A stretch of 64,000 nucleotides of DNA from an uncultured Bacteroidia bacterium (lineage in GTDB: Bacteria; Bacteroidota; Bacteroidia; Bacteroidales; Prolixibacteraceae), in assembly GCA_903905505.1 (NCBI GenBank), contig CAIVGL010000004.1, forward strand, positions 62,001 to 126,000, written 5' to 3'. The notes beneath the pieces were generated by a model. It was not told where the DNA came from. It searched no databases and was given only the letters and a program-made list of their open reading frames with translations. The translations under genes were made by a program, and so were the position numbers. Of this stretch, positions 1-64,000 are shown piece after piece. Every line of letters begins with the position of its first letter. Position 1 is the first letter of the stretch.

Positions 1-101
1 TCCTCAACAAGTGGTCCAGGACTAGACGCACAACCAAAATTGACCAATAGACTAACAACGAAAGAAATTAGCAACAAAGGGAAAGCCCGAAACTTATTCA
101 T
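1..101 (-). CDS. N-terminus of a lipoprotein (partial, runs off window)
   Basis: An ATG at 101 (minus strand) opens a frame that stays open to the window edge, giving 33 residues. These begin MNKFRAFP, continue as a hydrophobic stretch (LLLISFVVSLLV) and end in a lipobox-like NFGC followed by ASSPG. This is a typical type II signal peptide with the lipidated cysteine near residue 24. Nothing of the mature protein is visible, so no function can be given. It lies 133 bases beyond the end of the aldehyde dehydrogenase gene on the same strand. A perfect 15-base inverted repeat sits 4 bases before its start codon. Confidence 0.7.
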   Translation of the reverse strand, partial: MNKFRAFPLLLISFVVSLLVNFGCASSPGPLVE

Positions 102-105
102 AGGG

Positions 106-140
106 TATTTAATTATTTTTTTTGCAAAAATAATTAAATA
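106..140 (-). terminator. AT-rich perfect hairpin between the aldehyde dehydrogenase and the lipoprotein gene
   Basis: The arms TATTTAATTATTTTT (106-120) and AAAAATAATTAAATA (126-140) are exactly complementary around a 5-base loop. Read on the minus strand the second arm ends in a T-run, so it could terminate the amine cluster. Because it ends only 4 bases before the ATG at 101, it could instead occlude translation of the lipoprotein. A weaker inverted repeat (ATAACTTA at 143-150, TAAGTTAT at 173-180) lies next to it. Confidence 0.5.
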
Positions 141-234
141 CCAATAACTTACAAATGACTTAGTGAAGTATAAGTTATTTAGTATAAATTAATAAAACAG
201 CTAATTAGAATGATCGACTTACGTATCAAATAAT

Positions 235-1599
235 TCAACTTCGTAAATGATAGGCTTTGGGCTGAGTAAAGGTGCGTAAACCAACATGCGAGAGGGTACT
301 CCCAAAACCACTATGTTTGCGGCCACTCCAAGGCAGAGCAGCACTCACACGGTCGCAACAGTTCCAATAAGTCGTTCCAGCATTTAGCTGATTCATCAAT
401 GTTAACGCACGGTTTTCATCCGAGGTAAATACCGCTGCAGTAAGACCATATTGGGTATCATTCATGAACGACAAAGCCTCTTGATCACTCCTTACCTTCA
501 TAATTCCAATGATAGGTCCGAACGACTCCTCGCGCATAACCTCCATGGTATGGTTCACATCAACCAATACAGTAGGCTCAAAGAAGTTCCCCTCACCTGA
601 AACGATCTTCCCACCACAAAGCAGTTTCGCCCCTTTAGAAACAGCATCTTTCACCTGACTGGCAAGATAGGCTGGCTGCTCCTCGCGTGTTAAAGCGGCG
701 CAATAGACTCCTTCAGCAGTTGGACTGCCAAAACTATACGTCTTCACCTCCGCCACAAAAGCAGCCACATAAGCATCGTAGACGTTTTCATGCACATAAA
801 TACGCTCTACCGAGCAACAGCTCTGTCCGTTATTGTAAAATACACCATCAGCAGTATTCACCGCCACAGTATTAACATCAGCCACATCATCAGCCACATA
901 AAGTGGATCTTTACCACCCAGTTCGAGTCCGCAAGGCTTCATCTTCTGACTCACCTTTTCGTAAATCGATTTGCCCGTTGCATAAGATCCGGTGAAGAAA
1001 TAGCCGTCAAGGTCTGCCTCCAAAAGCAATTCTCCAACTTCCCTTGCTCCAATCGCAATCGTAAAAGCATCTTTTGGAACACCTGCTTGATGTAGGTATT
1101 TTTCAATCTGAAGACCAGTTAAAGTAGCCAGTTCAGAAGGTTTATAAACCACGCTATTCCCAGCTAAAAGGGCCGGAACAAATACGTTAGTCCCTACCAA
1201 ATAAGGGTAGTTCCAAGCCGATATATTACAAACCACACCAAGTGGCTCATAGACAATCTTCTCACGGGTAGCCCCTTCTGAAACCATCCACTCATCACTT
1301 AAATCGCTCAAGGCATTAGCCGTCAGCCATTCAATACGGGCACAGGCACCATTGACTTCATTGCGCGACTGCTGCAACGGTTTTCCAACTTCACTCGTTA
1401 AGATCGCGGCACACTCTTCGATATTTTGTTGAAGCAGACTAGCAAACTTTTGAATAATCGCAATCCGATCGGTAAGTGGTACTTGATTCCATTTTTGCTG
1501 ACCAATTCTCGCTTCATTAACCTTTTTATCAATACTTAACTTGTCGTCTTCAGAAACGGTTGTGATCACTTCGTGGGTTGCTGGGTTAATGATTTTCAT
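235..1599 (-). CDS. NAD(P)-dependent aldehyde dehydrogenase
   Basis: This is an aldehyde dehydrogenase of 454 residues, close to the usual family length. It has the Rossmann cofactor segments (ISAWNYP near 127-132, KPSELA near 153, FTGSYATG near 202), the general-base glutamate in LELGGK (Glu226) and the catalytic cysteine in GQSCCS (Cys261). The conserved EESFGP is near the C-terminal third. The start overlaps the upstream hydrolase stop by 4 bases, so the two are translationally coupled. From its neighbours it probably oxidises a gamma-glutamyl-aminoaldehyde to the acid: gamma-glutamyl-glycine if the amine is ethanolamine, gamma-glutamyl-GABA if it is putrescine. The dehydrogenase assignment is firm; the substrate is inferred only from context. 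Confidence 0.95.
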   Translation of the reverse strand: MKIINPATHEVITTVSEDDKLSIDKKVNEARIGQQKWNQVPLTDRIAIIQKFASLLQQNIEECAAILTSEVGKPLQQSRNEVNGACARIEWLTANALSDLSDEWMVSEGATREKIVYEPLGVVCNISAWNYPYLVGTNVFVPALLAGNSVVYKPSELATLTGLQIEKYLHQAGVPKDAFTIAIGAREVGELLLEADLDGYFFTGSYATGKSIYEKVSQKMKPCGLELGGKDPLYVADDVADVNTVAVNTADGVFYNNGQSCCSVERIYVHENVYDAYVAAFVAEVKTYSFGSPTAEGVYCAALTREEQPAYLASQVKDAVSKGAKLLCGGKIVSGEGNFFEPTVLVDVNHTMEVMREESFGPIIGIMKVRSDQEALSFMNDTQYGLTAAVFTSDENRALTLMNQLNAGTTYWNCCDRVSAALPWSGRKHSGFGSTLSHVGLRTFTQPKAYHLRS

Positions 1600-2300
1600 G
1601 ATTTAAATTTTAAGGCTTCCTCAAAAAACCAGGCTTTGAGATTTTGAGAAAGTGGATTTGTTTGTTTGTTTTCAATACGTTCGGGGTGCCACTGGACAGC
1701 TAACATAGGACTCTTATCTGCTTTATCTTTCCATTCGATCCCTTCAATAAGCTTATCATCGGAGTAACAACCAATAGAGAGCAGGTCTGAAATCTGCTCA
1801 ATAGCTTGATGATGCGCACTATTTACCTTGCCATTTGATATTCCGGAGACGGCTGCGAGCAAAGAGTCTTTTTGAAGTTCAACAGTGTGGATATAATCTA
1901 TTCCACCCATATTCCGATGGTTCTTCTCCCCTGCATGCTCCAAATCAACGATTAATGAGCCACCTAGGGCCACATTAATCAATTGCAAACCTCGGCAGAT
2001 ACCAAGAATTGGCATTTTTACAGCTTGTGCCTTGTTCAAAAGATCGAACTCAAATTCATCGCGACTTGTATTCCAAATCGCTGGTTGATTGGGATACGTT
2101 TTTAATGTTTGATCATAATAGGCAGGATCGATATCGATACCACCTGTTAGAAGCAGACCATGACATTTATCCAGATCTTCCAAGTTTTGCTTTTCCCACG
2201 AAAGGTCAATAATCTCAATGGAATCTGAGCCCTCGAGGATCCAAGCAGGATAATTTGGATATTTTGTTTCGGTAAAGCAAACTCCAATTGATAGTTTCAT
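1596..2300 (-). CDS. Class I glutamine amidotransferase-like gamma-glutamyl hydrolase (peptidase C26, PuuD-like)
   Basis: This 234-residue protein is a stand-alone class I amidotransferase domain. The nucleophile is Cys102 in GICRGLQ, and the HPE motif of the Cys-His-Glu triad is in QWHPE (His205, Glu207). The LLTGGIDIDP segment near residue 50 is typical of the PuuD/peptidase C26 group, which releases glutamate from gamma-glutamyl conjugates. It is therefore the likely last step of the cluster, splitting the oxidised gamma-glutamyl intermediate into glutamate plus an amino acid. It lies 9 bases downstream of the alcohol dehydrogenase and overlaps the aldehyde dehydrogenase start by 4 bases. 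There is no signal peptide, so it is cytoplasmic. Confidence 0.92.
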   Translation of the reverse strand: MKLSIGVCFTETKYPNYPAWILEGSDSIEIIDLSWEKQNLEDLDKCHGLLLTGGIDIDPAYYDQTLKTYPNQPAIWNTSRDEFEFDLLNKAQAVKMPILGICRGLQLINVALGGSLIVDLEHAGEKNHRNMGGIDYIHTVELQKDSLLAAVSGISNGKVNSAHHQAIEQISDLLSIGCYSDDKLIEGIEWKDKADKSPMLAVQWHPERIENKQTNPLSQNLKAWFFEEALKFKS

Positions 2301-2309
2301 GGTAGTCGA

Positions 2310-3449
2310 TTATAAGGCTTTCAGGTATAAAGCTTTGAAATCAGCTCGACTGACCGGTTTCGGATTATTTGGATGAGCAAAGTCAGCAAAGGCTAAATCT
2401 GCCAACGTCTCAATATGTTCAGTTTTCACCCCAATACCACCAAGAGTCTTCGGGATTCCCAACCGGTCGTTCAAATCAAATAGGTATTCAACTACCCCTT
2501 CACCGGTTTCATTTTTAATCCCTAATGCTTTAGCCATCCGAACAAATCGGTCCTCAAAACCTTCGATATTATAGTGCATGCCATAAGGCAAATTAACAGC
2601 ATTCGCTAGACCATGATGGGTATCCAATAAACTAGAGAGTGGATGTGCTAATGAATGCACTACGCCAAGTCCTTTTTGGAATGCAATAGCTCCCATCATG
2701 GAGGCCAACAACATATTCGATCGCGATTCGACATCTGGATTTTTCACAGCTTTTTCTATTGAAAGAGCGATCAATCGCATCCCTTCCAAAGCTATTCCGT
2801 CGCAAAGTGGATGGTAATTTTTAGCTAAGAAAGCTTCCATATTGTGTGTTAGGGCGTCCATGCCGGTTGCAGCAGTTATGAATGCTGGAAGGTCCATGGT
2901 CAAATTTGGATCGGCAAAGAGAATTTTCGCCAATAGCTTAGGCGAGAACAATATTTTTTTCTGATGTGTTTCGTCATCTGCAATGATGGCCGAACGACCC
3001 ACTTCGCTGCCAGTACCTGCAGTTGTTGGAACGGTGATAAATGGTGGAACATCGTTGGTTACATAAACATCACCACCGATAAGATCATCATATTTAAAGA
3101 GATCCTCACGATGATTGATCCGCAATAAGATCGCACGAGCCACATCAATAGCGGCTCCCCCACCAAGGCCGACAATACAATCACAATTCGCGTTATCATA
3201 AGCATCGGCACCCTTATAAACATCGCTTTTTACCGGGTTTTTGTGGATATCGTGAAATACAGTCGGCTGGATACCTGCCGCACTGAGGTCACTCAAGATT
3301 TGCTTAAAGAACCCTAATCCAGCAATGGTTGGATCTGTTGAGATCAAAGGTCTGGAGAGGTTGTTGTTTTTTAGGTAGGTCGGTAATTCAGCGATTACTC
3401 CCGCACCAAAACGGATGGTGGTTGGGAAATTAAATTGCGAGATTGACAT
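2310..3449 (-). CDS. Iron-containing (group III) alcohol dehydrogenase
   Basis: This group III alcohol dehydrogenase has 379 residues. The N-terminal half carries the dinucleotide-binding GGGAAIDVAR (about 96-105) and TTAGTGSEV (142-150). The metal ligands expected for the family are visible as Asp198 and His202 (GMDALTH), His265 (GVVHSLAH) and His279 (DTHHGLANA). The classical Puu polyamine pathway needs no alcohol dehydrogenase. Its place between the synthetase and the hydrolase therefore suggests that the glutamylated amine carries a hydroxyl group, as ethanolamine or alaninol does. It is the first gene after the 597-base repeat-rich gap and may be separated transcriptionally from the synthetase. 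Confidence 0.93.
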   Translation of the reverse strand: MSISQFNFPTTIRFGAGVIAELPTYLKNNNLSRPLISTDPTIAGLGFFKQILSDLSAAGIQPTVFHDIHKNPVKSDVYKGADAYDNANCDCIVGLGGGAAIDVARAILLRINHREDLFKYDDLIGGDVYVTNDVPPFITVPTTAGTGSEVGRSAIIADDETHQKKILFSPKLLAKILFADPNLTMDLPAFITAATGMDALTHNMEAFLAKNYHPLCDGIALEGMRLIALSIEKAVKNPDVESRSNMLLASMMGAIAFQKGLGVVHSLAHPLSSLLDTHHGLANAVNLPYGMHYNIEGFEDRFVRMAKALGIKNETGEGVVEYLFDLNDRLGIPKTLGGIGVKTEHIETLADLAFADFAHPNNPKPVSRADFKALYLKAL

Positions 3450-3554
3450 GATGAAAGTGATTTACTGTTTATTATACTCTTGTTATTTCTACTAAAATTA
3501 TTTCTTTTACTGGACTTAAGTGTATTAAGAGTTTAAAGTATCCATATTGAACCC

Positions 3555-4046
3555 ACTTCGGGGCTCCCTGTTTGTTTGAGCGACTAACTCTCAGTTTCAC
3601 TGAGAGTTATTTAAAATCACAGTCCTTCGGACTTTTACTCCCTTTAAACTGCAACTATTTAAAGTCATTCGGACTTTTACTCAAGTTCAACTGCGGCTAT
3701 TTAATTAATGTCCTTCAGACTTTTTCTCTAGTCAACTACAGCTATTTAAATTAAAGTCCTTCGGACTTTTTAGATGGTCGTAAAATACCGTTTTGTTTCC
3801 CAGTCGACAAACACTTTGGCAAACTAACGATCATAACAGGCATCCACATTTGAGATCTTTTAACTCCCAGTTCACTGAGAGTTAGTTGAAATCACAGTCC
3901 TTCGGACTTTTACTCCCTTTAAACTGCAACTATTTAAAGTCATTCGGACTTTTACTCAAGTTCAACTGCGGCTATTTAATTAATGTCCTTCAGACTTTTA
4001 CTATTGTTAAATGACAATCAACCAAATTAATATCCTTCGGACTTGA
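3555..4046. repeat. Tandem-duplicated 275-277 base segment made of short hairpins
   Basis: Two copies of one segment lie in the gap between the synthetase and the alcohol dehydrogenase. In both, a hairpin (CTCAGTTTCACTGAGAG at about 3590 in the first copy, a close variant at about 3866 in the second) is followed by several AGTCCTTCGGACTTTT hairpins alternating with TTTAAACTGCAACTATTT-like stretches. Matching points are 3620/3895 and 3790/4067, giving an offset of 275-277 bases. The short hairpins resemble REP-like repeats, and the same AGTCC-GGACT hairpin recurs (inverted) near 37950. No coding capacity is supported. Confidence 0.85.
3774..3832 (-). pseudogene. Remnant of the 3' end of a second glutamine-synthetase-like gene
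   Basis: Read on the minus strand, this stretch translates as FAKV-FVDWETKRYF. This is nearly the C-terminus of the intact synthetase at 4047-5396 (FAKVVTDWETKRYF), but it has an in-frame TAG where the glutamine before FAKV should be. Eighteen bases (CGTTTTGTTTCCCAGTCG) are identical to the intact gene end. It forms the upper end of the first duplicated unit. Either a whole second synthetase was deleted, leaving its tail, or only the gene end and its 3' region were duplicated. Confidence 0.75.
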
Positions 4047-5396
4047 TTAGATAATCTCGAAGTATCGTTTTGTTTCCCAGTCGGTAACCACCTTGGCAAA
4101 CTGACGCACTTCCCAGTCGCGGGTTTGGGTAAAATGGGTGACAAAAGTCTCTCCGAAGAGTTCTTTTGCTACAGCTGAGTTCTTCATATTCTGATTGGCC
4201 TCTTCAAGGCTTTTAGGGAATCGTCCGGTAGACTCATCGCGGTAGCCGTTGCCAGAGGTAGCATCTTGCAACTTTAGTTTATTTTTAATTCCATAAAGAC
4301 CAGCGGCCAGGCAAGCACTAAGAGCTAAATAGGGATTGGTATCGCTACCTACCACACGTGTTTCGAGACGGCATGATTTGCTGCCACCCGTTATAGCACG
4401 TAAAGCTACTGTCCGATTGTCGACACCCCAAGTGACGGTTGTTGGAGCCCAAGCCCCCTCAACGAGTCGCTTGTAAGAATTTATCGTTGGGGCGACCATC
4501 GGTAAGATATGTGGCAAGCAATAAAGTTGACCTGCGATATATTGATTCATCAGTTCACTCATCTGGTGTTTCCCTGACGCGTCATGAAAAATATTTGTAT
4601 TTTCCTTCCAAAGAGACTGATGCACATGGCCACTACAACCCGGCAGATTTTCGCTTACCTTAGCCATAAAGGTTGCCAAAACACCATGTTTATAAGCAAT
4701 CTCTTTTACGGAGGTTTTAAATAATATGGCATTATCAGCAGCCAAAAGCACATCGCTATAGGTTATGGCAGCTTCGTAAACGCCCGGGCCAGTTTCGGTA
4801 TGAAGTCCTTCCAAATGAATATCGAATTGTTTCATCTGATCGAAAAGTGCAGAAAAGAAGTCATTCCGAACGCTGCTTCTCAGGATAGAATAGCCGAACA
4901 TGCCGGGTGTCAGCGGTGTCAGATGACGACCCTCTTTTTCGGCAAATGTTTGCGGTGTTTCAGCAAAGTTAAACCACTCAAATTCCTGAGCACATTTTGC
5001 TTCAAATCCAGCATTAGAAAGATCACCAATAATTTTCCTAAGGAGTTGACGAGGACAGATTGATAAAGCTGCCCCTGAGGCATCAATAAATTCACCCAAG
5101 AAAAATGGCGTTCCATTCTCCCATGGGATCTTGCGAAAACTATCGAGACTTAATTTTACTTTAGCATCGGGATAGCCACTGTGCCAACCGGTGTAACTTG
5201 AATTATCGTAAGCAGCATCTGTCATATCCCATCCGAAGACCACATCGCAAAACCCGAGGTCTCCATGTGCAGAGGCAAGGAATTTCTCACTTGAGATATA
5301 TTTACCCCTTAAGACACCGTCGATATCGGCGACTGCTACTTTTACTCGGCCAGATTCGTGGCTACGGACATACGCAAAGATCTCTTCGTGGCTCAT
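4047..5396 (-). CDS. Glutamine-synthetase-fold gamma-glutamylamide synthetase
   Basis: This 449-residue protein has the glutamine-synthetase layout. An N-terminal beta-grasp domain includes ADIDGVLRGKY (about 23-33). The catalytic barrel carries EFEWF (138-142), HTETGPGVYE (199-208) and GCSGHVHQSLW (253-263). A C-terminal VEGAWAPTTV / VDNRTVALR block follows. The N-terminal DGVLRGK type is that of PuuA/GlnA4-like enzymes, which attach glutamate to amines rather than ammonia. It is coupled to the permease upstream by a 4-base overlap, so it probably traps an imported amine as its gamma-glutamyl amide at the cost of ATP. The amine is inferred to be ethanolamine from the permease and the alcohol dehydrogenase. 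Confidence 0.9.
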   Translation of the reverse strand: MSHEEIFAYVRSHESGRVKVAVADIDGVLRGKYISSEKFLASAHGDLGFCDVVFGWDMTDAAYDNSSYTGWHSGYPDAKVKLSLDSFRKIPWENGTPFFLGEFIDASGAALSICPRQLLRKIIGDLSNAGFEAKCAQEFEWFNFAETPQTFAEKEGRHLTPLTPGMFGYSILRSSVRNDFFSALFDQMKQFDIHLEGLHTETGPGVYEAAITYSDVLLAADNAILFKTSVKEIAYKHGVLATFMAKVSENLPGCSGHVHQSLWKENTNIFHDASGKHQMSELMNQYIAGQLYCLPHILPMVAPTINSYKRLVEGAWAPTTVTWGVDNRTVALRAITGGSKSCRLETRVVGSDTNPYLALSACLAAGLYGIKNKLKLQDATSGNGYRDESTGRFPKSLEEANQNMKNSAVAKELFGETFVTHFTQTRDWEVRQFAKVVTDWETKRYFEII

Positions 5397-6691
5397 TTTT
5401 TAAAGATTTTAAAAAGCAGATAAAAGAACAGCAAGATACCAAAATAATAGATAGCGAGAACACCATAAGCATAGCATAATGCAACAATGCAAACCAGTGA
5501 CAACACAAACGCCACAATGGGTGTAAAAGGATAAAAAGGGACCATGAAAGGTCTTTTAAGATGGGGCTCAGCCTTGCGCAATTTAAGCACCGAAAGCATT
5601 GACAAGGCATATAAGGATAGGGCTCCAAAGACAGAGATAATAATGATCTGATCTGTTTTGCCTGTACAAAGGATAAGAACTCCAATCATTGCATTAAAGA
5701 TTAAGGCATTGGCTGGGGTCTGAAACTTAGGATGAACTTTACCTAAGAAATGAGGTGCATTGCCAATCTTTCCAAATTCGAAGGTTGCACGTCCACTAGC
5801 AAGAAGTAATCCGTGGAAGGAAGCGACTAACCCAAAAAGTCCAATACCAATTAGCAGTTTATAAAACACATGATCCGTCGCAAAGATATGACCTAAAGCC
5901 ATCGGAAGTGGAGAATCGGAAGTGGCGCCGCTAGCTGCAAAAACAATGGATTCCCAGCCACCCACACCAATAGAGGCGATAAAGACAAGTACGCACAACA
6001 CCACCAAGGTTAGCAAGGCCCAACCAAACCCTTTGATGATATCTTTTTGAGGGTTTATCGTCTCTTCAGCGACATTGGCCACCCCTTCGATCCCTAAAAA
6101 AAACCAAATCGCAAAGGGGATAGCTGCAAATGCACCGGTCCAGCCATGAGGGAATGGGTTTTGTGTGAAATGAGAAGCAGAAAAATGGGGCAAGGTAAGT
6201 CCCGAGAATAATAGGAGCTCCCCTACGGCCAATATGGTTACGACCAATTCAAAGTTTGCAGCCGCGTTTATTCCATAGATATTTAAAGCGGTAAACAGTA
6301 GATAAACGACAATTGCGGAGAACAGCACAGGCACTTCAGGAAAGGCCAAATGAAAATAGGCTCCAATGGCAATTGCGATAGCCGGGGGTGCAAACACAAA
6401 CTCAATGATCTGGGCGAGGCCCGTAATAAATCCAATATCTTTTTTAAAAGCACGTTCGGCATAGTCATATGCACCTCCAGCCTTTGGTATGGCGCAGGCT
6501 AATTCGGCGTAAGAGAAGCTAAAACAGGAATAGAGGATTATCACCAACAGAGTTGCCATGGCCATACCCAGAGTTCCCCCTTTTTCGAGGCCCAGGTTCC
6601 ATCCGAAATACATCCCAGATATAACATATCCAACGCCCAAACCCCAGAGCAATAAAGGTGTTAATGTTCGTTTAAGTACTGCATGAGTCAT
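5393..6691 (-). CDS. APC-superfamily amine permease, ethanolamine-permease type
   Basis: This 432-residue integral membrane protein has about 12 hydrophobic segments and no signal peptide. The N-terminus (GVGYVISGMYFGWNLG, with a following AELACAIPKAGGAYDYAERAF) and the internal WFFLGIEGVANVAEE and NPQKDI segments match the amino acid/polyamine/organocation superfamily. By memory they most resemble the ethanolamine permease subgroup rather than putrescine (PuuP) permeases. It heads the amine cluster, and its stop overlaps the synthetase start by 4 bases. The APC assignment is firm; ethanolamine as substrate is likely but not proven. Confidence 0.88.
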   Translation of the reverse strand: MTHAVLKRTLTPLLLWGLGVGYVISGMYFGWNLGLEKGGTLGMAMATLLVIILYSCFSFSYAELACAIPKAGGAYDYAERAFKKDIGFITGLAQIIEFVFAPPAIAIAIGAYFHLAFPEVPVLFSAIVVYLLFTALNIYGINAAANFELVVTILAVGELLLFSGLTLPHFSASHFTQNPFPHGWTGAFAAIPFAIWFFLGIEGVANVAEETINPQKDIIKGFGWALLTLVVLCVLVFIASIGVGGWESIVFAASGATSDSPLPMALGHIFATDHVFYKLLIGIGLFGLVASFHGLLLASGRATFEFGKIGNAPHFLGKVHPKFQTPANALIFNAMIGVLILCTGKTDQIIIISVFGALSLYALSMLSVLKLRKAEPHLKRPFMVPFYPFTPIVAFVLSLVCIVALCYAYGVLAIYYFGILLFFYLLFKIFKK

Positions 6692-6751
6692 AGCTTTCGA
6701 TTTAATTTAGTGATAATTTTGAGTTTAAACCCCTATTTTATACCCTACCCC

Positions 6752-6759
6752 CAAAGATA
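6752..6759 (-). promoter_or_regulatory. Possible -7 element (TATCTTTG) upstream of the amine cluster
   Basis: Read on the minus strand, TATCTTTG matches the Bacteroidota -7 consensus TAnnTTTG, 60 bases before the permease start. No TTG at the right distance for a -33 element was found, so the call rests on one element. It may indicate an activator-dependent or alternative-sigma promoter. Confidence 0.4.
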
Positions 6760-6872
6760 GAATAGTTTTTTTTCATGGCTTAATCCTAAGCAAAATTTCT
6801 AAGTTAAGAAATGATTATAATCCAGGATAAAATGAAAAATCAACAATTTTAATAGCCTCCCGGGGGAAATAA

Positions 6873-6913
6873 AAATGGCTTTTTTCTAATACAGATTTAG
6901 AAAAAAGCCATTT
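6873..6913. terminator. Bidirectional terminator downstream of the small membrane protein
   Basis: The arms AAATGGCTTTTTTCTA (6873-6888) and TAGAAAAAAGCCATTT (6898-6913) are perfectly complementary around a 9-base loop, with T-runs available on both strands. It lies 21 bases beyond the stop of the 120-residue membrane protein and about 180 bases upstream of the permease. Confidence 0.75.
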
Positions 6914-6934
6914 AAAAAGGAGAAATCAGACGAA

Positions 6935-7297
6935 TTACTCGCCTGCAGCTTCTCTAGCTTTGCGAATTGCAATAAAGCTACGGATAAAATAAACCATACT
7001 AATAACGCAAGAGAGCATCTCGATTGAGATACGCCAAACAGCTGAACAATCGTCGCGGCCAATGGCACCTGATAATGGCTTGATAAATGCAATTATTAAT
7101 CCAAATGTCACCAAAACTGCCAGATGGGCGATCACGCGATTACCAGATTTTACGCCTCTAACAAAGCCGAGCAAAAGCACTCCAGCAAAAACAGGAATCA
7201 ACGCAGTTGGAGATGGAGTCTGTGAACCACAATATCCCATTAGTCCCAAGGTGATTAAAACAACAGCATTTAACATGCTTACAACATATACTTTCAT
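6935..7297 (-). CDS. Small integral membrane protein of unknown function
   Basis: This 120-residue protein has four hydrophobic segments, at about 5-20, 32-45, 57-72 and 85-107. It has a GYCGSQ-P motif after the first, a central RGVKSGNRV loop, and a charged tail ending RKAREAAGE. The fold looks like a small four-helix membrane protein of the kind often annotated as hypothetical in Bacteroidota. It appears monocistronic: it has its own promoter-like sequence upstream (7347-7381) and a strong terminator after it (6873-6913). I do not recognise a family and suggest no function. Confidence 0.8.
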   Translation of the reverse strand: MKVYVVSMLNAVVLITLGLMGYCGSQTPSPTALIPVFAGVLLLGFVRGVKSGNRVIAHLAVLVTFGLIIAFIKPLSGAIGRDDCSAVWRISIEMLSCVISMVYFIRSFIAIRKAREAAGE

Positions 7298-7346
7298 ACC
7301 TAAAAAATTAAAAGTTTTTTACTGAAATCGAAATTTTCGATTTACA

Positions 7347-7381
7347 CAAACATAACAATAACACCTGATAAAATGTTCCAA
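7347..7381 (-). promoter_or_regulatory. Candidate promoter of the small membrane protein gene
   Basis: On the minus strand TATGTTTG (7354 to 7347) matches the -7 consensus, and a TTG lies 24 bases upstream (7379-7381), slightly beyond the usual 17-23. An AT-rich dyad AAATCGAAA-T-TTTCGATTT lies at about 7325-7343, just downstream of the -7 element, where a repressor could bind. Confidence 0.45.
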
Positions 7382-7399
7382 TCAAAAATGGAATCGAAA

Positions 7400-10075
7400 T
7401 TAATCCTTATCATCTTTCGAATCGCCACTATATCTTGATGGGTAAGCGGCCTTCCCTTTCATCGCATACCAGATAATTCGATTGAATAAATCGTCGTCGC
7501 CTGTATCGATATAATCGAACTGAGGCTCCATGCTTTTGCGAGCATAGTGAAGCGCTTTCCCTTTTAATTCAGCCAGACTTTTGTTCATCTCGTTTAATGG
7601 AACCTGATTTGGCACTGAGTTAAATGGTGTAAAGTCAGGAACAGAAGTGAAGCAGTCGAACATTGGCATCGCTGTTGCATCGCTAATATTCATGGGTGAC
7701 ATGCCCAAAATCTGTTCGATAGTCCGAACCATAGATACTTGATTATAGTTTGTGCTTACCGTTTTCTTTAATTTTGAATAGGCACTAACAACCGATCCAA
7801 CAGTACGATAAGCCGACACATGATCCCAGCCATCTTGGGAATCATCCTCGGTAGTTAAGATGACAGTATTTTTCCAAAATTTACTTTTCGAAATCGCTTC
7901 GATAATCTTACCCACTGCTAAGTCATTGTCAGCAACCATAGCTCGAGGGGTTGGAACACCGGGACGAGTACCAGCGGTATGATCGGCTGAAAGGGCAATC
8001 ACCATGAGTTCAGGCCACTGATCACCTTCATTTTGATCGCAAGTTTTTAGTTCATTGATAAATGCTTGTGCCCGCAAAACATCAGGTATTTTATGAGTTG
8101 CAGAGCCAGGAAAGGTTTGACTTAAGATTTTTTCGACAGGCTTAATGGTCGTCGTATTTTTAAACTTCAGCGACTCGCCCTTTAGAAATCCATTATATGA
8201 CGAACTCCAGGTGACATCTTTATCCAATTCTACATCGCAGGCCTCTCCATAAATTCGCACACTCTTGCCATGCTTAATCGCGTTATCCCAGATAAATCCG
8301 GTTGGCGCATAAACCAAAGCATCGCGCTGCACATGAGGATAGCTGCGAATCCAAGCCCGAACATTTTTCTCTACATAATCGGTTACAATACCCATATCAG
8401 TCCATTGATGACCTTCGCCAGAGCATTTTCCTGAAGCATGGTAATTGTCGAGAAGCGAGAATTCATCACATAGCTTATGCATATTAGGAGTGATCTTCTT
8501 TCCAAATACACAAAGGGCAGAATCGCCATTTCCAGCAGGCATATCTCCAAGAACCTGATCGTATGTACGATTTTCTTTGATGATATATACCACATGTTTA
8601 AAGACCGACGGCTCACCAATGCGGAGCGGGACAGGGACGGGTGCTTGATTTTTACGAGGCAACTTATCGGTTAATGCGAGTCGGAATAGCTGATTGGTCT
8701 CCTCCACTTTGGTAGTGTATTTTTCCAACTGCGCCTTATCTGGCACGGGGATAATTGACACAGAGGCCATCATCCGATGCGCAGTATAGACTGTTTTTGT
8801 GGTTTTTTCAGATGCATTAGGTGTTCGCGATCCTTCGGCTTCGATATTTGCGACAAACAGCAGACTATCCCGATAAACAGCCACACCACCCGGATAAGCT
8901 CCAGTTGGTATAAACCCTTTTACCTTGCTAGAGTTCTCCGAAGATACCGTAGAGGCCTGCTTTCCCAACCTCACCACTGCCAAAGCATTATCCATTCCAT
9001 TGGCAACATAAAGTATTTTTCCATCTTTAGAAACACCTAATCCATTTGGGGAATCTCCAAAATATTTATTCTTACCCTCCGACAGTCGCACCGAAATATT
9101 TTCCGACACTTGGTCATCCGAAGTCCCAATAACTGATACGTTATCACTATTGGCATTCGCCACAAAAATATATTTCTGATCGGCTGACGCCACAACATCA
9201 CCTGGATGAAGTCCAACGACAACATCTTTTAATTTCTTTCCGGATACTGGATCCAATACCGTGACAGACCCTTCTCGAGTTGCTCCAGTTCTTGGATCAA
9301 CTTTAGCTAAGCCCCAAGGAACACCTGCGACATTCGGGTCAGAAGCCTCTGGCGTTGATCCAGCCCAATTCGTAACATAAAGTTTACCATTCGCCTGAGC
9401 GATACCAAATGGGGCAACGCCAACTTCCGTTGACCAGATTACTTCGCCCGTCAGAACATTCAATTTCTGAACGACATTATTCCCATTTAGAACGACCGTT
9501 AAAACAGGAACACCACCTTCGACGGCCACAATTAGCTCATTCGGCAAGGCACTCTCTGCAGGCTTAACGGCTTCAAAAAATATGGTTTTTATGATTTTTA
9601 TCTTCTTCCCATCCCAGCTTGCTCTAACCACTGCCGACTTACTCGATTTCACAACAGCACTCCAATACAATTCGTAGCTATCACCCGTTTTAAGCCAAGC
9701 AATTCCAGAATAGGTATTGATCAGATTATCCTTAACTGCGGGGGCTCTTAAAAGAAGACGATTGGCAATTTTCTTTGTTTTTGGATCGATAATTACAACC
9801 GAATATCGACCTTCGACAGCGATCCACATCCCATCGGGAGAGACGGCACAATCGAGCGCATGATTTTCATCCCCTTGATCGCCATAATAAACTTGCTCTC
9901 CAGCAGGGTCTATCCAACGATTATAGGGCATAGCAACAGGCAAGGTTGTTTCACTAAGTGTACTAGCTTCATAAGAAGTTCTAAATTTTTGCTGCTTAGC
10001 AGTCTGTTTCTGGGACTGTGAGAAACCGGAAAAAATTGAACAAGTGATAAGAATCAGCGTGAAGGTTAATTTCAT
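7400..10075 (-). CDS. Secreted beta-propeller plus phosphoesterase-family protein
   Basis: The start is placed at the ATG at 10075 because it opens a clean signal peptide (MKLTFTLILITCSIFSGFSQ). A longer in-frame start would overlap the upstream gene. The mature protein of about 870 residues has two parts. Residues of about 40-460 form a YncE/YVTN-type propeller with repeated blades such as ADQKYIFVANANSDNVSV and DGKILYVANGMDNALAV. From about 500, YIIKENRTYDQVLGD begins a phosphoesterase domain of the acid phosphatase/phospholipase C group (PF04185 type), with SGEGHQW and TTEDDSQDGWDHVSAYRT carrying likely metal ligands. It would act in the periplasm or outside the cell on a phosphoester. Its substrate is unknown. 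It is the last of three minus-strand genes after the esterase and the GH106-like enzyme. Confidence 0.88.
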   Translation of the reverse strand: MKLTFTLILITCSIFSGFSQSQKQTAKQQKFRTSYEASTLSETTLPVAMPYNRWIDPAGEQVYYGDQGDENHALDCAVSPDGMWIAVEGRYSVVIIDPKTKKIANRLLLRAPAVKDNLINTYSGIAWLKTGDSYELYWSAVVKSSKSAVVRASWDGKKIKIIKTIFFEAVKPAESALPNELIVAVEGGVPVLTVVLNGNNVVQKLNVLTGEVIWSTEVGVAPFGIAQANGKLYVTNWAGSTPEASDPNVAGVPWGLAKVDPRTGATREGSVTVLDPVSGKKLKDVVVGLHPGDVVASADQKYIFVANANSDNVSVIGTSDDQVSENISVRLSEGKNKYFGDSPNGLGVSKDGKILYVANGMDNALAVVRLGKQASTVSSENSSKVKGFIPTGAYPGGVAVYRDSLLFVANIEAEGSRTPNASEKTTKTVYTAHRMMASVSIIPVPDKAQLEKYTTKVEETNQLFRLALTDKLPRKNQAPVPVPLRIGEPSVFKHVVYIIKENRTYDQVLGDMPAGNGDSALCVFGKKITPNMHKLCDEFSLLDNYHASGKCSGEGHQWTDMGIVTDYVEKNVRAWIRSYPHVQRDALVYAPTGFIWDNAIKHGKSVRIYGEACDVELDKDVTWSSSYNGFLKGESLKFKNTTTIKPVEKILSQTFPGSATHKIPDVLRAQAFINELKTCDQNEGDQWPELMVIALSADHTAGTRPGVPTPRAMVADNDLAVGKIIEAISKSKFWKNTVILTTEDDSQDGWDHVSAYRTVGSVVSAYSKLKKTVSTNYNQVSMVRTIEQILGMSPMNISDATAMPMFDCFTSVPDFTPFNSVPNQVPLNEMNKSLAELKGKALHYARKSMEPQFDYIDTGDDDLFNRIIWYAMKGKAAYPSRYSGDSKDDKD

Positions 10076-10121
10076 AGTTGGGGTTTTTATATTCGTGGTG
10101 AATTTAACAAGAAAAACTAAA

Positions 10122-11636
10122 TCAATGTTGAGAAGCCTTTTCAGCAATCATATTCAACACCGCTTTATCACTCCACTCGGCACAATGACCAGCCATGGCG
10201 GTAAATGAAATTTTCGCATCAGATTTTGGATTCTCTGTCTTATCGAGATAAATCTTTAAGAAACGAGTCGCTACATTAGAATATAATCCATCGCTATCGC
10301 CGCTCCATATCCAGATCTTACCTTGTAGTTTAGGTCCGAGGACAGACCAGTTTTTTTGAAGGACTTTTTTGAGATCATATTTTTCCCATTGCTTAGCAAT
10401 GGCATGATCAATCTTGCCCGTAATCGGATCTATCATTAAAGTTGGAAGTCCATCTTTACCTCTTGGACCAAATACGGCATTATATGATCCAAACTGATTA
10501 CCTGAAATTGCATACGTGTTGGTTTGACTTATTACATTTTCATCTTCGATAGCCTCTTTCATCGAACCGCGGGGCTCATCATAAATGGTGCGCGACTCAG
10601 GTTGAAGGTAACCAAACCGATTGTAGAATGCACTCTCATCATGGTAAATGTCGATTAATCCATAGTGTTCAAAATCTACTGGATCTGGGCTGTAAGACCA
10701 GGTTCCATTGAAGAAATCGGGATAAAAAATTTGTAAACCTAAGACCACCCATCCTCCAGTAGAGGCCCCAGCAAGAAATCGTTTGCCAGAATCTTTCTTG
10801 TAGTGTACTTGTTTTTCAATTTCAGGTATTAACTCTTCTGTTAACGCTTGTCCACAAGGTCCGTTATTTTCAGAATCAACTTGATATGAATCGCCATAAG
10901 GCCCTTGAGAATCCACGAAGACATAAATAATCTGTGGAGTACCTTTTGCAAACCACCAATCCATAAAATCTTTATTCTTGACCATACCATTCACCCCATC
11001 ATAGCGACCATTGATGCCCGGAACACGGTAGCAAATAGGGTACGACTTACCTGGATTATCAAAATAGCTCGCAGGAAGAAGGACAGATGCTTTTAATTCA
11101 CGTGGTCGTTTCCAAAAATCAGATAAAAGCTTGCTTTTAAGAATAACTGTCTTGACAAATTTATGCTCAACAATTTCAAATGGAGGTATAATGGTTTTAA
11201 GTTTAAGAGCGGCATGAGCACCATTCACCAGATTAACTGAATCAACCGTACTATAGATATTGCCAGGTATATCTGCTTGACCATCATCGACATTCTGTTT
11301 ATAAATCACTTGACAATACACTTTTTTTGTTGTCTTCAAAAAGTCGGCTTCGATGTTGGTATGAAGCACGCTATTCGAGGCGATATCTAGCTCAAAAGGT
11401 TGAGACAAATTCCAATCTTTCGGGTTTATCCCCATCACAAACACTGAACTATTGCGTGGTTCTTTATGACTATTTGTTCCCACATAAAGCAAGATACGAC
11501 CACCCTTGATAAATGCGGAACGAACCTCCTTTGAGACACTGATTTTTACCTTTACATGGGGCAATTGAACAGGTGCGGGGTTTGCAAAAAGCAACGATTG
11601 AGAAAGGACAAGAGCAAAAATCAAAAGCGTTTTCAT
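10122..11636 (-). CDS. Secreted alpha/beta-hydrolase esterase (esterase D-like)
   Basis: This 504-residue protein begins with a signal peptide (cleavage near residue 20, LLFANPAP). An N-terminal beta-rich domain (about 25-150) precedes an alpha/beta-hydrolase domain. The nucleophile is in the elbow GASTGGW (Ser292), and His484 in AGHCAEW near the C-terminus completes a likely triad. The block SYSPDPVDF follows the nucleophile as in esterase-D-type proteins. It lies 22 bases after the GH106-like gene (next ATG form) and 46 bases before the propeller-phosphoesterase, so the three probably form one transcript. The likely role is removal of ester substituents (acetyl, feruloyl or similar) from a polysaccharide, inferred from context. 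Confidence 0.85.
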   Translation of the reverse strand: MKTLLIFALVLSQSLLFANPAPVQLPHVKVKISVSKEVRSAFIKGGRILLYVGTNSHKEPRNSSVFVMGINPKDWNLSQPFELDIASNSVLHTNIEADFLKTTKKVYCQVIYKQNVDDGQADIPGNIYSTVDSVNLVNGAHAALKLKTIIPPFEIVEHKFVKTVILKSKLLSDFWKRPRELKASVLLPASYFDNPGKSYPICYRVPGINGRYDGVNGMVKNKDFMDWWFAKGTPQIIYVFVDSQGPYGDSYQVDSENNGPCGQALTEELIPEIEKQVHYKKDSGKRFLAGASTGGWVVLGLQIFYPDFFNGTWSYSPDPVDFEHYGLIDIYHDESAFYNRFGYLQPESRTIYDEPRGSMKEAIEDENVISQTNTYAISGNQFGSYNAVFGPRGKDGLPTLMIDPITGKIDHAIAKQWEKYDLKKVLQKNWSVLGPKLQGKIWIWSGDSDGLYSNVATRFLKIYLDKTENPKSDAKISFTAMAGHCAEWSDKAVLNMIAEKASQH

Positions 11637-11658
11637 AAAATCTGATTATTGAGATATA

Positions 11659-14600
11659 TTATTTAATAGTCATTATCTTAGAAGGAACAATACGAACTGG
11701 GCCTATTAATCCAGAGACTGGCAAGGCTTTAAAGCCAAACTCACGAGGATTCTCCGGATTTTTTGCTGCACTACCAAATCGAGGAATCAATTCAGCTGGA
11801 ATTGCGGGAGGCTCTTTCATCGCAGAGATTCGATTGATTAAAGTGTTTGTCACCAAAACAACCAATTTATTCTCTCCCTTTTTGACTGCCTTAGTAGCAT
11901 CTAATTGCTGTCCGTGCATCCATACAATGCCGAGATTCTGATCGTTCAGGATCACTTCGGCGACTTCACCAACCTTCCCCAAATCTAACTTTAATTGAAG
12001 GTCTTTGGAGAAATACTCGTCAGTCAAATTGAAACTTATCTCATACCGTCCTGTCCCACTGAAATTTCGGGTCTCAGCGCTCGCAGTCCAAGAGGTTAAG
12101 AATTCCAGTTTCTTGGTAGCGGATTGATTTTGTTGATCCGGAAGGGTTAAGCTCCAAGTTCCAGAAACATTATAAACAGCTGGAATACCGGTCATGTTAG
12201 TGCTTACTGTTTTTGAAGCACCCTTAGAGATTAAGGTTGACGAATAGTTACCATTCTGAGTAGCCACGGCCTGAAGTTGATTTGTTCCAGACGCCCGAAC
12301 CTCTGTAAGATTTGAATTGGCGAGATATTGTTCAGGCTGACCAGGCGAAAATTCCAAAAACAGCGATTCGAAAGGGGCTAGACTTAAAGGAACTTTGATT
12401 CCATCTTTGACCTCATTGAAATTCAGAACCGGGGTAATCTCACCAGTATAAGGATTCCATTTTCGGATTAGCTTATTGGATACCCTAAATATAACGGGGA
12501 TATTGCTCTGTTTATTTTGAACATTAGAAACAAAGTAAAAATCCTTATCCTCGATTTTACGGTGCATAAATGTTAGTCCATCATTCTTGCGCAACCCTTC
12601 CTCGATAAAGTCGATGCCAAAATCGGGAGCGATGTGTTTTCGAATAGTTTCTATGAATGGATCGAGAGAACTACTGCGTTTATCCCACCAGATTTGACGA
12701 TCGATCACATTTTTTAGTTGATAGGTTCCGCCTTTACCATAAGGATTCATCTTTATCCCCTCCACAATGCCAGGTCCAGAAAGACCATAAGGATCAATTG
12801 GCCTGCCCACTTCTGCCTTAGGCTTATTAAATAATCCGTTTGCTAACTCTTTAACCGCCTTGTCTGATTGAACATAATTAGTAAGCCCTGTTGACCGTTC
12901 TGGAATGCGTTCGAGTGCCAAAACAATTCCTCCCGACTCAACGTATTTCTCAATAAATTTTAGCGTCTTCAAAGGAATGGTCTCCACATTTGGAAGTATT
13001 AGCACCTTGTAATTTTGGTTTCTGATCTTAAGTTTTCCATCCTCAATCTTCGTCAAATTCTGCAGGGCATCATCGTTGATCAGGTCATAGTTATATCCAT
13101 TTGAGACCAATAACGTTCCTAGTTCACCCCAATTAAAATCGCGTGTCCAGCGGCGCATATTTAGTGCGTTAAGTGCCCATTGATTCGCAAGTGGTGAATA
13201 GAGCGCGATGTCGGCAGAGAAATCACCTTGACGCAATAGATAAGCACTTCGAGCAATATATTCGGCCAATTTCGGATAGTATTTCCACCACACATTCTGC
13301 GGTTGGATATACGCGGCAAAAGGGAGTGATCGAGTGGGAGAAACCTGATGTTCGGGAGAGAAATTAAAACCATGATTGTAAAATTTGGTAGCCCCAGCCA
13401 ATAGGTATCCATCGCTTGCAATTTTTAACTCTTCAAGGGTTTCGCGGTAACGCTCCCAATGAATAAAGGTATAAACCTCTGCTGACACCACTTTTCGTCC
13501 ATAGATATGAGCACCCGAGGCCACATATTGCTTAGGTCCAATACGGGTATCGAACCAGTCGGCTGCATCTTTCTCCCCTGCAGTGATCTCCATCTCTGGG
13601 ATATGCGACATTCCTGAAGCTTCAATATTATCGGTATTAAAGCCATACGCTTGAATTCGTCCTTGGATGTGATGAGACTCACACCATCCCAGAAAAGTTT
13701 TAAAAAAAGTATTTAAGCCGGTGTGGTGCAAGAACTCATTGACATCAAACCGAATTTTGGGAGTTACATCCCCTATTTCCCACCAGATTGCAGGAAGATA
13801 GGGTACTAAATCATATCCCTTTTCTTGTTTAAATGCTTCTAATAAGCCAGTCGACCAATTTAACCCACTTGACAAGTTTGCAAGTTCGAAGCTATCTGCA
13901 AAAAATGAGTCCACAGTCTTGCCAATCTCGTCTCCTAATGCATCTACAAACTTAGTCCCCAGATAGTCACAATAGTGTTCCATGGCTTGCTTATTAAAAT
14001 GATCCACCGCATTGCTGATTCCATTTTTCTTCAGCCAAAAAGCCATCAAACGCCACTCTCCAGCAGGTGCGGTCCAACTTAATTTCTTTCCTGACACTTT
14101 ACTGGTAAGGTTAACTAAACTGTTTTTTATGATTTTTCCATCTTTCCCTAGCTGACCAGCCACCACGGCCAAAAGGGTTTCGTGACCATCTAGCTGAGTA
14201 GAATGATGCTCCCACGATCGTTTTGTTTTAATAAGTTGATCGGGCAGATTGCCATTGAAAACCTGACCTCCTGATAGATCAACGAACGTAGGAACCATAT
14301 CTTTACTTTTCTCTTCCTCCTTCACCCAAGCACCACCAATGATCCATCCAGGCCCTCCAAAATTCAGCGAGACTTCCATATCCAAACGTTTGGCTTCCTT
14401 AACTGTATGTTTTAGCATCTCCATAAACTCGTCTGACAAGTATGAGATATTGCCTTTCTCATAAACCTCTGCCATTGAGATCTGCTCAACACCGCGGATA
14501 CCATGGCTTCGCATCTGCTCAAGTTCGTAGGTTATCTCTGCTTTAGAAAGCGGATTTCCAGGCCACCACCAACGGGTATGAGGCCAATAGTCTTTGGACG

Positions 14601-14706
14601 GATTTTGAAATGCTTGTTCAAGCGGAAGCGCTTTGGGAACGTCTTGTCCTTGCAACTGAAAGACAATACCCAAAAAACAGATCAGGATTAGAATAACCTT
14701 GTTCAT
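11659..14706 (-). CDS. GH106-like alpha-L-rhamnosidase, secreted
   Basis: This 1015-residue protein starts at the ATG at 14706 (signal peptide MNKVILILICFLGIVFQLQG). A TTG three codons upstream is a less likely start. The N-terminal signature HTRWWWPGNPLSK (about 43-55), the EQMRSHGIRGVEQ segment, and the C-terminal galactose-binding-like domain (ILNDQNLGIVWMHGQQLD, then GFKALPVSGLIGPVRI) are characteristic of glycosyl hydrolase family 106 and relatives. Known GH106 enzymes are calcium-dependent inverting alpha-L-rhamnosidases acting on rhamnogalacturonans and related polymers. Length is within the family range. It heads the minus-strand trio and is divergent from the plus-strand operon at 15025. 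Rhamnosidase activity is likely, but relatives include uncharacterised subfamilies. Confidence 0.85.
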   Translation of the reverse strand: MNKVILILICFLGIVFQLQGQDVPKALPLEQAFQNPSKDYWPHTRWWWPGNPLSKAEITYELEQMRSHGIRGVEQISMAEVYEKGNISYLSDEFMEMLKHTVKEAKRLDMEVSLNFGGPGWIIGGAWVKEEEKSKDMVPTFVDLSGGQVFNGNLPDQLIKTKRSWEHHSTQLDGHETLLAVVAGQLGKDGKIIKNSLVNLTSKVSGKKLSWTAPAGEWRLMAFWLKKNGISNAVDHFNKQAMEHYCDYLGTKFVDALGDEIGKTVDSFFADSFELANLSSGLNWSTGLLEAFKQEKGYDLVPYLPAIWWEIGDVTPKIRFDVNEFLHHTGLNTFFKTFLGWCESHHIQGRIQAYGFNTDNIEASGMSHIPEMEITAGEKDAADWFDTRIGPKQYVASGAHIYGRKVVSAEVYTFIHWERYRETLEELKIASDGYLLAGATKFYNHGFNFSPEHQVSPTRSLPFAAYIQPQNVWWKYYPKLAEYIARSAYLLRQGDFSADIALYSPLANQWALNALNMRRWTRDFNWGELGTLLVSNGYNYDLINDDALQNLTKIEDGKLKIRNQNYKVLILPNVETIPLKTLKFIEKYVESGGIVLALERIPERSTGLTNYVQSDKAVKELANGLFNKPKAEVGRPIDPYGLSGPGIVEGIKMNPYGKGGTYQLKNVIDRQIWWDKRSSSLDPFIETIRKHIAPDFGIDFIEEGLRKNDGLTFMHRKIEDKDFYFVSNVQNKQSNIPVIFRVSNKLIRKWNPYTGEITPVLNFNEVKDGIKVPLSLAPFESLFLEFSPGQPEQYLANSNLTEVRASGTNQLQAVATQNGNYSSTLISKGASKTVSTNMTGIPAVYNVSGTWSLTLPDQQNQSATKKLEFLTSWTASAETRNFSGTGRYEISFNLTDEYFSKDLQLKLDLGKVGEVAEVILNDQNLGIVWMHGQQLDATKAVKKGENKLVVLVTNTLINRISAMKEPPAIPAELIPRFGSAAKNPENPREFGFKALPVSGLIGPVRIVPSKIMTIK

Positions 14707-14943
14707 TTTATGCAATGTTAGAAGTTAGTTGGCTTAAAGTTGAGAATAATATCTTAATTTAGTCTTTTAGTTGTTTTACTTGCTATTAAATATCAGCCTC
14801 AACAACACAAAGTAATCAATTCTCCAAGTGAAACACTTCGGTTATTTTACCTCAATTCGATAGATATTTCGCTATTTTAGAGTTTTAATTCGTAAAACTT
14901 TCCTAAATTAGTTAAAAAACCATAGACAAAAGTCAAAAACCCA

Positions 14944-14975
14944 TTGTATTTAGTCCCCTAAAATAAATAGGTTTG
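14944..14975 (+). promoter_or_regulatory. Promoter of the plus-strand glycan operon
   Basis: TTG at 14944-14946, a 21-base spacer and TAGGTTTG at 14968-14975 fit the Bacteroidota promoter consensus. The predicted transcript start, around 14982, leaves a leader of about 43 bases before the ATG at 15025. The 318-base divergent gap (14707-15024) holds no other obvious feature; no equally good promoter was found for the minus-strand trio. Confidence 0.65.
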
Positions 14976-15024
14976 AATTCGACAACCGACAACTAACAGT
15001 ACTAAACTAACCTGCTTCTCAAAC

Positions 15025-18000
15025 ATGAAAAAAATTTTGGTCCGCAATTGCATCAAATTTTCCTCCTCGAGAATTAAGTTTCAACTTATTCTCTCTTTAA
15101 CTATCTTATTTACTGCGTCTATTTATGCGCAATCGACAACTCCTGCAAGAGATGGAAAGCTATTACATGGCGATAAATGGCTTCCATTTAGCTATCCTGC
15201 AAAAGCCGACTTTTATGTCTCTACAAATGGCAATGACAGCTGGAGTGGAACACTTTCTGAGCCGAATAGCACTAAAAGTGATGGACCGTTTCTAACGATA
15301 AAAAGAGCTCAAAAAGCTGTTAGAGATTTAAAATCGAAGGTATTCTTCCCTAAAGGCAAGCCGATCGAAAAACGATGGATCGGATCACCTCACCCCTTAG
15401 GAAGAGGGAAAGATATTCTTGTGTATATCCGTGAAGGACATTATAATTTAACTCAGCGTTTAGTTTTCGAACCTGCCGATGGTGGAGAGCGTGTTGAGAC
15501 AAACCTCCCCACTGGAGCTTTTGAATACCATAAACTAAAAGATCATTATGTCACCTATGCGGCCTATCCTGGAGAGAAACCAGTTATAACTGGAGAGCGC
15601 CCGATTACCAATTGGACCCAAAAAGGAAAAGTCTGGAGTGCCCATTTTGATGCAGACTCTTTAGCGATGCTTATCGCAAATGGCAAAAAACAAGTCTTAG
15701 CTCGTACACCCAACCAGGGCTATTTTGTCCCTCCTGTAATCTCAAAAAGCACAGAAGAGCTCTACTTTAAGAAGGGTGATCTTCTTCCTTGGAAAGACTT
15801 AACAGGCAATCGTGTTGTAATGCTTTTGCGCTGGCACACAGGTATCAATAGCTTCACTAAGATTGATACAAAGACAGGCGTAGCATCTCTCAAGGCCCCA
15901 CAAGAAGGGGTTATAATTGTCCCTCCACGATTCTATGTTGAAAATATTAAATCCCTTATGGATGCCCCAGGCGAATGGTTTTTCGACAAGAAATTAAAAG
16001 AGATCAGCTACCTTCCAACCAGCGATATTGCAAATCCAAACCTAGCCCAAGTTGGAGCACCGATGATCAATCAACTAGTCGAAGTAAGAGGTGAGCTTGG
16101 AAAACCAGTGAGAAATCTTCGCATCTATGGATTAACTTTTGAAGGGGCTATAACAGGCAACAATATCAGCAAAGGGAACTACGATGGCGTTGATGGATCG
16201 ACAGGGGTATTAGAAACTTCTAGCGCTTCAAGTAGTGCAATAAGTTATGAATATGCTCACGCCTGCGAATTTGCAGATGGTGAAGTACGCTCCTGCCTAG
16301 GAACTGGCATTACAGTAAAAAGAGGATGCTATCAAACTCAAATTCTTCGCAGTCGCTTTGAGACACTTGACGAAGGAGGGATCTATGCCAACGGCATTGC
16401 TAGGCCAGGTGATAGTGGTGACATCATCCGTGAAACATTTATTCAATACAATAAACTTTACGACTGCGGAGGGGTAAATATCCTTGCAAACAATACTTTA
16501 ATGACCAATATCTCTCATAACTACCTAACAAAAACCAGAGGTCGTTATGGTATCGATGTCGGTGGATGGTCGAACTTAGAAGAAGCTATCGATGGTGGAT
16601 ATGTGGTCGAGTATAATCACCTCGACGACGTACAACGAGATGCGGATGATTCGGGAGCGATCAAGACGGCTGGATTAACATTCAACTCGGTTATTCGCAA
16701 AAATCTTGTTCATGATGTAAGAGCGGGATTTTTTAATGATAACGTTGGATTCTGGTTCGACAACATGTCATCCCGATGGGTTTCTGAAGAGAACATCTAC
16801 TATAATCTCGAACAAGGTGAGATGAAGTTATGTGCGGCGATGATTGAAGACAATACCTATCAACGGAACTTCAAAATTGAGCCACCAATAAATGCACCGG
16901 AGACAATCATTGATGGTGATCCTAAGTTTCAGATCTCCGACTTGAAAATTGATGCGTCTTTAGTGACAAAATCAGGTGCGACAGAAGCAGGGAGCATTGT
17001 GCGAGTCTCGGCTACAGTGAGCAACAGCGGCTCAACGGGATCATCCCCGATTGAATTTTATTTAGATGGCAAGATCTATCAGCAGAAGCTCTTCCCTGTC
17101 ATTCGCAACAATCAACGAAAAATTGATTTTGAAATACGGATATATGATGCAGGAGAGCATAAAGTCGCGATTGGCTCATCGCCTTATCAGACAGTCAAAG
17201 TAGAAGGAGAAAAGCCTACTGTTGTATTTGAAAATTTTATCCTTTCTGAAGATCGCGCACTAAACGGGGAAGTTTTAAAAGCTACCGCGACAGCAAAAAA
17301 TCTAACTGGGAAAGTTCAAACGATCAATGCTCGTCTATTTATTGATCAAAAAAACACTCAAAATCAACCGCTCGAACTTAAAGAAAACGAATCAAAAGAG
17401 ATAAGTTTTATGCTTTCTTCTTCGATTGGAAATCATAAAGTTCGAATTGAAAATAGCACAGAGAAAACAGTTCAGATATTTGAATCTAGAACACTTGACT
17501 TATCAAAAGAAAAACTACTTCAATATTGCTCCGCTAAGGCTAAGCCATCTGAGATTTCAGCTGATGGGGCAACAAACAAATACAAGATCACGGCTAGTGG
17601 ATCAGATTTTTACCATGCTGAAGATTCATACGGAGCAGTCTATCTAAAAGGAGTCAAAGGGGACTTTGTAGCTACAGTAAAAATCACAGGCTTTAGCGAT
17701 CGCACCCACGAATGGTTCCGGTCTGGTCTGTTTGCACGTAACGACATCTCTCAGAGTTTCGATGTTCAACCCGGAAGCAAAGGGTCTGTCTTAGTCTTTG
17801 GCACACCTGGAAGAGCCGGTATTCAGTATGATGAGTTTGCCAATGGATGTATGCACAAAGCAAGCAGTCAGAATTTACCTGAGAATTCGAAGATGCCGTT
17901 ATACCTCAAGATGGTACGCCATGGGAATCATTTCAGTGGCTATATCAGTCTCGACGGTCAGAATTGGATTATCGAACGACATACTCAAGATATTCCAGAG

Positions 18001-18099
18001 TTGCACAGCTCTATTGATCTTGGGCTAGCGGCTGGTGGTCCCGACAAACGTCAATACACGGTTGAATTTGCCGAATGGAAAATCGAGGTTGCTAAATAA
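15025..18099 (+). CDS. Secreted right-handed beta-helix protein (GH141-like) with C-terminal lectin-like domain
   Basis: This protein has 1024 residues and a signal peptide ending near residue 36 (TASIYAQS). FYVSTNGNDSWSG (about 63-75) is the usual entry to right-handed parallel beta-helix carbohydrate enzymes. The helix spans roughly 100-610, with rungs such as GLTFEGAITGNNIS and DEGGIYANGIARPGDSGD. About 640-800 looks like one or two Ig-like/CARDB domains (IEFYLDGKIYQQKL, NARLFIDQKN). About 820-1020 resembles a concanavalin-type DUF1349 domain (EWFRSGLFARND, MVRHGNHFSGYISLDGQNW). Known GH141 members are fucosidases or xylanases, but many relatives are uncharacterised, so the reaction is unknown. 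It is the first gene of the plus-strand operon. Confidence 0.82.
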   Translation: MKKILVRNCIKFSSSRIKFQLILSLTILFTASIYAQSTTPARDGKLLHGDKWLPFSYPAKADFYVSTNGNDSWSGTLSEPNSTKSDGPFLTIKRAQKAVRDLKSKVFFPKGKPIEKRWIGSPHPLGRGKDILVYIREGHYNLTQRLVFEPADGGERVETNLPTGAFEYHKLKDHYVTYAAYPGEKPVITGERPITNWTQKGKVWSAHFDADSLAMLIANGKKQVLARTPNQGYFVPPVISKSTEELYFKKGDLLPWKDLTGNRVVMLLRWHTGINSFTKIDTKTGVASLKAPQEGVIIVPPRFYVENIKSLMDAPGEWFFDKKLKEISYLPTSDIANPNLAQVGAPMINQLVEVRGELGKPVRNLRIYGLTFEGAITGNNISKGNYDGVDGSTGVLETSSASSSAISYEYAHACEFADGEVRSCLGTGITVKRGCYQTQILRSRFETLDEGGIYANGIARPGDSGDIIRETFIQYNKLYDCGGVNILANNTLMTNISHNYLTKTRGRYGIDVGGWSNLEEAIDGGYVVEYNHLDDVQRDADDSGAIKTAGLTFNSVIRKNLVHDVRAGFFNDNVGFWFDNMSSRWVSEENIYYNLEQGEMKLCAAMIEDNTYQRNFKIEPPINAPETIIDGDPKFQISDLKIDASLVTKSGATEAGSIVRVSATVSNSGSTGSSPIEFYLDGKIYQQKLFPVIRNNQRKIDFEIRIYDAGEHKVAIGSSPYQTVKVEGEKPTVVFENFILSEDRALNGEVLKATATAKNLTGKVQTINARLFIDQKNTQNQPLELKENESKEISFMLSSSIGNHKVRIENSTEKTVQIFESRTLDLSKEKLLQYCSAKAKPSEISADGATNKYKITASGSDFYHAEDSYGAVYLKGVKGDFVATVKITGFSDRTHEWFRSGLFARNDISQSFDVQPGSKGSVLVFGTPGRAGIQYDEFANGCMHKASSQNLPENSKMPLYLKMVRHGNHFSGYISLDGQNWIIERHTQDIPELHSSIDLGLAAGGPDKRQYTVEFAEWKIEVAK

Positions 18100-18107
18100 T
18101 CTGACTT

Positions 18108-19940
18108 ATGAGAAAGATCCTAAGGTATTCGTTCATCTTAATTTTGGCATTAGCCTCTGTGGCTTGTGTCCATAAGGTTCATGTCGCTAAGGACATGCAA
18201 GCACTTGCAGAATCGCGCAAGGGAGATCTGCAGATTAGTGTTTATGTGATAGCTCAAACTATCAATGAATATTTTACCACTGAAGAAGGACGGCGCGAAG
18301 TGCTCTCTATCTTACATTGCAATGGGATTACCAGAGTTTATGTGGAGGCTTATCGCAGTGGACTAGTTATACCCCCGGCTTTATTAAAAAGCAGTGTTGA
18401 ATTTCTAAAAGAGAATGGATTTGAAGTGATCGGTGGCATTGCCACGGTCCCAGGGAAAGATTTTGGCGTTGCTCAAGAGGCTAAGTTAGGCTGGCTTAAC
18501 TGGCAAAACCCAAAAACCCAAAACGATATTCGAAAAGTGATGGAAGACTCCGCGCCCTTCTTCGATCAATTTATTGTCGATGATTTCTTCTGCACGGCCG
18601 ATACAAGTTTAGAGTCAAAGGCTGCTAAAGGTGATCGCAGCTGGTCGGAATATAGAAGATCATTACTAACTGAATTAGCTCAATCCGTTTTTATCAAGCC
18701 CGCTAAAGCAAAAAATCCAGCGATAAAAATCATTATTAAATATCCGCAATGGTACGATCGATTTCATCTTTTTGGTTACGATGTTGCCACCGAACCGGCG
18801 ATGTTTGATGGTGTTTGGGTAGGTACCGAAACACGTGGCCAATATACCCAGCGATTAGGGTTCATTCAGCCGTACCTAGGATTTATCAATTACCGATGGC
18901 TGGCCACACTTTCTGGACCTAAGATTGGTGGATCTTGGTTTGACCACATCGATTGCACGGATCTAGATTTTATAGATCAAGCCTATCAATCAGTGCTTGC
19001 GGGATCAAAAGAGATCGTGCTTTTCAACCTCGACAATTTCCTCTCGAGTCATCCTGGTCATCATTTGTTAAGACAAGATTTTGAAAAACTAGCAAATCTA
19101 GCGAAGACTGTCGCTCAGCATCCAGTTGTCGGAGCAGTCGGATACAAGCCTGCCAATAGTGATGCCAAAGGCGATTTATATATTATGGATTATATCGGCA
19201 TGTTTGGAACTTCACTTGTTCCGGACTCAAAATACCCCGAAAATAGTCCCGTAGTCTTTTTACCAGCTCAAGCAGCTACCGATCCGGATATCTTAGTAAA
19301 GATCAAAAAATCGCTAGCCAACGGAGCCAAGCTAGTCTTTACGACAGGGTTTATTGCAAGTGCAAAAGATGGCCAAGCCATTGCTGATCTAGCGGGGATA
19401 AAATGGCCTATCGAAGCAGCTTCAAGCAGTTCAAATACCCTTTTAGAGGCTGGCATTAGTCAACCTTTGAAATTTGCTTTGGTCACGGATTATCTTGTTG
19501 TTCCAACAAAAGCAAAGACAGTACTTGAGATCTCAAAAAACAATCCGTTTATGGTGCAGCTCAACAACTGCATTGTTTTAAATACCCATACTTTTTCGCA
19601 ACAAGATTTTGATGCTGTTGGGGAAGTCTTGCTAGCTCCTCGTCAGATTGGTTTAATTGAGTTTCCTCAAGGATGGGTTAACGCCATTCGATCGGCTTTT
19701 CAGATCAAAGGAAACCCTATCTTAAATGCACCCTCAAGAGTAACCTTTCAACAATTAGCCGATCAGAGTTTTATCGTGCATAACTACAATCAAGAGATCA
19801 CATCTGTAGAGATAGAGCTTTCCAAATCAGGTGAATACCTGGACGCATTTTCAGGAAAAACAGTTCCTACATCGGGAACTCATTTAACATTGAACATGGC
19901 CGCACGGTCAAGAATTTGGATCAAACCTAAGAATCAATAA
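18108..19940 (+). CDS. Lipoprotein with TIM-barrel-like domain, unknown glycan-related function
   Basis: This protein has 610 residues. The lipobox LASVAC puts the lipidated cysteine at residue 20, so it is probably anchored at the outer membrane. Residues of about 40-330 alternate beta strands and helices as in a TIM barrel (ISVYVIAQTINEYF, NGITRVYVEAYRSGL, FEVIGGIATVPG, FDQFIVDDFF, FDGVWVGTETRG). There are acidic residues at strand ends (VDDFF, GTETRG) where glycosidases keep their catalytic acids. About 340-470 looks like an amidotransferase-like flavodoxin fold (VVFLPAQAATDP, GAKLVFTTGFIAS), as in beta-galactosidases of GH42-type layout. A short beta domain ends the protein. I do not recognise a named family. 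It starts 8 bases after the beta-helix gene. Confidence 0.75.
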   Translation: MRKILRYSFILILALASVACVHKVHVAKDMQALAESRKGDLQISVYVIAQTINEYFTTEEGRREVLSILHCNGITRVYVEAYRSGLVIPPALLKSSVEFLKENGFEVIGGIATVPGKDFGVAQEAKLGWLNWQNPKTQNDIRKVMEDSAPFFDQFIVDDFFCTADTSLESKAAKGDRSWSEYRRSLLTELAQSVFIKPAKAKNPAIKIIIKYPQWYDRFHLFGYDVATEPAMFDGVWVGTETRGQYTQRLGFIQPYLGFINYRWLATLSGPKIGGSWFDHIDCTDLDFIDQAYQSVLAGSKEIVLFNLDNFLSSHPGHHLLRQDFEKLANLAKTVAQHPVVGAVGYKPANSDAKGDLYIMDYIGMFGTSLVPDSKYPENSPVVFLPAQAATDPDILVKIKKSLANGAKLVFTTGFIASAKDGQAIADLAGIKWPIEAASSSSNTLLEAGISQPLKFALVTDYLVVPTKAKTVLEISKNNPFMVQLNNCIVLNTHTFSQQDFDAVGEVLLAPRQIGLIEFPQGWVNAIRSAFQIKGNPILNAPSRVTFQQLADQSFIVHNYNQEITSVEIELSKSGEYLDAFSGKTVPTSGTHLTLNMAARSRIWIKPKNQ

Positions 19941-19970
19941 AACAAAATTATATATACTAACATTCAAAAA

Positions 19971-21323
19971 ATGGAAAATTTAACGCGAAGATCATTTATT
20001 GCCAAATCAGCAGCAGTGGCAGCTGGGGCAGCGCTCCTTCCTGGACTGGCAGCTTGTAAGCCAGGGAAAGTTAATATTGCCTTTATCGGTGTAGGAGGTC
20101 GCGCCTTAGATCATTATGCGGACTGCGCATTAGAGAATGTGGTAGCCTTATGCGATGTCAATGATGAGGCTGCAGCTGAAGGGTTCAAAACATTCCCAAA
20201 TGCCAAACGATTTAAAGATTTCAGGGTGATGTTCGACAAGATGGCTGGCGATATCGATGCAGTTATCATAGCCACACCTGATCATATCCATTTCCCTGCT
20301 GCGATGGCGGCGATGCAATTAGGTAAACATGTTTATGTTGAGAAGCCTCTTGCACACAATATTTGGCAGATTCGCACCTTGCAAAAAGCGGCGAAACATT
20401 ACGGCGTAATCAACACCATGGGTATCCAAGGTCATGCAACCATGGGAATTCGTTATGTTAAAGAGTGGTACGAAGCTGGTATCTTAGGTGAAGTTAAAGA
20501 GGTTCTTGCTTGGTTTGAAGGACCACAGTTTGATCCGAAAGGATATTTCACGAAACCGGAAAGCTATCCGCCAAAAGGAGAGCCAGTTCCTGCAACCTTA
20601 GACTGGGATACCTGGATAGGGCCAGCAGCAATGCGACCATATAGCGCCATGTATCTTCCCCGTTTCTGGAGAAGCTGGTACGATTTTGGCAATGGTGGTC
20701 TAGGCGACTGGGGATGTCATACCCTTGATGCACCAAACTGGGCACTCGATTTAGGGTTGCCACTATCTGTTGATGCAACCTTAAGATCTCCGTCTGGTGA
20801 TGGTTTCGTAAGTGATAAATCAATTATTAAATTCCAATTTGGGGCACGTGGAGCTAAACCTCCAGTATCACTTACTTGGCACGACGGTGGCGAGAAGCCA
20901 GAAAACAGACCAGAATGGGGATTAAAAACAATGCCTGGTCGTGGAATGATCATGGTTGGGAGTAAAGCCTCTTTGATCACTGGTGGTAGACCTGCCGATC
21001 CAAAATTGCTTATCCCAGATGAGGACTGGAAAAGCTTCCTCAAGAATATGCCTAAAGAGACTATTCCTCGTGTTGAAGGTGGACCAGTAGCTGAATGGAT
21101 CAGAGCAATCAAAGGCACTGGACCTATCCCAGGTGCTAACTTTGAATATTCGGCACCACTAAGTGAGTTAGCTGCTGTTGGAATTTTGGCTCAACGTTTT
21201 AACACCCGCTTTGATTATGACGCGGTAAATATGAAAGCCATTGGTCATCCAGAATTAGATCAATTCATCAAAGAACCTGTCAGAAAAGGGTGGGAATATG
21301 GTGAAGACCTGTGGAAAAGCTAG
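19971..21323 (+). CDS. Tat-exported Gfo/Idh/MocA-family oxidoreductase
   Basis: This 450-residue protein has a twin-arginine signal (TRRSFIAKSA, then AGAALLPGLAAC) and then a Rossmann fold starting VNIAFIGVGGRALDHY. The catalytic EKPLAHN motif is near residue 125, and a C-terminal alpha/beta dimerisation domain follows. Gfo/Idh/MocA enzymes use a tightly bound or exchangeable NAD(P) to oxidise or epimerise sugars. Tat export is expected for members that fold around a retained cofactor and act in the periplasm. The DUF1080 protein at 34243 belongs to the family described as 3-keto-glycoside hydrolases. A C3-oxidising role for this enzyme is therefore a reasonable inference, not shown here. A terminator-like hairpin follows. 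Confidence 0.9.
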   Translation: MENLTRRSFIAKSAAVAAGAALLPGLAACKPGKVNIAFIGVGGRALDHYADCALENVVALCDVNDEAAAEGFKTFPNAKRFKDFRVMFDKMAGDIDAVIIATPDHIHFPAAMAAMQLGKHVYVEKPLAHNIWQIRTLQKAAKHYGVINTMGIQGHATMGIRYVKEWYEAGILGEVKEVLAWFEGPQFDPKGYFTKPESYPPKGEPVPATLDWDTWIGPAAMRPYSAMYLPRFWRSWYDFGNGGLGDWGCHTLDAPNWALDLGLPLSVDATLRSPSGDGFVSDKSIIKFQFGARGAKPPVSLTWHDGGEKPENRPEWGLKTMPGRGMIMVGSKASLITGGRPADPKLLIPDEDWKSFLKNMPKETIPRVEGGPVAEWIRAIKGTGPIPGANFEYSAPLSELAAVGILAQRFNTRFDYDAVNMKAIGHPELDQFIKEPVRKGWEYGEDLWKS

Positions 21324-21334
21324 ATCGAATTTTC

Positions 21335-21380
21335 AGATTGCAATCTAGCCAAATACTGCGCTGGATTGCAATCTAACTTT
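21335..21380 (+). terminator. Hairpin with T-run inside the plus-strand operon
   Basis: AGATTGCAATCTAGC (21335-21349) pairs with GCTGGATTGCAATCT (21360-21374) with one G-T wobble, followed by AACTTTTTAT. The half AGATTGCAATCT is itself a palindrome. It could reduce read-through from the oxidoreductase into the ceramidase-like gene, which starts 62 bases further on. Confidence 0.65.
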
Positions 21381-21441
21381 TTATAAAATTAAAAAACCTC
21401 ATTAAAAGGAAAAATACTTAGCGCACCTGAAAAACCTTAAG

Positions 21442-22740
21442 ATGAAAAGTTCAATTCTGTTTCTACTTTTAGTTCTTTTGTGCGGATTCACGGCACAAGC
21501 AAGTCCGTTAAAAGCGAACGCATCTTCCATATCTATTACGCCACCAATCTCGATGAAATATCCATTAGGGGGCTATGGCGAGCGGATGAATAAACCAGCG
21601 GAAGCTGTTCATGACTCCATTTATGCCAAAGCATTGGTGCTAAAAAAAGGAGACCATAAGTATGCCATAATCACTCTTGATCTTTTAGGACTTCCGAATA
21701 ATGTCAAGACCGACTTGATCAAGAGGCTACCAGGAATGGGATGGGACTTAGAGAATATGATGCTACTGCCGAGTCATTCGCATGGCAGTTTAGAAATGGC
21801 CGCATTGAACAGCAAGAACAATCTAAACAATGCGAATCTAGGGATCTTTCAACCCGAACTGCTCGAATTTGTGGTGAATCAGTTAGTCGCCTTGGTGAAA
21901 GTTGCTGATCAAAACCACAAACCAGTAAAAGTTGGAACTGGAAGCACTACACTAGAGGGGCTGAATCGAAACCGCAGAAAAGATCCAGATATCGACAAAG
22001 AACTTCTTGTGACTCGGGTAGACCTTTTAAACGGAAAACCTTTGGCTGTTTTAGTCAATTGGACAGCTCATCCAACATTTATTAGTGGACAGGATATGCT
22101 GACCTCTGCCGAATGGCCGGGGTATTTACAAACCACAATTCAGAGTTTAATTGGACAAGGGGTAACTGCCATGTACTTTAATGGCTCAGAAGGCGATATG
22201 TCTACCGTATTAAATAGTCCGAAAAAAGCGTACGATAAAATTGAGATCTACGGAAAAATCATTGCTGAAAAAGCATTTGGATTGTATCAAACGATCACCC
22301 CAAATAAAGTTCAGCAATTCAAATCTAGTTATACAACCTCCAAATTACCTCAACATGCAGCTCACCCCTCATTCATGAAAACTGGAGGGGAAGAATATGG
22401 TCTTAATGCTCAAACCGTGAAAGTGGTGATGGATGTATTGGGACCAAAAGAAGTGGGCATTGGTGCTGTAAGGATCGGGGACCTAGTGATAGCTGGCGCT
22501 CCGGGTGAGATGACCGCTGTGTTAGGCCAACGGGTGAAAAAAGCGTTGCGAGCTAATGGATCAAAATATGTAGCCATCGGGGGTCTAGCCAACGAATGGA
22601 TTAGTTACATCCTCAGTCGTGAACAATATCTTTATGGTGAAGGTTATGAGTCTAGTGTGAGTTTTTATGGACCAGACCTTGGAGATATTATCGCTGAAGG
22701 AATGATAAGTACTGCTTTACCTTTAATAAGTCGCGAATGA
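21442..22740 (+). CDS. Secreted neutral/alkaline ceramidase-family protein (N-terminal domain only)
   Basis: This 432-residue protein has a signal peptide (cleavage near 20, TAQASPLK). It matches the N-terminal catalytic domain of neutral ceramidases: the early GGYGERMN motif, zinc-binding histidines in PSHSHGSLE (His112, His114), another in NWTAHPTF, and the late block GLANEWISYILSREQY whose Glu and Tyr correspond to conserved family positions. True ceramidases are about 650-750 residues with an added Ig-like domain, which is missing here. Stand-alone versions occur in sugar-catabolic clusters of Bacteroidota and Planctomycetes, where the substrate is unknown. It overlaps the next gene by 4 bases (ATGA). 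Confidence 0.82.
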   Translation: MKSSILFLLLVLLCGFTAQASPLKANASSISITPPISMKYPLGGYGERMNKPAEAVHDSIYAKALVLKKGDHKYAIITLDLLGLPNNVKTDLIKRLPGMGWDLENMMLLPSHSHGSLEMAALNSKNNLNNANLGIFQPELLEFVVNQLVALVKVADQNHKPVKVGTGSTTLEGLNRNRRKDPDIDKELLVTRVDLLNGKPLAVLVNWTAHPTFISGQDMLTSAEWPGYLQTTIQSLIGQGVTAMYFNGSEGDMSTVLNSPKKAYDKIEIYGKIIAEKAFGLYQTITPNKVQQFKSSYTTSKLPQHAAHPSFMKTGGEEYGLNAQTVKVVMDVLGPKEVGIGAVRIGDLVIAGAPGEMTAVLGQRVKKALRANGSKYVAIGGLANEWISYILSREQYLYGEGYESSVSFYGPDLGDIIAEGMISTALPLISRE

Positions 22741-25076
22741 AAAAATCATATCTTTTTAAAGCTTTGATCGTAGGCTTTCTGCTATCGAGTCATGCCCTCT
22801 TATTTGGACATCCCATCGACTTATCGAAGTCAGCCATCCTAGCCTCACCATCACTAGTCTCCCCTGTTAAGGAGACGGCTATTCGGGTGTTGCAGGAAGA
22901 GGTTGCAAAGAGAACTTCAATAGCATTCCCACTCTCAAAACATTGGGATAGGTCCACCATTATCGCCTTGGCCATCTCAAAAGATGAAAATCTCGATGGG
23001 GTAAAAGTGCCCAAAAGAGCTGGCACCAATCTACCCGAAGATAAAAACGAGGGATATCGGATTGTCAGTGAGAAAAGTAAAGACAAAACGATTGTTTGGA
23101 TCATCGGTGCTGACACCCGTGGTGTCCTATTTGGGATTGGCAAGTTATTGCGCACCGCCACGATGACAAATCATAAAATCAATTTAGAGGAACCTCTTGA
23201 CTTTGCAACTTCACCCATGCAGCCTATTCGGGGTCATCAATTAGGTTACCGCAATCATGCCAATTCATACGATGCTTGGGATGTGAAAAAGTATGAACAA
23301 TACATTCGTGACTTAGTTATTTTCGGCACCAATGCCGTTGAGACAATTCCACTAGGCGACAGAGATGACAGCGTATTATTCACGATCTCTCCTGAAGAGA
23401 TGAATATTCGAATCAGTGAATTATGTGCTTTGTATGGGATTGACTATTGGGTTTGGACACCTGTATCTGCAGACTTATCGCTTGCCTCAAAACAAGAAGC
23501 AGAATTAAATAAAGCTGAAGCGTTTTACAAAAGCTGTCCGAAACTTGACAACGTATTTTTTCCAGGAGGTGATCCAGGTGAGAACCACCCACGTGATGTA
23601 CTTCCTTTCTTGCAGAAGTTAAACGATCGACTGCATAAATACCATCCAGGAGCTGGGGTCTGGATTTCATTGCAAGGATTTAATGCCGAAAAGATTGATT
23701 ATTTCTATTCATACCTTGAAAAAAACAGTCCCACTTGGCTAAAAGGAGTTGTTACTGGCCCAGGCAGTCCGCCAATTGCGGAGACACGCTTTCGTCTACC
23801 CAAGCAATATATGCACCGCAACTATCCTGACATTACCCATAATGTAAGATGCGACTATCCGATGCAAAATTGGGATCAGGCTTATATGTTAACGATCGGA
23901 CGAGAGGGAATCAATCCACGACCGAATCAGTATGCCAAAATCCATGCTGCCAGTGCAAAATTAACTGACGGATTTGTTTCTTATTCAGACGGCTGTCATG
24001 ACGACGTGAACAAAATGACCTGGAGTATGAAAGGGTGGGATACCGAATTAGATGTCAATGAGATCCTTACCGACTATTGTCATTATTTCTTTGGATCTTC
24101 ACTGGCAAAAAAAGGGGCTGATGGAATAAATGGCTTAGAGCACGACTGGGTAGGACCCATTACCTCAAACGGAAGTATTGAAACAACGTTTGAGTTTTGG
24201 AAGAAACTAGAGTCTGAGAATCCACAACTACTCACAAATTGGAGGTGGAAGATGCTCGTCTTACGTTCATACTATGACACCTATCAGCATAGACGCAAAA
24301 TTTATGAGCAGAAACTTGAAAAACAAGCCAATAAAATTCTGAGAACAGCATCTGAGATTGGGTCAGAAAAAGCGATGTCAATGGCTTTGGACCTGGTTAA
24401 TCAAGCCGAAACGAAGCCAATCAATACCGATATTCATCAAAAGATTGTGAAATACTGTGATGATTTATTTAAAACCATTGGCTTGCAAACCGATGTTGAG
24501 CACTATCATGCTGCCAACTCGCAACGAGGCTGTATTCTGCAATTTGTAAACTATCCCCTGAATAACAGATGGTGGCTTGCCGACGAGTTTAAGAAGATTA
24601 AGCTCATGAGTAACGAAGCACAAAAATTAGATCGTCTTACCATTATTCGAGATTGGGAGAACCCAGGACCTGGTAGTTTTTATGATGATGTCTCTAATAT
24701 TGAGTCGAGTCCACATGTGAAAACGACCTCCTATGATGGCACAGATGTGGCCTGGTGGAATGGAGGAAATACACGCGAGCGGCTATCTTCTCAGCTATTC
24801 CAAATTGAGCCAATCTTAGAATACAACGACCTTGATTTCACAAGCAAATATATGATCCGAGTAAGTGGATTAGGCGATGCTCTGATTCGCGTAGATGGGG
24901 AGCGACTTGAGCCAATCGTTTACAATAAAGGGATTGGAGAGTTTAAAGAATTTGTAATCCCAAGAGCAATAACACAAGATGGAAAGATGAGAGTTACGTT
25001 TGATCGCCCAGAAGAGTCGCATCTTCGCTGGTCGAAATATTCCCATATCTCTGATGTTTGGCTAATTAAAAAATAA
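22737..25076 (+). CDS. Secreted glycosidase-like protein, paralogue 1 (GH20/GH67-like layout)
   Basis: This 779-residue protein has a signal peptide (cleavage near 25, LLFGHP). The first 140 residues (IRVLQEEVAKRTSI, IIGADTRGVLFGIGKLLR) resemble the alpha/beta domain that precedes the barrel in GH20, GH67, GH84 and GH115 enzymes. About 150-480 then reads as a TIM barrel (PIRGHQLGYRNHANSYD, VFFPGGDPGENHP, VWISLQGFNAEK, SYSDGCHDDVNKMTW). A helical part (YYDTYQHRRKIYEQ) and a C-terminal beta domain ending DVWLIKK follow. I could not match it to a numbered family; glucuronidase- or hexosaminidase-like action is possible. It is translationally coupled to the ceramidase-like gene and followed, 28 bases on, by a close paralogue. 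Confidence 0.78.
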   Translation: MKKSYLFKALIVGFLLSSHALLFGHPIDLSKSAILASPSLVSPVKETAIRVLQEEVAKRTSIAFPLSKHWDRSTIIALAISKDENLDGVKVPKRAGTNLPEDKNEGYRIVSEKSKDKTIVWIIGADTRGVLFGIGKLLRTATMTNHKINLEEPLDFATSPMQPIRGHQLGYRNHANSYDAWDVKKYEQYIRDLVIFGTNAVETIPLGDRDDSVLFTISPEEMNIRISELCALYGIDYWVWTPVSADLSLASKQEAELNKAEAFYKSCPKLDNVFFPGGDPGENHPRDVLPFLQKLNDRLHKYHPGAGVWISLQGFNAEKIDYFYSYLEKNSPTWLKGVVTGPGSPPIAETRFRLPKQYMHRNYPDITHNVRCDYPMQNWDQAYMLTIGREGINPRPNQYAKIHAASAKLTDGFVSYSDGCHDDVNKMTWSMKGWDTELDVNEILTDYCHYFFGSSLAKKGADGINGLEHDWVGPITSNGSIETTFEFWKKLESENPQLLTNWRWKMLVLRSYYDTYQHRRKIYEQKLEKQANKILRTASEIGSEKAMSMALDLVNQAETKPINTDIHQKIVKYCDDLFKTIGLQTDVEHYHAANSQRGCILQFVNYPLNNRWWLADEFKKIKLMSNEAQKLDRLTIIRDWENPGPGSFYDDVSNIESSPHVKTTSYDGTDVAWWNGGNTRERLSSQLFQIEPILEYNDLDFTSKYMIRVSGLGDALIRVDGERLEPIVYNKGIGEFKEFVIPRAITQDGKMRVTFDRPEESHLRWSKYSHISDVWLIKK

Positions 25077-25104
25077 ATCAACTCTAAATAATTATTTAAA
25101 AACG

Positions 25105-27447
25105 ATGAAAACTAATTTTCTTATTATCCGGGCGCTATTTGCTGCAATGCTCCTACTCCTTGGAGTAAACGTATTTGCGCAAAATATCGATTTCTCAAAA
25201 ACATCTATTATCACATCGACGGGGATAAATTCGCCAGTTCGAGAAACTGCCATTCGCGTCTTGCAGGAAGAGGTTGACAAACGCACAGCTATTAAATTGC
25301 CATTGGTGACAAAAATTGGCTCTGGCTCTTTAATTGTTTTAGCCAAATCAAGCGACACACAGGTTAATGGATTAGCTGTCCCTAAAAGGTCAGGCGAGAA
25401 CCTAGCTGAGAATAAACCAGAAGGGTTTCGACTTGTCCTTGGGAAGTCAGGCAGTCAAGATGTACTTTGGTTGATTGGTGCTGATGAACGGGCCGTGATT
25501 TTTGCTATAGGTCAGTTTCTTAGAACAGCAGAACTTACTAAAAGCAAGATTCTAGTCACAAAGAGAATTGAGATTGCTACGTCACCTGCTTACCCACTTC
25601 GTGGTCATCAAATTGGGTATCGCAATACGGCTAACTCATGGGATGCATGGGATGCTGCACAATTTGAGACCTACTTCCGAGAGCTCGCGATATTTGGGAC
25701 GAACAGCATTGAGAATATCCCTTTTCATGATGGTCCATTAGGTCCAGTGATGCGATTCTCTCGCGAAATGATGAATGCAAAAATGTCGGAGATCTGCAAC
25801 AATTATGGGCTCGATTATTGGGCCTGGACGCCGGCGGATGTGGATCTTTCTAATGATGCACTTTTCAAAGCAGAGGTTCAAAAACATATTGATTTCTATA
25901 AAAGTTGCGCTCGTTTAGATGGTATTTTCTTCCCTGGAGGTGATCCAGGAAGCAACGATCCTAAATTTGTTATGCCATTTTTAAAAGCCATTGCGGCAGA
26001 ACTTAAAAAAGTTCATCCAAAGGCTGGCATGTGGATTTCATTGCAAGGATTTAACGACCAGCAGGTAAATTATTTCTATCAATATTTAGAGGCCAATAAA
26101 CCCGACTGGCTTGCAGGTGTAGCAAATGGTCCAAGTAGTCCGGATCTAGCAGAATCACGTTTCCGGTTACCGAAACAATACAAACACCGTCATTATCCTG
26201 ATTTAACCCATACCATACGCTGTCAATATCCAACTGAAAACTGGGATCAAGCTTATGCTCTAACAGAAGGACGTGAAATTTGCAATCCACAACCGTATTA
26301 TTATGCAAAAGTTCACAATCGCTTTGCTCCCTTGACTGATGGATTCCTGTCCTATTCAGATGGAGTGCACGATGATGTAAACAAAGTCACTTGGAGCCAG
26401 ATGGGTTGGGATCCAGAAAAAGATGTCCGTCAGGTGATGGTCGAATATTCACGTTTCTTTTTCGGCTCTACAGTGGCTGAAGCTGGTGCCGATGGTATTT
26501 TAGCGTTGGAGCGCAATTGGGTTGGACCAGTTGAAGAAAATGGAGGTATCGAAACGACTTTTGCTTTCTGGCAAAATCTCGAAGCTAAACATCCTGAACT
26601 AAAAGGGAACTGGCGCTGGCAACAGTTGGTGATGCGTTCATATTACGACACCTATGTAAAAAGAAGAAAAGTCTATGAGCAAGAGCTCGAAAAAGAGGCT
26701 AACCAAATTCTAGGCACAGCAACTAAAACAGGGTCTGAGAAGGCCATGACTGAAGCTTTAGCCGTCGTAAATAAAGGAGACAACGAAAAGATCTCTCCCG
26801 CATTAAGAGAACGGATTGTCTATTATTGCGAAGCCCTGAACAAGTCTATTGGAATGCAGACTAGTGTGGAAAAATACCACGCCAGTGGATCTGAACGTGG
26901 AGCAATCCTTGACTTTTTAGATTACCCATTAAACAACAGATGGTGGTTAACCGATGAGTTTGCGAAGGTTAGTAAGATGGCTACAGAGAAAGAGAAGATT
27001 GATCGTCTTGTTGTCATTCGCACGTGGGAAAATCCAGGTCCAGGAAGTTATTACGATAACATCTCAGATATCTCTAAAGGACCACGCGTAAAAACCCGTA
27101 CCGAAGATGCTACTGATGTGGCTTGGTGGGAGGATGGCAAAAGCCGAAAGCGTCTTTCAACACAGCTTTATCAAAACTTTCCAAAGCTAGACTATGCAGA
27201 TCTTGATCCTAACGGACACTATACCATACGAATTGCTGGTTATGGCGATGCCTTAATCCGCGTGGACGGAGAACGGATTTCACCAACGGTTTACAGCAAG
27301 GAGCTAGAGCAATTTAAAGAGTTCCAACTTTCACCGAAATATGTAAGCGATGGAAAGATTCAAGTTACGTTTGACATTCCAGAGGAATCAAAAATGAACT
27401 GGCGCGATCAATCTAAGATTTGCGATATCTGGTTATTGAAAAAATAA
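25105..27447 (+). CDS. Secreted glycosidase-like protein, paralogue 2 (GH20/GH67-like layout)
   Basis: This 780-residue protein is collinear with the upstream gene over its whole length. It shares VLQEEV-KRT, PLRGHQIGYRNTANSWDAWD, FFPGGDPGSNDP, WISLQGFN, RFRLPKQY, HDDVNKVTW, YYDTYVKRRKVYEQ, YPLNNRWW, WENPGPGS and DALIRVDGER. By eye well over half of the positions match. The signal peptide is different (LLLGVNVFAQN). The shared acidic residues in the GGDPG, SYSDG and DVNK blocks are the best candidates for a catalytic or metal site. The pair probably arose by tandem duplication and may have divided linkages between them. No family assignment can be made with confidence. Confidence 0.78.
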   Translation: MKTNFLIIRALFAAMLLLLGVNVFAQNIDFSKTSIITSTGINSPVRETAIRVLQEEVDKRTAIKLPLVTKIGSGSLIVLAKSSDTQVNGLAVPKRSGENLAENKPEGFRLVLGKSGSQDVLWLIGADERAVIFAIGQFLRTAELTKSKILVTKRIEIATSPAYPLRGHQIGYRNTANSWDAWDAAQFETYFRELAIFGTNSIENIPFHDGPLGPVMRFSREMMNAKMSEICNNYGLDYWAWTPADVDLSNDALFKAEVQKHIDFYKSCARLDGIFFPGGDPGSNDPKFVMPFLKAIAAELKKVHPKAGMWISLQGFNDQQVNYFYQYLEANKPDWLAGVANGPSSPDLAESRFRLPKQYKHRHYPDLTHTIRCQYPTENWDQAYALTEGREICNPQPYYYAKVHNRFAPLTDGFLSYSDGVHDDVNKVTWSQMGWDPEKDVRQVMVEYSRFFFGSTVAEAGADGILALERNWVGPVEENGGIETTFAFWQNLEAKHPELKGNWRWQQLVMRSYYDTYVKRRKVYEQELEKEANQILGTATKTGSEKAMTEALAVVNKGDNEKISPALRERIVYYCEALNKSIGMQTSVEKYHASGSERGAILDFLDYPLNNRWWLTDEFAKVSKMATEKEKIDRLVVIRTWENPGPGSYYDNISDISKGPRVKTRTEDATDVAWWEDGKSRKRLSTQLYQNFPKLDYADLDPNGHYTIRIAGYGDALIRVDGERISPTVYSKELEQFKEFQLSPKYVSDGKIQVTFDIPEESKMNWRDQSKICDIWLLKK

Positions 27448-27461
27448 AACGAACTAATTCA

Positions 27462-27498
27462 AATAGTCCGGATACCTTTCTAGGCAGTCAGGACTATT
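27462..27498 (+). terminator. Intercistronic hairpin without a T-run
   Basis: AATAGTCC (27462-27469) and GGACTATT (27491-27498) form an 8-base stem closing a 21-base loop, directly before the aldolase-family gene at 27508. There is no T-tract, so an mRNA-processing or stability role is as likely as termination. Confidence 0.4.
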
Positions 27499-27507
27499 CA
27501 ATTTATC

Positions 27508-28416
27508 ATGAAGGAACTTTACCCGCTTTTTGGCATTGTAACCGTTTTAAATACACCATTTAAGAGTGATAATTCGGTTGATCTTCGGGCTCTGAAATTA
27601 AATGTCCGAGAGGCAATCCATGCTGGAGTGTCTGGATTTTTAGTTCCTGCGATGGCTTCCGAAGTATCCAAACTTACGGATACCGAACGAATACAGATGG
27701 TTGAATCTGTTCTTCAAGAGGTCAATGGCCAAGTGCCTGTTATTGCAGGGGCAGGAGAACCCGATCTTATAAAAAGCAAAAAGCTTCTACGATCTTATGC
27801 CGAATTAGGTTGTCGAAATATGTTATTTCAGATCCCCTATCAGAATGACGAACAGTTTAAAAGTCATTTTATGAAACTGGCAGATATTGATCTTGAGATG
27901 ATTATGCTGCAAGATTGGAATGCAACAGGTGATGGTCTATCTGATGATCTTATCCTGTCGCTCTTTGAAGAAGTACCTGCATTCAGATGCTTAAAAGTTG
28001 AGACAGTTCCTGCCGGCGTGAAATACTCCCGGATTTTAAACCTTACGAAGGGAAAATTAAATATCAGCGGAGGCTGGGCCGTCACCCAGATGATTGAGGG
28101 GTTGAAAAGAGGGGTTCATGCCTTTATGCCCACTGGTATGCATTGGATCTATGCCAAAATATATAAACTTTGGAAGGAAGGAAAAGAGACGGAGGCCACC
28201 GATTTATTTCGAAAGATTTTACCTGTTCTTGCCTTCTCAAATCAACACCTTGATATGTCGATCCACTTCTTTAAACGGCTGCTTCATCAACAACAGATCT
28301 ATCCAACAGATCAAGTGCGTGGACCCATACTTCCTTTCGACAACATCCATAAAGAGCTAGCCGACTCCTTGATAAAAATAATAATCGATCTTGAACAAGA
28401 GATAAAACGAACTTAA
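27508..28416 (+). CDS. Dihydrodipicolinate-synthase-family aldolase/dehydratase
   Basis: This protein has 302 residues and no signal peptide, so it is cytoplasmic. The DapA/NanA fold is shown by GIVTVLNTPF at the start, the GVSGFLVPAMASEV loop (in place of GTTGE) and the Schiff-base lysine in CLKVE (Lys163). The tyrosine normally found in a YNxP motif about 30 residues earlier is absent: the sequence there is MLQDWNATG (133-141). The enzyme therefore probably uses a different proton relay or is a dehydratase of a keto-sugar acid. Its place among secreted glycan enzymes suggests that it degrades a released sugar acid. The exact substrate cannot be told. Confidence 0.88.
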   Translation: MKELYPLFGIVTVLNTPFKSDNSVDLRALKLNVREAIHAGVSGFLVPAMASEVSKLTDTERIQMVESVLQEVNGQVPVIAGAGEPDLIKSKKLLRSYAELGCRNMLFQIPYQNDEQFKSHFMKLADIDLEMIMLQDWNATGDGLSDDLILSLFEEVPAFRCLKVETVPAGVKYSRILNLTKGKLNISGGWAVTQMIEGLKRGVHAFMPTGMHWIYAKIYKLWKEGKETEATDLFRKILPVLAFSNQHLDMSIHFFKRLLHQQQIYPTDQVRGPILPFDNIHKELADSLIKIIIDLEQEIKRT

Positions 28417-28436
28417 TAGTCCTAAAGAATAACACC

Positions 28437-30590
28437 ATGAAACGAAGAATCATCTTATCCAGCCTAATTAGCATCTTATTTTCTGCAATCTGTTTGAGTA
28501 CGGCGGCACAATCTATTAAGCCAGTAACTAGCGGAAAGTATTACCAAGAGATAAGCACTAAGATTGCCTTGCCTCAATCAGCAGAATCAATAATCGTTAA
28601 ACTCTTCAAGGAGGAGAACAAGGTTATTGCGATTGCATCCAATGGGGTTTTTCGATATGAAAATGGGATCTGGTCTGGAAAGCCATCAGGGACCGACTGG
28701 AGAACCGCTGCAATAGATAAGCAGGGAAAAGTATGGCTGGCAAATCAGAATACGATTCAAAAAGAGGGAGAGGACAAAACATTAAGTCTGCCATCCACAG
28801 CATCTCAAGACACTATAGTAAGTCTGTATTTCGAAAATGAAACGCTTTGGATCGGAACAACAAATCGATTACTCTCGTGGAATGGTAGTTGGAGTGAGAT
28901 CCCATGCTCAACAGGAAAACGAGTAAACTCAATTTTAAGAGATGCCAAAGGTGATTTATGGGTGGCCTCAACTGGGGGATTGTTGCGTCGCATGAACAGT
29001 CAATGGGTTAACCTCGATGAGGATCTAATGGCGAATGGACTAAAACACTACTATTCATCCTTGCAAAATGGGAAATCGCCTGGCGACGTTCTATTCGGTG
29101 GACTATTCGCTTTCGGTTGTATTGCGGCAGATGGGAATCACTGGCTCTTAAGAGGAGCAGATGGATTACCTTATGGACCAATCACCGTGATTAAAACAAT
29201 AAAAGATGCCACTTGGCTGGGTACCGACAAGGGTGTTATCAAAAAAGACAAAACCTGGCATTACTACAATGGTAAACGATGGTTGTCAGACAATAAGACC
29301 AACGATATTCTTCCACTCGACGAACATACCACCTGGATTGCTACTTCAAAAGGGATCAGTCAGATTCAGGAGGTCAGCATGACCTTAGCTCAAAAAGCAC
29401 AAGCATTTGAAGAACGAATCAGACTGCGTCACGACCGCTATGGGTTGGTTAGCGGCTCTAGCTTAAGTAGCTCAGGTGATCTTTCAACAAGTCGGACTGG
29501 AACAGATGATAACGATGGTCTTTGGACAGCTATTTATCTAGCAGCAGAGAGCTACAGATATGCAGTTACCAAAGAGCCCGAAGCGAAAAAAAATGCCAAT
29601 AAAGCATTTGAAGCACTCGAACGACTGGAGAAGCTGACGGGAATGCCTGGTTTCCCAGCACGATCAATCGTGGCCGCAGATGAAGATACAGGCCAAGGTG
29701 GTGAGTGGCATCTCACACCAGATCAGAAATGGAAATGGAAAGGTGATACAAGTTCCGACGAGATTGTAGGACATATGTTTGCCTATCCCCTATTTTTTGA
29801 TTTAGTGGCTGAAGGGGAGATGAAAGAACGGGTTAAAAGTTTGGTTCATCGATTAATGAGCACCATCGTTGATCACAATTTCCAACTCGTAGACCTCGAT
29901 GGCAAAGCGACACGCTGGGCCGTATGGACACCTGACTCCCTAAACTTTGCAAACAATTGGTGGTACGAAAAAGGGATTAATTCGATGCAGATCCTAGCCT
30001 TCCTAAAGGCGGGTCTTCATGTCACCGGGGATCAGAAATTCGAAAAAGCCTATCAGACCTTGACACAAAAACACCACTATGTCGAAAATATGATTCCGCA
30101 GAAGATGTATGGACCTTTCGACATTAACCACTCGGATGACGAACTTGCATTCTTGCCAAACTACACCTTGCTGCGGTATGCCAACGATGCTCAACTACTT
30201 CCAAAATTTATAAAAAGCACCGAACGGAGCTGGCGCGTTGAGCAACCGGATCGGATTCCAATTTGGAATATCATTTCGAGTATTGGACTAAAAAGAGATT
30301 GCGATCTTAAAATTGCCCTCGAAGAGCTCCAACAAATCCCCATGGATCTAATCACCTGGCGCATGGAAAATAGTCATCGATGGGATTTGCCTCGCGACCA
30401 GCTAAACGATCGTTTTGGAAAGGCACAAGCGATTAGACCCATTCCAACACCAGAGCGAGGAATATCAAAATGGAATAGTAACACCTATGTCTATGATTCC
30501 GGCTCGGATGGACATGGCGAGGACGACGGCGCATTTTTCTTGCTTCCCTATTGGATGGGAAGATATCATGGAATGATCATTGAGAAATAG
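28437..30590 (+). CDS. Secreted propeller plus helical-barrel protein, copy 1
   Basis: This 717-residue protein has a signal peptide (AICLSTAAQS). Residues of about 40-310 are sensor-type propeller blades (NGVFRYENGIWSG, KQGKVWLANQN, ATWLGTDKGVIKK, TTWIATSKGISQI) like those of two-component regulator propellers. There is no kinase or membrane anchor. Residues of about 330-715 form an all-helical domain with the marks shared by all five copies here: DNDGLWTAIYLAAESYRYAVT, SSDEIVGH, DLDGKATRWAVW, NHSDDE, NSHRWD and LLPYWMGRYHG. The layout is close to what I recall for PL27 L-rhamnose-alpha-1,4-glucuronate lyases. That link is from memory and unverified. It precedes a tandem paralogue by about 20 bases. 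Confidence 0.8.
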   Translation: MKRRIILSSLISILFSAICLSTAAQSIKPVTSGKYYQEISTKIALPQSAESIIVKLFKEENKVIAIASNGVFRYENGIWSGKPSGTDWRTAAIDKQGKVWLANQNTIQKEGEDKTLSLPSTASQDTIVSLYFENETLWIGTTNRLLSWNGSWSEIPCSTGKRVNSILRDAKGDLWVASTGGLLRRMNSQWVNLDEDLMANGLKHYYSSLQNGKSPGDVLFGGLFAFGCIAADGNHWLLRGADGLPYGPITVIKTIKDATWLGTDKGVIKKDKTWHYYNGKRWLSDNKTNDILPLDEHTTWIATSKGISQIQEVSMTLAQKAQAFEERIRLRHDRYGLVSGSSLSSSGDLSTSRTGTDDNDGLWTAIYLAAESYRYAVTKEPEAKKNANKAFEALERLEKLTGMPGFPARSIVAADEDTGQGGEWHLTPDQKWKWKGDTSSDEIVGHMFAYPLFFDLVAEGEMKERVKSLVHRLMSTIVDHNFQLVDLDGKATRWAVWTPDSLNFANNWWYEKGINSMQILAFLKAGLHVTGDQKFEKAYQTLTQKHHYVENMIPQKMYGPFDINHSDDELAFLPNYTLLRYANDAQLLPKFIKSTERSWRVEQPDRIPIWNIISSIGLKRDCDLKIALEELQQIPMDLITWRMENSHRWDLPRDQLNDRFGKAQAIRPIPTPERGISKWNSNTYVYDSGSDGHGEDDGAFFLLPYWMGRYHGMIIEK

Positions 30591-30611
30591 TTTTAATAAG
30601 AAATTTTGAGG

Positions 30612-32777
30612 ATGAAAATAGATCGATTAGTCTGCAGTATACTTCTTGTATTTTTAATACAGTTCAACGTGAGTTCACAACCTTCTGGGAGTGCGAAGCT
30701 AGTTCACGAAACCTATCTGCAAGAGATAAAGACCGATATACCATTACCCCATTTTGCATCTTCGGATATTTTAAAGCTTTTTAAAATAAAGGAAAAAATT
30801 ACCTGTGTTACCTCAAACGGGATTTATTACTACGAAAACAATCGTTGGAGTGGTAACCCAAATCATTCCGTTTGGGAAACGGCAACGCTCGACAAGAAAA
30901 ATGAGATCTGGGTGGCCACTAAGACATTTATTCAAAATGGAGATAGTACCATTCACATTAAACTGCCTGAGAATTCGCAAAACGACACCATTAATTGTCT
31001 TGCCTGGGAGAATGAAAAGCTGTTGCATGTTGGCACCAGCAATGGAGTGTTAACCTATGATGGTTCGTGGCATTCGGTCTCAATGACTATAGGGAAAAGA
31101 GTCAATGCTATAGTCGCCGATCAAAAAGGGGATCTATGGGTCGCTACCAATAAAGGACTTTTGCGTCGCATGTCGACTGGGTGGTTTAATATGGATGCTC
31201 ATCTGATGGCAAAAGGACTAAAGAAACAGTATTTCGCCCTTGAGTCAACCGCTAAAAACGACTTGCTATTTGGTGGACTTTTTGCCCTTGGATGTATTGC
31301 TGAAGATGGAGACAACTGGCTATTAAGAGGTGCTGATGGTCTCCCTTATGGTCCGATTACGTCCATTCACACCTTCAATAAAACCATCTGGCTTGGAACA
31401 GATAAAGGGGCCATCAAGAAAGATACAAAATGGCGTTATTACAATGGTAAGAGATGGTTGCCAAACAATAAAATCAATGATATACTCCCTCTAGACGAGC
31501 ATACAGTATGGATTGCAACACCTTCGGGAATCAGTCAAATCAAGGAGACGCCAATGACTTTGGAGCAGAAAGCTTCGATTTTTGAGGAGCGAATCAGATT
31601 GCGCCACAACCGATATGGGCTAGTTAGCCAATCGTTATTAACTACCCCAGGCGACTTGTCGACGAGTAAAAAAACCACCAACGATAACGATGGACTTTGG
31701 TCGGCGATTTACCTGGCAGCTGAGTGTTATAGGTATGCAGTCACCAAAGATCCAGAAGCGAAAAAGAATGCGTTTCATAGCTACGAAGCTTTAGAACGAC
31801 TAGAAACAGCAACTGGAATAAGCGGATTGCCTGGACGATCTTTTGCAGCCGCTACTGATACCGTGATCCAGTCGCGCTCGCCCTATCCTAAAAAATGGCA
31901 TCCTTCAGCCGATGGGAAATGGCAATGGCTTGATGATGCGAGCTCGGATGAACTTGCCGGACATCTATTTGCCATTCCACTTTTTTATGATCTAGTTGCA
32001 GATGCTCCAACAAAAAAGCGTATAAAAGGGCTCGTTGACCGCGAAATGACTCATATTATCACGAACAACTTCCAATTTATTGATTTCGATGGAAAGCCTA
32101 CACAATGGGCCATTTGGAATCCCGATTCGCTGAATAATGTTCCAGGTCGGTGGTATGAGCGAGGCACTAATTCCTTGCAGATACTCTCCTTCCTAAAAGT
32201 TGCCGTATACATTACTGGAGATCAAAAATTTGAAAGGGCTTATCAGATGCTGATTCAAAAGCATCACTATGCCGAGAATACACTGGAGGCCAAAAGAGCA
32301 GTTCCATATGAGAATAGCCACTCAGATGATATCTTGACTTACCTCCCCTATTACTCCCTATTTGCTTATTCAAAAGACACTAAACATCTTCCCACTTATA
32401 TCACAAGCATTCAACGAGCATGGAACGCAGCAAAGCCCGATCGAACTCCGCTATGGAATATTATCACGAGTGTAGCACTCAAGAAAGATTGTGATCTAGC
32501 AATTGCCAAAGAGGAACTTCAGCTCATACCCATGGATATGATCACCTGGACGATGGACAATAGTCACCGCTGGGACCTGCAGTCCGATCAGCTTATTGAT
32601 CGCTCTAGAAAAGCGCAAGCGACACGAATTATTCCTACCCCAGAAGCGGGCATTGTGAAGGCAAATTCAAATCCGCGTGAGTTTATTTTAGGTTCAGATG
32701 GAGCTCATGAAGATGACGGGGCCTATTTCCTACTACCCTATTGGATGGGGAGGTATCATGGGTATTTTAAGAAATAA
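30612..32777 (+). CDS. Secreted propeller plus helical-barrel protein, copy 2
   Basis: The ATG at 30612 is preferred over a TTG two codons earlier. The 721-residue product has a signal peptide (FLIQFNVSSQ). It is collinear with copy 1, with a propeller containing NGIYYYENNRWSG, TIWLGTDKGAIKK and TVWIATPSGISQI. The helical domain contains NDNDGLWSAIYLAAECYRYAVT, SSDELAGH, DFDGKPTQWAIWNPD, NSHSDD, NSHRWD and LLPYWMGRYHG. Copies 1 and 2 are clearly a recent tandem duplication and closer to each other than to the three minus-strand copies. It ends the plus-strand operon and is convergent with the TPR gene, leaving only 24 bases between stops and no strong terminator there. Confidence 0.8.
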   Translation: MKIDRLVCSILLVFLIQFNVSSQPSGSAKLVHETYLQEIKTDIPLPHFASSDILKLFKIKEKITCVTSNGIYYYENNRWSGNPNHSVWETATLDKKNEIWVATKTFIQNGDSTIHIKLPENSQNDTINCLAWENEKLLHVGTSNGVLTYDGSWHSVSMTIGKRVNAIVADQKGDLWVATNKGLLRRMSTGWFNMDAHLMAKGLKKQYFALESTAKNDLLFGGLFALGCIAEDGDNWLLRGADGLPYGPITSIHTFNKTIWLGTDKGAIKKDTKWRYYNGKRWLPNNKINDILPLDEHTVWIATPSGISQIKETPMTLEQKASIFEERIRLRHNRYGLVSQSLLTTPGDLSTSKKTTNDNDGLWSAIYLAAECYRYAVTKDPEAKKNAFHSYEALERLETATGISGLPGRSFAAATDTVIQSRSPYPKKWHPSADGKWQWLDDASSDELAGHLFAIPLFYDLVADAPTKKRIKGLVDREMTHIITNNFQFIDFDGKPTQWAIWNPDSLNNVPGRWYERGTNSLQILSFLKVAVYITGDQKFERAYQMLIQKHHYAENTLEAKRAVPYENSHSDDILTYLPYYSLFAYSKDTKHLPTYITSIQRAWNAAKPDRTPLWNIITSVALKKDCDLAIAKEELQLIPMDMITWTMDNSHRWDLQSDQLIDRSRKAQATRIIPTPEAGIVKANSNPREFILGSDGAHEDDGAYFLLPYWMGRYHGYFKK

Positions 32778-32801
32778 AATAGACGTAAGATTTGATACTA
32801 T

Positions 32802-33971
32802 TTAGCAGTATTTCGCAATAGCTTCTATGGCATCCGCAGAGCCCAACTCTGCAGCTCGTCGGAAATCCAATGCTGCCTCATGTTGCTGTCCAAGGTCTAG
32901 GCGTGTTAATCCCCGAGCATAGATCGATTCAGCATCATCAGGATTAAGTTGAATAGCCGAAGTAAAGTCAGCTACTGCCCCACCATAAAGTTTAAGGTTG
33001 CATTTCGCATTCCCGCGATGGGTATAAATGGAGGGATAGGTTGAATCGAGCTCGATGACTTTGGTGTAATCGGCTACAGCTCCCCTAAAATCTTGTATGG
33101 CATTCTTTGCAAATCCTCGGCTATACCAAGCCAAAACGTCGTTTGGCTCCGCCTCTATAACTTTGGTATAATCGGCTATGGCTCCTGCATAATCTTGAAG
33201 ATTACCTTTGGCATGACCACGAAGATTATAGATCAAGGTATATTTTGGACTAAGAACAAGGACCATGGAGAAATCGTCAATCGCACCTCGATAATCAAAA
33301 AGGGCATTCTTAGCTAAAGCTCTATTGTAATACGAAACAACATCCTCTCCATTGAGATCAATAGCCATCGTAAAGTCGCGGATCGATCCATCGAAATCAT
33401 CCAACCCTTTTCGCGCTAATCCCCGACTACAAAATGCCATTGAATCGTATGGTTCCAAGGAGATAACTTTTGAATAATCGGTGATGGCACTTTTATAATT
33501 CCGCAAGAAGAAATTGCTTACCCCTCGATTGTAATAAGCCTCAATATGCATCGGATCGATTGCAATAGCGGCAGTAAAATCGATTACTGCCCCTCTAAAA
33601 TCTTCGATGCTATTCTTCGCAAAACCTCTATTGTAAAGAGCCGTGGCATCCTCTGCATCGGCAGTTATGGCAGCAGAATAATCAGCAATAGCTCCTCGGT
33701 AATCGTTCAGCGCATTCTTGGCATTTCCCCTATTATTGTAAACCATGTCATAGCTAGGGTCAATCTCGAGTGCCACATTATAGTCGGCTATAGCGCCAAA
33801 AAAATCATTTAAATTGTATTTCGCATTACCCCGGTTGTAGTAAAGCTCTGCATCATTCGAATTTAGCGCGATAGCTTGGGTGTAATCCAAGATAGCTCCT
33901 GGGTAATCTTCGTCGGTAAACTTCTTATTTCCGTTTTCACTAAAGGGGATGTAATCGATATTTTGTTCCAT
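32802..33971 (-). CDS. TPR-repeat protein, eleven regular repeats
   Basis: This 389-residue protein consists almost entirely of tetratricopeptide repeats of 34 residues. There are about eleven copies with the recurring pattern AIADYTKVIELDP-N-AE-YYNRGNAKYNLNDFxG. The repeats are unusually uniform. There is no signal peptide or transmembrane segment, so it is probably a cytoplasmic protein-interaction scaffold. It lies alone, on the strand opposite to both neighbours (convergent with the propeller protein, divergent from the DUF1080 gene), so context gives no partner. Confidence 0.9.
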   Translation of the reverse strand: MEQNIDYIPFSENGNKKFTDEDYPGAILDYTQAIALNSNDAELYYNRGNAKYNLNDFFGAIADYNVALEIDPSYDMVYNNRGNAKNALNDYRGAIADYSAAITADAEDATALYNRGFAKNSIEDFRGAVIDFTAAIAIDPMHIEAYYNRGVSNFFLRNYKSAITDYSKVISLEPYDSMAFCSRGLARKGLDDFDGSIRDFTMAIDLNGEDVVSYYNRALAKNALFDYRGAIDDFSMVLVLSPKYTLIYNLRGHAKGNLQDYAGAIADYTKVIEAEPNDVLAWYSRGFAKNAIQDFRGAVADYTKVIELDSTYPSIYTHRGNAKCNLKLYGGAVADFTSAIQLNPDDAESIYARGLTRLDLGQQHEAALDFRRAAELGSADAIEAIAKYC

Positions 33972-34242
33972 AATTTCAACTGCAATATTCTTTTAAGAAG
34001 AGGGGAGCTCTCCCTCTACTATCATTACAACAAGGATAGGTAAAAAGTTTAACCTATTTAGTACCGAAACAATTTATTCCACCCAAAATCAATAGATTTC
34101 AAACGAAAGCACAGCGAAGGAATTATCCATAAGAAGTTTGATATGTTGCAAATATGTGGTATTATTGAGTAGCCTAACAACCTACTTCAAAACTAATCAT
34201 TTATCATATTCGTTTAAATTTTACAAACTAATTTTTAAATCA

Positions 34243-35280
34243 ATGAAAGCTAAATTTATCTATCTAGGAGTCGCATTGGCATTCTTGTCTTTGACTTCAT
34301 GCAACTTCAAACCGAAAGTTGCAGCAGTAAAAAAAATTGAAGTGAGTGAATTCTTTGGACAGTGGACGATCGACATCAAAGGAGGATCTGTAGGATGGCT
34401 AGAAGTCCGTCAAGAGCAAGGCTATATCGATGCCGATCTATTATGGGGTGGAGGTAGTGTAGTGCCAGTGGCTAATGTCTACTTACACAACAATGCACTT
34501 ATTGTAGAGAGAGGTGATAAAGTTGTTCGAACAAAGAATGCCAAAAATGAACCACTTCGTTCACAAGTAGTTACCAATTGGCTAAATGTAAAAAGACAAG
34601 GAGATAAGATAGTCGGATATATCTACAACCCCCATCGCGATGGTATTGGAGTAGATTCTACTGCATTTAGTGGAACTAAATTACCAGCACCACCTCCGGC
34701 TCCCGATCTATCAAAAGTGAAGTTTGGGACTCCTATAACCTTGTTTAATGGGAAAGATCTTAGTGGCTGGAAACTGATTAACGAAAAGCAAAAAAATGGC
34801 TTCTCTGTTTCAAACGGTCTACTTTCCAATGATCCTGTTCAGGTTGAAGGGGCTCATGTGAGCTATGGCAACCTTCGGACAGAACAAGAATTTGAAGATT
34901 TCAATTTAAAATTAGAAGTCAACATCCCTGCTGGAAGCAACAGTGGTGTTTACCTTCGTGGTATGTATGAAGTTCAAGTTGTTGATTCGTACAAGCACGA
35001 GCTTGACCCACATAACATGGGCGCTGTGTACAGTCGAATCACACCAACATCAGCAGCTGAGAAGCCTGCAGGTGAATGGCAATCGATGGACATCACCTTA
35101 TGCGACCGACATGCTACGGTAATCTTGAATGGAGTAAAGATCATCGATAACCAACCTGTCTTTGGCCCAACTGGAGGGGCAATGAAATCAGATGTATTTA
35201 CCCCAGGTCCGATCTATCTTCAAGGAGATCATGGCAAGGTATCCTATCGCAATCTTGTGTTAACCCCAATTGCAAAATAG
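34243..35280 (+). CDS. DUF1080 (3-keto-disaccharide hydrolase-type) lipoprotein
   Basis: The start is at the ATG at 34243 because it opens a lipoprotein signal peptide (MKAKFIYLGVALAFLSLTSC, lipidated Cys20). Codons upstream are not convincing. Of 345 residues, about 40-140 form a small beta domain (FFGQWTIDIKGGSVGWLEV). About 165-340 form a concanavalin-like DUF1080 domain (TLFNGKDLSGWKLI, NSGVYLRGMYEVQV, MGAVYSRITP, GPIYLQGDHGKVSYRNL). Members of this family have been described as cleaving 3-keto-glycosides made by oxidoreductases, which fits the Tat-exported Gfo/Idh/MocA protein at 19971. A strong bidirectional terminator follows. Confidence 0.9.
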   Translation: MKAKFIYLGVALAFLSLTSCNFKPKVAAVKKIEVSEFFGQWTIDIKGGSVGWLEVRQEQGYIDADLLWGGGSVVPVANVYLHNNALIVERGDKVVRTKNAKNEPLRSQVVTNWLNVKRQGDKIVGYIYNPHRDGIGVDSTAFSGTKLPAPPPAPDLSKVKFGTPITLFNGKDLSGWKLINEKQKNGFSVSNGLLSNDPVQVEGAHVSYGNLRTEQEFEDFNLKLEVNIPAGSNSGVYLRGMYEVQVVDSYKHELDPHNMGAVYSRITPTSAAEKPAGEWQSMDITLCDRHATVILNGVKIIDNQPVFGPTGGAMKSDVFTPGPIYLQGDHGKVSYRNLVLTPIAK

Positions 35281-35296
35281 GGTTTAACCAGAATTC

Positions 35297-35338
35297 AATT
35301 CATAAAAAAAGCCCCAGTCTGGGGCTTTTTTTATGAAT
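35297..35338. terminator. Bidirectional terminator between the DUF1080 and GH92 genes
   Basis: ATTCATAAAAAAAGCCCCA (35297-35315) pairs exactly with TGGGGCTTTTTTTATGAAT (35320-35338). The GC core is flanked by A- and T-runs. It lies between two convergent genes and would serve both. Confidence 0.9.
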
Positions 35339-35342
35339 ATGA

Positions 35343-37724
35343 TTAACGTACACTCATCGAAGGAGGAGCATCTTGAGGTTTGCTTCCCCAATTTTTATTC
35401 GGAGTTGGACCCATCTCAAACTGAACTTTCCCACCATCGGTAATTTCCGTATACGATAGCCATGTTTTGGTTAGGGGATTGCCATTGAGTTTAGCGGACT
35501 GGATATATTTATTCTCTACTGAGTTGTTATGCGTTTCGATAACAAACGTCTTCCCATTCCCAAGGTTTATCGTGGCGCTGCCAAACAATGGACTACCAAT
35601 GGCATAATACGGACTACCCGGCGTAACCGGATAAATACCCATCGCACTTAAAACATACCACGACGAAAGGGATCCCATATCTTCATTACCACAAATTCCG
35701 CCAGGGCCACTGCGATATAGCTCAACCGTTACTTCTCGAGCCCACTTTTGCGTCTTCCAAGGCTCACCCGCAAAATTATACAGATAGGAGACATGATGAG
35801 ATGGCTGATTGCCGTGAACATATTGACCAATCGTACCTACGACACCAACATATTTCGGAGCAGAAATATTCGGACTCATCTGAAAGAAGGTATCGAGTTT
35901 AGCCGTAAATGCTTTGTTGCTTCCAAATAAATTGATCAACCCTTTTACATCATGCTGTACCGACCAGATATACTGCCAAGCATTCGATTCGGTATAGTGA
36001 CGACTTGGACGTTTTCCAACCAGCAACGGATCAAAATATTTGTAGTATGAATGCTCTCCAACTTTAACAATATCCTGCTCGCGACCATTTAATGGCTCCA
36101 ACCAATTTCCATCGGTAAGCTTAGGGCGCATAAACTTTGATTTTGGCTCCCAAAGTTTTTGATAATTAGATGCTCGTTTCATAAACAACGCATAGTCTTC
36201 TTTTTTACCCAAGGCCTGTGCTAACTGAGCAATACACCAATCATCGTAGGCAAGTTCCAGTGTATTTGGAACCGACTCAGTAACCTTGTCGACTGGTGTA
36301 TAACCAAGCTGCATATAATATTTCAAGCCTGAACGACCCGCATGATGAGGAACAGGAAGCTTTGGCTCTTCCAAGGCCTTCGTTCGCATCGCTTGATAAA
36401 TAAATTCAACATCGAAATCGCGGAAACCCTTCATATATGCATCGACAATAATTGGAATAAGATGATCGCCAACCATAGTCTCTCCAAATAAATTCATAAA
36501 ATGCTGAGCAGGCAACCAGCCGTAGTCTTTCGTCTTGGCAACGATCGACTTCACAATATCATTCACGTGGTCGGGAGCGATAACGGTCAACAAAGGATGC
36601 TGGGAACGATAGGTATCCCAGCAAGAGAATGAGCCATAGAAATCATACCCTTTTGCCTCATGAATTTTATGATCAGAACCATAATACTTACCATCCACAT
36701 CTTGCGAAATATATTCAGCTAACAAAGAGTGATAAAGTGCGGAATAGAATATCTCCTTTTGATCGTCTGTTGCACCATCAATCTTAACGCGTGACAGCTC
36801 ATTCTCCCACGTTTTTTGCGCAGCGCCATGGATCCCATCAAAATCCCAATTTGGGATCTCGGTATGTAAGTTGTTCCGAGCACCCTCAAGACTAGTATAG
36901 CTAATTCCAACTTTGACTAAAATTTGTTCGTTTTCAGCAGTCTTAAAATTTACGAAGGCTCCAATATTTTTACCCACTTCACCATTTTTATACGGCCAGA
37001 TGCTACCGCCAGACTCTGGTGTTTTTAGATCATTATCAAATGTTCCATAATAGGCAAATGGCTTACTAAACTCAGCAACAAAATAAACTTTTCCTAGTCC
37101 AGCGCTTTTCACCCCTTCGATTCGTTTATTTTCAATAATTCGCAACTCAGATAATTGCTCCGATTTATTCTCCCCTATCTGATGACCTAAATCTAAGATC
37201 ACTCGCGCATTATTAGCTTTTGGGAAAGTATACCGATGAAATCCAGCTCGTTTAGTGGCTGTTAGCTCAACTTTGACCTTGTAATCTTTAAGCACAACGG
37301 AGTAATACCCCGGAGAAGCCACTTCATCCGCGTGATCAAAGCGCGAACGATATCCTTCTCCTGGATTCTCAGGAGCACCTGGTGTAGTATGCAACTTATC
37401 GCCAACATTAGGCATTAGCAATACTTCGCCCCCATTCACCATCCCTACACCGCTCCAGTGGGTATGACTGAAGCCCATAATGGAGTTGTCGGAATAGATA
37501 TATCCAGCGCAGTAGGTCCAGCCCTGAGTATTCATATCTGGACTGAGATGAACCATTGCAAAAGGCAAGGCAGCACCTGGATAAGTATGTCCGAAAAAGT
37601 CGGTCCCTAACAATGGATTGACATGGTCAGTCGCCTTGTCGGACTGGGCCTGGGCAGAATATTGAATACCTGCCTCCAGCAAGAAAATAAGGAGGAGTAA
37701 GCGAGAAAGAAAAGTTTTCGTCAT
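35343..37724 (-). CDS. Secreted GH92 family alpha-mannosidase
   Basis: This 793-residue protein has a signal peptide (cleavage near 27, YSAQAQ). Family GH92 marks are visible in order: VNPLLGTD and GHTYPGAALPFAMVHLSPD at the N-terminal beta domain, FSHTHWSGVG, FSCWDTYRSQHPL near 370, HHVSYLYNFAGEPWKTQ, and GGICGNEDMGSLSSWYVLSAMG with the calcium-binding and catalytic acidic residues near the C-terminus. GH92 enzymes are calcium-dependent exo-alpha-mannosidases acting on N-glycans or mannans. Length is normal. It stands on the minus strand behind a repeat-rich gap and ends at the shared terminator, so it may be transcribed separately from the larger minus-strand cluster. Confidence 0.93.
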   Translation of the reverse strand: MTKTFLSRLLLLIFLLEAGIQYSAQAQSDKATDHVNPLLGTDFFGHTYPGAALPFAMVHLSPDMNTQGWTYCAGYIYSDNSIMGFSHTHWSGVGMVNGGEVLLMPNVGDKLHTTPGAPENPGEGYRSRFDHADEVASPGYYSVVLKDYKVKVELTATKRAGFHRYTFPKANNARVILDLGHQIGENKSEQLSELRIIENKRIEGVKSAGLGKVYFVAEFSKPFAYYGTFDNDLKTPESGGSIWPYKNGEVGKNIGAFVNFKTAENEQILVKVGISYTSLEGARNNLHTEIPNWDFDGIHGAAQKTWENELSRVKIDGATDDQKEIFYSALYHSLLAEYISQDVDGKYYGSDHKIHEAKGYDFYGSFSCWDTYRSQHPLLTVIAPDHVNDIVKSIVAKTKDYGWLPAQHFMNLFGETMVGDHLIPIIVDAYMKGFRDFDVEFIYQAMRTKALEEPKLPVPHHAGRSGLKYYMQLGYTPVDKVTESVPNTLELAYDDWCIAQLAQALGKKEDYALFMKRASNYQKLWEPKSKFMRPKLTDGNWLEPLNGREQDIVKVGEHSYYKYFDPLLVGKRPSRHYTESNAWQYIWSVQHDVKGLINLFGSNKAFTAKLDTFFQMSPNISAPKYVGVVGTIGQYVHGNQPSHHVSYLYNFAGEPWKTQKWAREVTVELYRSGPGGICGNEDMGSLSSWYVLSAMGIYPVTPGSPYYAIGSPLFGSATINLGNGKTFVIETHNNSVENKYIQSAKLNGNPLTKTWLSYTEITDGGKVQFEMGPTPNKNWGSKPQDAPPSMSVR

Positions 37725-37776
37725 AATATGTCTTAGGTTTATCTGCTTAATTATTAGTTGAAGTTAGTTATTTTTT

Positions 37777-38030
37777 AGATATTCAACCCTTTCAGGGCTG
37801 TAGTTGATGTTTTTTGTTCTGCGGGTTACACCCACAGTTATTATGATTTCACCCATTCAGGGTTATTTTAGGATTTATTCCTGCTTCTATAGTTACACCC
37901 ACGGTTATTCATCCGTCACCTGACGGAAACCCTTTCAGTGCTGTCAAAAGTCCGAAGGACTGTAGTTTTAATAACCCCAGGTGCGAACCTGGGGCAGGAA
38001 CCCCGAAGCGGGTTCAACTCTGCTAAATCT
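37777..38030. repeat. Cluster of short REP-like hairpins
   Basis: Most of the 335-base gap between GH92 and the propeller/barrel gene is a row of small inverted repeats. They include CCCTTTCAGGG, GGGTTACACCC, ACCCATTCAGGGT, CCGTCACCTGACGG (about 37915), AGTCCGAAGGACT (about 37949), CCCCAGGTGCGAACCTGGGG (about 37975) and AACCCCGAAGCGGGTT (about 37999). The AGTCC hairpin is the inverse of the one repeated at 3555-4046, and CCGTCA-TGACGG recurs at 46466-46499. No promoter or gene was identified here. Confidence 0.75.
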
Positions 38031-38059
38031 AAAAGTAGATACTCGTCGAATCAATCCTC

Positions 38060-40369
38060 TCAAAACTCCGGCCGTCCAGGTCCATCATACGGTTTAGCTC
38101 CATGAGGGCCTGAGTTATCTTTAGGAACGGTAAGCAACGTTGGATCGGTGGTTAATGGAGTTTGAATAAAGCCATGATAACGACCCATCCAATAGTCTCT
38201 TAGAAATCCTGTCGGTTCTTTGATCACATTGCCATTATTGCCCCCATCAAGATCAATGGCTCTTCGACTACCTGATTTCACCGAAGTCTCGCGAGGCGAC
38301 ATCGCCTTTAATCCACCTTCATACGAGGTGTAACCTGGCTCAACAAATAGATCGTCACGAAGAGAGTTGCGATAATTATATTCACCACAATCAAGTGTCC
38401 ACTCGCGTAGGTGCTTAACAGACTGTTCAACTTCACACTCATTACCAGAAAGAGCCCCATAGGAGAAATTAAACCAAGGGATGTGTTCCATACGTTTGAC
38501 CTCCCATGATCGTTCGAGACTCCTCAAATAGATCGATCGCAATTGTGGATCGGTGGTATAACGAAGCAAGGTATTGTAACTTTCGAAAGCCAGGTTGTCA
38601 TCCCATGGAGCAAGTGTAGATGGAGGGAAGGTATTTTTTTGACGAATGGTATTTTCGGCATAACCATACCCAACTAATTGTTTTAAACCTTTCTCAAATT
38701 TCTGATCCCCAGTAACCGCATAGGCCGACTGCATATAGGCTAACACCTCAAGACCATTAACGCCTCTATCGTTGTAGCCATATGGACGCAATAAATACTC
38801 AGGATTCCAGCGACCCCAACGTGTGGGCTTGCCATCTAAATCGTTAAAAACATACCCATTTTTAAGAATATACCCAGCAATACGATTCATATGCTCACGA
38901 GCCATATCCTTTTCGGGACCCTGGGCAACGATATCATAGAATAGAGAAACGGCATAGAAATGAGAGGTCACCTCATCACTAGAGGTATCACCTTTCCAGA
39001 ACCATTTTCCATCTTTGGTAGGATACCAACGTGCAGGTAAGCCACCTGATCCTTGTGTCGCCCTTTCACACTGATCTCCAGTTGGCGACCAGACAGCACG
39101 GGCAAAAAATCCTCGAACGGTAGAGATTCGCTCAAGCCATACTAAAGCTTTGAACGCTTCGACCGCCTCTTTGCGAGCCGAAAGATCACCAGTAACGGCA
39201 AATTTATAACTCATCGCCGCCAAATACGTAGCGGTGTTACCGCCATCGTTATCACTTACTTCACGAATCCATTCCCCATCTTTTTTATACAACGTATGGA
39301 CAAATCCTAACCTTTTATGACCCCAGTTAAGGATATGTTGCTCGTAAAAAGCCGCTTTTTTCTGAAGGGTATATGGCACATAGCTTATGATTCCAACACC
39401 TTTGTCAGTAGCCACATAAACTTCACTTTTTCCAACAGCAATTTCACTTACCTGCAATCCAGGAAGCCACTGATCGGAACCAAAATAATGCCATTCATCT
39501 TTAACCTTGCGTACTGCTCCTAGAGCCGTTCCAATCCAGATGTCATCATCAAATCCCTTGGTCAGACAAGTAGTATTTTCAATCGGCAATCCATCTTTAC
39601 CTTGAAGGGTGGTCATGGCACCGCCGCGAAAAACACCCAATCCCTTATTGGTGCTTACAAACAACTTGCTTCCATCAGAGAGCATGCCCGTGGTTGTTTT
39701 TGATGGCAGTCTGCCCCAGTCGATAAAATCTTCATTTACCACTAAACCATCAAAAAGGATAAGTTTACCTGGCTGAAGCACATATAACGTTCCGCTATAA
39801 GAAGCAATGCGCATGATTGGACCAATACGCACAGGATCAGCATGAACTTGCGAACCATCTTCCATCAACATAGTAATGTCGCTTGAGTTATATCCACCTT
39901 TAGGCTTTGTCGAAATAAAATGATCATTCTCAAGTCTGAAAATCTCCTCTTTAGTTGCACCATGAAGCTTCCCTTGGTGGATACAAAGATCGACATACTC
40001 TTGGCTGTCCATCTTCTGCCACGAATGCGCTTTATACCGATAAAGCCCATCTAAGGCAAGCGCCCAAAGATCGCCGCCAATAACAATAATTCTTTTTACG
40101 TTTACTGGAGAAGCTGCCTCTAAAACAAAGACGTCTTTCTGCAACAGATTAATCTGCCCCTGAATAACAGCAAAACAATCGCCCTTAAAAACGGCAATAC
40201 CTTCCACCGGATGAGCGGTTACGATTCGTTTAGCAACTTCTTGAAGATACACCTCGTCGGGTGAACCTTTGACCGTTTTTTGAACCTTCGAATCCTGAGC
40301 ATTTGAGAAACCTGCGGTAAGACTCAAGAACATCAGCGCGATAGCCATTGTTTGAAGAAAAAATTTCAT
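38060..40369 (-). CDS. Secreted propeller plus helical-barrel protein, divergent copy 3
   Basis: This 769-residue protein has a signal peptide (SLTAGFSNAQ). The propeller (about 40-340) has blades such as LWALALDGLYRYKAHSW, DIWIGTALGAVRK and EVYVATDKGVGII. The helical domain keeps SSDE (then VTSH), DLDGKPTRWGRWNPE and YWMGRYHGF. It differs from the other four copies at the first motif, where DNDGLWT is DNDGGNTATY, and at NHSDDE, which is APWDDNLAF. It also has a longer C-terminal tail ending KPYDGPGRPEF. It is the last gene of the minus-strand cluster. It probably has a related but distinct substrate; see the finding on this family. Confidence 0.78.
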   Translation of the reverse strand: MKFFLQTMAIALMFLSLTAGFSNAQDSKVQKTVKGSPDEVYLQEVAKRIVTAHPVEGIAVFKGDCFAVIQGQINLLQKDVFVLEAASPVNVKRIIVIGGDLWALALDGLYRYKAHSWQKMDSQEYVDLCIHQGKLHGATKEEIFRLENDHFISTKPKGGYNSSDITMLMEDGSQVHADPVRIGPIMRIASYSGTLYVLQPGKLILFDGLVVNEDFIDWGRLPSKTTTGMLSDGSKLFVSTNKGLGVFRGGAMTTLQGKDGLPIENTTCLTKGFDDDIWIGTALGAVRKVKDEWHYFGSDQWLPGLQVSEIAVGKSEVYVATDKGVGIISYVPYTLQKKAAFYEQHILNWGHKRLGFVHTLYKKDGEWIREVSDNDGGNTATYLAAMSYKFAVTGDLSARKEAVEAFKALVWLERISTVRGFFARAVWSPTGDQCERATQGSGGLPARWYPTKDGKWFWKGDTSSDEVTSHFYAVSLFYDIVAQGPEKDMAREHMNRIAGYILKNGYVFNDLDGKPTRWGRWNPEYLLRPYGYNDRGVNGLEVLAYMQSAYAVTGDQKFEKGLKQLVGYGYAENTIRQKNTFPPSTLAPWDDNLAFESYNTLLRYTTDPQLRSIYLRSLERSWEVKRMEHIPWFNFSYGALSGNECEVEQSVKHLREWTLDCGEYNYRNSLRDDLFVEPGYTSYEGGLKAMSPRETSVKSGSRRAIDLDGGNNGNVIKEPTGFLRDYWMGRYHGFIQTPLTTDPTLLTVPKDNSGPHGAKPYDGPGRPEF

Positions 40370-40398
40370 AGTGTAGTAGTTTATATGTTTAAGTGTTA

Positions 40399-42222
40399 TT
40401 AATTAAAATTTAAACCTATTAATTCATCCTCTACTGCTTCAGCAAGATTAGGGGTCTTAAAATAAGTACATCGTATATTCGGATTTGTAAACTCAGAAAA
40501 TAGAAGATCGAGATTACCAGGGTTATCCATTGCCCATATTTTTGATCCTGCCTTTAAGTGGCAGCTGATACCATTGGAACGAACAGAATTTGAACTAACA
40601 GGCAAGGAAGTTACCATTTTAGGGGTAATAATTAATCGTCCTAAGTCATCAGCAGAACTATGCTCAAGCGATTTTTCCTGAGTCGGATCGAGGCCAAAGA
40701 GTAATGGGCCACGCATGATTGCAACCCGTCCTGCTTGACGCTCGCGTCCTTTAACAAAGCGCCACTCCATAGGTAAATCGAGCGTTATCTGATCCCCAGA
40801 TTTCCAAACCCGTTCAAGCACAGCAAAAGTTCCAGGAATACAGCTGATTGTTGATGCCTCGCCATTGATAAAAATAGTGCCTTTCTTACACCACAACGGA
40901 ATCCGGAGTTTAACCGAAAATGAAGCCGGTGTCAAAGGATTAATATGAATTATAACTTTACCTGAATTGGGGTAATTAGTCTGCTGACTTATTCCAATAT
41001 CGCGGTTGTCACTAAGCTGAATATTCGCTTTAGATTCTGAATATAGGTTTACCGCAATACCATTGCTTGATTTATAATAGATCATAGCAGGAAGCTCAGT
41101 AACTATTCGTCGATAATTATTTGGACAGCAGTAAGTATCTGCATCGTGATAGGATCGATCGCCTTCCAACGGAGTAAAATAGCGAACTTTTCGACCATCT
41201 GCTGATTGTGCACCAAACAAGGCATTAAAGATGGTGCGTTCCATGATATCGCCATATCTAGAATCCTCCTTTATACGCAGGAGATTATCATAAACTCGGA
41301 GTTGATAAGCTGTTGCGCAAGTCTCACCCAGATCCCGGCCTCCATCTTGATCGTTGGTCCAGATCTCCACTTGACCTGCGCCACCACTGATGGCCACCCC
41401 ATTTTGATTAAATAAAAAGTCTATCGCGTTCATGGTAGGGATCAGAAGATTCTTATCCTGCTCAAGACGATAGAGTTCCAATTGAGCCAGGGAAGCAGCC
41501 ATATAGCTATAGATATGACCTTCGACTAATTTACGACGACCAAGCACAATTCCAGGGTTCCACTGGCTTAAATGCAACACCTTATCACAGAAATCTAGGT
41601 AACGTCGATCCTTCGTTGCCTTAAATAAAGCGATCATGGTGCGATCGATTCCGATACCTGCGACATGAAGTCCTACCCCAGTACTATCCTGCCATCCAAT
41701 GGGCATTGATGACCAATTTCGAAGAAGATAATCACCCCCCTTTTTTGCCGCAGCTAGAGACGACTCAGAACCAAAAAGAGTATAATCGGTGATTAGTCCA
41801 TAAATAATATATCCCACTTCATGCACATCCCAAAGCTTCCACATTCGATTCGAAGGTGCCATATTACCAAGATATCCATCTGTTTCTTGCGCTTTAACAA
41901 TCGAAGAGGTTAACTTATTCTTTAAAGCAATAACCTTTGGATCTCCAGTATAAGCAGCAAACTTCGCAGTTGCATCAATTAACTTACCAAGACCAATGTA
42001 GTTTGACTTTTTCGTCTCTTTTACTAAAAATGGAGCCAAAAAATCTTTGTCAACATCAAGTTCCAATAAATTTGATTTGATAGTAAGATCAATTCTACGA
42101 CCTATTTCCCCCTCAACCTTTACCTTATCTAATGTCAATGGAATTAATGCATCAACATTAGCTTGAGCAAAAACATTCGTCAAGCAGAACATAAAAATAA
42201 GGGTTGTAATTATTCTCTTCAT
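40399..42222 (-). CDS. Secreted GH127-like (DUF1680) beta-L-arabinofuranosidase-type enzyme
   Basis: The start is at the ATG at 42222, which opens the signal peptide MKRIITTLIFMFCLTNVFAQ; the ten codons upstream are dispensable. Of 607 residues, the (alpha/alpha) barrel contains YIGLGKLIDATAKFA, QETDGYLGNM, KLWDVHEVGYIIYGL and GGAGQVEIW. The zinc-site cysteines of the family appear as GETCATAY and the later YCCPNNYRR. Beta domains follow (LRIPLWCKKGTIFINGE, IMRGPLLFGLD). Characterised GH127/GH146 enzymes release beta-L-arabinofuranose; other DUF1680 members have different specificities, so the sugar is uncertain. It sits 30 bases before the divergent propeller/barrel gene. Confidence 0.85.
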   Translation of the reverse strand: MKRIITTLIFMFCLTNVFAQANVDALIPLTLDKVKVEGEIGRRIDLTIKSNLLELDVDKDFLAPFLVKETKKSNYIGLGKLIDATAKFAAYTGDPKVIALKNKLTSSIVKAQETDGYLGNMAPSNRMWKLWDVHEVGYIIYGLITDYTLFGSESSLAAAKKGGDYLLRNWSSMPIGWQDSTGVGLHVAGIGIDRTMIALFKATKDRRYLDFCDKVLHLSQWNPGIVLGRRKLVEGHIYSYMAASLAQLELYRLEQDKNLLIPTMNAIDFLFNQNGVAISGGAGQVEIWTNDQDGGRDLGETCATAYQLRVYDNLLRIKEDSRYGDIMERTIFNALFGAQSADGRKVRYFTPLEGDRSYHDADTYCCPNNYRRIVTELPAMIYYKSSNGIAVNLYSESKANIQLSDNRDIGISQQTNYPNSGKVIIHINPLTPASFSVKLRIPLWCKKGTIFINGEASTISCIPGTFAVLERVWKSGDQITLDLPMEWRFVKGRERQAGRVAIMRGPLLFGLDPTQEKSLEHSSADDLGRLIITPKMVTSLPVSSNSVRSNGISCHLKAGSKIWAMDNPGNLDLLFSEFTNPNIRCTYFKTPNLAEAVEDELIGLNFN

Positions 42223-42306
42223 ACGAAAGAAAAATTTAACAAAAGACAGCATAAACTAGGCCTTGGGAGTAAGTAACTTAGAATTGAATTAAAAAAACAC
42301 ATCCTC

Positions 42307-44076
42307 TTATTTCTTAATTTCAAAAGTATCAACAACCTTATTTTCAGCATTAACGGAGACATACGATAATTTATTTCCATTGATGCGTACATTTTGATAC
42401 AATGGTCCTTCGTTATTTCGAACAGCCGCATAAGGCTCAGGCGACATCTCCCTGGCATGAGACTCGATTCCAATTGAGATAATGTAAGCCGTTCCATCGT
42501 TATAGGATGAGACGACCTTGCCAGCTTTCATGGGTTTTGAGCGCATGTAATAATGAATATGCCCACCCATCACCATATCAACATGATACTTGTCAAAAAT
42601 AGGAACCCAAGCTTTTTGGATATCTAAATAGGGCTCTTCCCAGTTATATGGAGGAAAATGAAACATCGCAAATTTCCAGGTTGCCTTTGATTTTGCTAGC
42701 TGTTTTTCAATCCATGCACTTTGAGTCTCAATTGGCGAAATACAGTCAATCATAAGAAACAGCGCATTCTTATATTCAAAAGCATAGGAGCGTTCAGGCT
42801 CGACACCTACTGGGCCCTCCTTCGGATAGCTAAATAGCTCGCGATACATTGAGGCTCCGAGACCATAACGAGCGTCGTGATTGCCCAATACCGACATGAA
42901 AGGTTTACGAGAGATAACATCTTTCGAATACTCAAATAGATCATCCCACTGATTACGGTAAAGCCCATCACTAACCTGATCACCTGCGATGGAATAAAAG
43001 GCAGCATCCGGATAAGTCTTCGCTGATTTAACAAATATATCACCAAACTTGGGCGAGAAATGGGTGTCGCCAAACCAGGTAAACGAAAATTGATTGTCAA
43101 GAGCTGGTGTTGAGAAGGACTGAAGATCGTTCCACTGCGATTGCGGCACCACTAAATATTCATAGGTCGTAGCTGGTTTTAGATTTCGAAGTGACGCCGT
43201 AAATCGATTGATATACCGATCGTTCATCAGCACCCGATCTTCCAGACGATAGCTTGTAGCTGGAGCAGTAAATTCATCCGTCGTTCCTTTGATTCTATAT
43301 TTAACCGCTCCAGTGGCTATGGTGGTATCCGTACGCCACTGGATATCTATTGCTGTTGATGGGTCAGCGCTCCAGGTAAGCATCACTTGGTCGGGTTTCG
43401 CAGACGAAGGATGGGTCGTCTTCCGAAAAGCACCAATCAGATGACTTTCAACACCACGACCTCTGATTGTTGTAAGTAGCTGTTCTCCCTTTAAATCAGA
43501 AGGAATTTCGGTCAAAACAAGTTCTTCCCAATCGTGATAAATGGGTACGCCAACACGCAACGAGTCGACAGTTTGATTTGCGGGAAAGAGATTACTTAAA
43601 ATTAGCTTATCACTTTTACTCTGCGGCGCAACGGAAACAAAGTAATGCAAGGTGTAATTTTCAAATCCATTGACTCCAAGTCCTACATGACCAGCAGGAA
43701 TTTTTTTCTGCCAAACCTCATAGGTTGTATTTTCATTCTTTGCTGTTAAGGTTGTTTTTGTGAAACCCTGCTCAGGCAACCAAAAAGGGACTATTTTTTG
43801 TTCGATACTTCGGAAAACAGAAACGACAACAGGCGTATTCACCTCGAAAGACCAATGACGCGTTGACAATATCTCATGTTCATCTGGCGTAAACAAGCTC
43901 AACACTTTCGGCTCATTCAATGCAGACAATTCATCCGCACCCATCGTATGATAGATGTTGGTGAACGTTTTATCCATGACCTCTTTTACCGAAAGGTTCG
44001 AAGTGGGATGACTACATGATAGTCCAATAAATGCCAAAAAAACCAGAAAAATATAAACTTTTGAAAATGTAACCAT
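42307..44076 (-). CDS. Purple-acid-phosphatase-like metallophosphoesterase lipoprotein
   Basis: This 589-residue protein has a lipobox (FIGLSC, Cys near 21). A central fibronectin-like domain (about 225-315: QVMLTWSADPSTAIDIQWRT, SLRNLKPATTYEY) is followed by a metallophosphoesterase domain (about 325-560). The metal-ligand motifs are in order: FGDTHFSP, IAGDQVSDG, LGNHDARYG, FHFPPYNW and GGHIHYYMR. This is the layout of purple acid phosphatases, preceded here by about 200 extra residues of unknown fold. It would release phosphate outside the cell or in the periplasm. Together with the phosphoesterase at 7400 it suggests a phosphorylated or phosphate-coupled substrate, though this is only contextual. 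Confidence 0.88.
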   Translation of the reverse strand: MVTFSKVYIFLVFLAFIGLSCSHPTSNLSVKEVMDKTFTNIYHTMGADELSALNEPKVLSLFTPDEHEILSTRHWSFEVNTPVVVSVFRSIEQKIVPFWLPEQGFTKTTLTAKNENTTYEVWQKKIPAGHVGLGVNGFENYTLHYFVSVAPQSKSDKLILSNLFPANQTVDSLRVGVPIYHDWEELVLTEIPSDLKGEQLLTTIRGRGVESHLIGAFRKTTHPSSAKPDQVMLTWSADPSTAIDIQWRTDTTIATGAVKYRIKGTTDEFTAPATSYRLEDRVLMNDRYINRFTASLRNLKPATTYEYLVVPQSQWNDLQSFSTPALDNQFSFTWFGDTHFSPKFGDIFVKSAKTYPDAAFYSIAGDQVSDGLYRNQWDDLFEYSKDVISRKPFMSVLGNHDARYGLGASMYRELFSYPKEGPVGVEPERSYAFEYKNALFLMIDCISPIETQSAWIEKQLAKSKATWKFAMFHFPPYNWEEPYLDIQKAWVPIFDKYHVDMVMGGHIHYYMRSKPMKAGKVVSSYNDGTAYIISIGIESHAREMSPEPYAAVRNNEGPLYQNVRINGNKLSYVSVNAENKVVDTFEIKK

Positions 44077-44140
44077 AAGGGATGGCTTTGAGTTAGTTTT
44101 AATATAGTAAGACCAATAGAATTGAATCTAACTTAAAAAA

Positions 44141-44184
44141 ATAGAGGAACAGGGGTATGAAAATTCTTCCGCCTATTCCTCTAT
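44141..44184 (-). terminator. Intercistronic hairpin after propeller/barrel copy 4
   Basis: ATAGAGGAACAGG (44141-44153) pairs with CCTATTCCTCTAT (44172-44184) with one wobble. It lies immediately after the stop at 44195 in the reading direction and before the phosphatase start at 44076. It could attenuate read-through between the two halves of the minus-strand cluster. Confidence 0.5.
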
Positions 44185-44194
44185 ACAAAAACAC

Positions 44195-46426
44195 TTATTT
44201 TTTTACTACAGCAGCTGCTTTTTCAGGAGCACCAATAACATTTAGATAACGACCGATCCAATAAGGGAGTAGCCAGATATCGCCTGCGCTTTGTTCTGAA
44301 CTGCCATTGTCATGACCCTCTAGATTAAAGCGATTCTCATTATGTCTAAATAGCGGCAGCTCGTCGGGAGGAAGGACTTCTGTAATTGTTTGATTTCTAA
44401 AGTTTGGAGCAATCTTCTCGATATCTTTTCGGTGACTCGCTACAACAGTCCAGTTAATCAAGTCAAGAGGATAGCGCTGTAGGTACCAAATGGCTTCATT
44501 TAAATCAATTTTCTTCGCTCCTGCAATTGCGGTCATGATATTCCAAAGCCCCTCTTTTTCAGGTCGTTCAATTTCCCAATGATCGATTATTGCCTCTTTA
44601 TATTTTGCCTTAAGGGTATCATTAAAGGCATATCGGTAAAGTCCCCAATATCCACAATAATACATCTCATCGTCGGAATGATTCCATTCGCTTGATAATC
44701 TCTGACTTAGGCCGTCAGCATCTTTGGGAGCCATCCCGATTTCTTTCATTGGCTGCATCAGGTTTTCGAGATAGCCATGATTTTTCATAAGCAAAAATGC
44801 AGCATCCCTATACTTTGGTTTTTTGGTAAAATGCCAAGCCGTTTGAAGCATAGCGATGATATTAGAAGAATTGATCTTCCGATCACCAACGATTTTAGGA
44901 CGGGCATTCACATAATCGGGATTCCATTTTCCCCATTGTGTTGGCTGACCATTCCAATCGATCATATAAAAATCATTTTTGACGACATGCGACATCAAGG
45001 TGTCAATAATCGTAATCGCCTGTTTTTTCAATGCTGGATCAGGTACAAGCTCTGCAATGGCTCCACACGCAAAAATATGTCCAATAGCCTCATCGCTACT
45101 AGTCGTTGACTTCCAATCCCATTCAGGATCTTCAGTAGCCCGCCAAGGCTCACTGGCCTTATTATATCCAGCACGTTCGAACGACCGTGATGGGAAACCA
45201 TTGTGCAATGGATTGATGGTGTATAAACGTTCAATTGCATCAAGTGATTCGCGCACATACTGAAGCGCCTCGTCTGATTTAGTGACTGCATATCGGAAGG
45301 TCTCTCCGGCTAAATACATGGTAGTCCACAACCCATCATTATCGGAATTTTCAAGACTTCCGGTGGTCACATCACCATTGGTCATACCAGAAATAGTGGC
45401 ATTAAAACCGAGTCTGATATGACGATCACGTACTTGTTTTTCGTAATACATTGCCTTCTCTTCCAGAGTCATCGACTTGAAAGAGATCTGCGCCATACCA
45501 CCATTGGTCAACACCAAAACCGAATGTTCTGGGCCTTTGGTGATACTCACGATGGTGTCGGAAGGGAGCCACCGTTTAGAGGTGAAATAGTTAAATTTCC
45601 CATCTGCTCGAAGCATCATCGCACCATAGGTAGAGCCAAACCAGAGCTCGCCATTGACCTCGTTAGCCGAGGTAATCTCGGTCCAAGGCATTTTCTGATG
45701 GATTCCACCTAGTTGTTTTTTAGTCTTGGTATCTAGCTCCAGATAACCATCTTTAGTACCCACGAAAACCTTTCCTGCAACTGGTGCTAAGCAAGTAAAA
45801 TTAGTTCCTTCGATAACCTTTGTAAATTCTTTCTTCTCAGGGGAGAAAACCTGTATCGAAGCGGCTCCTAAAATCCAATAAAGATTGTTCTTAGCATCAA
45901 ACTTGATCTCTTTTACAGATTCGCCAGCTAACGATCCTTCCCACACAACCTGAGAATTTGAAATCAGTTTTAAGACTTTACCATCTGAGATCAGAAATCC
46001 AAAGTCTTTGCCAACAGTTAAAATATTAGCACCTGGCAGCGCATGTTTAACAAATAATTTTCCAGCCCAAGCATTACTAAAGACAGCCTTATCATCAAGA
46101 TAAACCAACTGGTCTTGGAATGTTGCAATGCTAGAAATATGCTTATCAGATGTTGGACGATCCTGACGGTCTGTGACTAACGTTCCAGGAAAAAGAAACT
46201 GTCCATTACGAGGTCTAAGCAACCCCTTTGAGGAGAGAATCTGAATATATCCATTGCGATCAGCAGCGGCATTTTTTAAGATTACAGCATGATCTTCAAG
46301 CGTATATTTAACACTGAAATCCTGTATAAAGGGTTTGTCAAGGTGTTTTTCAGTTGCCTGTGCAAAACTGATTTTCGAACAAAATAGTAGGGCTATCATA
46401 AAACCCAATAGAGTAACTTTTTTCAT
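44195..46426 (-). CDS. Secreted propeller plus helical-barrel protein, copy 4
   Basis: The ATG at 46426 is chosen because it starts the signal peptide MKKVTLLGFMIALLFC (then SKISFAQ). An upstream extension of 16 codons has no signal character. The 743-residue product has a propeller (about 35-330: YLDDKAVFSNAWAGKLF, ELWFGSTYGAMMLRADGKF) and then the helical domain with ENSDNDGLWTTMYLAGETFRYAVT, TTSSDEAIGHIFA, DWNGQPTQWGKWNPDY, WNHSDDEMYYCGYWGLYRYAF, RKDIE and LLPYWIGRY. It is followed upstream, across a perfect 34-base palindrome, by its close paralogue copy 5. Confidence 0.8.
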   Translation of the reverse strand: MKKVTLLGFMIALLFCSKISFAQATEKHLDKPFIQDFSVKYTLEDHAVILKNAAADRNGYIQILSSKGLLRPRNGQFLFPGTLVTDRQDRPTSDKHISSIATFQDQLVYLDDKAVFSNAWAGKLFVKHALPGANILTVGKDFGFLISDGKVLKLISNSQVVWEGSLAGESVKEIKFDAKNNLYWILGAASIQVFSPEKKEFTKVIEGTNFTCLAPVAGKVFVGTKDGYLELDTKTKKQLGGIHQKMPWTEITSANEVNGELWFGSTYGAMMLRADGKFNYFTSKRWLPSDTIVSITKGPEHSVLVLTNGGMAQISFKSMTLEEKAMYYEKQVRDRHIRLGFNATISGMTNGDVTTGSLENSDNDGLWTTMYLAGETFRYAVTKSDEALQYVRESLDAIERLYTINPLHNGFPSRSFERAGYNKASEPWRATEDPEWDWKSTTSSDEAIGHIFACGAIAELVPDPALKKQAITIIDTLMSHVVKNDFYMIDWNGQPTQWGKWNPDYVNARPKIVGDRKINSSNIIAMLQTAWHFTKKPKYRDAAFLLMKNHGYLENLMQPMKEIGMAPKDADGLSQRLSSEWNHSDDEMYYCGYWGLYRYAFNDTLKAKYKEAIIDHWEIERPEKEGLWNIMTAIAGAKKIDLNEAIWYLQRYPLDLINWTVVASHRKDIEKIAPNFRNQTITEVLPPDELPLFRHNENRFNLEGHDNGSSEQSAGDIWLLPYWIGRYLNVIGAPEKAAAVVKK

Positions 46427-46465
46427 TTTATGGTTTAATTTATAAGACTTTTTTGATTTAAATTC

Positions 46466-46499
46466 AAAGTTCAATCCGTCAGCTGACGGATTGAACTTT
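46466..46499. repeat. Perfect 34-base palindrome at a stop codon
   Basis: The left arm AAAGTTCAATCCGTCAG (46466-46482) is exactly complementary to the right arm CTGACGGATTGAACTTT (46483-46499) with no loop. The right arm overlaps the stop codon of copy 5 (46498-46500). The core CCGTCAGCTGACGG is a relative of CCGTCACCTGACGG in the repeat cluster at about 37915. Confidence 0.9.
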
Positions 46500-48741
46500 A
46501 TTTTTTCACCGGAGCACTAATAACGCCCAAGTATCTACCCATCCAGTAAGGGAGCAGCCAGATATCGCCAGCACTCTCTTCGCCATTTCCATTACTCCGT
46601 CTACCTTTATTATCCAAGCTAAACATGTTTCCATTATGGCGATGAACAGGTCGTTCGTCTGGAGGTAAAACCTCTGTAATTGTTTGCTGTCTGAAATTAG
46701 GAGCAACCATTTCAATATCTTTCCGATGACTATTCTGAATAGACCAGTGAATCATATCGAGGGGATATCGTTGAAGCCACCACACTGACTCTTTAAGATC
46801 AAACTCATTACTCGCCAAAGCGGTGAAGATATTCCAAGCCGCCTCTTTCTCTGGCCGTTCGATCTCCCAATGGTCAATAATACTAGCTTTAAATTGCGTT
46901 TTTAAATCGGCATTAAAAGCATAACGATAGAGACCCCAATAGCCAATAAAATACATCTCATCATCCGAATGATTCCACGCGTTTGAGAGATCTTTACTCA
47001 AATCATCTGCATTTGCAGGAGCCTCTCCAATGGATTTCATGGGGCGCATTAGATTCTCGAGATAACCATTCTTATACAAAAGCTCAAGCGCTTTTTGCTT
47101 GTAAATCTCCTTATGAGTAAAATGATAAGCCGTTTGAAGCATTGAGATGATATTCGAGGAACATATTTTTCGATCGCCTACCATGATAGGGCGTGCATTG
47201 ACATACTCAGGATTCCAGCGCCCCCATGTCGTTGGCTTCCCATCCCAGTCAATCAAGTAATAATTATGATCAACGATATGTTGCATCAAAATATCAATTA
47301 GGTGAATGGCCCTAGATTTCATCGGCTCCACATTGATAAGTTCGGCCATGGCACCTAAAGCAAAAATATGACCAATAGCCTCATCGCTACTAGTGGTTGC
47401 TTTCCAATCCCATTCAGGGTCCTCAGCGTGCCTCCAACGATCGTGATCCGACAACCTGTTTATATCGCCACGGCGCTCAAATGATCGAGCGGGGAATCCA
47501 ACAGCATTTGAATTAATAGAATACAAACGCTCTAGAGCATCCAACGATTCGTAGCAGTTTTGCAGTGCTTCGTCTGACTTCGTTGCCGCATATCTGAATA
47601 TCTGACCACCCAAATACATCGCAGTCCATAGACCATCATTATCTGAATCTTTCAGTAAACCAGTAGACAAATCGCCATCTTTCATCCCTTCAAGAGAAGA
47701 GTTAAAGCCATTCCGGATATGACGTTGACGGACTTGTTTTTCATAAAACAAAGCTTTCTCTTCCAGGGTCATTTGCTTAAAACAGATCTGTCCAAGACCT
47801 TTGTCGGTAAGGATAAGCACCGAGTGATCAGGTCCAGCTGCAATATGTTTGACCGCATCACCAATGATCCAACGTTCACCGTTGTAATAATCATATTTAC
47901 CATCGCCGCGAATCATGAAAGCTCCATCCGATGTGCCCAACCATACTTTCCCATTGATATTTGTAACACAGGTAATATCTGTAACAGGAATTTTACGGTA
48001 AACATCTCCGACCTGTTTTCCCGTTTGAATATTCACTTCAAGGAAGCCGTTTGATGTACCAATAATCGCTTTTTTACCTGCCTCAGTCAAGTCAAAATCT
48101 GTAAAAAGGACTCCTTCATAAACCAATTTTAATTTCTGATCTTTTGCAGAATATGAGCTCAACGACTTAGTCCCTAAGATCCAAAAAAGACCATTTTCAG
48201 AGTTATATTTTATCGCTAAAATATTATCATTAGTTAGCTTTCCTGACCAAGTATTTTTAGAGTCCTGTACCAGTTTCAACGTTGATCCATCGGACACGAG
48301 TGAGGTAAAATCTGGCGAGACCGCAAAGATTTTGGCATCAGGTGTCTCATGTTTTGAATAGAATTTTCCAGCCCAAGCATTACTTAAAACAGCCTTATCG
48401 TCTAAGTAGATAAACTGATTTTCCAACACACCAAGATTAGATATTTTCTTATCTCCCATTGGACGGTAGGCCAAATCTGGAACGAGAGTTCCAGGATATA
48501 AAAATGCACCAGCATACGTTTTTAACAAGCCCGCAGATGAAAGAATTTGAATCGCACCGTTTCGATCGGCAAAGACTTTTTCCAGCTTAGGACCATCTTC
48601 CTTAAGCTTATATTTAATACTGTAGTTCTGAGAAAATGGAACATCCTTGAAAACAGGTTTAACTGCATTTCCAGGCTCAGCCCATACGGTAAAACCAGAA
48701 AGACAAAAAATTAACGTAAAAAACGTGGTAATTCTTTTCAT
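46498..48741 (-). CDS. Secreted propeller plus helical-barrel protein, copy 5
   Basis: This 747-residue protein has a signal peptide (CLSGFTVWAEP). It has the same organisation as copy 4: a propeller with YLDDKAVLSNAWAGKFY and KVWLGTSDGAFMIRGDGKYDY, then the helical domain with DSDNDGLWTAMYLGGQIFRYA, TTSSDEAIGHIFA, DWDGKPTTWGRWNPEY, WNHSDDEMYFIGYWGLYRYAF, NSHRKDIE and LLPYWMGRY. The conserved acidic and histidine residues in the SSDE-GH, HSDDE and NSHR blocks are the best candidates for catalysis. It is the first gene of the minus-strand cluster and is preceded by a good promoter. Confidence 0.8.
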   Translation of the reverse strand: MKRITTFFTLIFCLSGFTVWAEPGNAVKPVFKDVPFSQNYSIKYKLKEDGPKLEKVFADRNGAIQILSSAGLLKTYAGAFLYPGTLVPDLAYRPMGDKKISNLGVLENQFIYLDDKAVLSNAWAGKFYSKHETPDAKIFAVSPDFTSLVSDGSTLKLVQDSKNTWSGKLTNDNILAIKYNSENGLFWILGTKSLSSYSAKDQKLKLVYEGVLFTDFDLTEAGKKAIIGTSNGFLEVNIQTGKQVGDVYRKIPVTDITCVTNINGKVWLGTSDGAFMIRGDGKYDYYNGERWIIGDAVKHIAAGPDHSVLILTDKGLGQICFKQMTLEEKALFYEKQVRQRHIRNGFNSSLEGMKDGDLSTGLLKDSDNDGLWTAMYLGGQIFRYAATKSDEALQNCYESLDALERLYSINSNAVGFPARSFERRGDINRLSDHDRWRHAEDPEWDWKATTSSDEAIGHIFALGAMAELINVEPMKSRAIHLIDILMQHIVDHNYYLIDWDGKPTTWGRWNPEYVNARPIMVGDRKICSSNIISMLQTAYHFTHKEIYKQKALELLYKNGYLENLMRPMKSIGEAPANADDLSKDLSNAWNHSDDEMYFIGYWGLYRYAFNADLKTQFKASIIDHWEIERPEKEAAWNIFTALASNEFDLKESVWWLQRYPLDMIHWSIQNSHRKDIEMVAPNFRQQTITEVLPPDERPVHRHNGNMFSLDNKGRRSNGNGEESAGDIWLLPYWMGRYLGVISAPVKK

Positions 48742-48770
48742 GGAATTGATAGATTTTATAGATAGAAAAA

Positions 48771-48799
48771 CAAATATACAAGGGTACTAATATAACAAA
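48771..48799 (-). promoter_or_regulatory. Promoter of the minus-strand propeller/barrel cluster
   Basis: Read on the minus strand, TTTG (48799 to 48796), a 17-base spacer and TATATTTG (48778 to 48771) match the Bacteroidota consensus. The start codon at 48741 follows about 30 bases after the -7 element. Confidence 0.65.
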
Positions 48800-49033
48800 A
48801 CTTAAGGTATCCTGTTTGCAAAATTGTATAATATTTCTTGGTTTTTTCGGTTTTAACACTTGTGAAATTAAGCATTTAAATAACTGAAGATAAACATCTT
48901 GGGACCGACAAGAAAGCAGTAAGGCGAGGACGTAATTTTTTTAATTCTGGAGGAAAGAAAACGAGAAGAAAAAAGTCATACAATCTTCATTTGACGAGAG
49001 GTGAAACAAGGTCCAATGAGGCATTGTGAAAAC

Positions 49034-49069
49034 ATAAAAGGTGCTGTCGTTTCCGACAGCACCTTTTAT
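49034..49069. terminator. Terminator downstream of SusD
   Basis: ATAAAAGGTGCTGTCG (49034-49049) and CGACAGCACCTTTTAT (49054-49069) are perfectly complementary with a TTTC loop. It lies 26 bases past the SusD stop and separates the SusCD operon from the propeller/barrel cluster. The rest of the gap (48800-49033) shows nothing I can assign. Confidence 0.85.
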
Positions 49070-49094
49070 ATGCTAGATTAAAATCTAAATCTGA

Positions 49095-50729
49095 TTATTG
49101 CAATAACCACATTTTTGACCATGAATCATCGTTACCAGTCTGACCAGTGTTAGCTGTTGGAACTAGTTTTGCGATCGCAGCAGTTGAATTTACAACGTTA
49201 ATGTTCAACTCAGTCATATCGTATTCAAAACGAAGTGGCAAGGTATTTTTGTAACCTGAGTTACCGATTGGAATAACTGGCAATGCAGTTCTTCTCCAGT
49301 CGAACCAAGTTTCCTGAGCATTCAAGAATCCAGAGATATATTTCTGAGTCATTAACTGAGCTAAAGTTCCGTCATAAGCAACACCAGTTTTAGTGATGTA
49401 AGTAGCGTATGAAGTTCCAACACCCCAAGTTGTTAAAGAAGCTTGAATACCGGTGTTATACCAAGATTGTTGAGTACCACCAGCAGAATAACCTCTTTGA
49501 GCTGCCTCAGCAAGGATAAAACAAACTTCCGCATAGGTAATCGCTCTAGCTTTAAGCATTGCATTCGCATTCGCTTTAAACATATCGGTCATACCAGAAA
49601 CGTGAATGTTTGCACCACCTTGTACTGGACTTGGATTTAGGTTGTAAGTAAATGGTTCAGATTTACCAAGTGCCAAAGGAATACCAACATAATTTGCAGT
49701 ATCCACAAGCAAAAGGCCTGTCGTAGAAGTTGGAGTAGCAGATATCCAGGTACTTGGAGTATAAATCCGATAAGTAGGAGATGCAGTTGCTTGTGCTAAA
49801 GTAACTTTTGAAACTACTGGTTTAAACCATACTGGAAGACGTGGGTCATTCACACCAACTAGAACATCTCTGAAGTAAGCACACAATTGAAGTCTGGTAA
49901 AGTTACCTTGTGAAGGTGTACCATCCCATGCAATTGCAGTATTCCATGAGTCAGATGAAGAAAGACCTGGATAAGACATAAGGGCATCATCAGCCGTAGA
50001 GCTGAAAATTGGATAGGTCGTTGGGTTACTCATGATCTCTTCGATACCAGCCTTTGCAACTGCAGGACTTTTAACTGAAAGACGCATGTAGTAACGTAAT
50101 CTCAACGAGTTAGCCAATTTTTGCCATTTAGCAGGACTTCCAGCATAAATAACATCCGCCCCTGGGTTGATGTTGCTATACGCTGAAGCAGGTTTACCTA
50201 AAAGAGTATTCGCTGTTTTAAGATCAGCAAAAATACCTTTGAAAATATCCTCCTGAGAATCAAATTTAGGCTTAGTATTCAATGCACCTAATCCAGCATC
50301 ACTGTATGGAGCATCACCCCATAAAGAGGTAATCTGAGCAAATGTGAAGCTTTTCAAGATCAAAGCGACTCCAAGGTGGAAATCAGATTTTGAATCAGTA
50401 GCACGGTCACGCAAAAGATAGATATCTCTTAGTGTACCATAATTACCAGCCCATGAACGGTTATCAGTCCAGTTAAAGTAATGCAATCCAGATCCCCATC
50501 CACTCTTCTGTACATAGGACATAATCCCAGCAACATCACCGTTGTAGTTCTCATCCTGATAAGGTCTAACCGTATTTACAATCGACGTTGTCATAACGTA
50601 GTTTGGATCAACAGTGATCTGACTGATCGTATTAGGATCCACGTTTATTTTGGTAAGGTCCCTGCACGAGGCAAAAACGACTACCATTAAAACGAGAGTT
50701 AATTTAAAAATTGTTTTCATATATTTCAT
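49095..50729 (-). CDS. SusD-like surface glycan-binding lipoprotein
   Basis: This 544-residue protein starts at 50729, with an alternative ATG three codons on (50720). It has a lipoprotein signal (MVVVFASC, Cys near 22). The N-terminal LTKINVDPNTISQITVDPNYVMTTS and the helical TPR-like scaffold (WQKLANSLRLRYYMRLS, ARAITYAEVCFILAEAAQRG, GFLNAQETWFDWRRT) match the second SusD subfamily (SusD-like_2 type). It would form the lid of the SusC pore and bind oligosaccharides at the cell surface. It starts 20 bases after the SusC gene stop, the usual SusC-SusD order, and ends at a strong terminator. The glycan is not readable from the sequence. Confidence 0.92.
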   Translation of the reverse strand: MKYMKTIFKLTLVLMVVVFASCRDLTKINVDPNTISQITVDPNYVMTTSIVNTVRPYQDENYNGDVAGIMSYVQKSGWGSGLHYFNWTDNRSWAGNYGTLRDIYLLRDRATDSKSDFHLGVALILKSFTFAQITSLWGDAPYSDAGLGALNTKPKFDSQEDIFKGIFADLKTANTLLGKPASAYSNINPGADVIYAGSPAKWQKLANSLRLRYYMRLSVKSPAVAKAGIEEIMSNPTTYPIFSSTADDALMSYPGLSSSDSWNTAIAWDGTPSQGNFTRLQLCAYFRDVLVGVNDPRLPVWFKPVVSKVTLAQATASPTYRIYTPSTWISATPTSTTGLLLVDTANYVGIPLALGKSEPFTYNLNPSPVQGGANIHVSGMTDMFKANANAMLKARAITYAEVCFILAEAAQRGYSAGGTQQSWYNTGIQASLTTWGVGTSYATYITKTGVAYDGTLAQLMTQKYISGFLNAQETWFDWRRTALPVIPIGNSGYKNTLPLRFEYDMTELNINVVNSTAAIAKLVPTANTGQTGNDDSWSKMWLLQ

Positions 50730-50748
50730 ATTTTTTTAGAGTTCAAGA

Positions 50749-53700
50749 TCAGAAACTTACATTCAGTTTAAATCCAATTGGAATGGTCCAAGGTGTTACG
50801 TTATCACGCTCAATACCTTGAGCAAACTGGCCAACGCCAACGTTTGCACTTCCAAGACTGTTGTTAAATGCTTGCTCAGGATCGATACCAATTTTTGCTT
50901 TAGTCCATACGATAACATTGCTGGTATAGATCGAAATTGTTGCATTCTGAATACCCAATGATTTTAGGGCTGGAAGTTGGTACGAAATTGAAAGATCTCT
51001 TAGTTTCACAAAGTCAGCATCGAAAGTTGCAGTTTTTGTAAGACTCCATCCATAATAGTCACCATAAGGAGCAACTGGATCGGACAAGAATTCGTGTTCC
51101 ATAGTGAATTTTCCAGCAGCATCAACACTACCACTAACACCAGGCATAAATACACCGTCGTTAGCTGTAATTCCACCATCGGAGAATGACTGACCGCCGT
51201 ATTCCGCAGTTGGACCACCGACAACTGGCCAAGCAGGTCCATTAGGTCCGAATAGACCAGCGTTAGCTTTTAACCAAGTTGGCAAATTAACACCTTTTGG
51301 AGGGTGGATCAATGTACCTAAGATACGAGAACCATGTAAGTCAGATTCGTTGTAACGAAGAGTCTGAGAAACAAACTGTCCACCTTTACGGTAGTCAAGA
51401 CTTGCACTTAATCTCCATTTTTTGTATGCCACAGAAGTCTGGAAGCCCATCATGTAGTCAGGGAAGAAGTTACCAATGATTGGAGAGTTACGTTTTCCAT
51501 TAACCTCATTTACACCTTTAACCGACTCCCAACCTTCGTCATCCAAAAGTGGCCAGCCATAGTAAGGAGAAGTTTTGTCAGTTACACGTTGTAACTCGGC
51601 ATCAACGATATTTCCGATTTTCTCACCAACCCAAGACATTGCACCACCTTTAGCATTTGTCCAAAGGATGATACGCGTAACACCAGGAGCAAGAGATTTC
51701 AATGTTAACGAGTTTGTTGACCAGTTCATATTAACATCCCAAGTAAGGTCTTTTGTTTTGATAGGGGTTCCACCAAGGGCAAACTCCATACCTTCACTAG
51801 TTACCAATCCTGCATTGAATTTTTGTGATCCGTAAGAAGAAGAAGGAGAAAGTGTATTATTCAAGATCTGATTTTTGTTATCAGCAGTATAATAAGTTCC
51901 TTCAACACGTAAACGGCTATCGTATAGGTTTAAGTTAAACCCGATCTCTTTTGAAGTCTTGATCTCAGGTTTAAGAGTTGGGTTCAACAAGTTTCCTGGT
52001 ACAGAGAACGTTGTTAAGCCATTCCATGAACCTGGGCTAAGACCTGCAAGAAGAGAATAAGGACTTGTGTCGTTACCTACTTGTGCAATACCTCCACGAA
52101 GTTTAGCCAAAGAAACATTTGATCCTAAATCAACCATTTTGTTTACCAATAAACTTAAAGAAGCTGATGGGTAGAAATATGAACGGTTTTGAACAGGAAG
52201 TGTACTTGACCAGTCGTTACGTGCAGTCACATCAAGGTAAGCTAGATCTTTATATCCTAAAGAGCCTAAAGCATAAAGTGAGTAAACAGCTTTCTCTGCT
52301 GAACCATTACCTACTTGTAAACTAGTCTGTAGCATGTTGCTAATAGCAAAAATTCCAGGAACGATCAAACCAGCACCACTTGATTGCATACTGCTGCTTA
52401 ATCCCTTGTAATATCTAGCATTTCCTCCTGCAGAAGCAGTAAGACTGAAGTCAGAGATTTTTTTCTCATAAGTCAATAAGAAGTCAGAGTTGTTCTCTGT
52501 GTTTCTAGAGTTTACTAAACCATAGTAACCATTACGAGCACCAGTATAACTCTTAGCAATCTTACCATCTCTAAATTCACTGTAAGTATCAATAGAGTAA
52601 CGAGCAAAGAAGCTTAAGTTTGAAGAGATCTTATAATCAATTCTAGCATCACCATAAACACGATCTCTAGTGAAACCGTTGTTTACTTCATTCGCCACAA
52701 AGTAAGGGTTGTTAACACCACTACTTGCAGAGCTACTTCCAAGAGCATAAGGACTGTTTTGTTGAATTCCAGTCATACCTGGCTTCCAATAACTCTTTAA
52801 GTCGTTACCATCAATTTGATTATTCAGTTCGTAGATCGATTGCATTGGGTTCGTACCATTGCTGATCGCTGGACGATTCTTCGCATTTGAACGAGCATAG
52901 TTGAGCACTGCACTAACGCTAAGTTTTGAATTTAACTTAACAGAAGTATTGAAAGATATTGTTTTACGATGCAAATCAGAGTTAGGGATCAAACCTTTAT
53001 TCTCCATATCGTTGAACGATAATCTATAGTTAGCTTTTTCATTTGCATCCGCGATTTCAATGTTATTGGTAGACGTAAAACCAGTTTGGAAGAAGTCTTT
53101 AACATTGTTTTTGTGGTTCACCGCAGGAGTAGCGATATAGTTACCAGCCGCATCTGTTGGATAAGGCCATTGGTAAGCTAATGTTTTTCCATCTAATAAA
53201 GGACCATTCCAAGCAGATTGCGTTGGATTAGTATCCATATAAGGTCTGCCATTGTTTGGACGCATATCTTGCGTGTATGGACGTGGTCCATAACCCCAAC
53301 CATTATTTAGAAAATCAAGGTATTTGTATGGGCTTTCGATCTGTGTATTTGAAGTTACAGTAACTCCAAGACCTTTACGACCACCTTTACCTGATTTCGT
53401 AGTAATCAAAACAACGCCGTTACCTGCACGTGAACCATAAAGAGCCGCAGCACTAGGTCCTTTAAGAATAGAAACAGACTCGATGTCATCCGCGTTCACA
53501 TCAGAAATAGCACTACCGAAATCGACCGTGTTACCTGATCCAAGAGCAGACATGTTACTTAATGAGTTGTTCATTGGGATACCATCAACAACATAAAGAG
53601 GTTGGTTGTCAGAAGTAAGTGACGAAGCACCACGAATAACAACGTTTACAGAAGAACCAGCAGCACCAGTAGAACTGATCTGAACCCCAGAAACCTTACC

Positions 53701-54135
53701 GGCTAATGAGTTCAAAGCATTCGCATTTGCTGATCTCTGCATCTCTTCACCTTTGACTTCCGCAACAGCATAACCCAAAGATTTTTGCTGTCTTGTAATA
53801 CCCAAAGCTGTTACAACTACCTCATCAACAGCTACTGAAGATGACGCTAATGCAAAATCAATAGAAGATTTGCCATTAACAGCTACAGACTGGCTTTCCA
53901 TTCCAACGAATGAAACTACCAACGTAGACTGTGCACTAGGAACTGAGATGTTGTATTTACCATCGAAATCGGTAACTACACCATTCGTTGTTCCTTTGAC
54001 AACAATAGTCGCCCCCGGAAGAACTTCTCCTGAGGATCCCTTAACAACACCGCTCACCTTAACTTGGGCAAATGTGTTGCTCGTAAAAAGAACACACATC
54101 CCGAGTAGGAGCATTTGAAAGATTTTTCTTTTCAT
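50749..54135 (-). CDS. SusC-like TonB-dependent outer-membrane receptor
   Basis: This 1128-residue protein has a signal peptide (LLLGMCVLFTSNTFAQ). A carboxypeptidase-regulatory-like domain (about 25-105: VSGVVKGSSGEVLPGATIVV, DGKYNISVP, LVVSFVGME) is followed by the TonB box region VDEVVVTALG. The plug comes next (about 120-250: GVQISSTGAAGSSVNVVIRG, PLYVVDGIPM, ILKGPSAAALYGSRAGNGV), then a 22-strand barrel ending IPIGFKLNVSF. It imports bulky ligands using TonB energy together with the SusD downstream. It is the first gene of its operon, with a promoter-like -7 element and palindrome about 140 bases upstream. Confidence 0.95.
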   Translation of the reverse strand: MKRKIFQMLLLGMCVLFTSNTFAQVKVSGVVKGSSGEVLPGATIVVKGTTNGVVTDFDGKYNISVPSAQSTLVVSFVGMESQSVAVNGKSSIDFALASSSVAVDEVVVTALGITRQQKSLGYAVAEVKGEEMQRSANANALNSLAGKVSGVQISSTGAAGSSVNVVIRGASSLTSDNQPLYVVDGIPMNNSLSNMSALGSGNTVDFGSAISDVNADDIESVSILKGPSAAALYGSRAGNGVVLITTKSGKGGRKGLGVTVTSNTQIESPYKYLDFLNNGWGYGPRPYTQDMRPNNGRPYMDTNPTQSAWNGPLLDGKTLAYQWPYPTDAAGNYIATPAVNHKNNVKDFFQTGFTSTNNIEIADANEKANYRLSFNDMENKGLIPNSDLHRKTISFNTSVKLNSKLSVSAVLNYARSNAKNRPAISNGTNPMQSIYELNNQIDGNDLKSYWKPGMTGIQQNSPYALGSSSASSGVNNPYFVANEVNNGFTRDRVYGDARIDYKISSNLSFFARYSIDTYSEFRDGKIAKSYTGARNGYYGLVNSRNTENNSDFLLTYEKKISDFSLTASAGGNARYYKGLSSSMQSSGAGLIVPGIFAISNMLQTSLQVGNGSAEKAVYSLYALGSLGYKDLAYLDVTARNDWSSTLPVQNRSYFYPSASLSLLVNKMVDLGSNVSLAKLRGGIAQVGNDTSPYSLLAGLSPGSWNGLTTFSVPGNLLNPTLKPEIKTSKEIGFNLNLYDSRLRVEGTYYTADNKNQILNNTLSPSSSYGSQKFNAGLVTSEGMEFALGGTPIKTKDLTWDVNMNWSTNSLTLKSLAPGVTRIILWTNAKGGAMSWVGEKIGNIVDAELQRVTDKTSPYYGWPLLDDEGWESVKGVNEVNGKRNSPIIGNFFPDYMMGFQTSVAYKKWRLSASLDYRKGGQFVSQTLRYNESDLHGSRILGTLIHPPKGVNLPTWLKANAGLFGPNGPAWPVVGGPTAEYGGQSFSDGGITANDGVFMPGVSGSVDAAGKFTMEHEFLSDPVAPYGDYYGWSLTKTATFDADFVKLRDLSISYQLPALKSLGIQNATISIYTSNVIVWTKAKIGIDPEQAFNNSLGSANVGVGQFAQGIERDNVTPWTIPIGFKLNVSF

Positions 54136-54277
54136 AGTTAAATAATTAATTTATTAATACTAAAATTTTATTTACAACCCTTAAAACTGTTCTAATCAAC
54201 TGGACTCCTTTATCTTAAGTAGTTTAAGAGCTACATCAACAAAACAATTCTAGGCTATAAACTTATTTAATCAGCGG

Positions 54278-54307
54278 GCAAATATAGTCATAATTAACAT
54301 TCGTTAA
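54278..54307 (-). promoter_or_regulatory. Candidate promoter and palindromic operator upstream of SusC
   Basis: On the minus strand TATATTTG (54285 to 54278) fits the -7 consensus. In place of a clear -33 element is a palindrome ATTAAC-GAAT-GTTAAT (54307 to 54292), placed where an activator or sigma-factor-specific contact would be. This leaves a leader of about 135 bases. The rest of the 518-base gap (54136-54653) is AT-rich with only the terminator at 54579-54618 recognised. Confidence 0.5.
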
Positions 54308-54578
54308 TGTTTTGTACTATATTTTTAACTAAAAAAATAATTGCCCCAAAATTAACCGATTAGACAAAGAACGATTTGTGTTATTTTAACAGATAAACAT
54401 AGAATATTAACATACAAGCCTTGGCTTTAGCCCATAAAAAAGGAAAAAACATTGGATAGAGTGAGAAAATACTAGATACAGCAGAGGCCTTTAAAGAATT
54501 ATGAAAGTAGCCAACGACAGTAAAAAAAGTATTGTCAACTGATTCCTAAACTATAAAAAATCACCAAAGAACAAATAG

Positions 54579-54618
54579 AAAGGATCTCTCTGAACATTAA
54601 ATTTCAAAGAGATCCTTT
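54579..54618. terminator. Terminator downstream of the 421-residue membrane protein
   Basis: AAAGGATCTCT (54579-54589) pairs with AGAGATCCTTT (54608-54618) across an 18-base loop, 35 bases past the stop at 54654. It is moderately strong and flanked by T and A runs. Confidence 0.6.
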
Positions 54619-54653
54619 AAAGAATATAAAACAAGCAACAAAGCTTTAAATAC

Positions 54654-55919
54654 CTAGAATCTAGCGTTTTTACCGCCAATATCACCATGTAAGTGGATCA
54701 AAATAAAGGCAAGAAACACCAATAATGCAACTATAAATAGGGTGTACTTCAGCCAATTTTTCGAGTCAACATTTGCTGTAGGGATTTCAACGAAAGCAGC
54801 TCTATTTTGGCGTACCAAGAGTGCAACAACGATAAAATTTAGCACATATAAGTGATGATTGAGCATAAAATTGCCTCTAAAGCCACCTGTAAGTCCATAG
54901 CTAAGGAAAATATAGGTCGCCCAATAGGCTAAAAATAGTTGTAAGATTGAACTTCTAGTTATTTCTCCATTTGACAGTACACTCTTCTTCCACCCCAAAA
55001 TTGCTAAAGCAAAAAGAAGCAGAACAGCTATCGTGCTACCGCAAAGAGAAGCGGCGGGTAAACTTTCGGCCTTAGGGGTATTAAAAAACACCTGGATCAA
55101 ATTTGAATTCGAGAAGACCATATAAGGGATCAAGAGAAACACCACAAAATAGGCGAATTTATTTTGCCATTTCTGGGGAGCTGTCGATTCCTCTGGCCAT
55201 ACTGAGCTAAACACGCCATAAGCCATCCCTGATCCACCAAAGAAGCCAATACTATACTCCATGACGTTCCACATGTTAAATTGGATGGCAAGGATGTCGC
55301 CTAAGATCTGAAGAACATTCCCAAATCCGAAGCCAAACCCTGCTCCCATTGCTGCAAAATACGCTACGCGAAGTGGTGCTTTGTGTTCGTTGCGCACCAT
55401 ATACCAGATCATTGCCAGTCCAGCACCCAAGCAAACAGCCCAAGCTTCGGAGCGCGGGGGAGTCATTAGAAAGCCAAAAGCTTGGATCAGTAAATAATAT
55501 CCTACAACACCACCTGCAACCATCTCAGCCATCAAGCTATTCCAGTACACAGGCTTTTTCTTTGAGGAATCTAAGGTTAGTCCAACAAGGCCACCCCCAA
55601 GGAGTCCAAAGAGGCCTCCAATCACAAATAGCATAACTAAGCCATAAGCGGCATTTACAAAGTCGACATTTCGACCATAGCCAACAACTATTCCGTAGCT
55701 TATCATTCCACAGCCGCCCCAGCCAACCATCGAAGCTAATGCGATAGGCAAAATCTTCGCAAACCAATCTTTTCGTTGCGCCACTAACACCAACGCTAAG
55801 GCTCCAATCCCAGCTGCCCAAGAAGCACCAGGCTCATGTCCAAATTGTCCCCGAATAGCCCAAGCAGTAGCAAAGGACATCCCGACAATTAAAATACTAA
55901 TCCATTGTTTTTTCATCAT
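54654..55919 (-). CDS. Polytopic membrane protein of unknown function
   Basis: This 421-residue protein has about 11-12 hydrophobic segments and begins MMKKQWISILIVGMSFATAW (two adjacent ATGs, 55919 and 55916). Notable conserved-looking pieces are AWAIRGQFGHEPGASWA near the first helix, the glycine-rich GGLFGLLGGGLVGL, FGFGNVLQILGD in the middle, and a charged DSKNW before the last helix. Many glycines and the paired segments suggest a transporter or channel, but I recognise no named family. It lies upstream of the SusC operon on the same strand, separated by its own terminator, and the repeat array begins about 60 bases upstream of it. Confidence 0.8.
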   Translation of the reverse strand: MMKKQWISILIVGMSFATAWAIRGQFGHEPGASWAAGIGALALVLVAQRKDWFAKILPIALASMVGWGGCGMISYGIVVGYGRNVDFVNAAYGLVMLFVIGGLFGLLGGGLVGLTLDSSKKKPVYWNSLMAEMVAGGVVGYYLLIQAFGFLMTPPRSEAWAVCLGAGLAMIWYMVRNEHKAPLRVAYFAAMGAGFGFGFGNVLQILGDILAIQFNMWNVMEYSIGFFGGSGMAYGVFSSVWPEESTAPQKWQNKFAYFVVFLLIPYMVFSNSNLIQVFFNTPKAESLPAASLCGSTIAVLLLFALAILGWKKSVLSNGEITRSSILQLFLAYWATYIFLSYGLTGGFRGNFMLNHHLYVLNFIVVALLVRQNRAAFVEIPTANVDSKNWLKYTLFIVALLVFLAFILIHLHGDIGGKNARF

Positions 55920-55981
55920 TAAAAATGTTTAGTTAGTTGTTAATCAGTTTCAAAAATAATGAAATAAGTGAGAAGAAAAAG

Positions 55982-56570
55982 AAAACGCAATAGGGCACAA
56001 TAGTTTCTAATGTGCCTTCTATGTGGCCTATGTGCCTAATGTGGTGAAAAAAGAAACACAATAGGGCACAATAGGAAAAGAAACACAATAGACACAATAG
56101 ACTCTATGTGGCCTATGTGGTAGAAAAATAAGAGAAACACAATAGACACAGTAGGACACATAGGTTTCTAATGTGCCTTCTAATGTTAACTATGTGCCTA
56201 TGTGGTGAAAAAAAAGAAACACAATAGGCACAATAGGAAAAGAAACACAATAGACACAATAGATTCCAATGTGCTTTCTATGTGGCCTATGTGCCTAGTG
56301 TGGTGAAGGAAAAGAAACACAGTAGGACACAATAGGAAAAGAAACACAATAGACACAATAGATTCTAATGTGCTTTCTATGTGGCCTATGTGCCTAGTGT
56401 GGTGAAAAAAAAGAAACACAGTAGGACACAATAGGAAAAGAAACACAATAGACACAATAGATTCTAATGTGCCTTCTAATGTTAACTATGTGCCTATGTG
56501 GTGAAAAAAAAGAAACACAGTAGGACACAATAGGAAAAGAAACACAATAGACACAATAGGACACATAGGT
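55982..56570. repeat. Repeat array, left part: about six imperfect units, settling to a 98-99 base period
   Basis: The 656-base gap between the membrane protein and the GxxExxY gene is filled by repeating units. Each unit has a first half built of CACAATAG words (ACACAATAGACACAATAG) and a second half built of CTATGTG words (CTATGTGGCCTATGTG), ending GTGGTGAAAA. The marker GTGGT occurs at 56041, 56117, 56202, 56300, 56399 and 56498, so spacing settles to 98-99 bases. The halves are imperfect reverse complements, so each unit can fold on itself. Confidence 0.9.
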
Positions 56571-56575
56571 AAAAG

Positions 56576-56989
56576 TTAGTATCCGCTAGGCAAGGAAGCA
56601 TAAAGCTCATTCACCAAAGTTTTTTGTCCTTCCTTGAATATGTTGGTGCAATTAAAATTAATCAACACTCCTTTGGGTTTGGATAGAAGATTTAGGTATG
56701 TCAATAGTTGGGCTTCATGAATTGGCATTAACCTCTCTACTGCCTTTACCTCAACAATTATCAAGTTATCGACCAATAAATCAAAACGCAGATCGCAATC
56801 TAGTTTAAGACCTCTGAAAATCAGCGGAACTCGTTGCTGAGATGAGACAAGTACCCCTTCTTCGATTAACAAATGCCCCAAGCATCTTTCATAAATACTC
56901 TCAAGCAGTCCAGGGCCCAATTCTTTATGGACTTCAATAGCTGCTCCTAGAATAACATGGGTTAAATCATTTAGATATTTCTGTGTCAT
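56576..56989 (-). CDS. GxxExxY-family protein with PD-(D/E)xK nuclease-like core
   Basis: This 137-residue protein is the full family length. GLLESIY (about 27-33) is the naming motif. Before it, HVILGAAIEVHKELGPG is typical of the family. LRFDLLVDNLIIVEVKAVE (about 68-86) has the Asp, then Glu-x-Lys arrangement of PD-(D/E)xK nucleases, and the C-terminal LLSKPKGVLINFNC is also characteristic. No function has been shown that I know of; nuclease action on the flanking repeats or on structured nucleic acid is a hypothesis. It is embedded between two halves of a repeat array that reach almost to its stop codon and to within about 15-60 bases of its start, and it lies on the same strand as the permease gene upstream. 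Confidence 0.88.
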   Translation of the reverse strand: MTQKYLNDLTHVILGAAIEVHKELGPGLLESIYERCLGHLLIEEGVLVSSQQRVPLIFRGLKLDCDLRFDLLVDNLIIVEVKAVERLMPIHEAQLLTYLNLLSKPKGVLINFNCTNIFKEGQKTLVNELYASLPSGY

Positions 56990-57002
56990 GGCTTAACAAT
57001 TT

Positions 57003-57323
57003 ACGATAATCTATTGAGGTATTGAAATAAAAGAAACAGATAGAAAAAAGAAACACATAATGACACATAGGTTTCTAATGTGCTTTTCTATTGTGATCTA
57101 TTGTGCCTATGTGGTGAAAAAAAAGAAACACAGTAGGACACAATAGGAAAAGAAACACAATAGACACAATAGATTCTATTGTGCTTTTCTATTGTGAACT
57201 ATGTGCCTATGTGGTAAAAAAAAAGAAACACAATAGGCACAATAGGAAAAGAAACACAATAGACACAATAGATTCTAATGTGCTTTCTATGTGGCCTATG
57301 TGCCTAGTGTGGTGAAAAAAAAT
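57003..57323. repeat. Repeat array, right part: about three units of about 100 bases
   Basis: The 338-base gap between the GxxExxY start and the metal permease stop carries the same units as the left part, with GTGGT markers at 57110, 57211 and 57309. Variants here use CTATTGTG in place of CTATGTG, which makes the two halves of the unit better complements. The last unit runs to within about 5 bases of the permease stop codon. Confidence 0.9.
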
Positions 57324-57327
57324 GCTT

Positions 57328-58080
57328 TTATCCTATGGGATGAATGATCCACAAGATTCCAATTGCTATCGCTAAAATAGCTCCAGTCAAAGAAAACCGC
57401 TTCAAAAATAACTCTTTGCCCCCTGCTTCGGCACGATGAGCTAAAAGACCTAACGCGAAGGCAAAAGCCATCATCGCAAAAATGGTGCCGATAGCAAAAG
57501 CGATAATATAAATAACAGACGACCAGAAACTAGGGAAGGCTAATGATGGAAGCAAAGCAAACAAATGACTAAAACCAGCTAGCCCATGAACAGTTCCAAT
57601 AAAAAATGCAGAGAATACGTTCTGATTCATATTCGTGGTGTGAGAATGGCCATGCTCATTCAAATCGCCTTCAATGGAAGGACTGGCATGTGAATGAGAG
57701 TGAACATGAGCATACAAATTAGGAGTTGCATGAAAATGAGCATGAGGACGATCGCCATGTGAATGTTTTGAATAGCCTCTTTTTAATGCCCAAATCCCAA
57801 TGCCGACTAGCAAAATCCCAATGATGGTTTCGCTATATTTTGAGATGCTGTCGATAGGTAAAAACTCTTTAAAAGCTAAAAATAGACTGCCAATTAGCAG
57901 CATTCCCACGGTATGACCGAAGCCCCAGGAAAAACCAATGACCCACGATTTCTTTCGACTATCAATCGCCAGAGGGGTAACAGCAGCAAGATGATCGGGT
58001 CCAGTGGCGACATGCGCAACACTCGCAAGAAATCCAGTTAATACAGTTAGCACTTCACTAAAATTTAGATTTATGTGCAC
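57328..58080 (-). CDS. UreH/NiCoT-like metal permease with histidine-rich loop
   Basis: This 250-residue protein has about six to seven membrane segments. The start is a GTG at 58080, because the next ATG would remove the first conserved helix (LTGFLASVAHVATGPDHLAAV). Histidine and aspartate in HVATGPDH and the second GTVHGLAGFSHL motif are the metal-path signatures of the UreH/NicO/NiCoT group. A loop at about 108-150 is crowded with histidines (KHSHGD, HAHFHA, HVHSHSHA, EHGHSH), which would bind nickel, cobalt or zinc. It probably moves such a metal across the inner membrane; direction and metal are not certain. The repeat array abuts its 3' end. Confidence 0.85.
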   Translation of the reverse strand: MHINLNFSEVLTVLTGFLASVAHVATGPDHLAAVTPLAIDSRKKSWVIGFSWGFGHTVGMLLIGSLFLAFKEFLPIDSISKYSETIIGILLVGIGIWALKRGYSKHSHGDRPHAHFHATPNLYAHVHSHSHASPSIEGDLNEHGHSHTTNMNQNVFSAFFIGTVHGLAGFSHLFALLPSLAFPSFWSSVIYIIAFAIGTIFAMMAFAFALGLLAHRAEAGGKELFLKRFSLTGAILAIAIGILWIIHPIG

Positions 58081-58172
58081 GCCAAAAGCGCACTAAATTG
58101 AGCGGCAAATTACAACTTTAAATTGACTAGAACAAAGAACATCTCTGCACCCTAGTAATTGGCACATACAGA

Positions 58173-59957
58173 TCACTTCACAATAACATAGTTTCCCGAC
58201 TGGTAAGTTTCAGTCTTAATATTTAACCGCTGCCGCTTTTCGTCAAAGGAATAATTCAGCGAGTCCAATAAAAGGGTATCATCAAGCTTCACGCTCGAAG
58301 GCTTCCGGTCAAGGTGCATAGCTAATAGGTGTGCTTTATGTTGACCACTAAGAGAAACTTGAATAGCAGTGGAGGTACTTTCAACCTGAACAGTTGTGTT
58401 TCCACTCTTATCGGGATGAGAAACTGTAAATTCGCTCTTTTCGGATGGATAGATCAAATAGGTCAGAAAGCCTGCTGAACTTTTATCTCCAATTTGGGTA
58501 TAATCGCGTGAAATGTTCATCGGTGTAATCGAACCTTCGCGAACATAGACCGGATATTCATCCAGAGGAAAGTCGCGTTCAAAAGTTTTTGGTCCCTCAA
58601 TAACCTCTTTGTCGTTGAAGAAATAACGCCATTTACCAGCAGGCAGAGTCACCTTATTTTTTAGCTCATCTTTATAGATCGGTGCAATAAGTAAATTATC
58701 TCCAAACATATAGTGGTACTTCCCTTCAATTGGAGTCTGAAGTCGCGTGCCACCATTATGCGCTTTAACAACATACGAATACATATAAGGGACCAACTCT
58801 GTGTGTAACCATGAGAATTTGCGAATCACTTCAAGTTCTTGTGGAGTTCGCTTCCATAAAGCCCTCTCGCCATGACCGCCATTTAGAAATAATCCGCAAA
58901 AAGTTGAGAACTGAGTCCAACGCATATATAGACGAGGCGGAATAATGGCACCTGAGAAACCAGCCACATCAGATCCAATGATGTTGTAACCAAGCTTCGC
59001 ACTCGCCAGAATATTTTGCATGGCTTGTTCTATGCCGTCAATACCATCCATGGCAATATCCTTATTCTGCTTATCCTCTTCCGTAATTACCCCAGTCGAC
59101 TGCCACGTATGTTTCTGATCACCCACCCAGTTGACTGGAGAAGCGTCTATTGGAGCAAATCCTTCGGGATGGTACCAATTGTCGATTGCACGTGACATGG
59201 TTGCAAACTCAGGATTCTGGGACAGACCATAGTTATATTCGTCACGGTAATAGTGATCCATATAGGTACGTGCCGTCATAAGGCCGTCATGGGTCATCTT
59301 ATAAAACAGCGGGAAAGAACCAATTCGTGTTGAGAATAAGGTGGCGGTGCCATCTAATTTCCAACCATCAATGCCATAATCGTAGACTGTTTTCTGCAGT
59401 CCTCTCCACCATTTTACCGCTTCTGGATTGGTATAATCAATAAAACCACCCTTTCCTTTCCACCATTTAATTTGATCGCCATCGGTGGCTAAATACCCCT
59501 TGGCTTTGGCTTCTGAATACCAAGGTTCGGAATGTTTTACTCGGGTATCCGGACTTTCGCTATTCACCATCGTGGTCATCCACATCACCACGCGATAACC
59601 GTTATCCTGCATTTTCTTAAACCACTCATTCGGTTTTGGATATAATAGGGTGTCAATTTCGAAATCGTTGTAACGCAAACTCCAAGGACTATCTAAGATA
59701 ACCGTGCGCACCGGAACATCATACTTTGCATACCCTTGCAGCAAGGTGTCGACACGAGCCGAGGTATTTTCATCATCTTCCCACAACCAACATTCGAGTG
59801 CCCAAGGAGGAGTTAATGGCGGATTGCCATGACGCTGAGCATTAAACGGTGCTCCCCGAAATGGGAAGGCGAAAAGAAAATAGTAAAAGAATGATAATAC
59901 AACTAGTAAGATTACTAAATATTTTAAGATTTTCCTGCTGCCAGCCGGTAATTTCAT
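58173..59957 (-). CDS. Membrane-anchored GH31 family glycosidase
   Basis: This 594-residue protein has an uncleaved-looking N-terminal hydrophobic anchor (KYLVILLVVLSFFYYFLFAF), so the enzyme probably faces the periplasm from the inner membrane. The GH31 barrel shows VILDSPW (87-93), the nucleophile Asp202 in GWKLDGTA, the likely acid/base Asp280 in NWVGDQKH, and SDVAGF (329-334). A C-terminal beta-sandwich follows (DEYPVYVREGSITPM). It lacks the large N-terminal domain of some GH31 enzymes. Family members act on alpha-glucosides, alpha-xylosides and alpha-galactosides, and the WKLDG type does not decide between them. It is monocistronic by spacing. Confidence 0.88.
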   Translation of the reverse strand: MKLPAGSRKILKYLVILLVVLSFFYYFLFAFPFRGAPFNAQRHGNPPLTPPWALECWLWEDDENTSARVDTLLQGYAKYDVPVRTVILDSPWSLRYNDFEIDTLLYPKPNEWFKKMQDNGYRVVMWMTTMVNSESPDTRVKHSEPWYSEAKAKGYLATDGDQIKWWKGKGGFIDYTNPEAVKWWRGLQKTVYDYGIDGWKLDGTATLFSTRIGSFPLFYKMTHDGLMTARTYMDHYYRDEYNYGLSQNPEFATMSRAIDNWYHPEGFAPIDASPVNWVGDQKHTWQSTGVITEEDKQNKDIAMDGIDGIEQAMQNILASAKLGYNIIGSDVAGFSGAIIPPRLYMRWTQFSTFCGLFLNGGHGERALWKRTPQELEVIRKFSWLHTELVPYMYSYVVKAHNGGTRLQTPIEGKYHYMFGDNLLIAPIYKDELKNKVTLPAGKWRYFFNDKEVIEGPKTFERDFPLDEYPVYVREGSITPMNISRDYTQIGDKSSAGFLTYLIYPSEKSEFTVSHPDKSGNTTVQVESTSTAIQVSLSGQHKAHLLAMHLDRKPSSVKLDDTLLLDSLNYSFDEKRQRLNIKTETYQSGNYVIVK

Positions 59958-60121
59958 AACGAAATGGAATTTTAAAAATTGCAGATTAGATTTAAATAAG
60001 GCTTGTTAAAGCAACTAAATTAAATGAGATTCAACAGAAAAAATTGCGTGCTTTGCGCCACCTTTGCGTCCATTGCGGTTTAACTTTTTTTACCGCAAAG
60101 ATCGCGAAACTGCACTATGTT

Positions 60122-61303
60122 TTATTTTATAAACTCCAGTCCAAAGATGACAACACTACTATTAACTAGTGTATGGACAATTGCACTATAAAATACGTTC
60201 TTGGTCTTCAAATATGTATACCCATAGGCCCAACCGGCAACGCAAGCAAAGCCGATATAGATAATGGCGTGTGAATGATAATGGACCAATCCAAAGATTA
60301 CACTGGTAATCGCCAATCCAGTATATACGCCTGAATCATGTTTACCTTTATTCTCAATATAATAAGCTGCTGCAAAAATGAGCAAACTCATCAAAAGTGG
60401 GAACCATTGACGTTCGCCTTTTAAGGTATAACCGACTAATATTGCTGCGGGGATGGCTATGACCAATCCACAAATCCAAAATACCTTCCAAGTTTTAGCT
60501 TGTCCAATTCGTTTCGTGAACAGATTTAATAATAATCCTCTAAAGAAGAGCTCTTCGAATATGGCCGTGTGTAAAAATGTCGCTAATAGAGTAACCGCAA
60601 TTTTGCGCATCAGATCTTGGTCAATAGAATCATGACCGATGTATTTTACAAAGTTTACCGAAGAGCCAACCAGCATAACAAAGGAGTAGAATGCAGCCCA
60701 TGATAAGACTGCAATGCCTAAATATCGCCAATTCAACACCGGATAAAATCCAACATCTTTTAGATTACGAACGACACCAAAAGTATAGACCGCCGAGAGC
60801 ATTAGAACAATATGATAAACGGAATCAAAGCCATTGGCATTAAACGGCAGTTCACCTGATGGCTCTACTTTTAAAAATGCGGTTGGCAAGAGATACAGAA
60901 CGAAGGCTGTAAAATCGATCCAATCGACGTTTGTATTTCTATTTCGCTTCGCGATAAAAATCAATGCTGGCAGAACAATTAGATAAGGGGATAAAGCCAA
61001 AGCACCTTTAATTGGATTTTGTCCGTTCAGCAGAATATAGAGTACATAAACAGCCAATAAGGTAATTGGGAATAGTAACACTCTAAAAATTCGTCCATGA
61101 ATCCAAGCTCTCAGTCCAGCCGATACTGCATGTTTACCTAAATTAAGAAAGATAAAATAGAGTGCAATAAAGAACGGAAGGGCAATAGCCAAATCGGCGA
61201 TTGGAGTAACTGAACCAAATTGCAGGATAAATAATAGCGTTAAAAAAGCAGTCCCAATTGCACCACTTTTGATTTCAGTTAATAGGTCATTTGAATTTTT
61301 CAT
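60122..61303 (-). CDS. CPBP-family (CAAX protease-like) intramembrane metalloprotease
   Basis: The start is taken at the ATG at 61303 (MKNSNDLLTEIKSG), since the 30 codons before it are low-complexity. The 393-residue product has about ten hydrophobic segments. The catalytic motifs are EELFFRG (Glu-Glu-x3-Arg) and FGLVHYHSH, followed by GWAYGYTYLKTKNVFYSAIVHTLVN, all in the C-terminal half. Such proteins are membrane-embedded glutamate-type proteases or bacteriocin-immunity relatives. The substrate is unknown. It lies on the strand opposite to the downstream SusC operon and is divergent from it. Confidence 0.88.
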   Translation of the reverse strand: MKNSNDLLTEIKSGAIGTAFLTLLFILQFGSVTPIADLAIALPFFIALYFIFLNLGKHAVSAGLRAWIHGRIFRVLLFPITLLAVYVLYILLNGQNPIKGALALSPYLIVLPALIFIAKRNRNTNVDWIDFTAFVLYLLPTAFLKVEPSGELPFNANGFDSVYHIVLMLSAVYTFGVVRNLKDVGFYPVLNWRYLGIAVLSWAAFYSFVMLVGSSVNFVKYIGHDSIDQDLMRKIAVTLLATFLHTAIFEELFFRGLLLNLFTKRIGQAKTWKVFWICGLVIAIPAAILVGYTLKGERQWFPLLMSLLIFAAAYYIENKGKHDSGVYTGLAITSVIFGLVHYHSHAIIYIGFACVAGWAYGYTYLKTKNVFYSAIVHTLVNSSVVIFGLEFIK

Positions 61304-61514
61304 TTCATCGATTATGTTAAAAATGCGAATCAAAATTACACCAATTTTAATTCGCAAAATCATACAGGTGAAAATACAATGTATTACAAGCAATTTTGTA
61401 TTATATTTGATAGACCGCTTGTGTTAATTTTATTAATCAAAAGTTAAAAAATGTTCAGTCATCTTTTAACGAAAACCTAACTCATTTAAGACTTCCTCTC
61501 GAACACCATTTATT

Positions 61515-61547
61515 CTGTTAAGAATCTATTTGATAGAGCCTTAACAG
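61515..61547 (+). promoter_or_regulatory. Dyad-symmetric element upstream of the PKD lipoprotein/SusC operon
   Basis: CTGTTAAG (61515-61522) and CTTAACAG (61540-61547) enclose a second perfect dyad TCTAT-TTG-ATAGA. The element lies 73 bases before the ATG at 61620 and could be an operator or a leader hairpin. A TATATTTG at 61402-61409 has no good -33 partner. Nothing else is recognised in the 316-base divergent gap. Confidence 0.45.
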
Positions 61548-61619
61548 AAAACATAGTAACACAACAATGTTAATACACCAATAAATACCAATCATTAACC
61601 AACCAATTACTTAACGACT

Positions 61620-62549
61620 ATGAGAAGAAAATTAATGTTATTTTGCCTTACTCTTGTCATTGGAATGGTCACATTTCAATCGTGCAAGAAAGAGTCTACA
61701 ATAGCTGAACCACCTCAGGTAGGGGTATTTTTCAGTATTGCAGACAAGCAAGCTGCCTTTACGGCACTCACCTTGCGTGCAACGACTTGGCTATGGGATT
61801 TCGGCGATGGCACTACCAGTACAGAAAAAAATCCTGTCCATGTTTATAAAGATGGAGGCTACTACGTTGCGAAGCTAATTGGGAAAAATGCCCAAGGAGA
61901 CACCGCATCTTACAAGGTAAAACTAGCTGTGGCGTTAACGCCATATGATCTGCTAACTGGAGATCATACAATGGCTGGTTACCAAGGAAAGACCTGGAAA
62001 ATTAGCAGTACGGCTAGTGGAGGTCTATTTGCAAATGCAGACGCTGAGTTTTCGCTTGCTGCGGATCCTCTTGGAGCTGGTATCTTTGGAAATCTTGGAC
62101 TTGGCGAGATCTATGATGATACTTTTACGTTTAACTACAATGGAAGTTACAGTCATGATGTCAAAGCAGACCACGCCTCATTTGGGGGTATTGTAAATCA
62201 ATATTTAACCAATGGAGGCTCTGGTATCGTAAATTCAAACGGTAGTGATTATGGTCTTTGTACCGCGAAATATACGCCTCAGGTGGGAGCTAAATTTACT
62301 CTTGTCAACAAAGAAAACTTAACTGTTCCATCGGTATATGGAAGCAACGGCACGGTTACCTATTCAAATGTAAGCACGCTAGATTTTACGGGAACAGAGT
62401 TTATTGGCTTTATGGATCGCCAACGCAAAATAATTGTGCGAGATATAACCGACAGTTCTATGAAGATAGTTATGTTTATGGCAGCTGATCCAGACAATTT
62501 TCCAAAAAACACCCATGCAATAATTCTAGCCTTTGATGTAGTTAGGTAA
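61620..62549 (+). CDS. PKD-domain surface lipoprotein
   Basis: This 309-residue protein has a lipobox (MVTFQSC, Cys near 22, then KKES). A PKD domain spans about 35-100 with its usual core ATTWLWDFGDGTTSTEKNPVH. The remaining 200 residues are beta-rich with a GKTWKIS entry and a terminal AIILAFDV. This resembles the C-terminal part of glycan-binding lipoproteins that accompany SusC genes. It precedes a SusC-like gene by 55 bases on the same strand, so it is probably a surface accessory protein of that transporter. The ligand is unknown. Confidence 0.85.
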   Translation: MRRKLMLFCLTLVIGMVTFQSCKKESTIAEPPQVGVFFSIADKQAAFTALTLRATTWLWDFGDGTTSTEKNPVHVYKDGGYYVAKLIGKNAQGDTASYKVKLAVALTPYDLLTGDHTMAGYQGKTWKISSTASGGLFANADAEFSLAADPLGAGIFGNLGLGEIYDDTFTFNYNGSYSHDVKADHASFGGIVNQYLTNGGSGIVNSNGSDYGLCTAKYTPQVGAKFTLVNKENLTVPSVYGSNGTVTYSNVSTLDFTGTEFIGFMDRQRKIIVRDITDSSMKIVMFMAADPDNFPKNTHAIILAFDVVR

Positions 62550-62604
62550 CTACTCTAAAGGAAGTATGACGAGGACAAATTTATAACCAGTATATTCAAT
62601 AATT

Positions 62605-64000
62605 ATGAAATATAAAAACTTATTTAGAAGTATAACCAGGCAATTGTTGCCGACAATGTTGGCCACTGCCCTACTTATCGGAACTGCAATGACAGGTTCT
62701 GCAAAGTCAGATCAGACTGGGTTGTCAGAAAATTCTGAAGCCCAGCAAAGTGTATCGGTAAATGGAAAAGTGACTTCCGCATCTGACAAAACAACGATGC
62801 CAGGGGTAAGTATCCAATTAAAAGGGACCACAAAAGGAACAATCACCAATATGGATGGTGGATTTACCGTTGATGTTCCCGGGAATAATGCAATCTTAAT
62901 CTTTTCGTTTATTGGCTACAAAACTCTTGAAGTGCCTGTAAATGGTCAAAAAGTGATTAATGTTGTGTTAACTGAAAGTATTCTAGCTGTTGACGAAGTT
63001 GTTGTTACCGCGCTAGGTATCTCTAGAAAAGAAAAATCACTAGGATTTGCCGTAGCTAAGGTTAGCGGTGAAGATATGTCAAGAGTTGTTCAGGAAAATG
63101 CGATTAATGCTTTATCGGGTAAAGTTGCAGGGGTTCAAATCAATTCGACTGGAGGAACGGGTTCTTCGGTGAGTATGGTGATTAGAGGTGCAACCTCGCT
63201 AAGCAATGACAATCAGCCACTCTTTGTGGTTGATGGGGTTCCAATTTCAAACACCGTAAATAACGTATCTGGATTTGGCAACGACAACAAAGTTGATTAC
63301 GGGAATGCAATCTCTGATGTCAATTCAAATGACATTGAGAGTGTATCTGTATTAAAAGGGGCAAGTGCAGCTGCCTTATATGGTTCTCGTGCAGGAAATG
63401 GGGTGGTATTAATCACGACCAAGTCTGGCAAGAAAAACAAAGGAGTAAAAATAGAAGTTACCTCGAATACTGTATTTGACAATCCTTATAAATTCTGGGA
63501 TATCTCGAAACAATTTGCGAATGGAATTTTGCCATTTACGCCAGCTGATTTACCTCCGGGGACAACAATGGTTGTTGATCCAACATCAAAAGCTGGAAGT
63601 GGTTATCCATTGGATAAAGGTTATTTTGCGGTTCAATGGAATAGCCCTAAAGATGCGAACGGGGTTCAAGTTCCAACAGAATTGGTATCACATCCAAATA
63701 ACGTTAAGAATTTTGTGAGAACTGGCGTAACCACTTCAAATGAGGTTGCGGTTTCAAACAGTACGGAATCTTTTCATTATCGTATTGGGGTAGCAAACAT
63801 GACGAATCATGGAGTTATACCAAACTCTGATTTATTTAGGAATAACTTAACAACATCTGCTACAATAAAAGCACGCGATAATTTTACGATAAGCTCAAAT
63901 ATCAACATTAATAAATCATGGTCGAACAACAGACCATCTAGTAATAGAGGAACGAACCCAATGCAATGGGCTTATGCTGTACCTCAAAACACCGATATTC
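62605..64000 (+). CDS. SusC-like TonB-dependent receptor (N-terminal 465 residues, runs off window)
   Basis: The ATG at 62605 opens a frame with no stop to the window end. A signal peptide-like start (MKYKNLFRSITRQLLPTMLA, then LLIGTAMTGSAKS) leads to the carboxypeptidase-regulatory-like domain (VNGKVTSASDKTTMPGVSIQ, NMDGGFTVDVPG, FSFIGYKTLEV). The TonB box region VDEVVVTALG and the plug follow (GVQINSTGGTGSSVSMVIRG, PLFVVDGVPI, VLKGASAAALYGSRAGNGV), and the first barrel strands reach VPQNTDI at the edge. It is similar to, but clearly distinct from, the receptor at 50749. Its SusD partner is expected beyond the window. Confidence 0.93.
   Translation, partial: MKYKNLFRSITRQLLPTMLATALLIGTAMTGSAKSDQTGLSENSEAQQSVSVNGKVTSASDKTTMPGVSIQLKGTTKGTITNMDGGFTVDVPGNNAILIFSFIGYKTLEVPVNGQKVINVVLTESILAVDEVVVTALGISRKEKSLGFAVAKVSGEDMSRVVQENAINALSGKVAGVQINSTGGTGSSVSMVIRGATSLSNDNQPLFVVDGVPISNTVNNVSGFGNDNKVDYGNAISDVNSNDIESVSVLKGASAAALYGSRAGNGVVLITTKSGKKNKGVKIEVTSNTVFDNPYKFWDISKQFANGILPFTPADLPPGTTMVVDPTSKAGSGYPLDKGYFAVQWNSPKDANGVQVPTELVSHPNNVKNFVRTGVTTSNEVAVSNSTESFHYRIGVANMTNHGVIPNSDLFRNNLTTSATIKARDNFTISSNININKSWSNNRPSSNRGTNPMQWAYAVPQNTDI

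Follow-up and report, generated by a model that had tools for sequence, protein, structure and literature searches.

Genes of the GxxExxY family are framed by inverted arms of short repeated DNA words, an association observed across phyla. Typically some three words make up an arm, the gene has one arm on either side, and which word is used varies with the protein. We think it probable that gene and word arms form a single element, resembling the REP/RAYT systems, in which the nuclease would recognise its own words and spread or maintain palindromes. A first-pass annotation of one such locus had suggested that a nuclease and self-complementary repeats form a selfish or self-maintaining pair; that suggestion is supported here and is general across GxxExxY loci. 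The locus lies in what we call the window, the whole stretch of 64,000 nucleotides that was analysed.

The GxxExxY gene of the window and its hairpin array

The features of the window that are referred to below are as follows.

55987..56571, no strand assigned: hairpin-unit array 3' of the GxxExxY gene, in which CACANTAG/CACATAG words face CTANTGTG/CTATGTG words with a period of about 99 nt
56576-56989, minus strand: GxxExxY gene encoding a protein of 137 aa with a predicted PD-(D/E)XK nuclease fold, from PF13366/TIGR04256 profile matches
57046..57315, no strand assigned: array of the same hairpin units 5' of the GxxExxY gene, from repeat finding and from 14-mers in common with the 3' array
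57213..57315, minus strand: one clean hairpin unit (fold z -5.8), which in the direction of the gene starts with TCACCACACTAG

The protein encoded at 56576-56989 matched PF13366 (E=1.3e-36; 125.9 bits compared to a curated cut-off of 22) and TIGR04256 (E=2.7e-37; 127.7 bits compared to a curated cut-off of 35). These matches, together with units of about 99 nt on both sides, confirm the initial description of a GxxExxY nuclease-like gene in an inverted-repeat array. Three residues of the catalytic type (D70, E80 and K82) were invariant in 68 aligned GxxExxY proteins, and by sequence the protein is assigned to the GxxExxY family with its predicted PD-(D/E)XK residues kept. The AlphaFold2 model (pLDDT 95.9, pTM 0.90) had PD-(D/E)XK nucleases as its nearest solved folds in structure comparison. 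The closest was SSO0001 (4ic1; Z 9.1, rmsd 3.7 over 100 residues), which we take to be Cas4; restriction-like 3ijm (Z 8.0) and the archaeal Hjc 1gef (Z 7.0, rmsd 3.3 over 87 residues) were also among them. The fold neighbours were mostly DNA enzymes, with tRNA-splicing endonucleases among them too. A Foldseek search with the model gave no match at E <0.001, a sequence-profile search for PDB relatives gave none at E up to 1, and a PHROGs search gave no match. Among protein families, PF13366 and TIGR04256 were the only profiles that matched the window protein, and no HUH/Y1 (IS200/IS605-like) transposase did; a Cas4 profile gave a weak match (E 2.8e-4) over 50 residues.

Among the GxxExxY orthologues of the host draft genome (G000; 2.9 Mb in 129 contigs; most likely Bacteroidota, judging from gene content and the closest protein relatives) and two sister genomes (G083 and G088), dN/dS was 0.03-0.06, by which measure the protein appears to be under strong purifying selection. 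Stop codons were found inside 13 of the 80 matched GxxExxY stretches (best 80 of 563 loci) and lie within the domain in at least L136, L140, L177 and L186, as expected of an element that also decays. We know of no role for this family, which is widespread and often multi-copy. The gene was present in 120 of the 140 genomes of the host's family at 1-17 copies each; the window gene was the sole GxxExxY gene found in G000, several contigs of which end inside arrays. The element was found in 7 of 72,556 plasmid records and in none of the 50,697 phage records searched.

Tandem Repeats Finder reported two tracts of period 99, one at 56146-56559 (4.2 copies, score 666) and the other, across the gene, at 57046-57322 (2.8 copies, score 427). 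The array had been described as about nine units, a count that stands when partial units are included, but the 78-nt core is present in only seven full copies, five on the 3' side and two on the 5' side, in addition to truncated units. The word CACANTAG occurred 48 times in the window, 45 of these inside 55982-57323, compared to 5.7 (sd 2.2, max 12) in 100 dinucleotide shuffles, and the word pair CACANTAGNCACANTAG occurred 10 times in the window and in none of the shuffles. As had been proposed, the units fold as hairpins. Folded as single-stranded DNA, the clean unit gave z scores of -5.8 and -5.5 for its two strands and a second unit, in the 3' array, gave -3.5. The TCACCACACTAG start of the clean unit is the ACC-word end seen at other GxxExxY elements. 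The repeats were said to reach to about 5 bases of the neighboring stop codons. At two ends the repeats, with their A-run, do come to within about 5 nt of a stop codon, that of the GxxExxY gene (56576) and that of the upstream gene (57328). The far end of the array, however, is about 65 nt from a start codon (55919) and not beside a stop codon. An Rfam scan of 55900-57400 returned 12 matches, all far below the gathering score. Elsewhere in the window, at 3621-3979, there are tandem repeats of 42-46 nt (AGTCCTTCGGACTTTTACTCAAGTTCAACTGC...) that by eye are unrelated to the array words.

Inverted word arms at GxxExxY genes

Named loci were taken from a profile scan of genome contigs with an alignment of 11 GxxExxY proteins, as the best 80 of at least 563 confirmed candidates. 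Their flanks repeatedly showed one layout, in which the gene is closely preceded by about three 7-nt words and closely followed by the reverse complement; at many loci no more than tens of bases separate arm and gene. In the word-class scan we counted pairs of C[AG]C[AG]NAG (CRCRNAG) at 0-3 nt distance, a class picked after repeat words near some GxxExxY genes had been noticed. In the best 80 of 563 loci, the density of these pairs was 4.76/kb up to 250 nt from the gene, where 53 of the 80 loci had a pair, and 0.24, 0.14, 0.19, 0.15 and 0.09/kb in bins out to 10 kb, the last value being that for 4-10 kb from the gene. The reversed-pattern control gave 0.20/kb near the gene and 0.01-0.04/kb farther out (0.02/kb at 4-10 kb), and four rearranged control patterns gave 0-0.07/kb. 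For the same 80 loci, a CRCRNAG pair was present in 63 of 119 gene-adjacent intergenic gaps, compared to 34 of 471 other gaps, and word pairs were present in both inverted arms of 34 of the 80 GxxExxY genes, compared to 2 of 743 other ORFs.

A motif-free test, which scores the best local match between the 250 nt upstream and the reverse complement of the 250 nt downstream, gave a median of 37.5 at 76 GxxExxY loci (best 80 of 563, with four dropped for short flanks). Random 400-nt blocks from these loci had a median of 18 (n=606, max 30), as did partners taken from other loci (n=1507), and 57 of the 76 genes had inverted arms that scored above the 99th percentile of the random blocks. Direct matches of the two flanks were also raised, with a score of at least 34 in 19 of the 76 loci, because some loci hold whole palindromes on each side. 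The score exceeded 28 for 31 of 743 other ORFs at the named loci. In a second set of 45 loci, four of which were left out because a flank was short or the frame could not be located, 24 of the remaining 41 scored above 28, compared to 4 of 234 blocks (99th percentile 36, max 51). Three of the 41 (L270-L272, all above 28) came from the genomes of L193, L198 and L201, outside the host's family, and L270 and L271 are the same places as L201 and L193. A third set yielded 24 of 40 loci from 12 genomes, compared to 3 of 320 blocks; six of these 40 loci were also in the second set. Flanking repeats had been predicted at other GxxExxY genes. Long 99-nt arrays are not the rule there, but inverted word arms were found in all three sets (57/76, 24/41 and 24/40). 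The first-pass annotation missed that the long array is a local expansion; it would be a tandem, BIME-like expansion of the flanking palindromes.

The window's own words were tried as a general mark and rejected, since 30 GxxExxY loci gave only stray single words, and exact 8-mer recurrence in gaps was not significant (at least 0.2 in 2 of 61 adjacent and 7 of 450 other gaps). Both searches were blind because the word is short and varies between members. Four loci had repeat-rich gaps that do not adjoin the gene. Those of L130, L135 and L150 (two of three L150 gaps) were rejected as unrelated repeats, and that of L204 is a tandem repeat holding a class word, CTCCGCG. In L382, L385 and L388 the GxxExxY genes are framed by GTCTGAATC-AGGAT-..AGGAT, outside the CRCRNAG class.

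The words of the two arms of a locus agreed at 6.44 of 7 positions, compared to 5.52 (sd 0.09) for re-dealt arms (0 of 5000), in the 42 of 80 loci (best 80 of 563) with at least two words in each arm. The spacing of word starts was mostly 8, 9 or 10 nt (61, 66 and 24 intervals, respectively). Arms tend to be T-rich and then to have AC before the first word (A in 67 of 85 and C in 55 of 85), so that the usual arm end is ...ACC ACNNAG. Where a locus had both a word pair and an upstream ORF on the same strand (28 loci), the first word started about 12 nt (median) beyond the stop codon of that ORF, with one outlier at 892.

The dominant word was placed on a protein tree of 81 rows, in which 39 of 78 inner branches are open. 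It changed 29 times over the 71 labelled rows, compared to 50.7 (sd 1.6) with shuffled labels (0 of 300), and the T words (CACATAG, CACANTAG, CATTAAG and CACTAAG; 20 rows) were separated from the rest (51 rows) by two changes. The word list was compiled after the arms had been read; the tree fit is a test and the labelled share is none. The labelled loci span ten named phyla of bacteria, together with one bacterium left unassigned and one contig from an archaeon; many of the loci are metagenome bins, for which single assignments may be wrong. Within Bacteroidota only, T words were found in 18 of 19 labelled loci of the window's clade and in none of 14 of the other (8 unlabelled). These sequence comparisons indicate that word type goes with protein clade rather than with host. 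Pairs of CACANTAG were found in only two loci (L130 and L136) of the best 80 of 563, and both have Bacteroidales proteins, 77% and 72% identical to that of the window.

In multi-copy genomes the examined GxxExxY copies (the best-scoring copies listed) were 33-69% identical, mostly with their own words. Cross-arm scores were 36.4 for 20 pairs from different genomes with more than 75% protein identity, compared to 18-23 below that level. Pairs from the same genome scored like others of equal protein identity up to 0.55; at 0.55-0.65 the scores were 21.5 for the same genome and 19.9 for others (n=14), and at 0.65-0.75 they were 28.5 and 22.9 (n=2). Arm similarity appears to depend on protein identity more than on shared genome. 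Word pairs far from the gene were slightly closer to the resident arms of their own contig (5.93 of 7) than to those of other contigs (5.59; 1 of 5000, 29 loci), a likeness that base composition can account for in part. The L198 contig holds 25 more CACAGAG words away from the gene but within 20 kb; they are arranged in pairs and match the resident arms. In G006, none of the four examined gene copies, out of seven, had CACATAG, the word of nearly all of its listed palindromes.

Element ends, dispersed palindromes and gene-less arrays

Flanks were compared in 341 pairs of loci that share a homologous gene block; a few of these pairs represent one place twice. Homologous flanks on both sides were found in 67 pairs. 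Five pairs had no flank homology and a block that extended at least 45 nt upstream and at least 30 nt downstream of the gene, and all five of these blocks terminate at word arms. The block of L359 with L365 and with L377 (L365 and L377 being at one site) runs from TAACCACNGAG to CTCTGTGGT; that of L086 with L364 from ACCGCAGAG to CTCTGCGGT; that of L083 with L097 from TAACCGCAGAG to a word-GGT or word-GTT end; and that of L074 with L089 from a CTCTGT word to CTCTGTGGTT. GxxExxY elements are found, then, as a conserved unit with sharp ends in unrelated flanks. The arm of L359, the only arm folded alone, gave no hairpin (z +2.2).

The trpE-trpG junction was inspected in 30 loci from 40 genomes of the family of L198, a betaproteobacterium. 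The element was present in two loci (L276 and L277), a gene-less, decayed word hairpin in one (L281), and trpE was followed directly by trpG in seven; 14 showed no trpE end in the 230 nt before trpG and six had no readable start. No target-site duplication was seen by eye at the five-block or trpE-trpG junctions, where there was no near-identical empty site. The junction after trpE is occupied in L193, L198 and L201. Since L193, presumably from a betaproteobacterium, carries another word and is not closely grouped with L198 and L201 on the protein tree, the trpE-trpG site may have been hit more than once. There were no near-identical gene copies within one genome (maximum 69% protein identity in 52 pairs of the best-scoring copies listed), which argues that full-length elements are not multiplying like young IS.

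Gene-less word palindromes are dispersed in genomes. In the 140 genomes of the host's family, CRCRNAGNCRCRNAG occurred 2538 times, compared to 399 for the reversed control. The median number of word pairs per genome was 12.5 in the 120 genomes with the gene and 2 in the 20 without it (p 2e-5, ignoring relatedness), and word pairs correlated with gene number (Spearman 0.42, ignoring relatedness; the control value of 0.12 was not significant). Three of the 20 gene-less genomes (G049, G076 and G103) had 23-50 word pairs, and 15 of the 120 genomes with the gene held two or fewer. Twenty palindromes were picked for facing pairs with a 1-nt spacer, a choice that makes their palindrome form and outer spacer no test; they were mostly AACCACATAGnCACATAGnnCACATAG, a short A/T loop and CTATGTGnnCTATGTGnCTATGTGGTT, or close to this, and the inner spacer was 2 nt in 27 of their 28 word triplets.

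A pattern search of G000 found gene-less arrays at C4:146-149k, C97:39.5k and C11:64.7k, and arrays at the ends of contigs C1, C11, C79, C80 and C129. Two gene-less places (three arrays) were inspected with their neighbors and lie between ordinary genes. Repeats that are common at sites without the gene had been put forward as evidence against a link between the two; they are indeed common in G000, yet they are also expected of gene-less satellites. G083 and G088 have the GxxExxY gene at the same place with the same neighbors as G000, and several other arrays are at sites common to two or three of these genomes, which suggests long residence. At one shared site the word number was 33 in G000, 40 in G083 and 18 in G088. 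In G000 an amidohydrolase gene (PF04909) lies between two arrays (L032 2958-5339) where G088 has one array and no gene (L341 1289-1482), and G083 retains a match to the amidohydrolase gene region. From the shared sites, the change in unit number and the amidohydrolase difference, it appears that arrays persist, grow, shrink and join in gene gain and loss.

The proposed exchange between copies fits the two sides of the window gene, where 125 of the 195 distinct 14-mers of the smaller side were common to both in G000 (80 of 159 in G083 and 31 of 106 in G088), but it does not extend to the genome as a whole. Arrays at different sites shared 14-mers to nearly the same degree within one genome (0.15) as between genomes (0.13), so that concerted evolution of all arrays in one genome was rejected; arrays at the same site in different genomes gave 0.30. 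Palindromes may frame cargo other than GxxExxY. At L219 (G088:C36) 2294-2841 a two-gene module, by eye an antitoxin and a RelE-like toxin, lies between repeats, and the repeat words around it resemble those of the second GxxExxY gene of G088.

Possible modes of action and closest known systems

We propose that the element consists of ACC and about three direct words of 7-8 nt, the GxxExxY nuclease gene and the reverse complement of the first arm. The nuclease would recognise its own word type in cis at the ends of the element and the same word in trans at gene-less palindromes, where cutting of the DNA might allow palindromes to be copied to new intergenic sites or to be kept in place. In the window, the flanking palindromes would have been amplified in tandem to give hairpin units of about 99 nt. 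Association of gene and arms across phyla, co-variation of arm with arm and of arm with protein, block ends, dispersed palindromes, changes in unit number and purifying selection on the protein are observed; binding and cutting of the words by the nuclease, and copying and movement of the palindromes, are what we infer. Several results speak against the proposal: the three gene-less genomes rich in word pairs, the 15 genomes that have the gene and few pairs, the G006 copies lacking CACATAG, the arrays at shared sites, the lack of near-identical gene copies, the scarcity on plasmids and absence of phage matches, and the lack of any visible target-site duplication or movement. With few plasmid matches, no phage matches and no young duplicates, the element seems by analogy to resemble a resident rather than an IS-like element.

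Other explanations account for parts of these results. One that we regard as possible, though doubtful, is that the nuclease cuts palindromes or cruciforms and that repair from another copy spreads units and keeps the gene without transposition, the arrays being points of recombination. This would suit the Cas4-like and Holliday-junction-resolvase-like fold neighbors, the units common to both sides of the gene, the varying unit numbers at fixed sites and the single array of G088 where G000 has array, gene and array. Homing alone leaves the blocks in unrelated flanks and the many dispersed single palindromes unexplained, and the arrays of a single genome show no homogenisation (0.15 between different sites, compared to 0.13 between genomes). 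It is unlikely that the words are simply sites through which the protein controls its own operon, with the gene-less palindromes as further sites of a regulon and no mobility. Direct words at a spacing of 8-10 nt do resemble protein sites, the protein is under strong purifying selection and many loci have their arms no more than tens of bases from the gene, but the arms flank the gene on both sides in inverted order, the element recurs as one block in unrelated flanks, palindromes are dispersed, tandem arrays vary in unit number at the same site and PD-(D/E)XK is a nuclease fold.

We give very little credence to the idea that the palindromes belong to some other system, as common REP- or MITE-like repeats, and that GxxExxY genes are carried in intergenic repeats by chance. 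Although gene-less repeats are common in G000 and three gene-less genomes are rich in word pairs, chance carriage is at odds with the excess of inverted word pairs on both sides of GxxExxY genes (34 of the best 80 of 563, compared to 2 of 743 other ORFs) and with a word that tracks the protein clade within one phylum. Action at the level of RNA, in which the 5' and 3' arms of a transcript pair and the protein processes a structured array RNA, is equally improbable. Complementarity of the arms across the gene and good folding of the units as single strands (with DNA parameters) speak for it; no Rfam family reached the gathering score in 55900-57400, the fold neighbors are mostly DNA enzymes, though tRNA-splicing endonucleases are also present, and the word itself is conserved within an arm beyond what pairing requires, which points to sequence recognition.

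Returning to the nuclease-and-palindrome element that we favor, we lean, with some reserve, towards the broader view that GxxExxY, its arms and its palindromes are a second, independent REP-type system. It would depend on a PD-(D/E)XK nuclease acting alone, each member of which recognises its own word, would extend over ten or more bacterial phyla and one archaeal contig, and would have given rise to a large class of palindromes scattered between genes (CACAGAG, CACGGAG, CACATAG, CATTAAG and similar). Because the partner word is largely predictable from the protein clade, each GxxExxY gene predicts its own DNA target. If the proposal is true, it would give an origin for many short intergenic palindromes of Bacteroidota and other phyla, and the REP life style would have arisen with two unrelated nucleases. 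In the literature covered, which took in few subscription papers and no preprints, GxxExxY was met only in passing, PF13366 appeared in one paper and no description of the word-arm system was found; the repeat strings appeared there only in fish eDNA work.

The closest known systems are those of the REP-associated tyrosine transposases (RAYT or TnpA-REP; REPtrons, REPINs), for which the available parts of the sources describe inverted framing, a protein and a repeat that co-evolve, gene abundance that correlates with repeat abundance, and BIME arrays (PMC2817692; PMC3733652), and domestication of the RAYTs from transposases (PMC8266576). Compared with that partial account, GxxExxY likewise has a small nuclease gene between two inverted repeats (in 57/76, 24/41 and 24/40 loci), a protein and a repeat word that co-vary, dispersed gene-less palindromes with tandem BIME-like arrays, and a gene whose presence correlates with word-pair abundance, with the exceptions noted and ignoring relatedness. 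The differences are in the enzyme, which is PD-(D/E)XK rather than an HUH/Y1 tyrosine transposase, in the arm, which is a row of direct 7-8 nt words pairing with the other arm, and in the ends, which tend to ACC...GGT in contrast to the GTAG-tagged REP palindrome. TIRYTs, described in the text available as tyrosine transposases between unrelated TIRs (PMC3733652), share with GxxExxY the short nuclease element, terminal inverted repeats and repeated TIR families (as TIRtrons); their enzyme is HUH, and the available parts of PMC3733652 describe no word-triplet design. MITEs also are gene-less short elements with the terminal inverted repeats of an autonomous partner, but here the partner would be a PD-(D/E)XK nuclease and no target-site duplication was seen. 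Rpn/YhgA-like proteins and TnsA are PD-(D/E)XK nucleases tied to recombination or transposition, and we know of no word-arm organisation for them. Cas4 and Hjc-type PD-(D/E)XK nucleases are the nearest solved folds to GxxExxY, which had no PDB relative by sequence profile. The GxxExxY system is outside the REP/RAYT family, since both the enzyme and the design of the repeat differ. Its organisation is already known from REP/RAYT; if the enzyme defines the kind, the GxxExxY system is a new kind.
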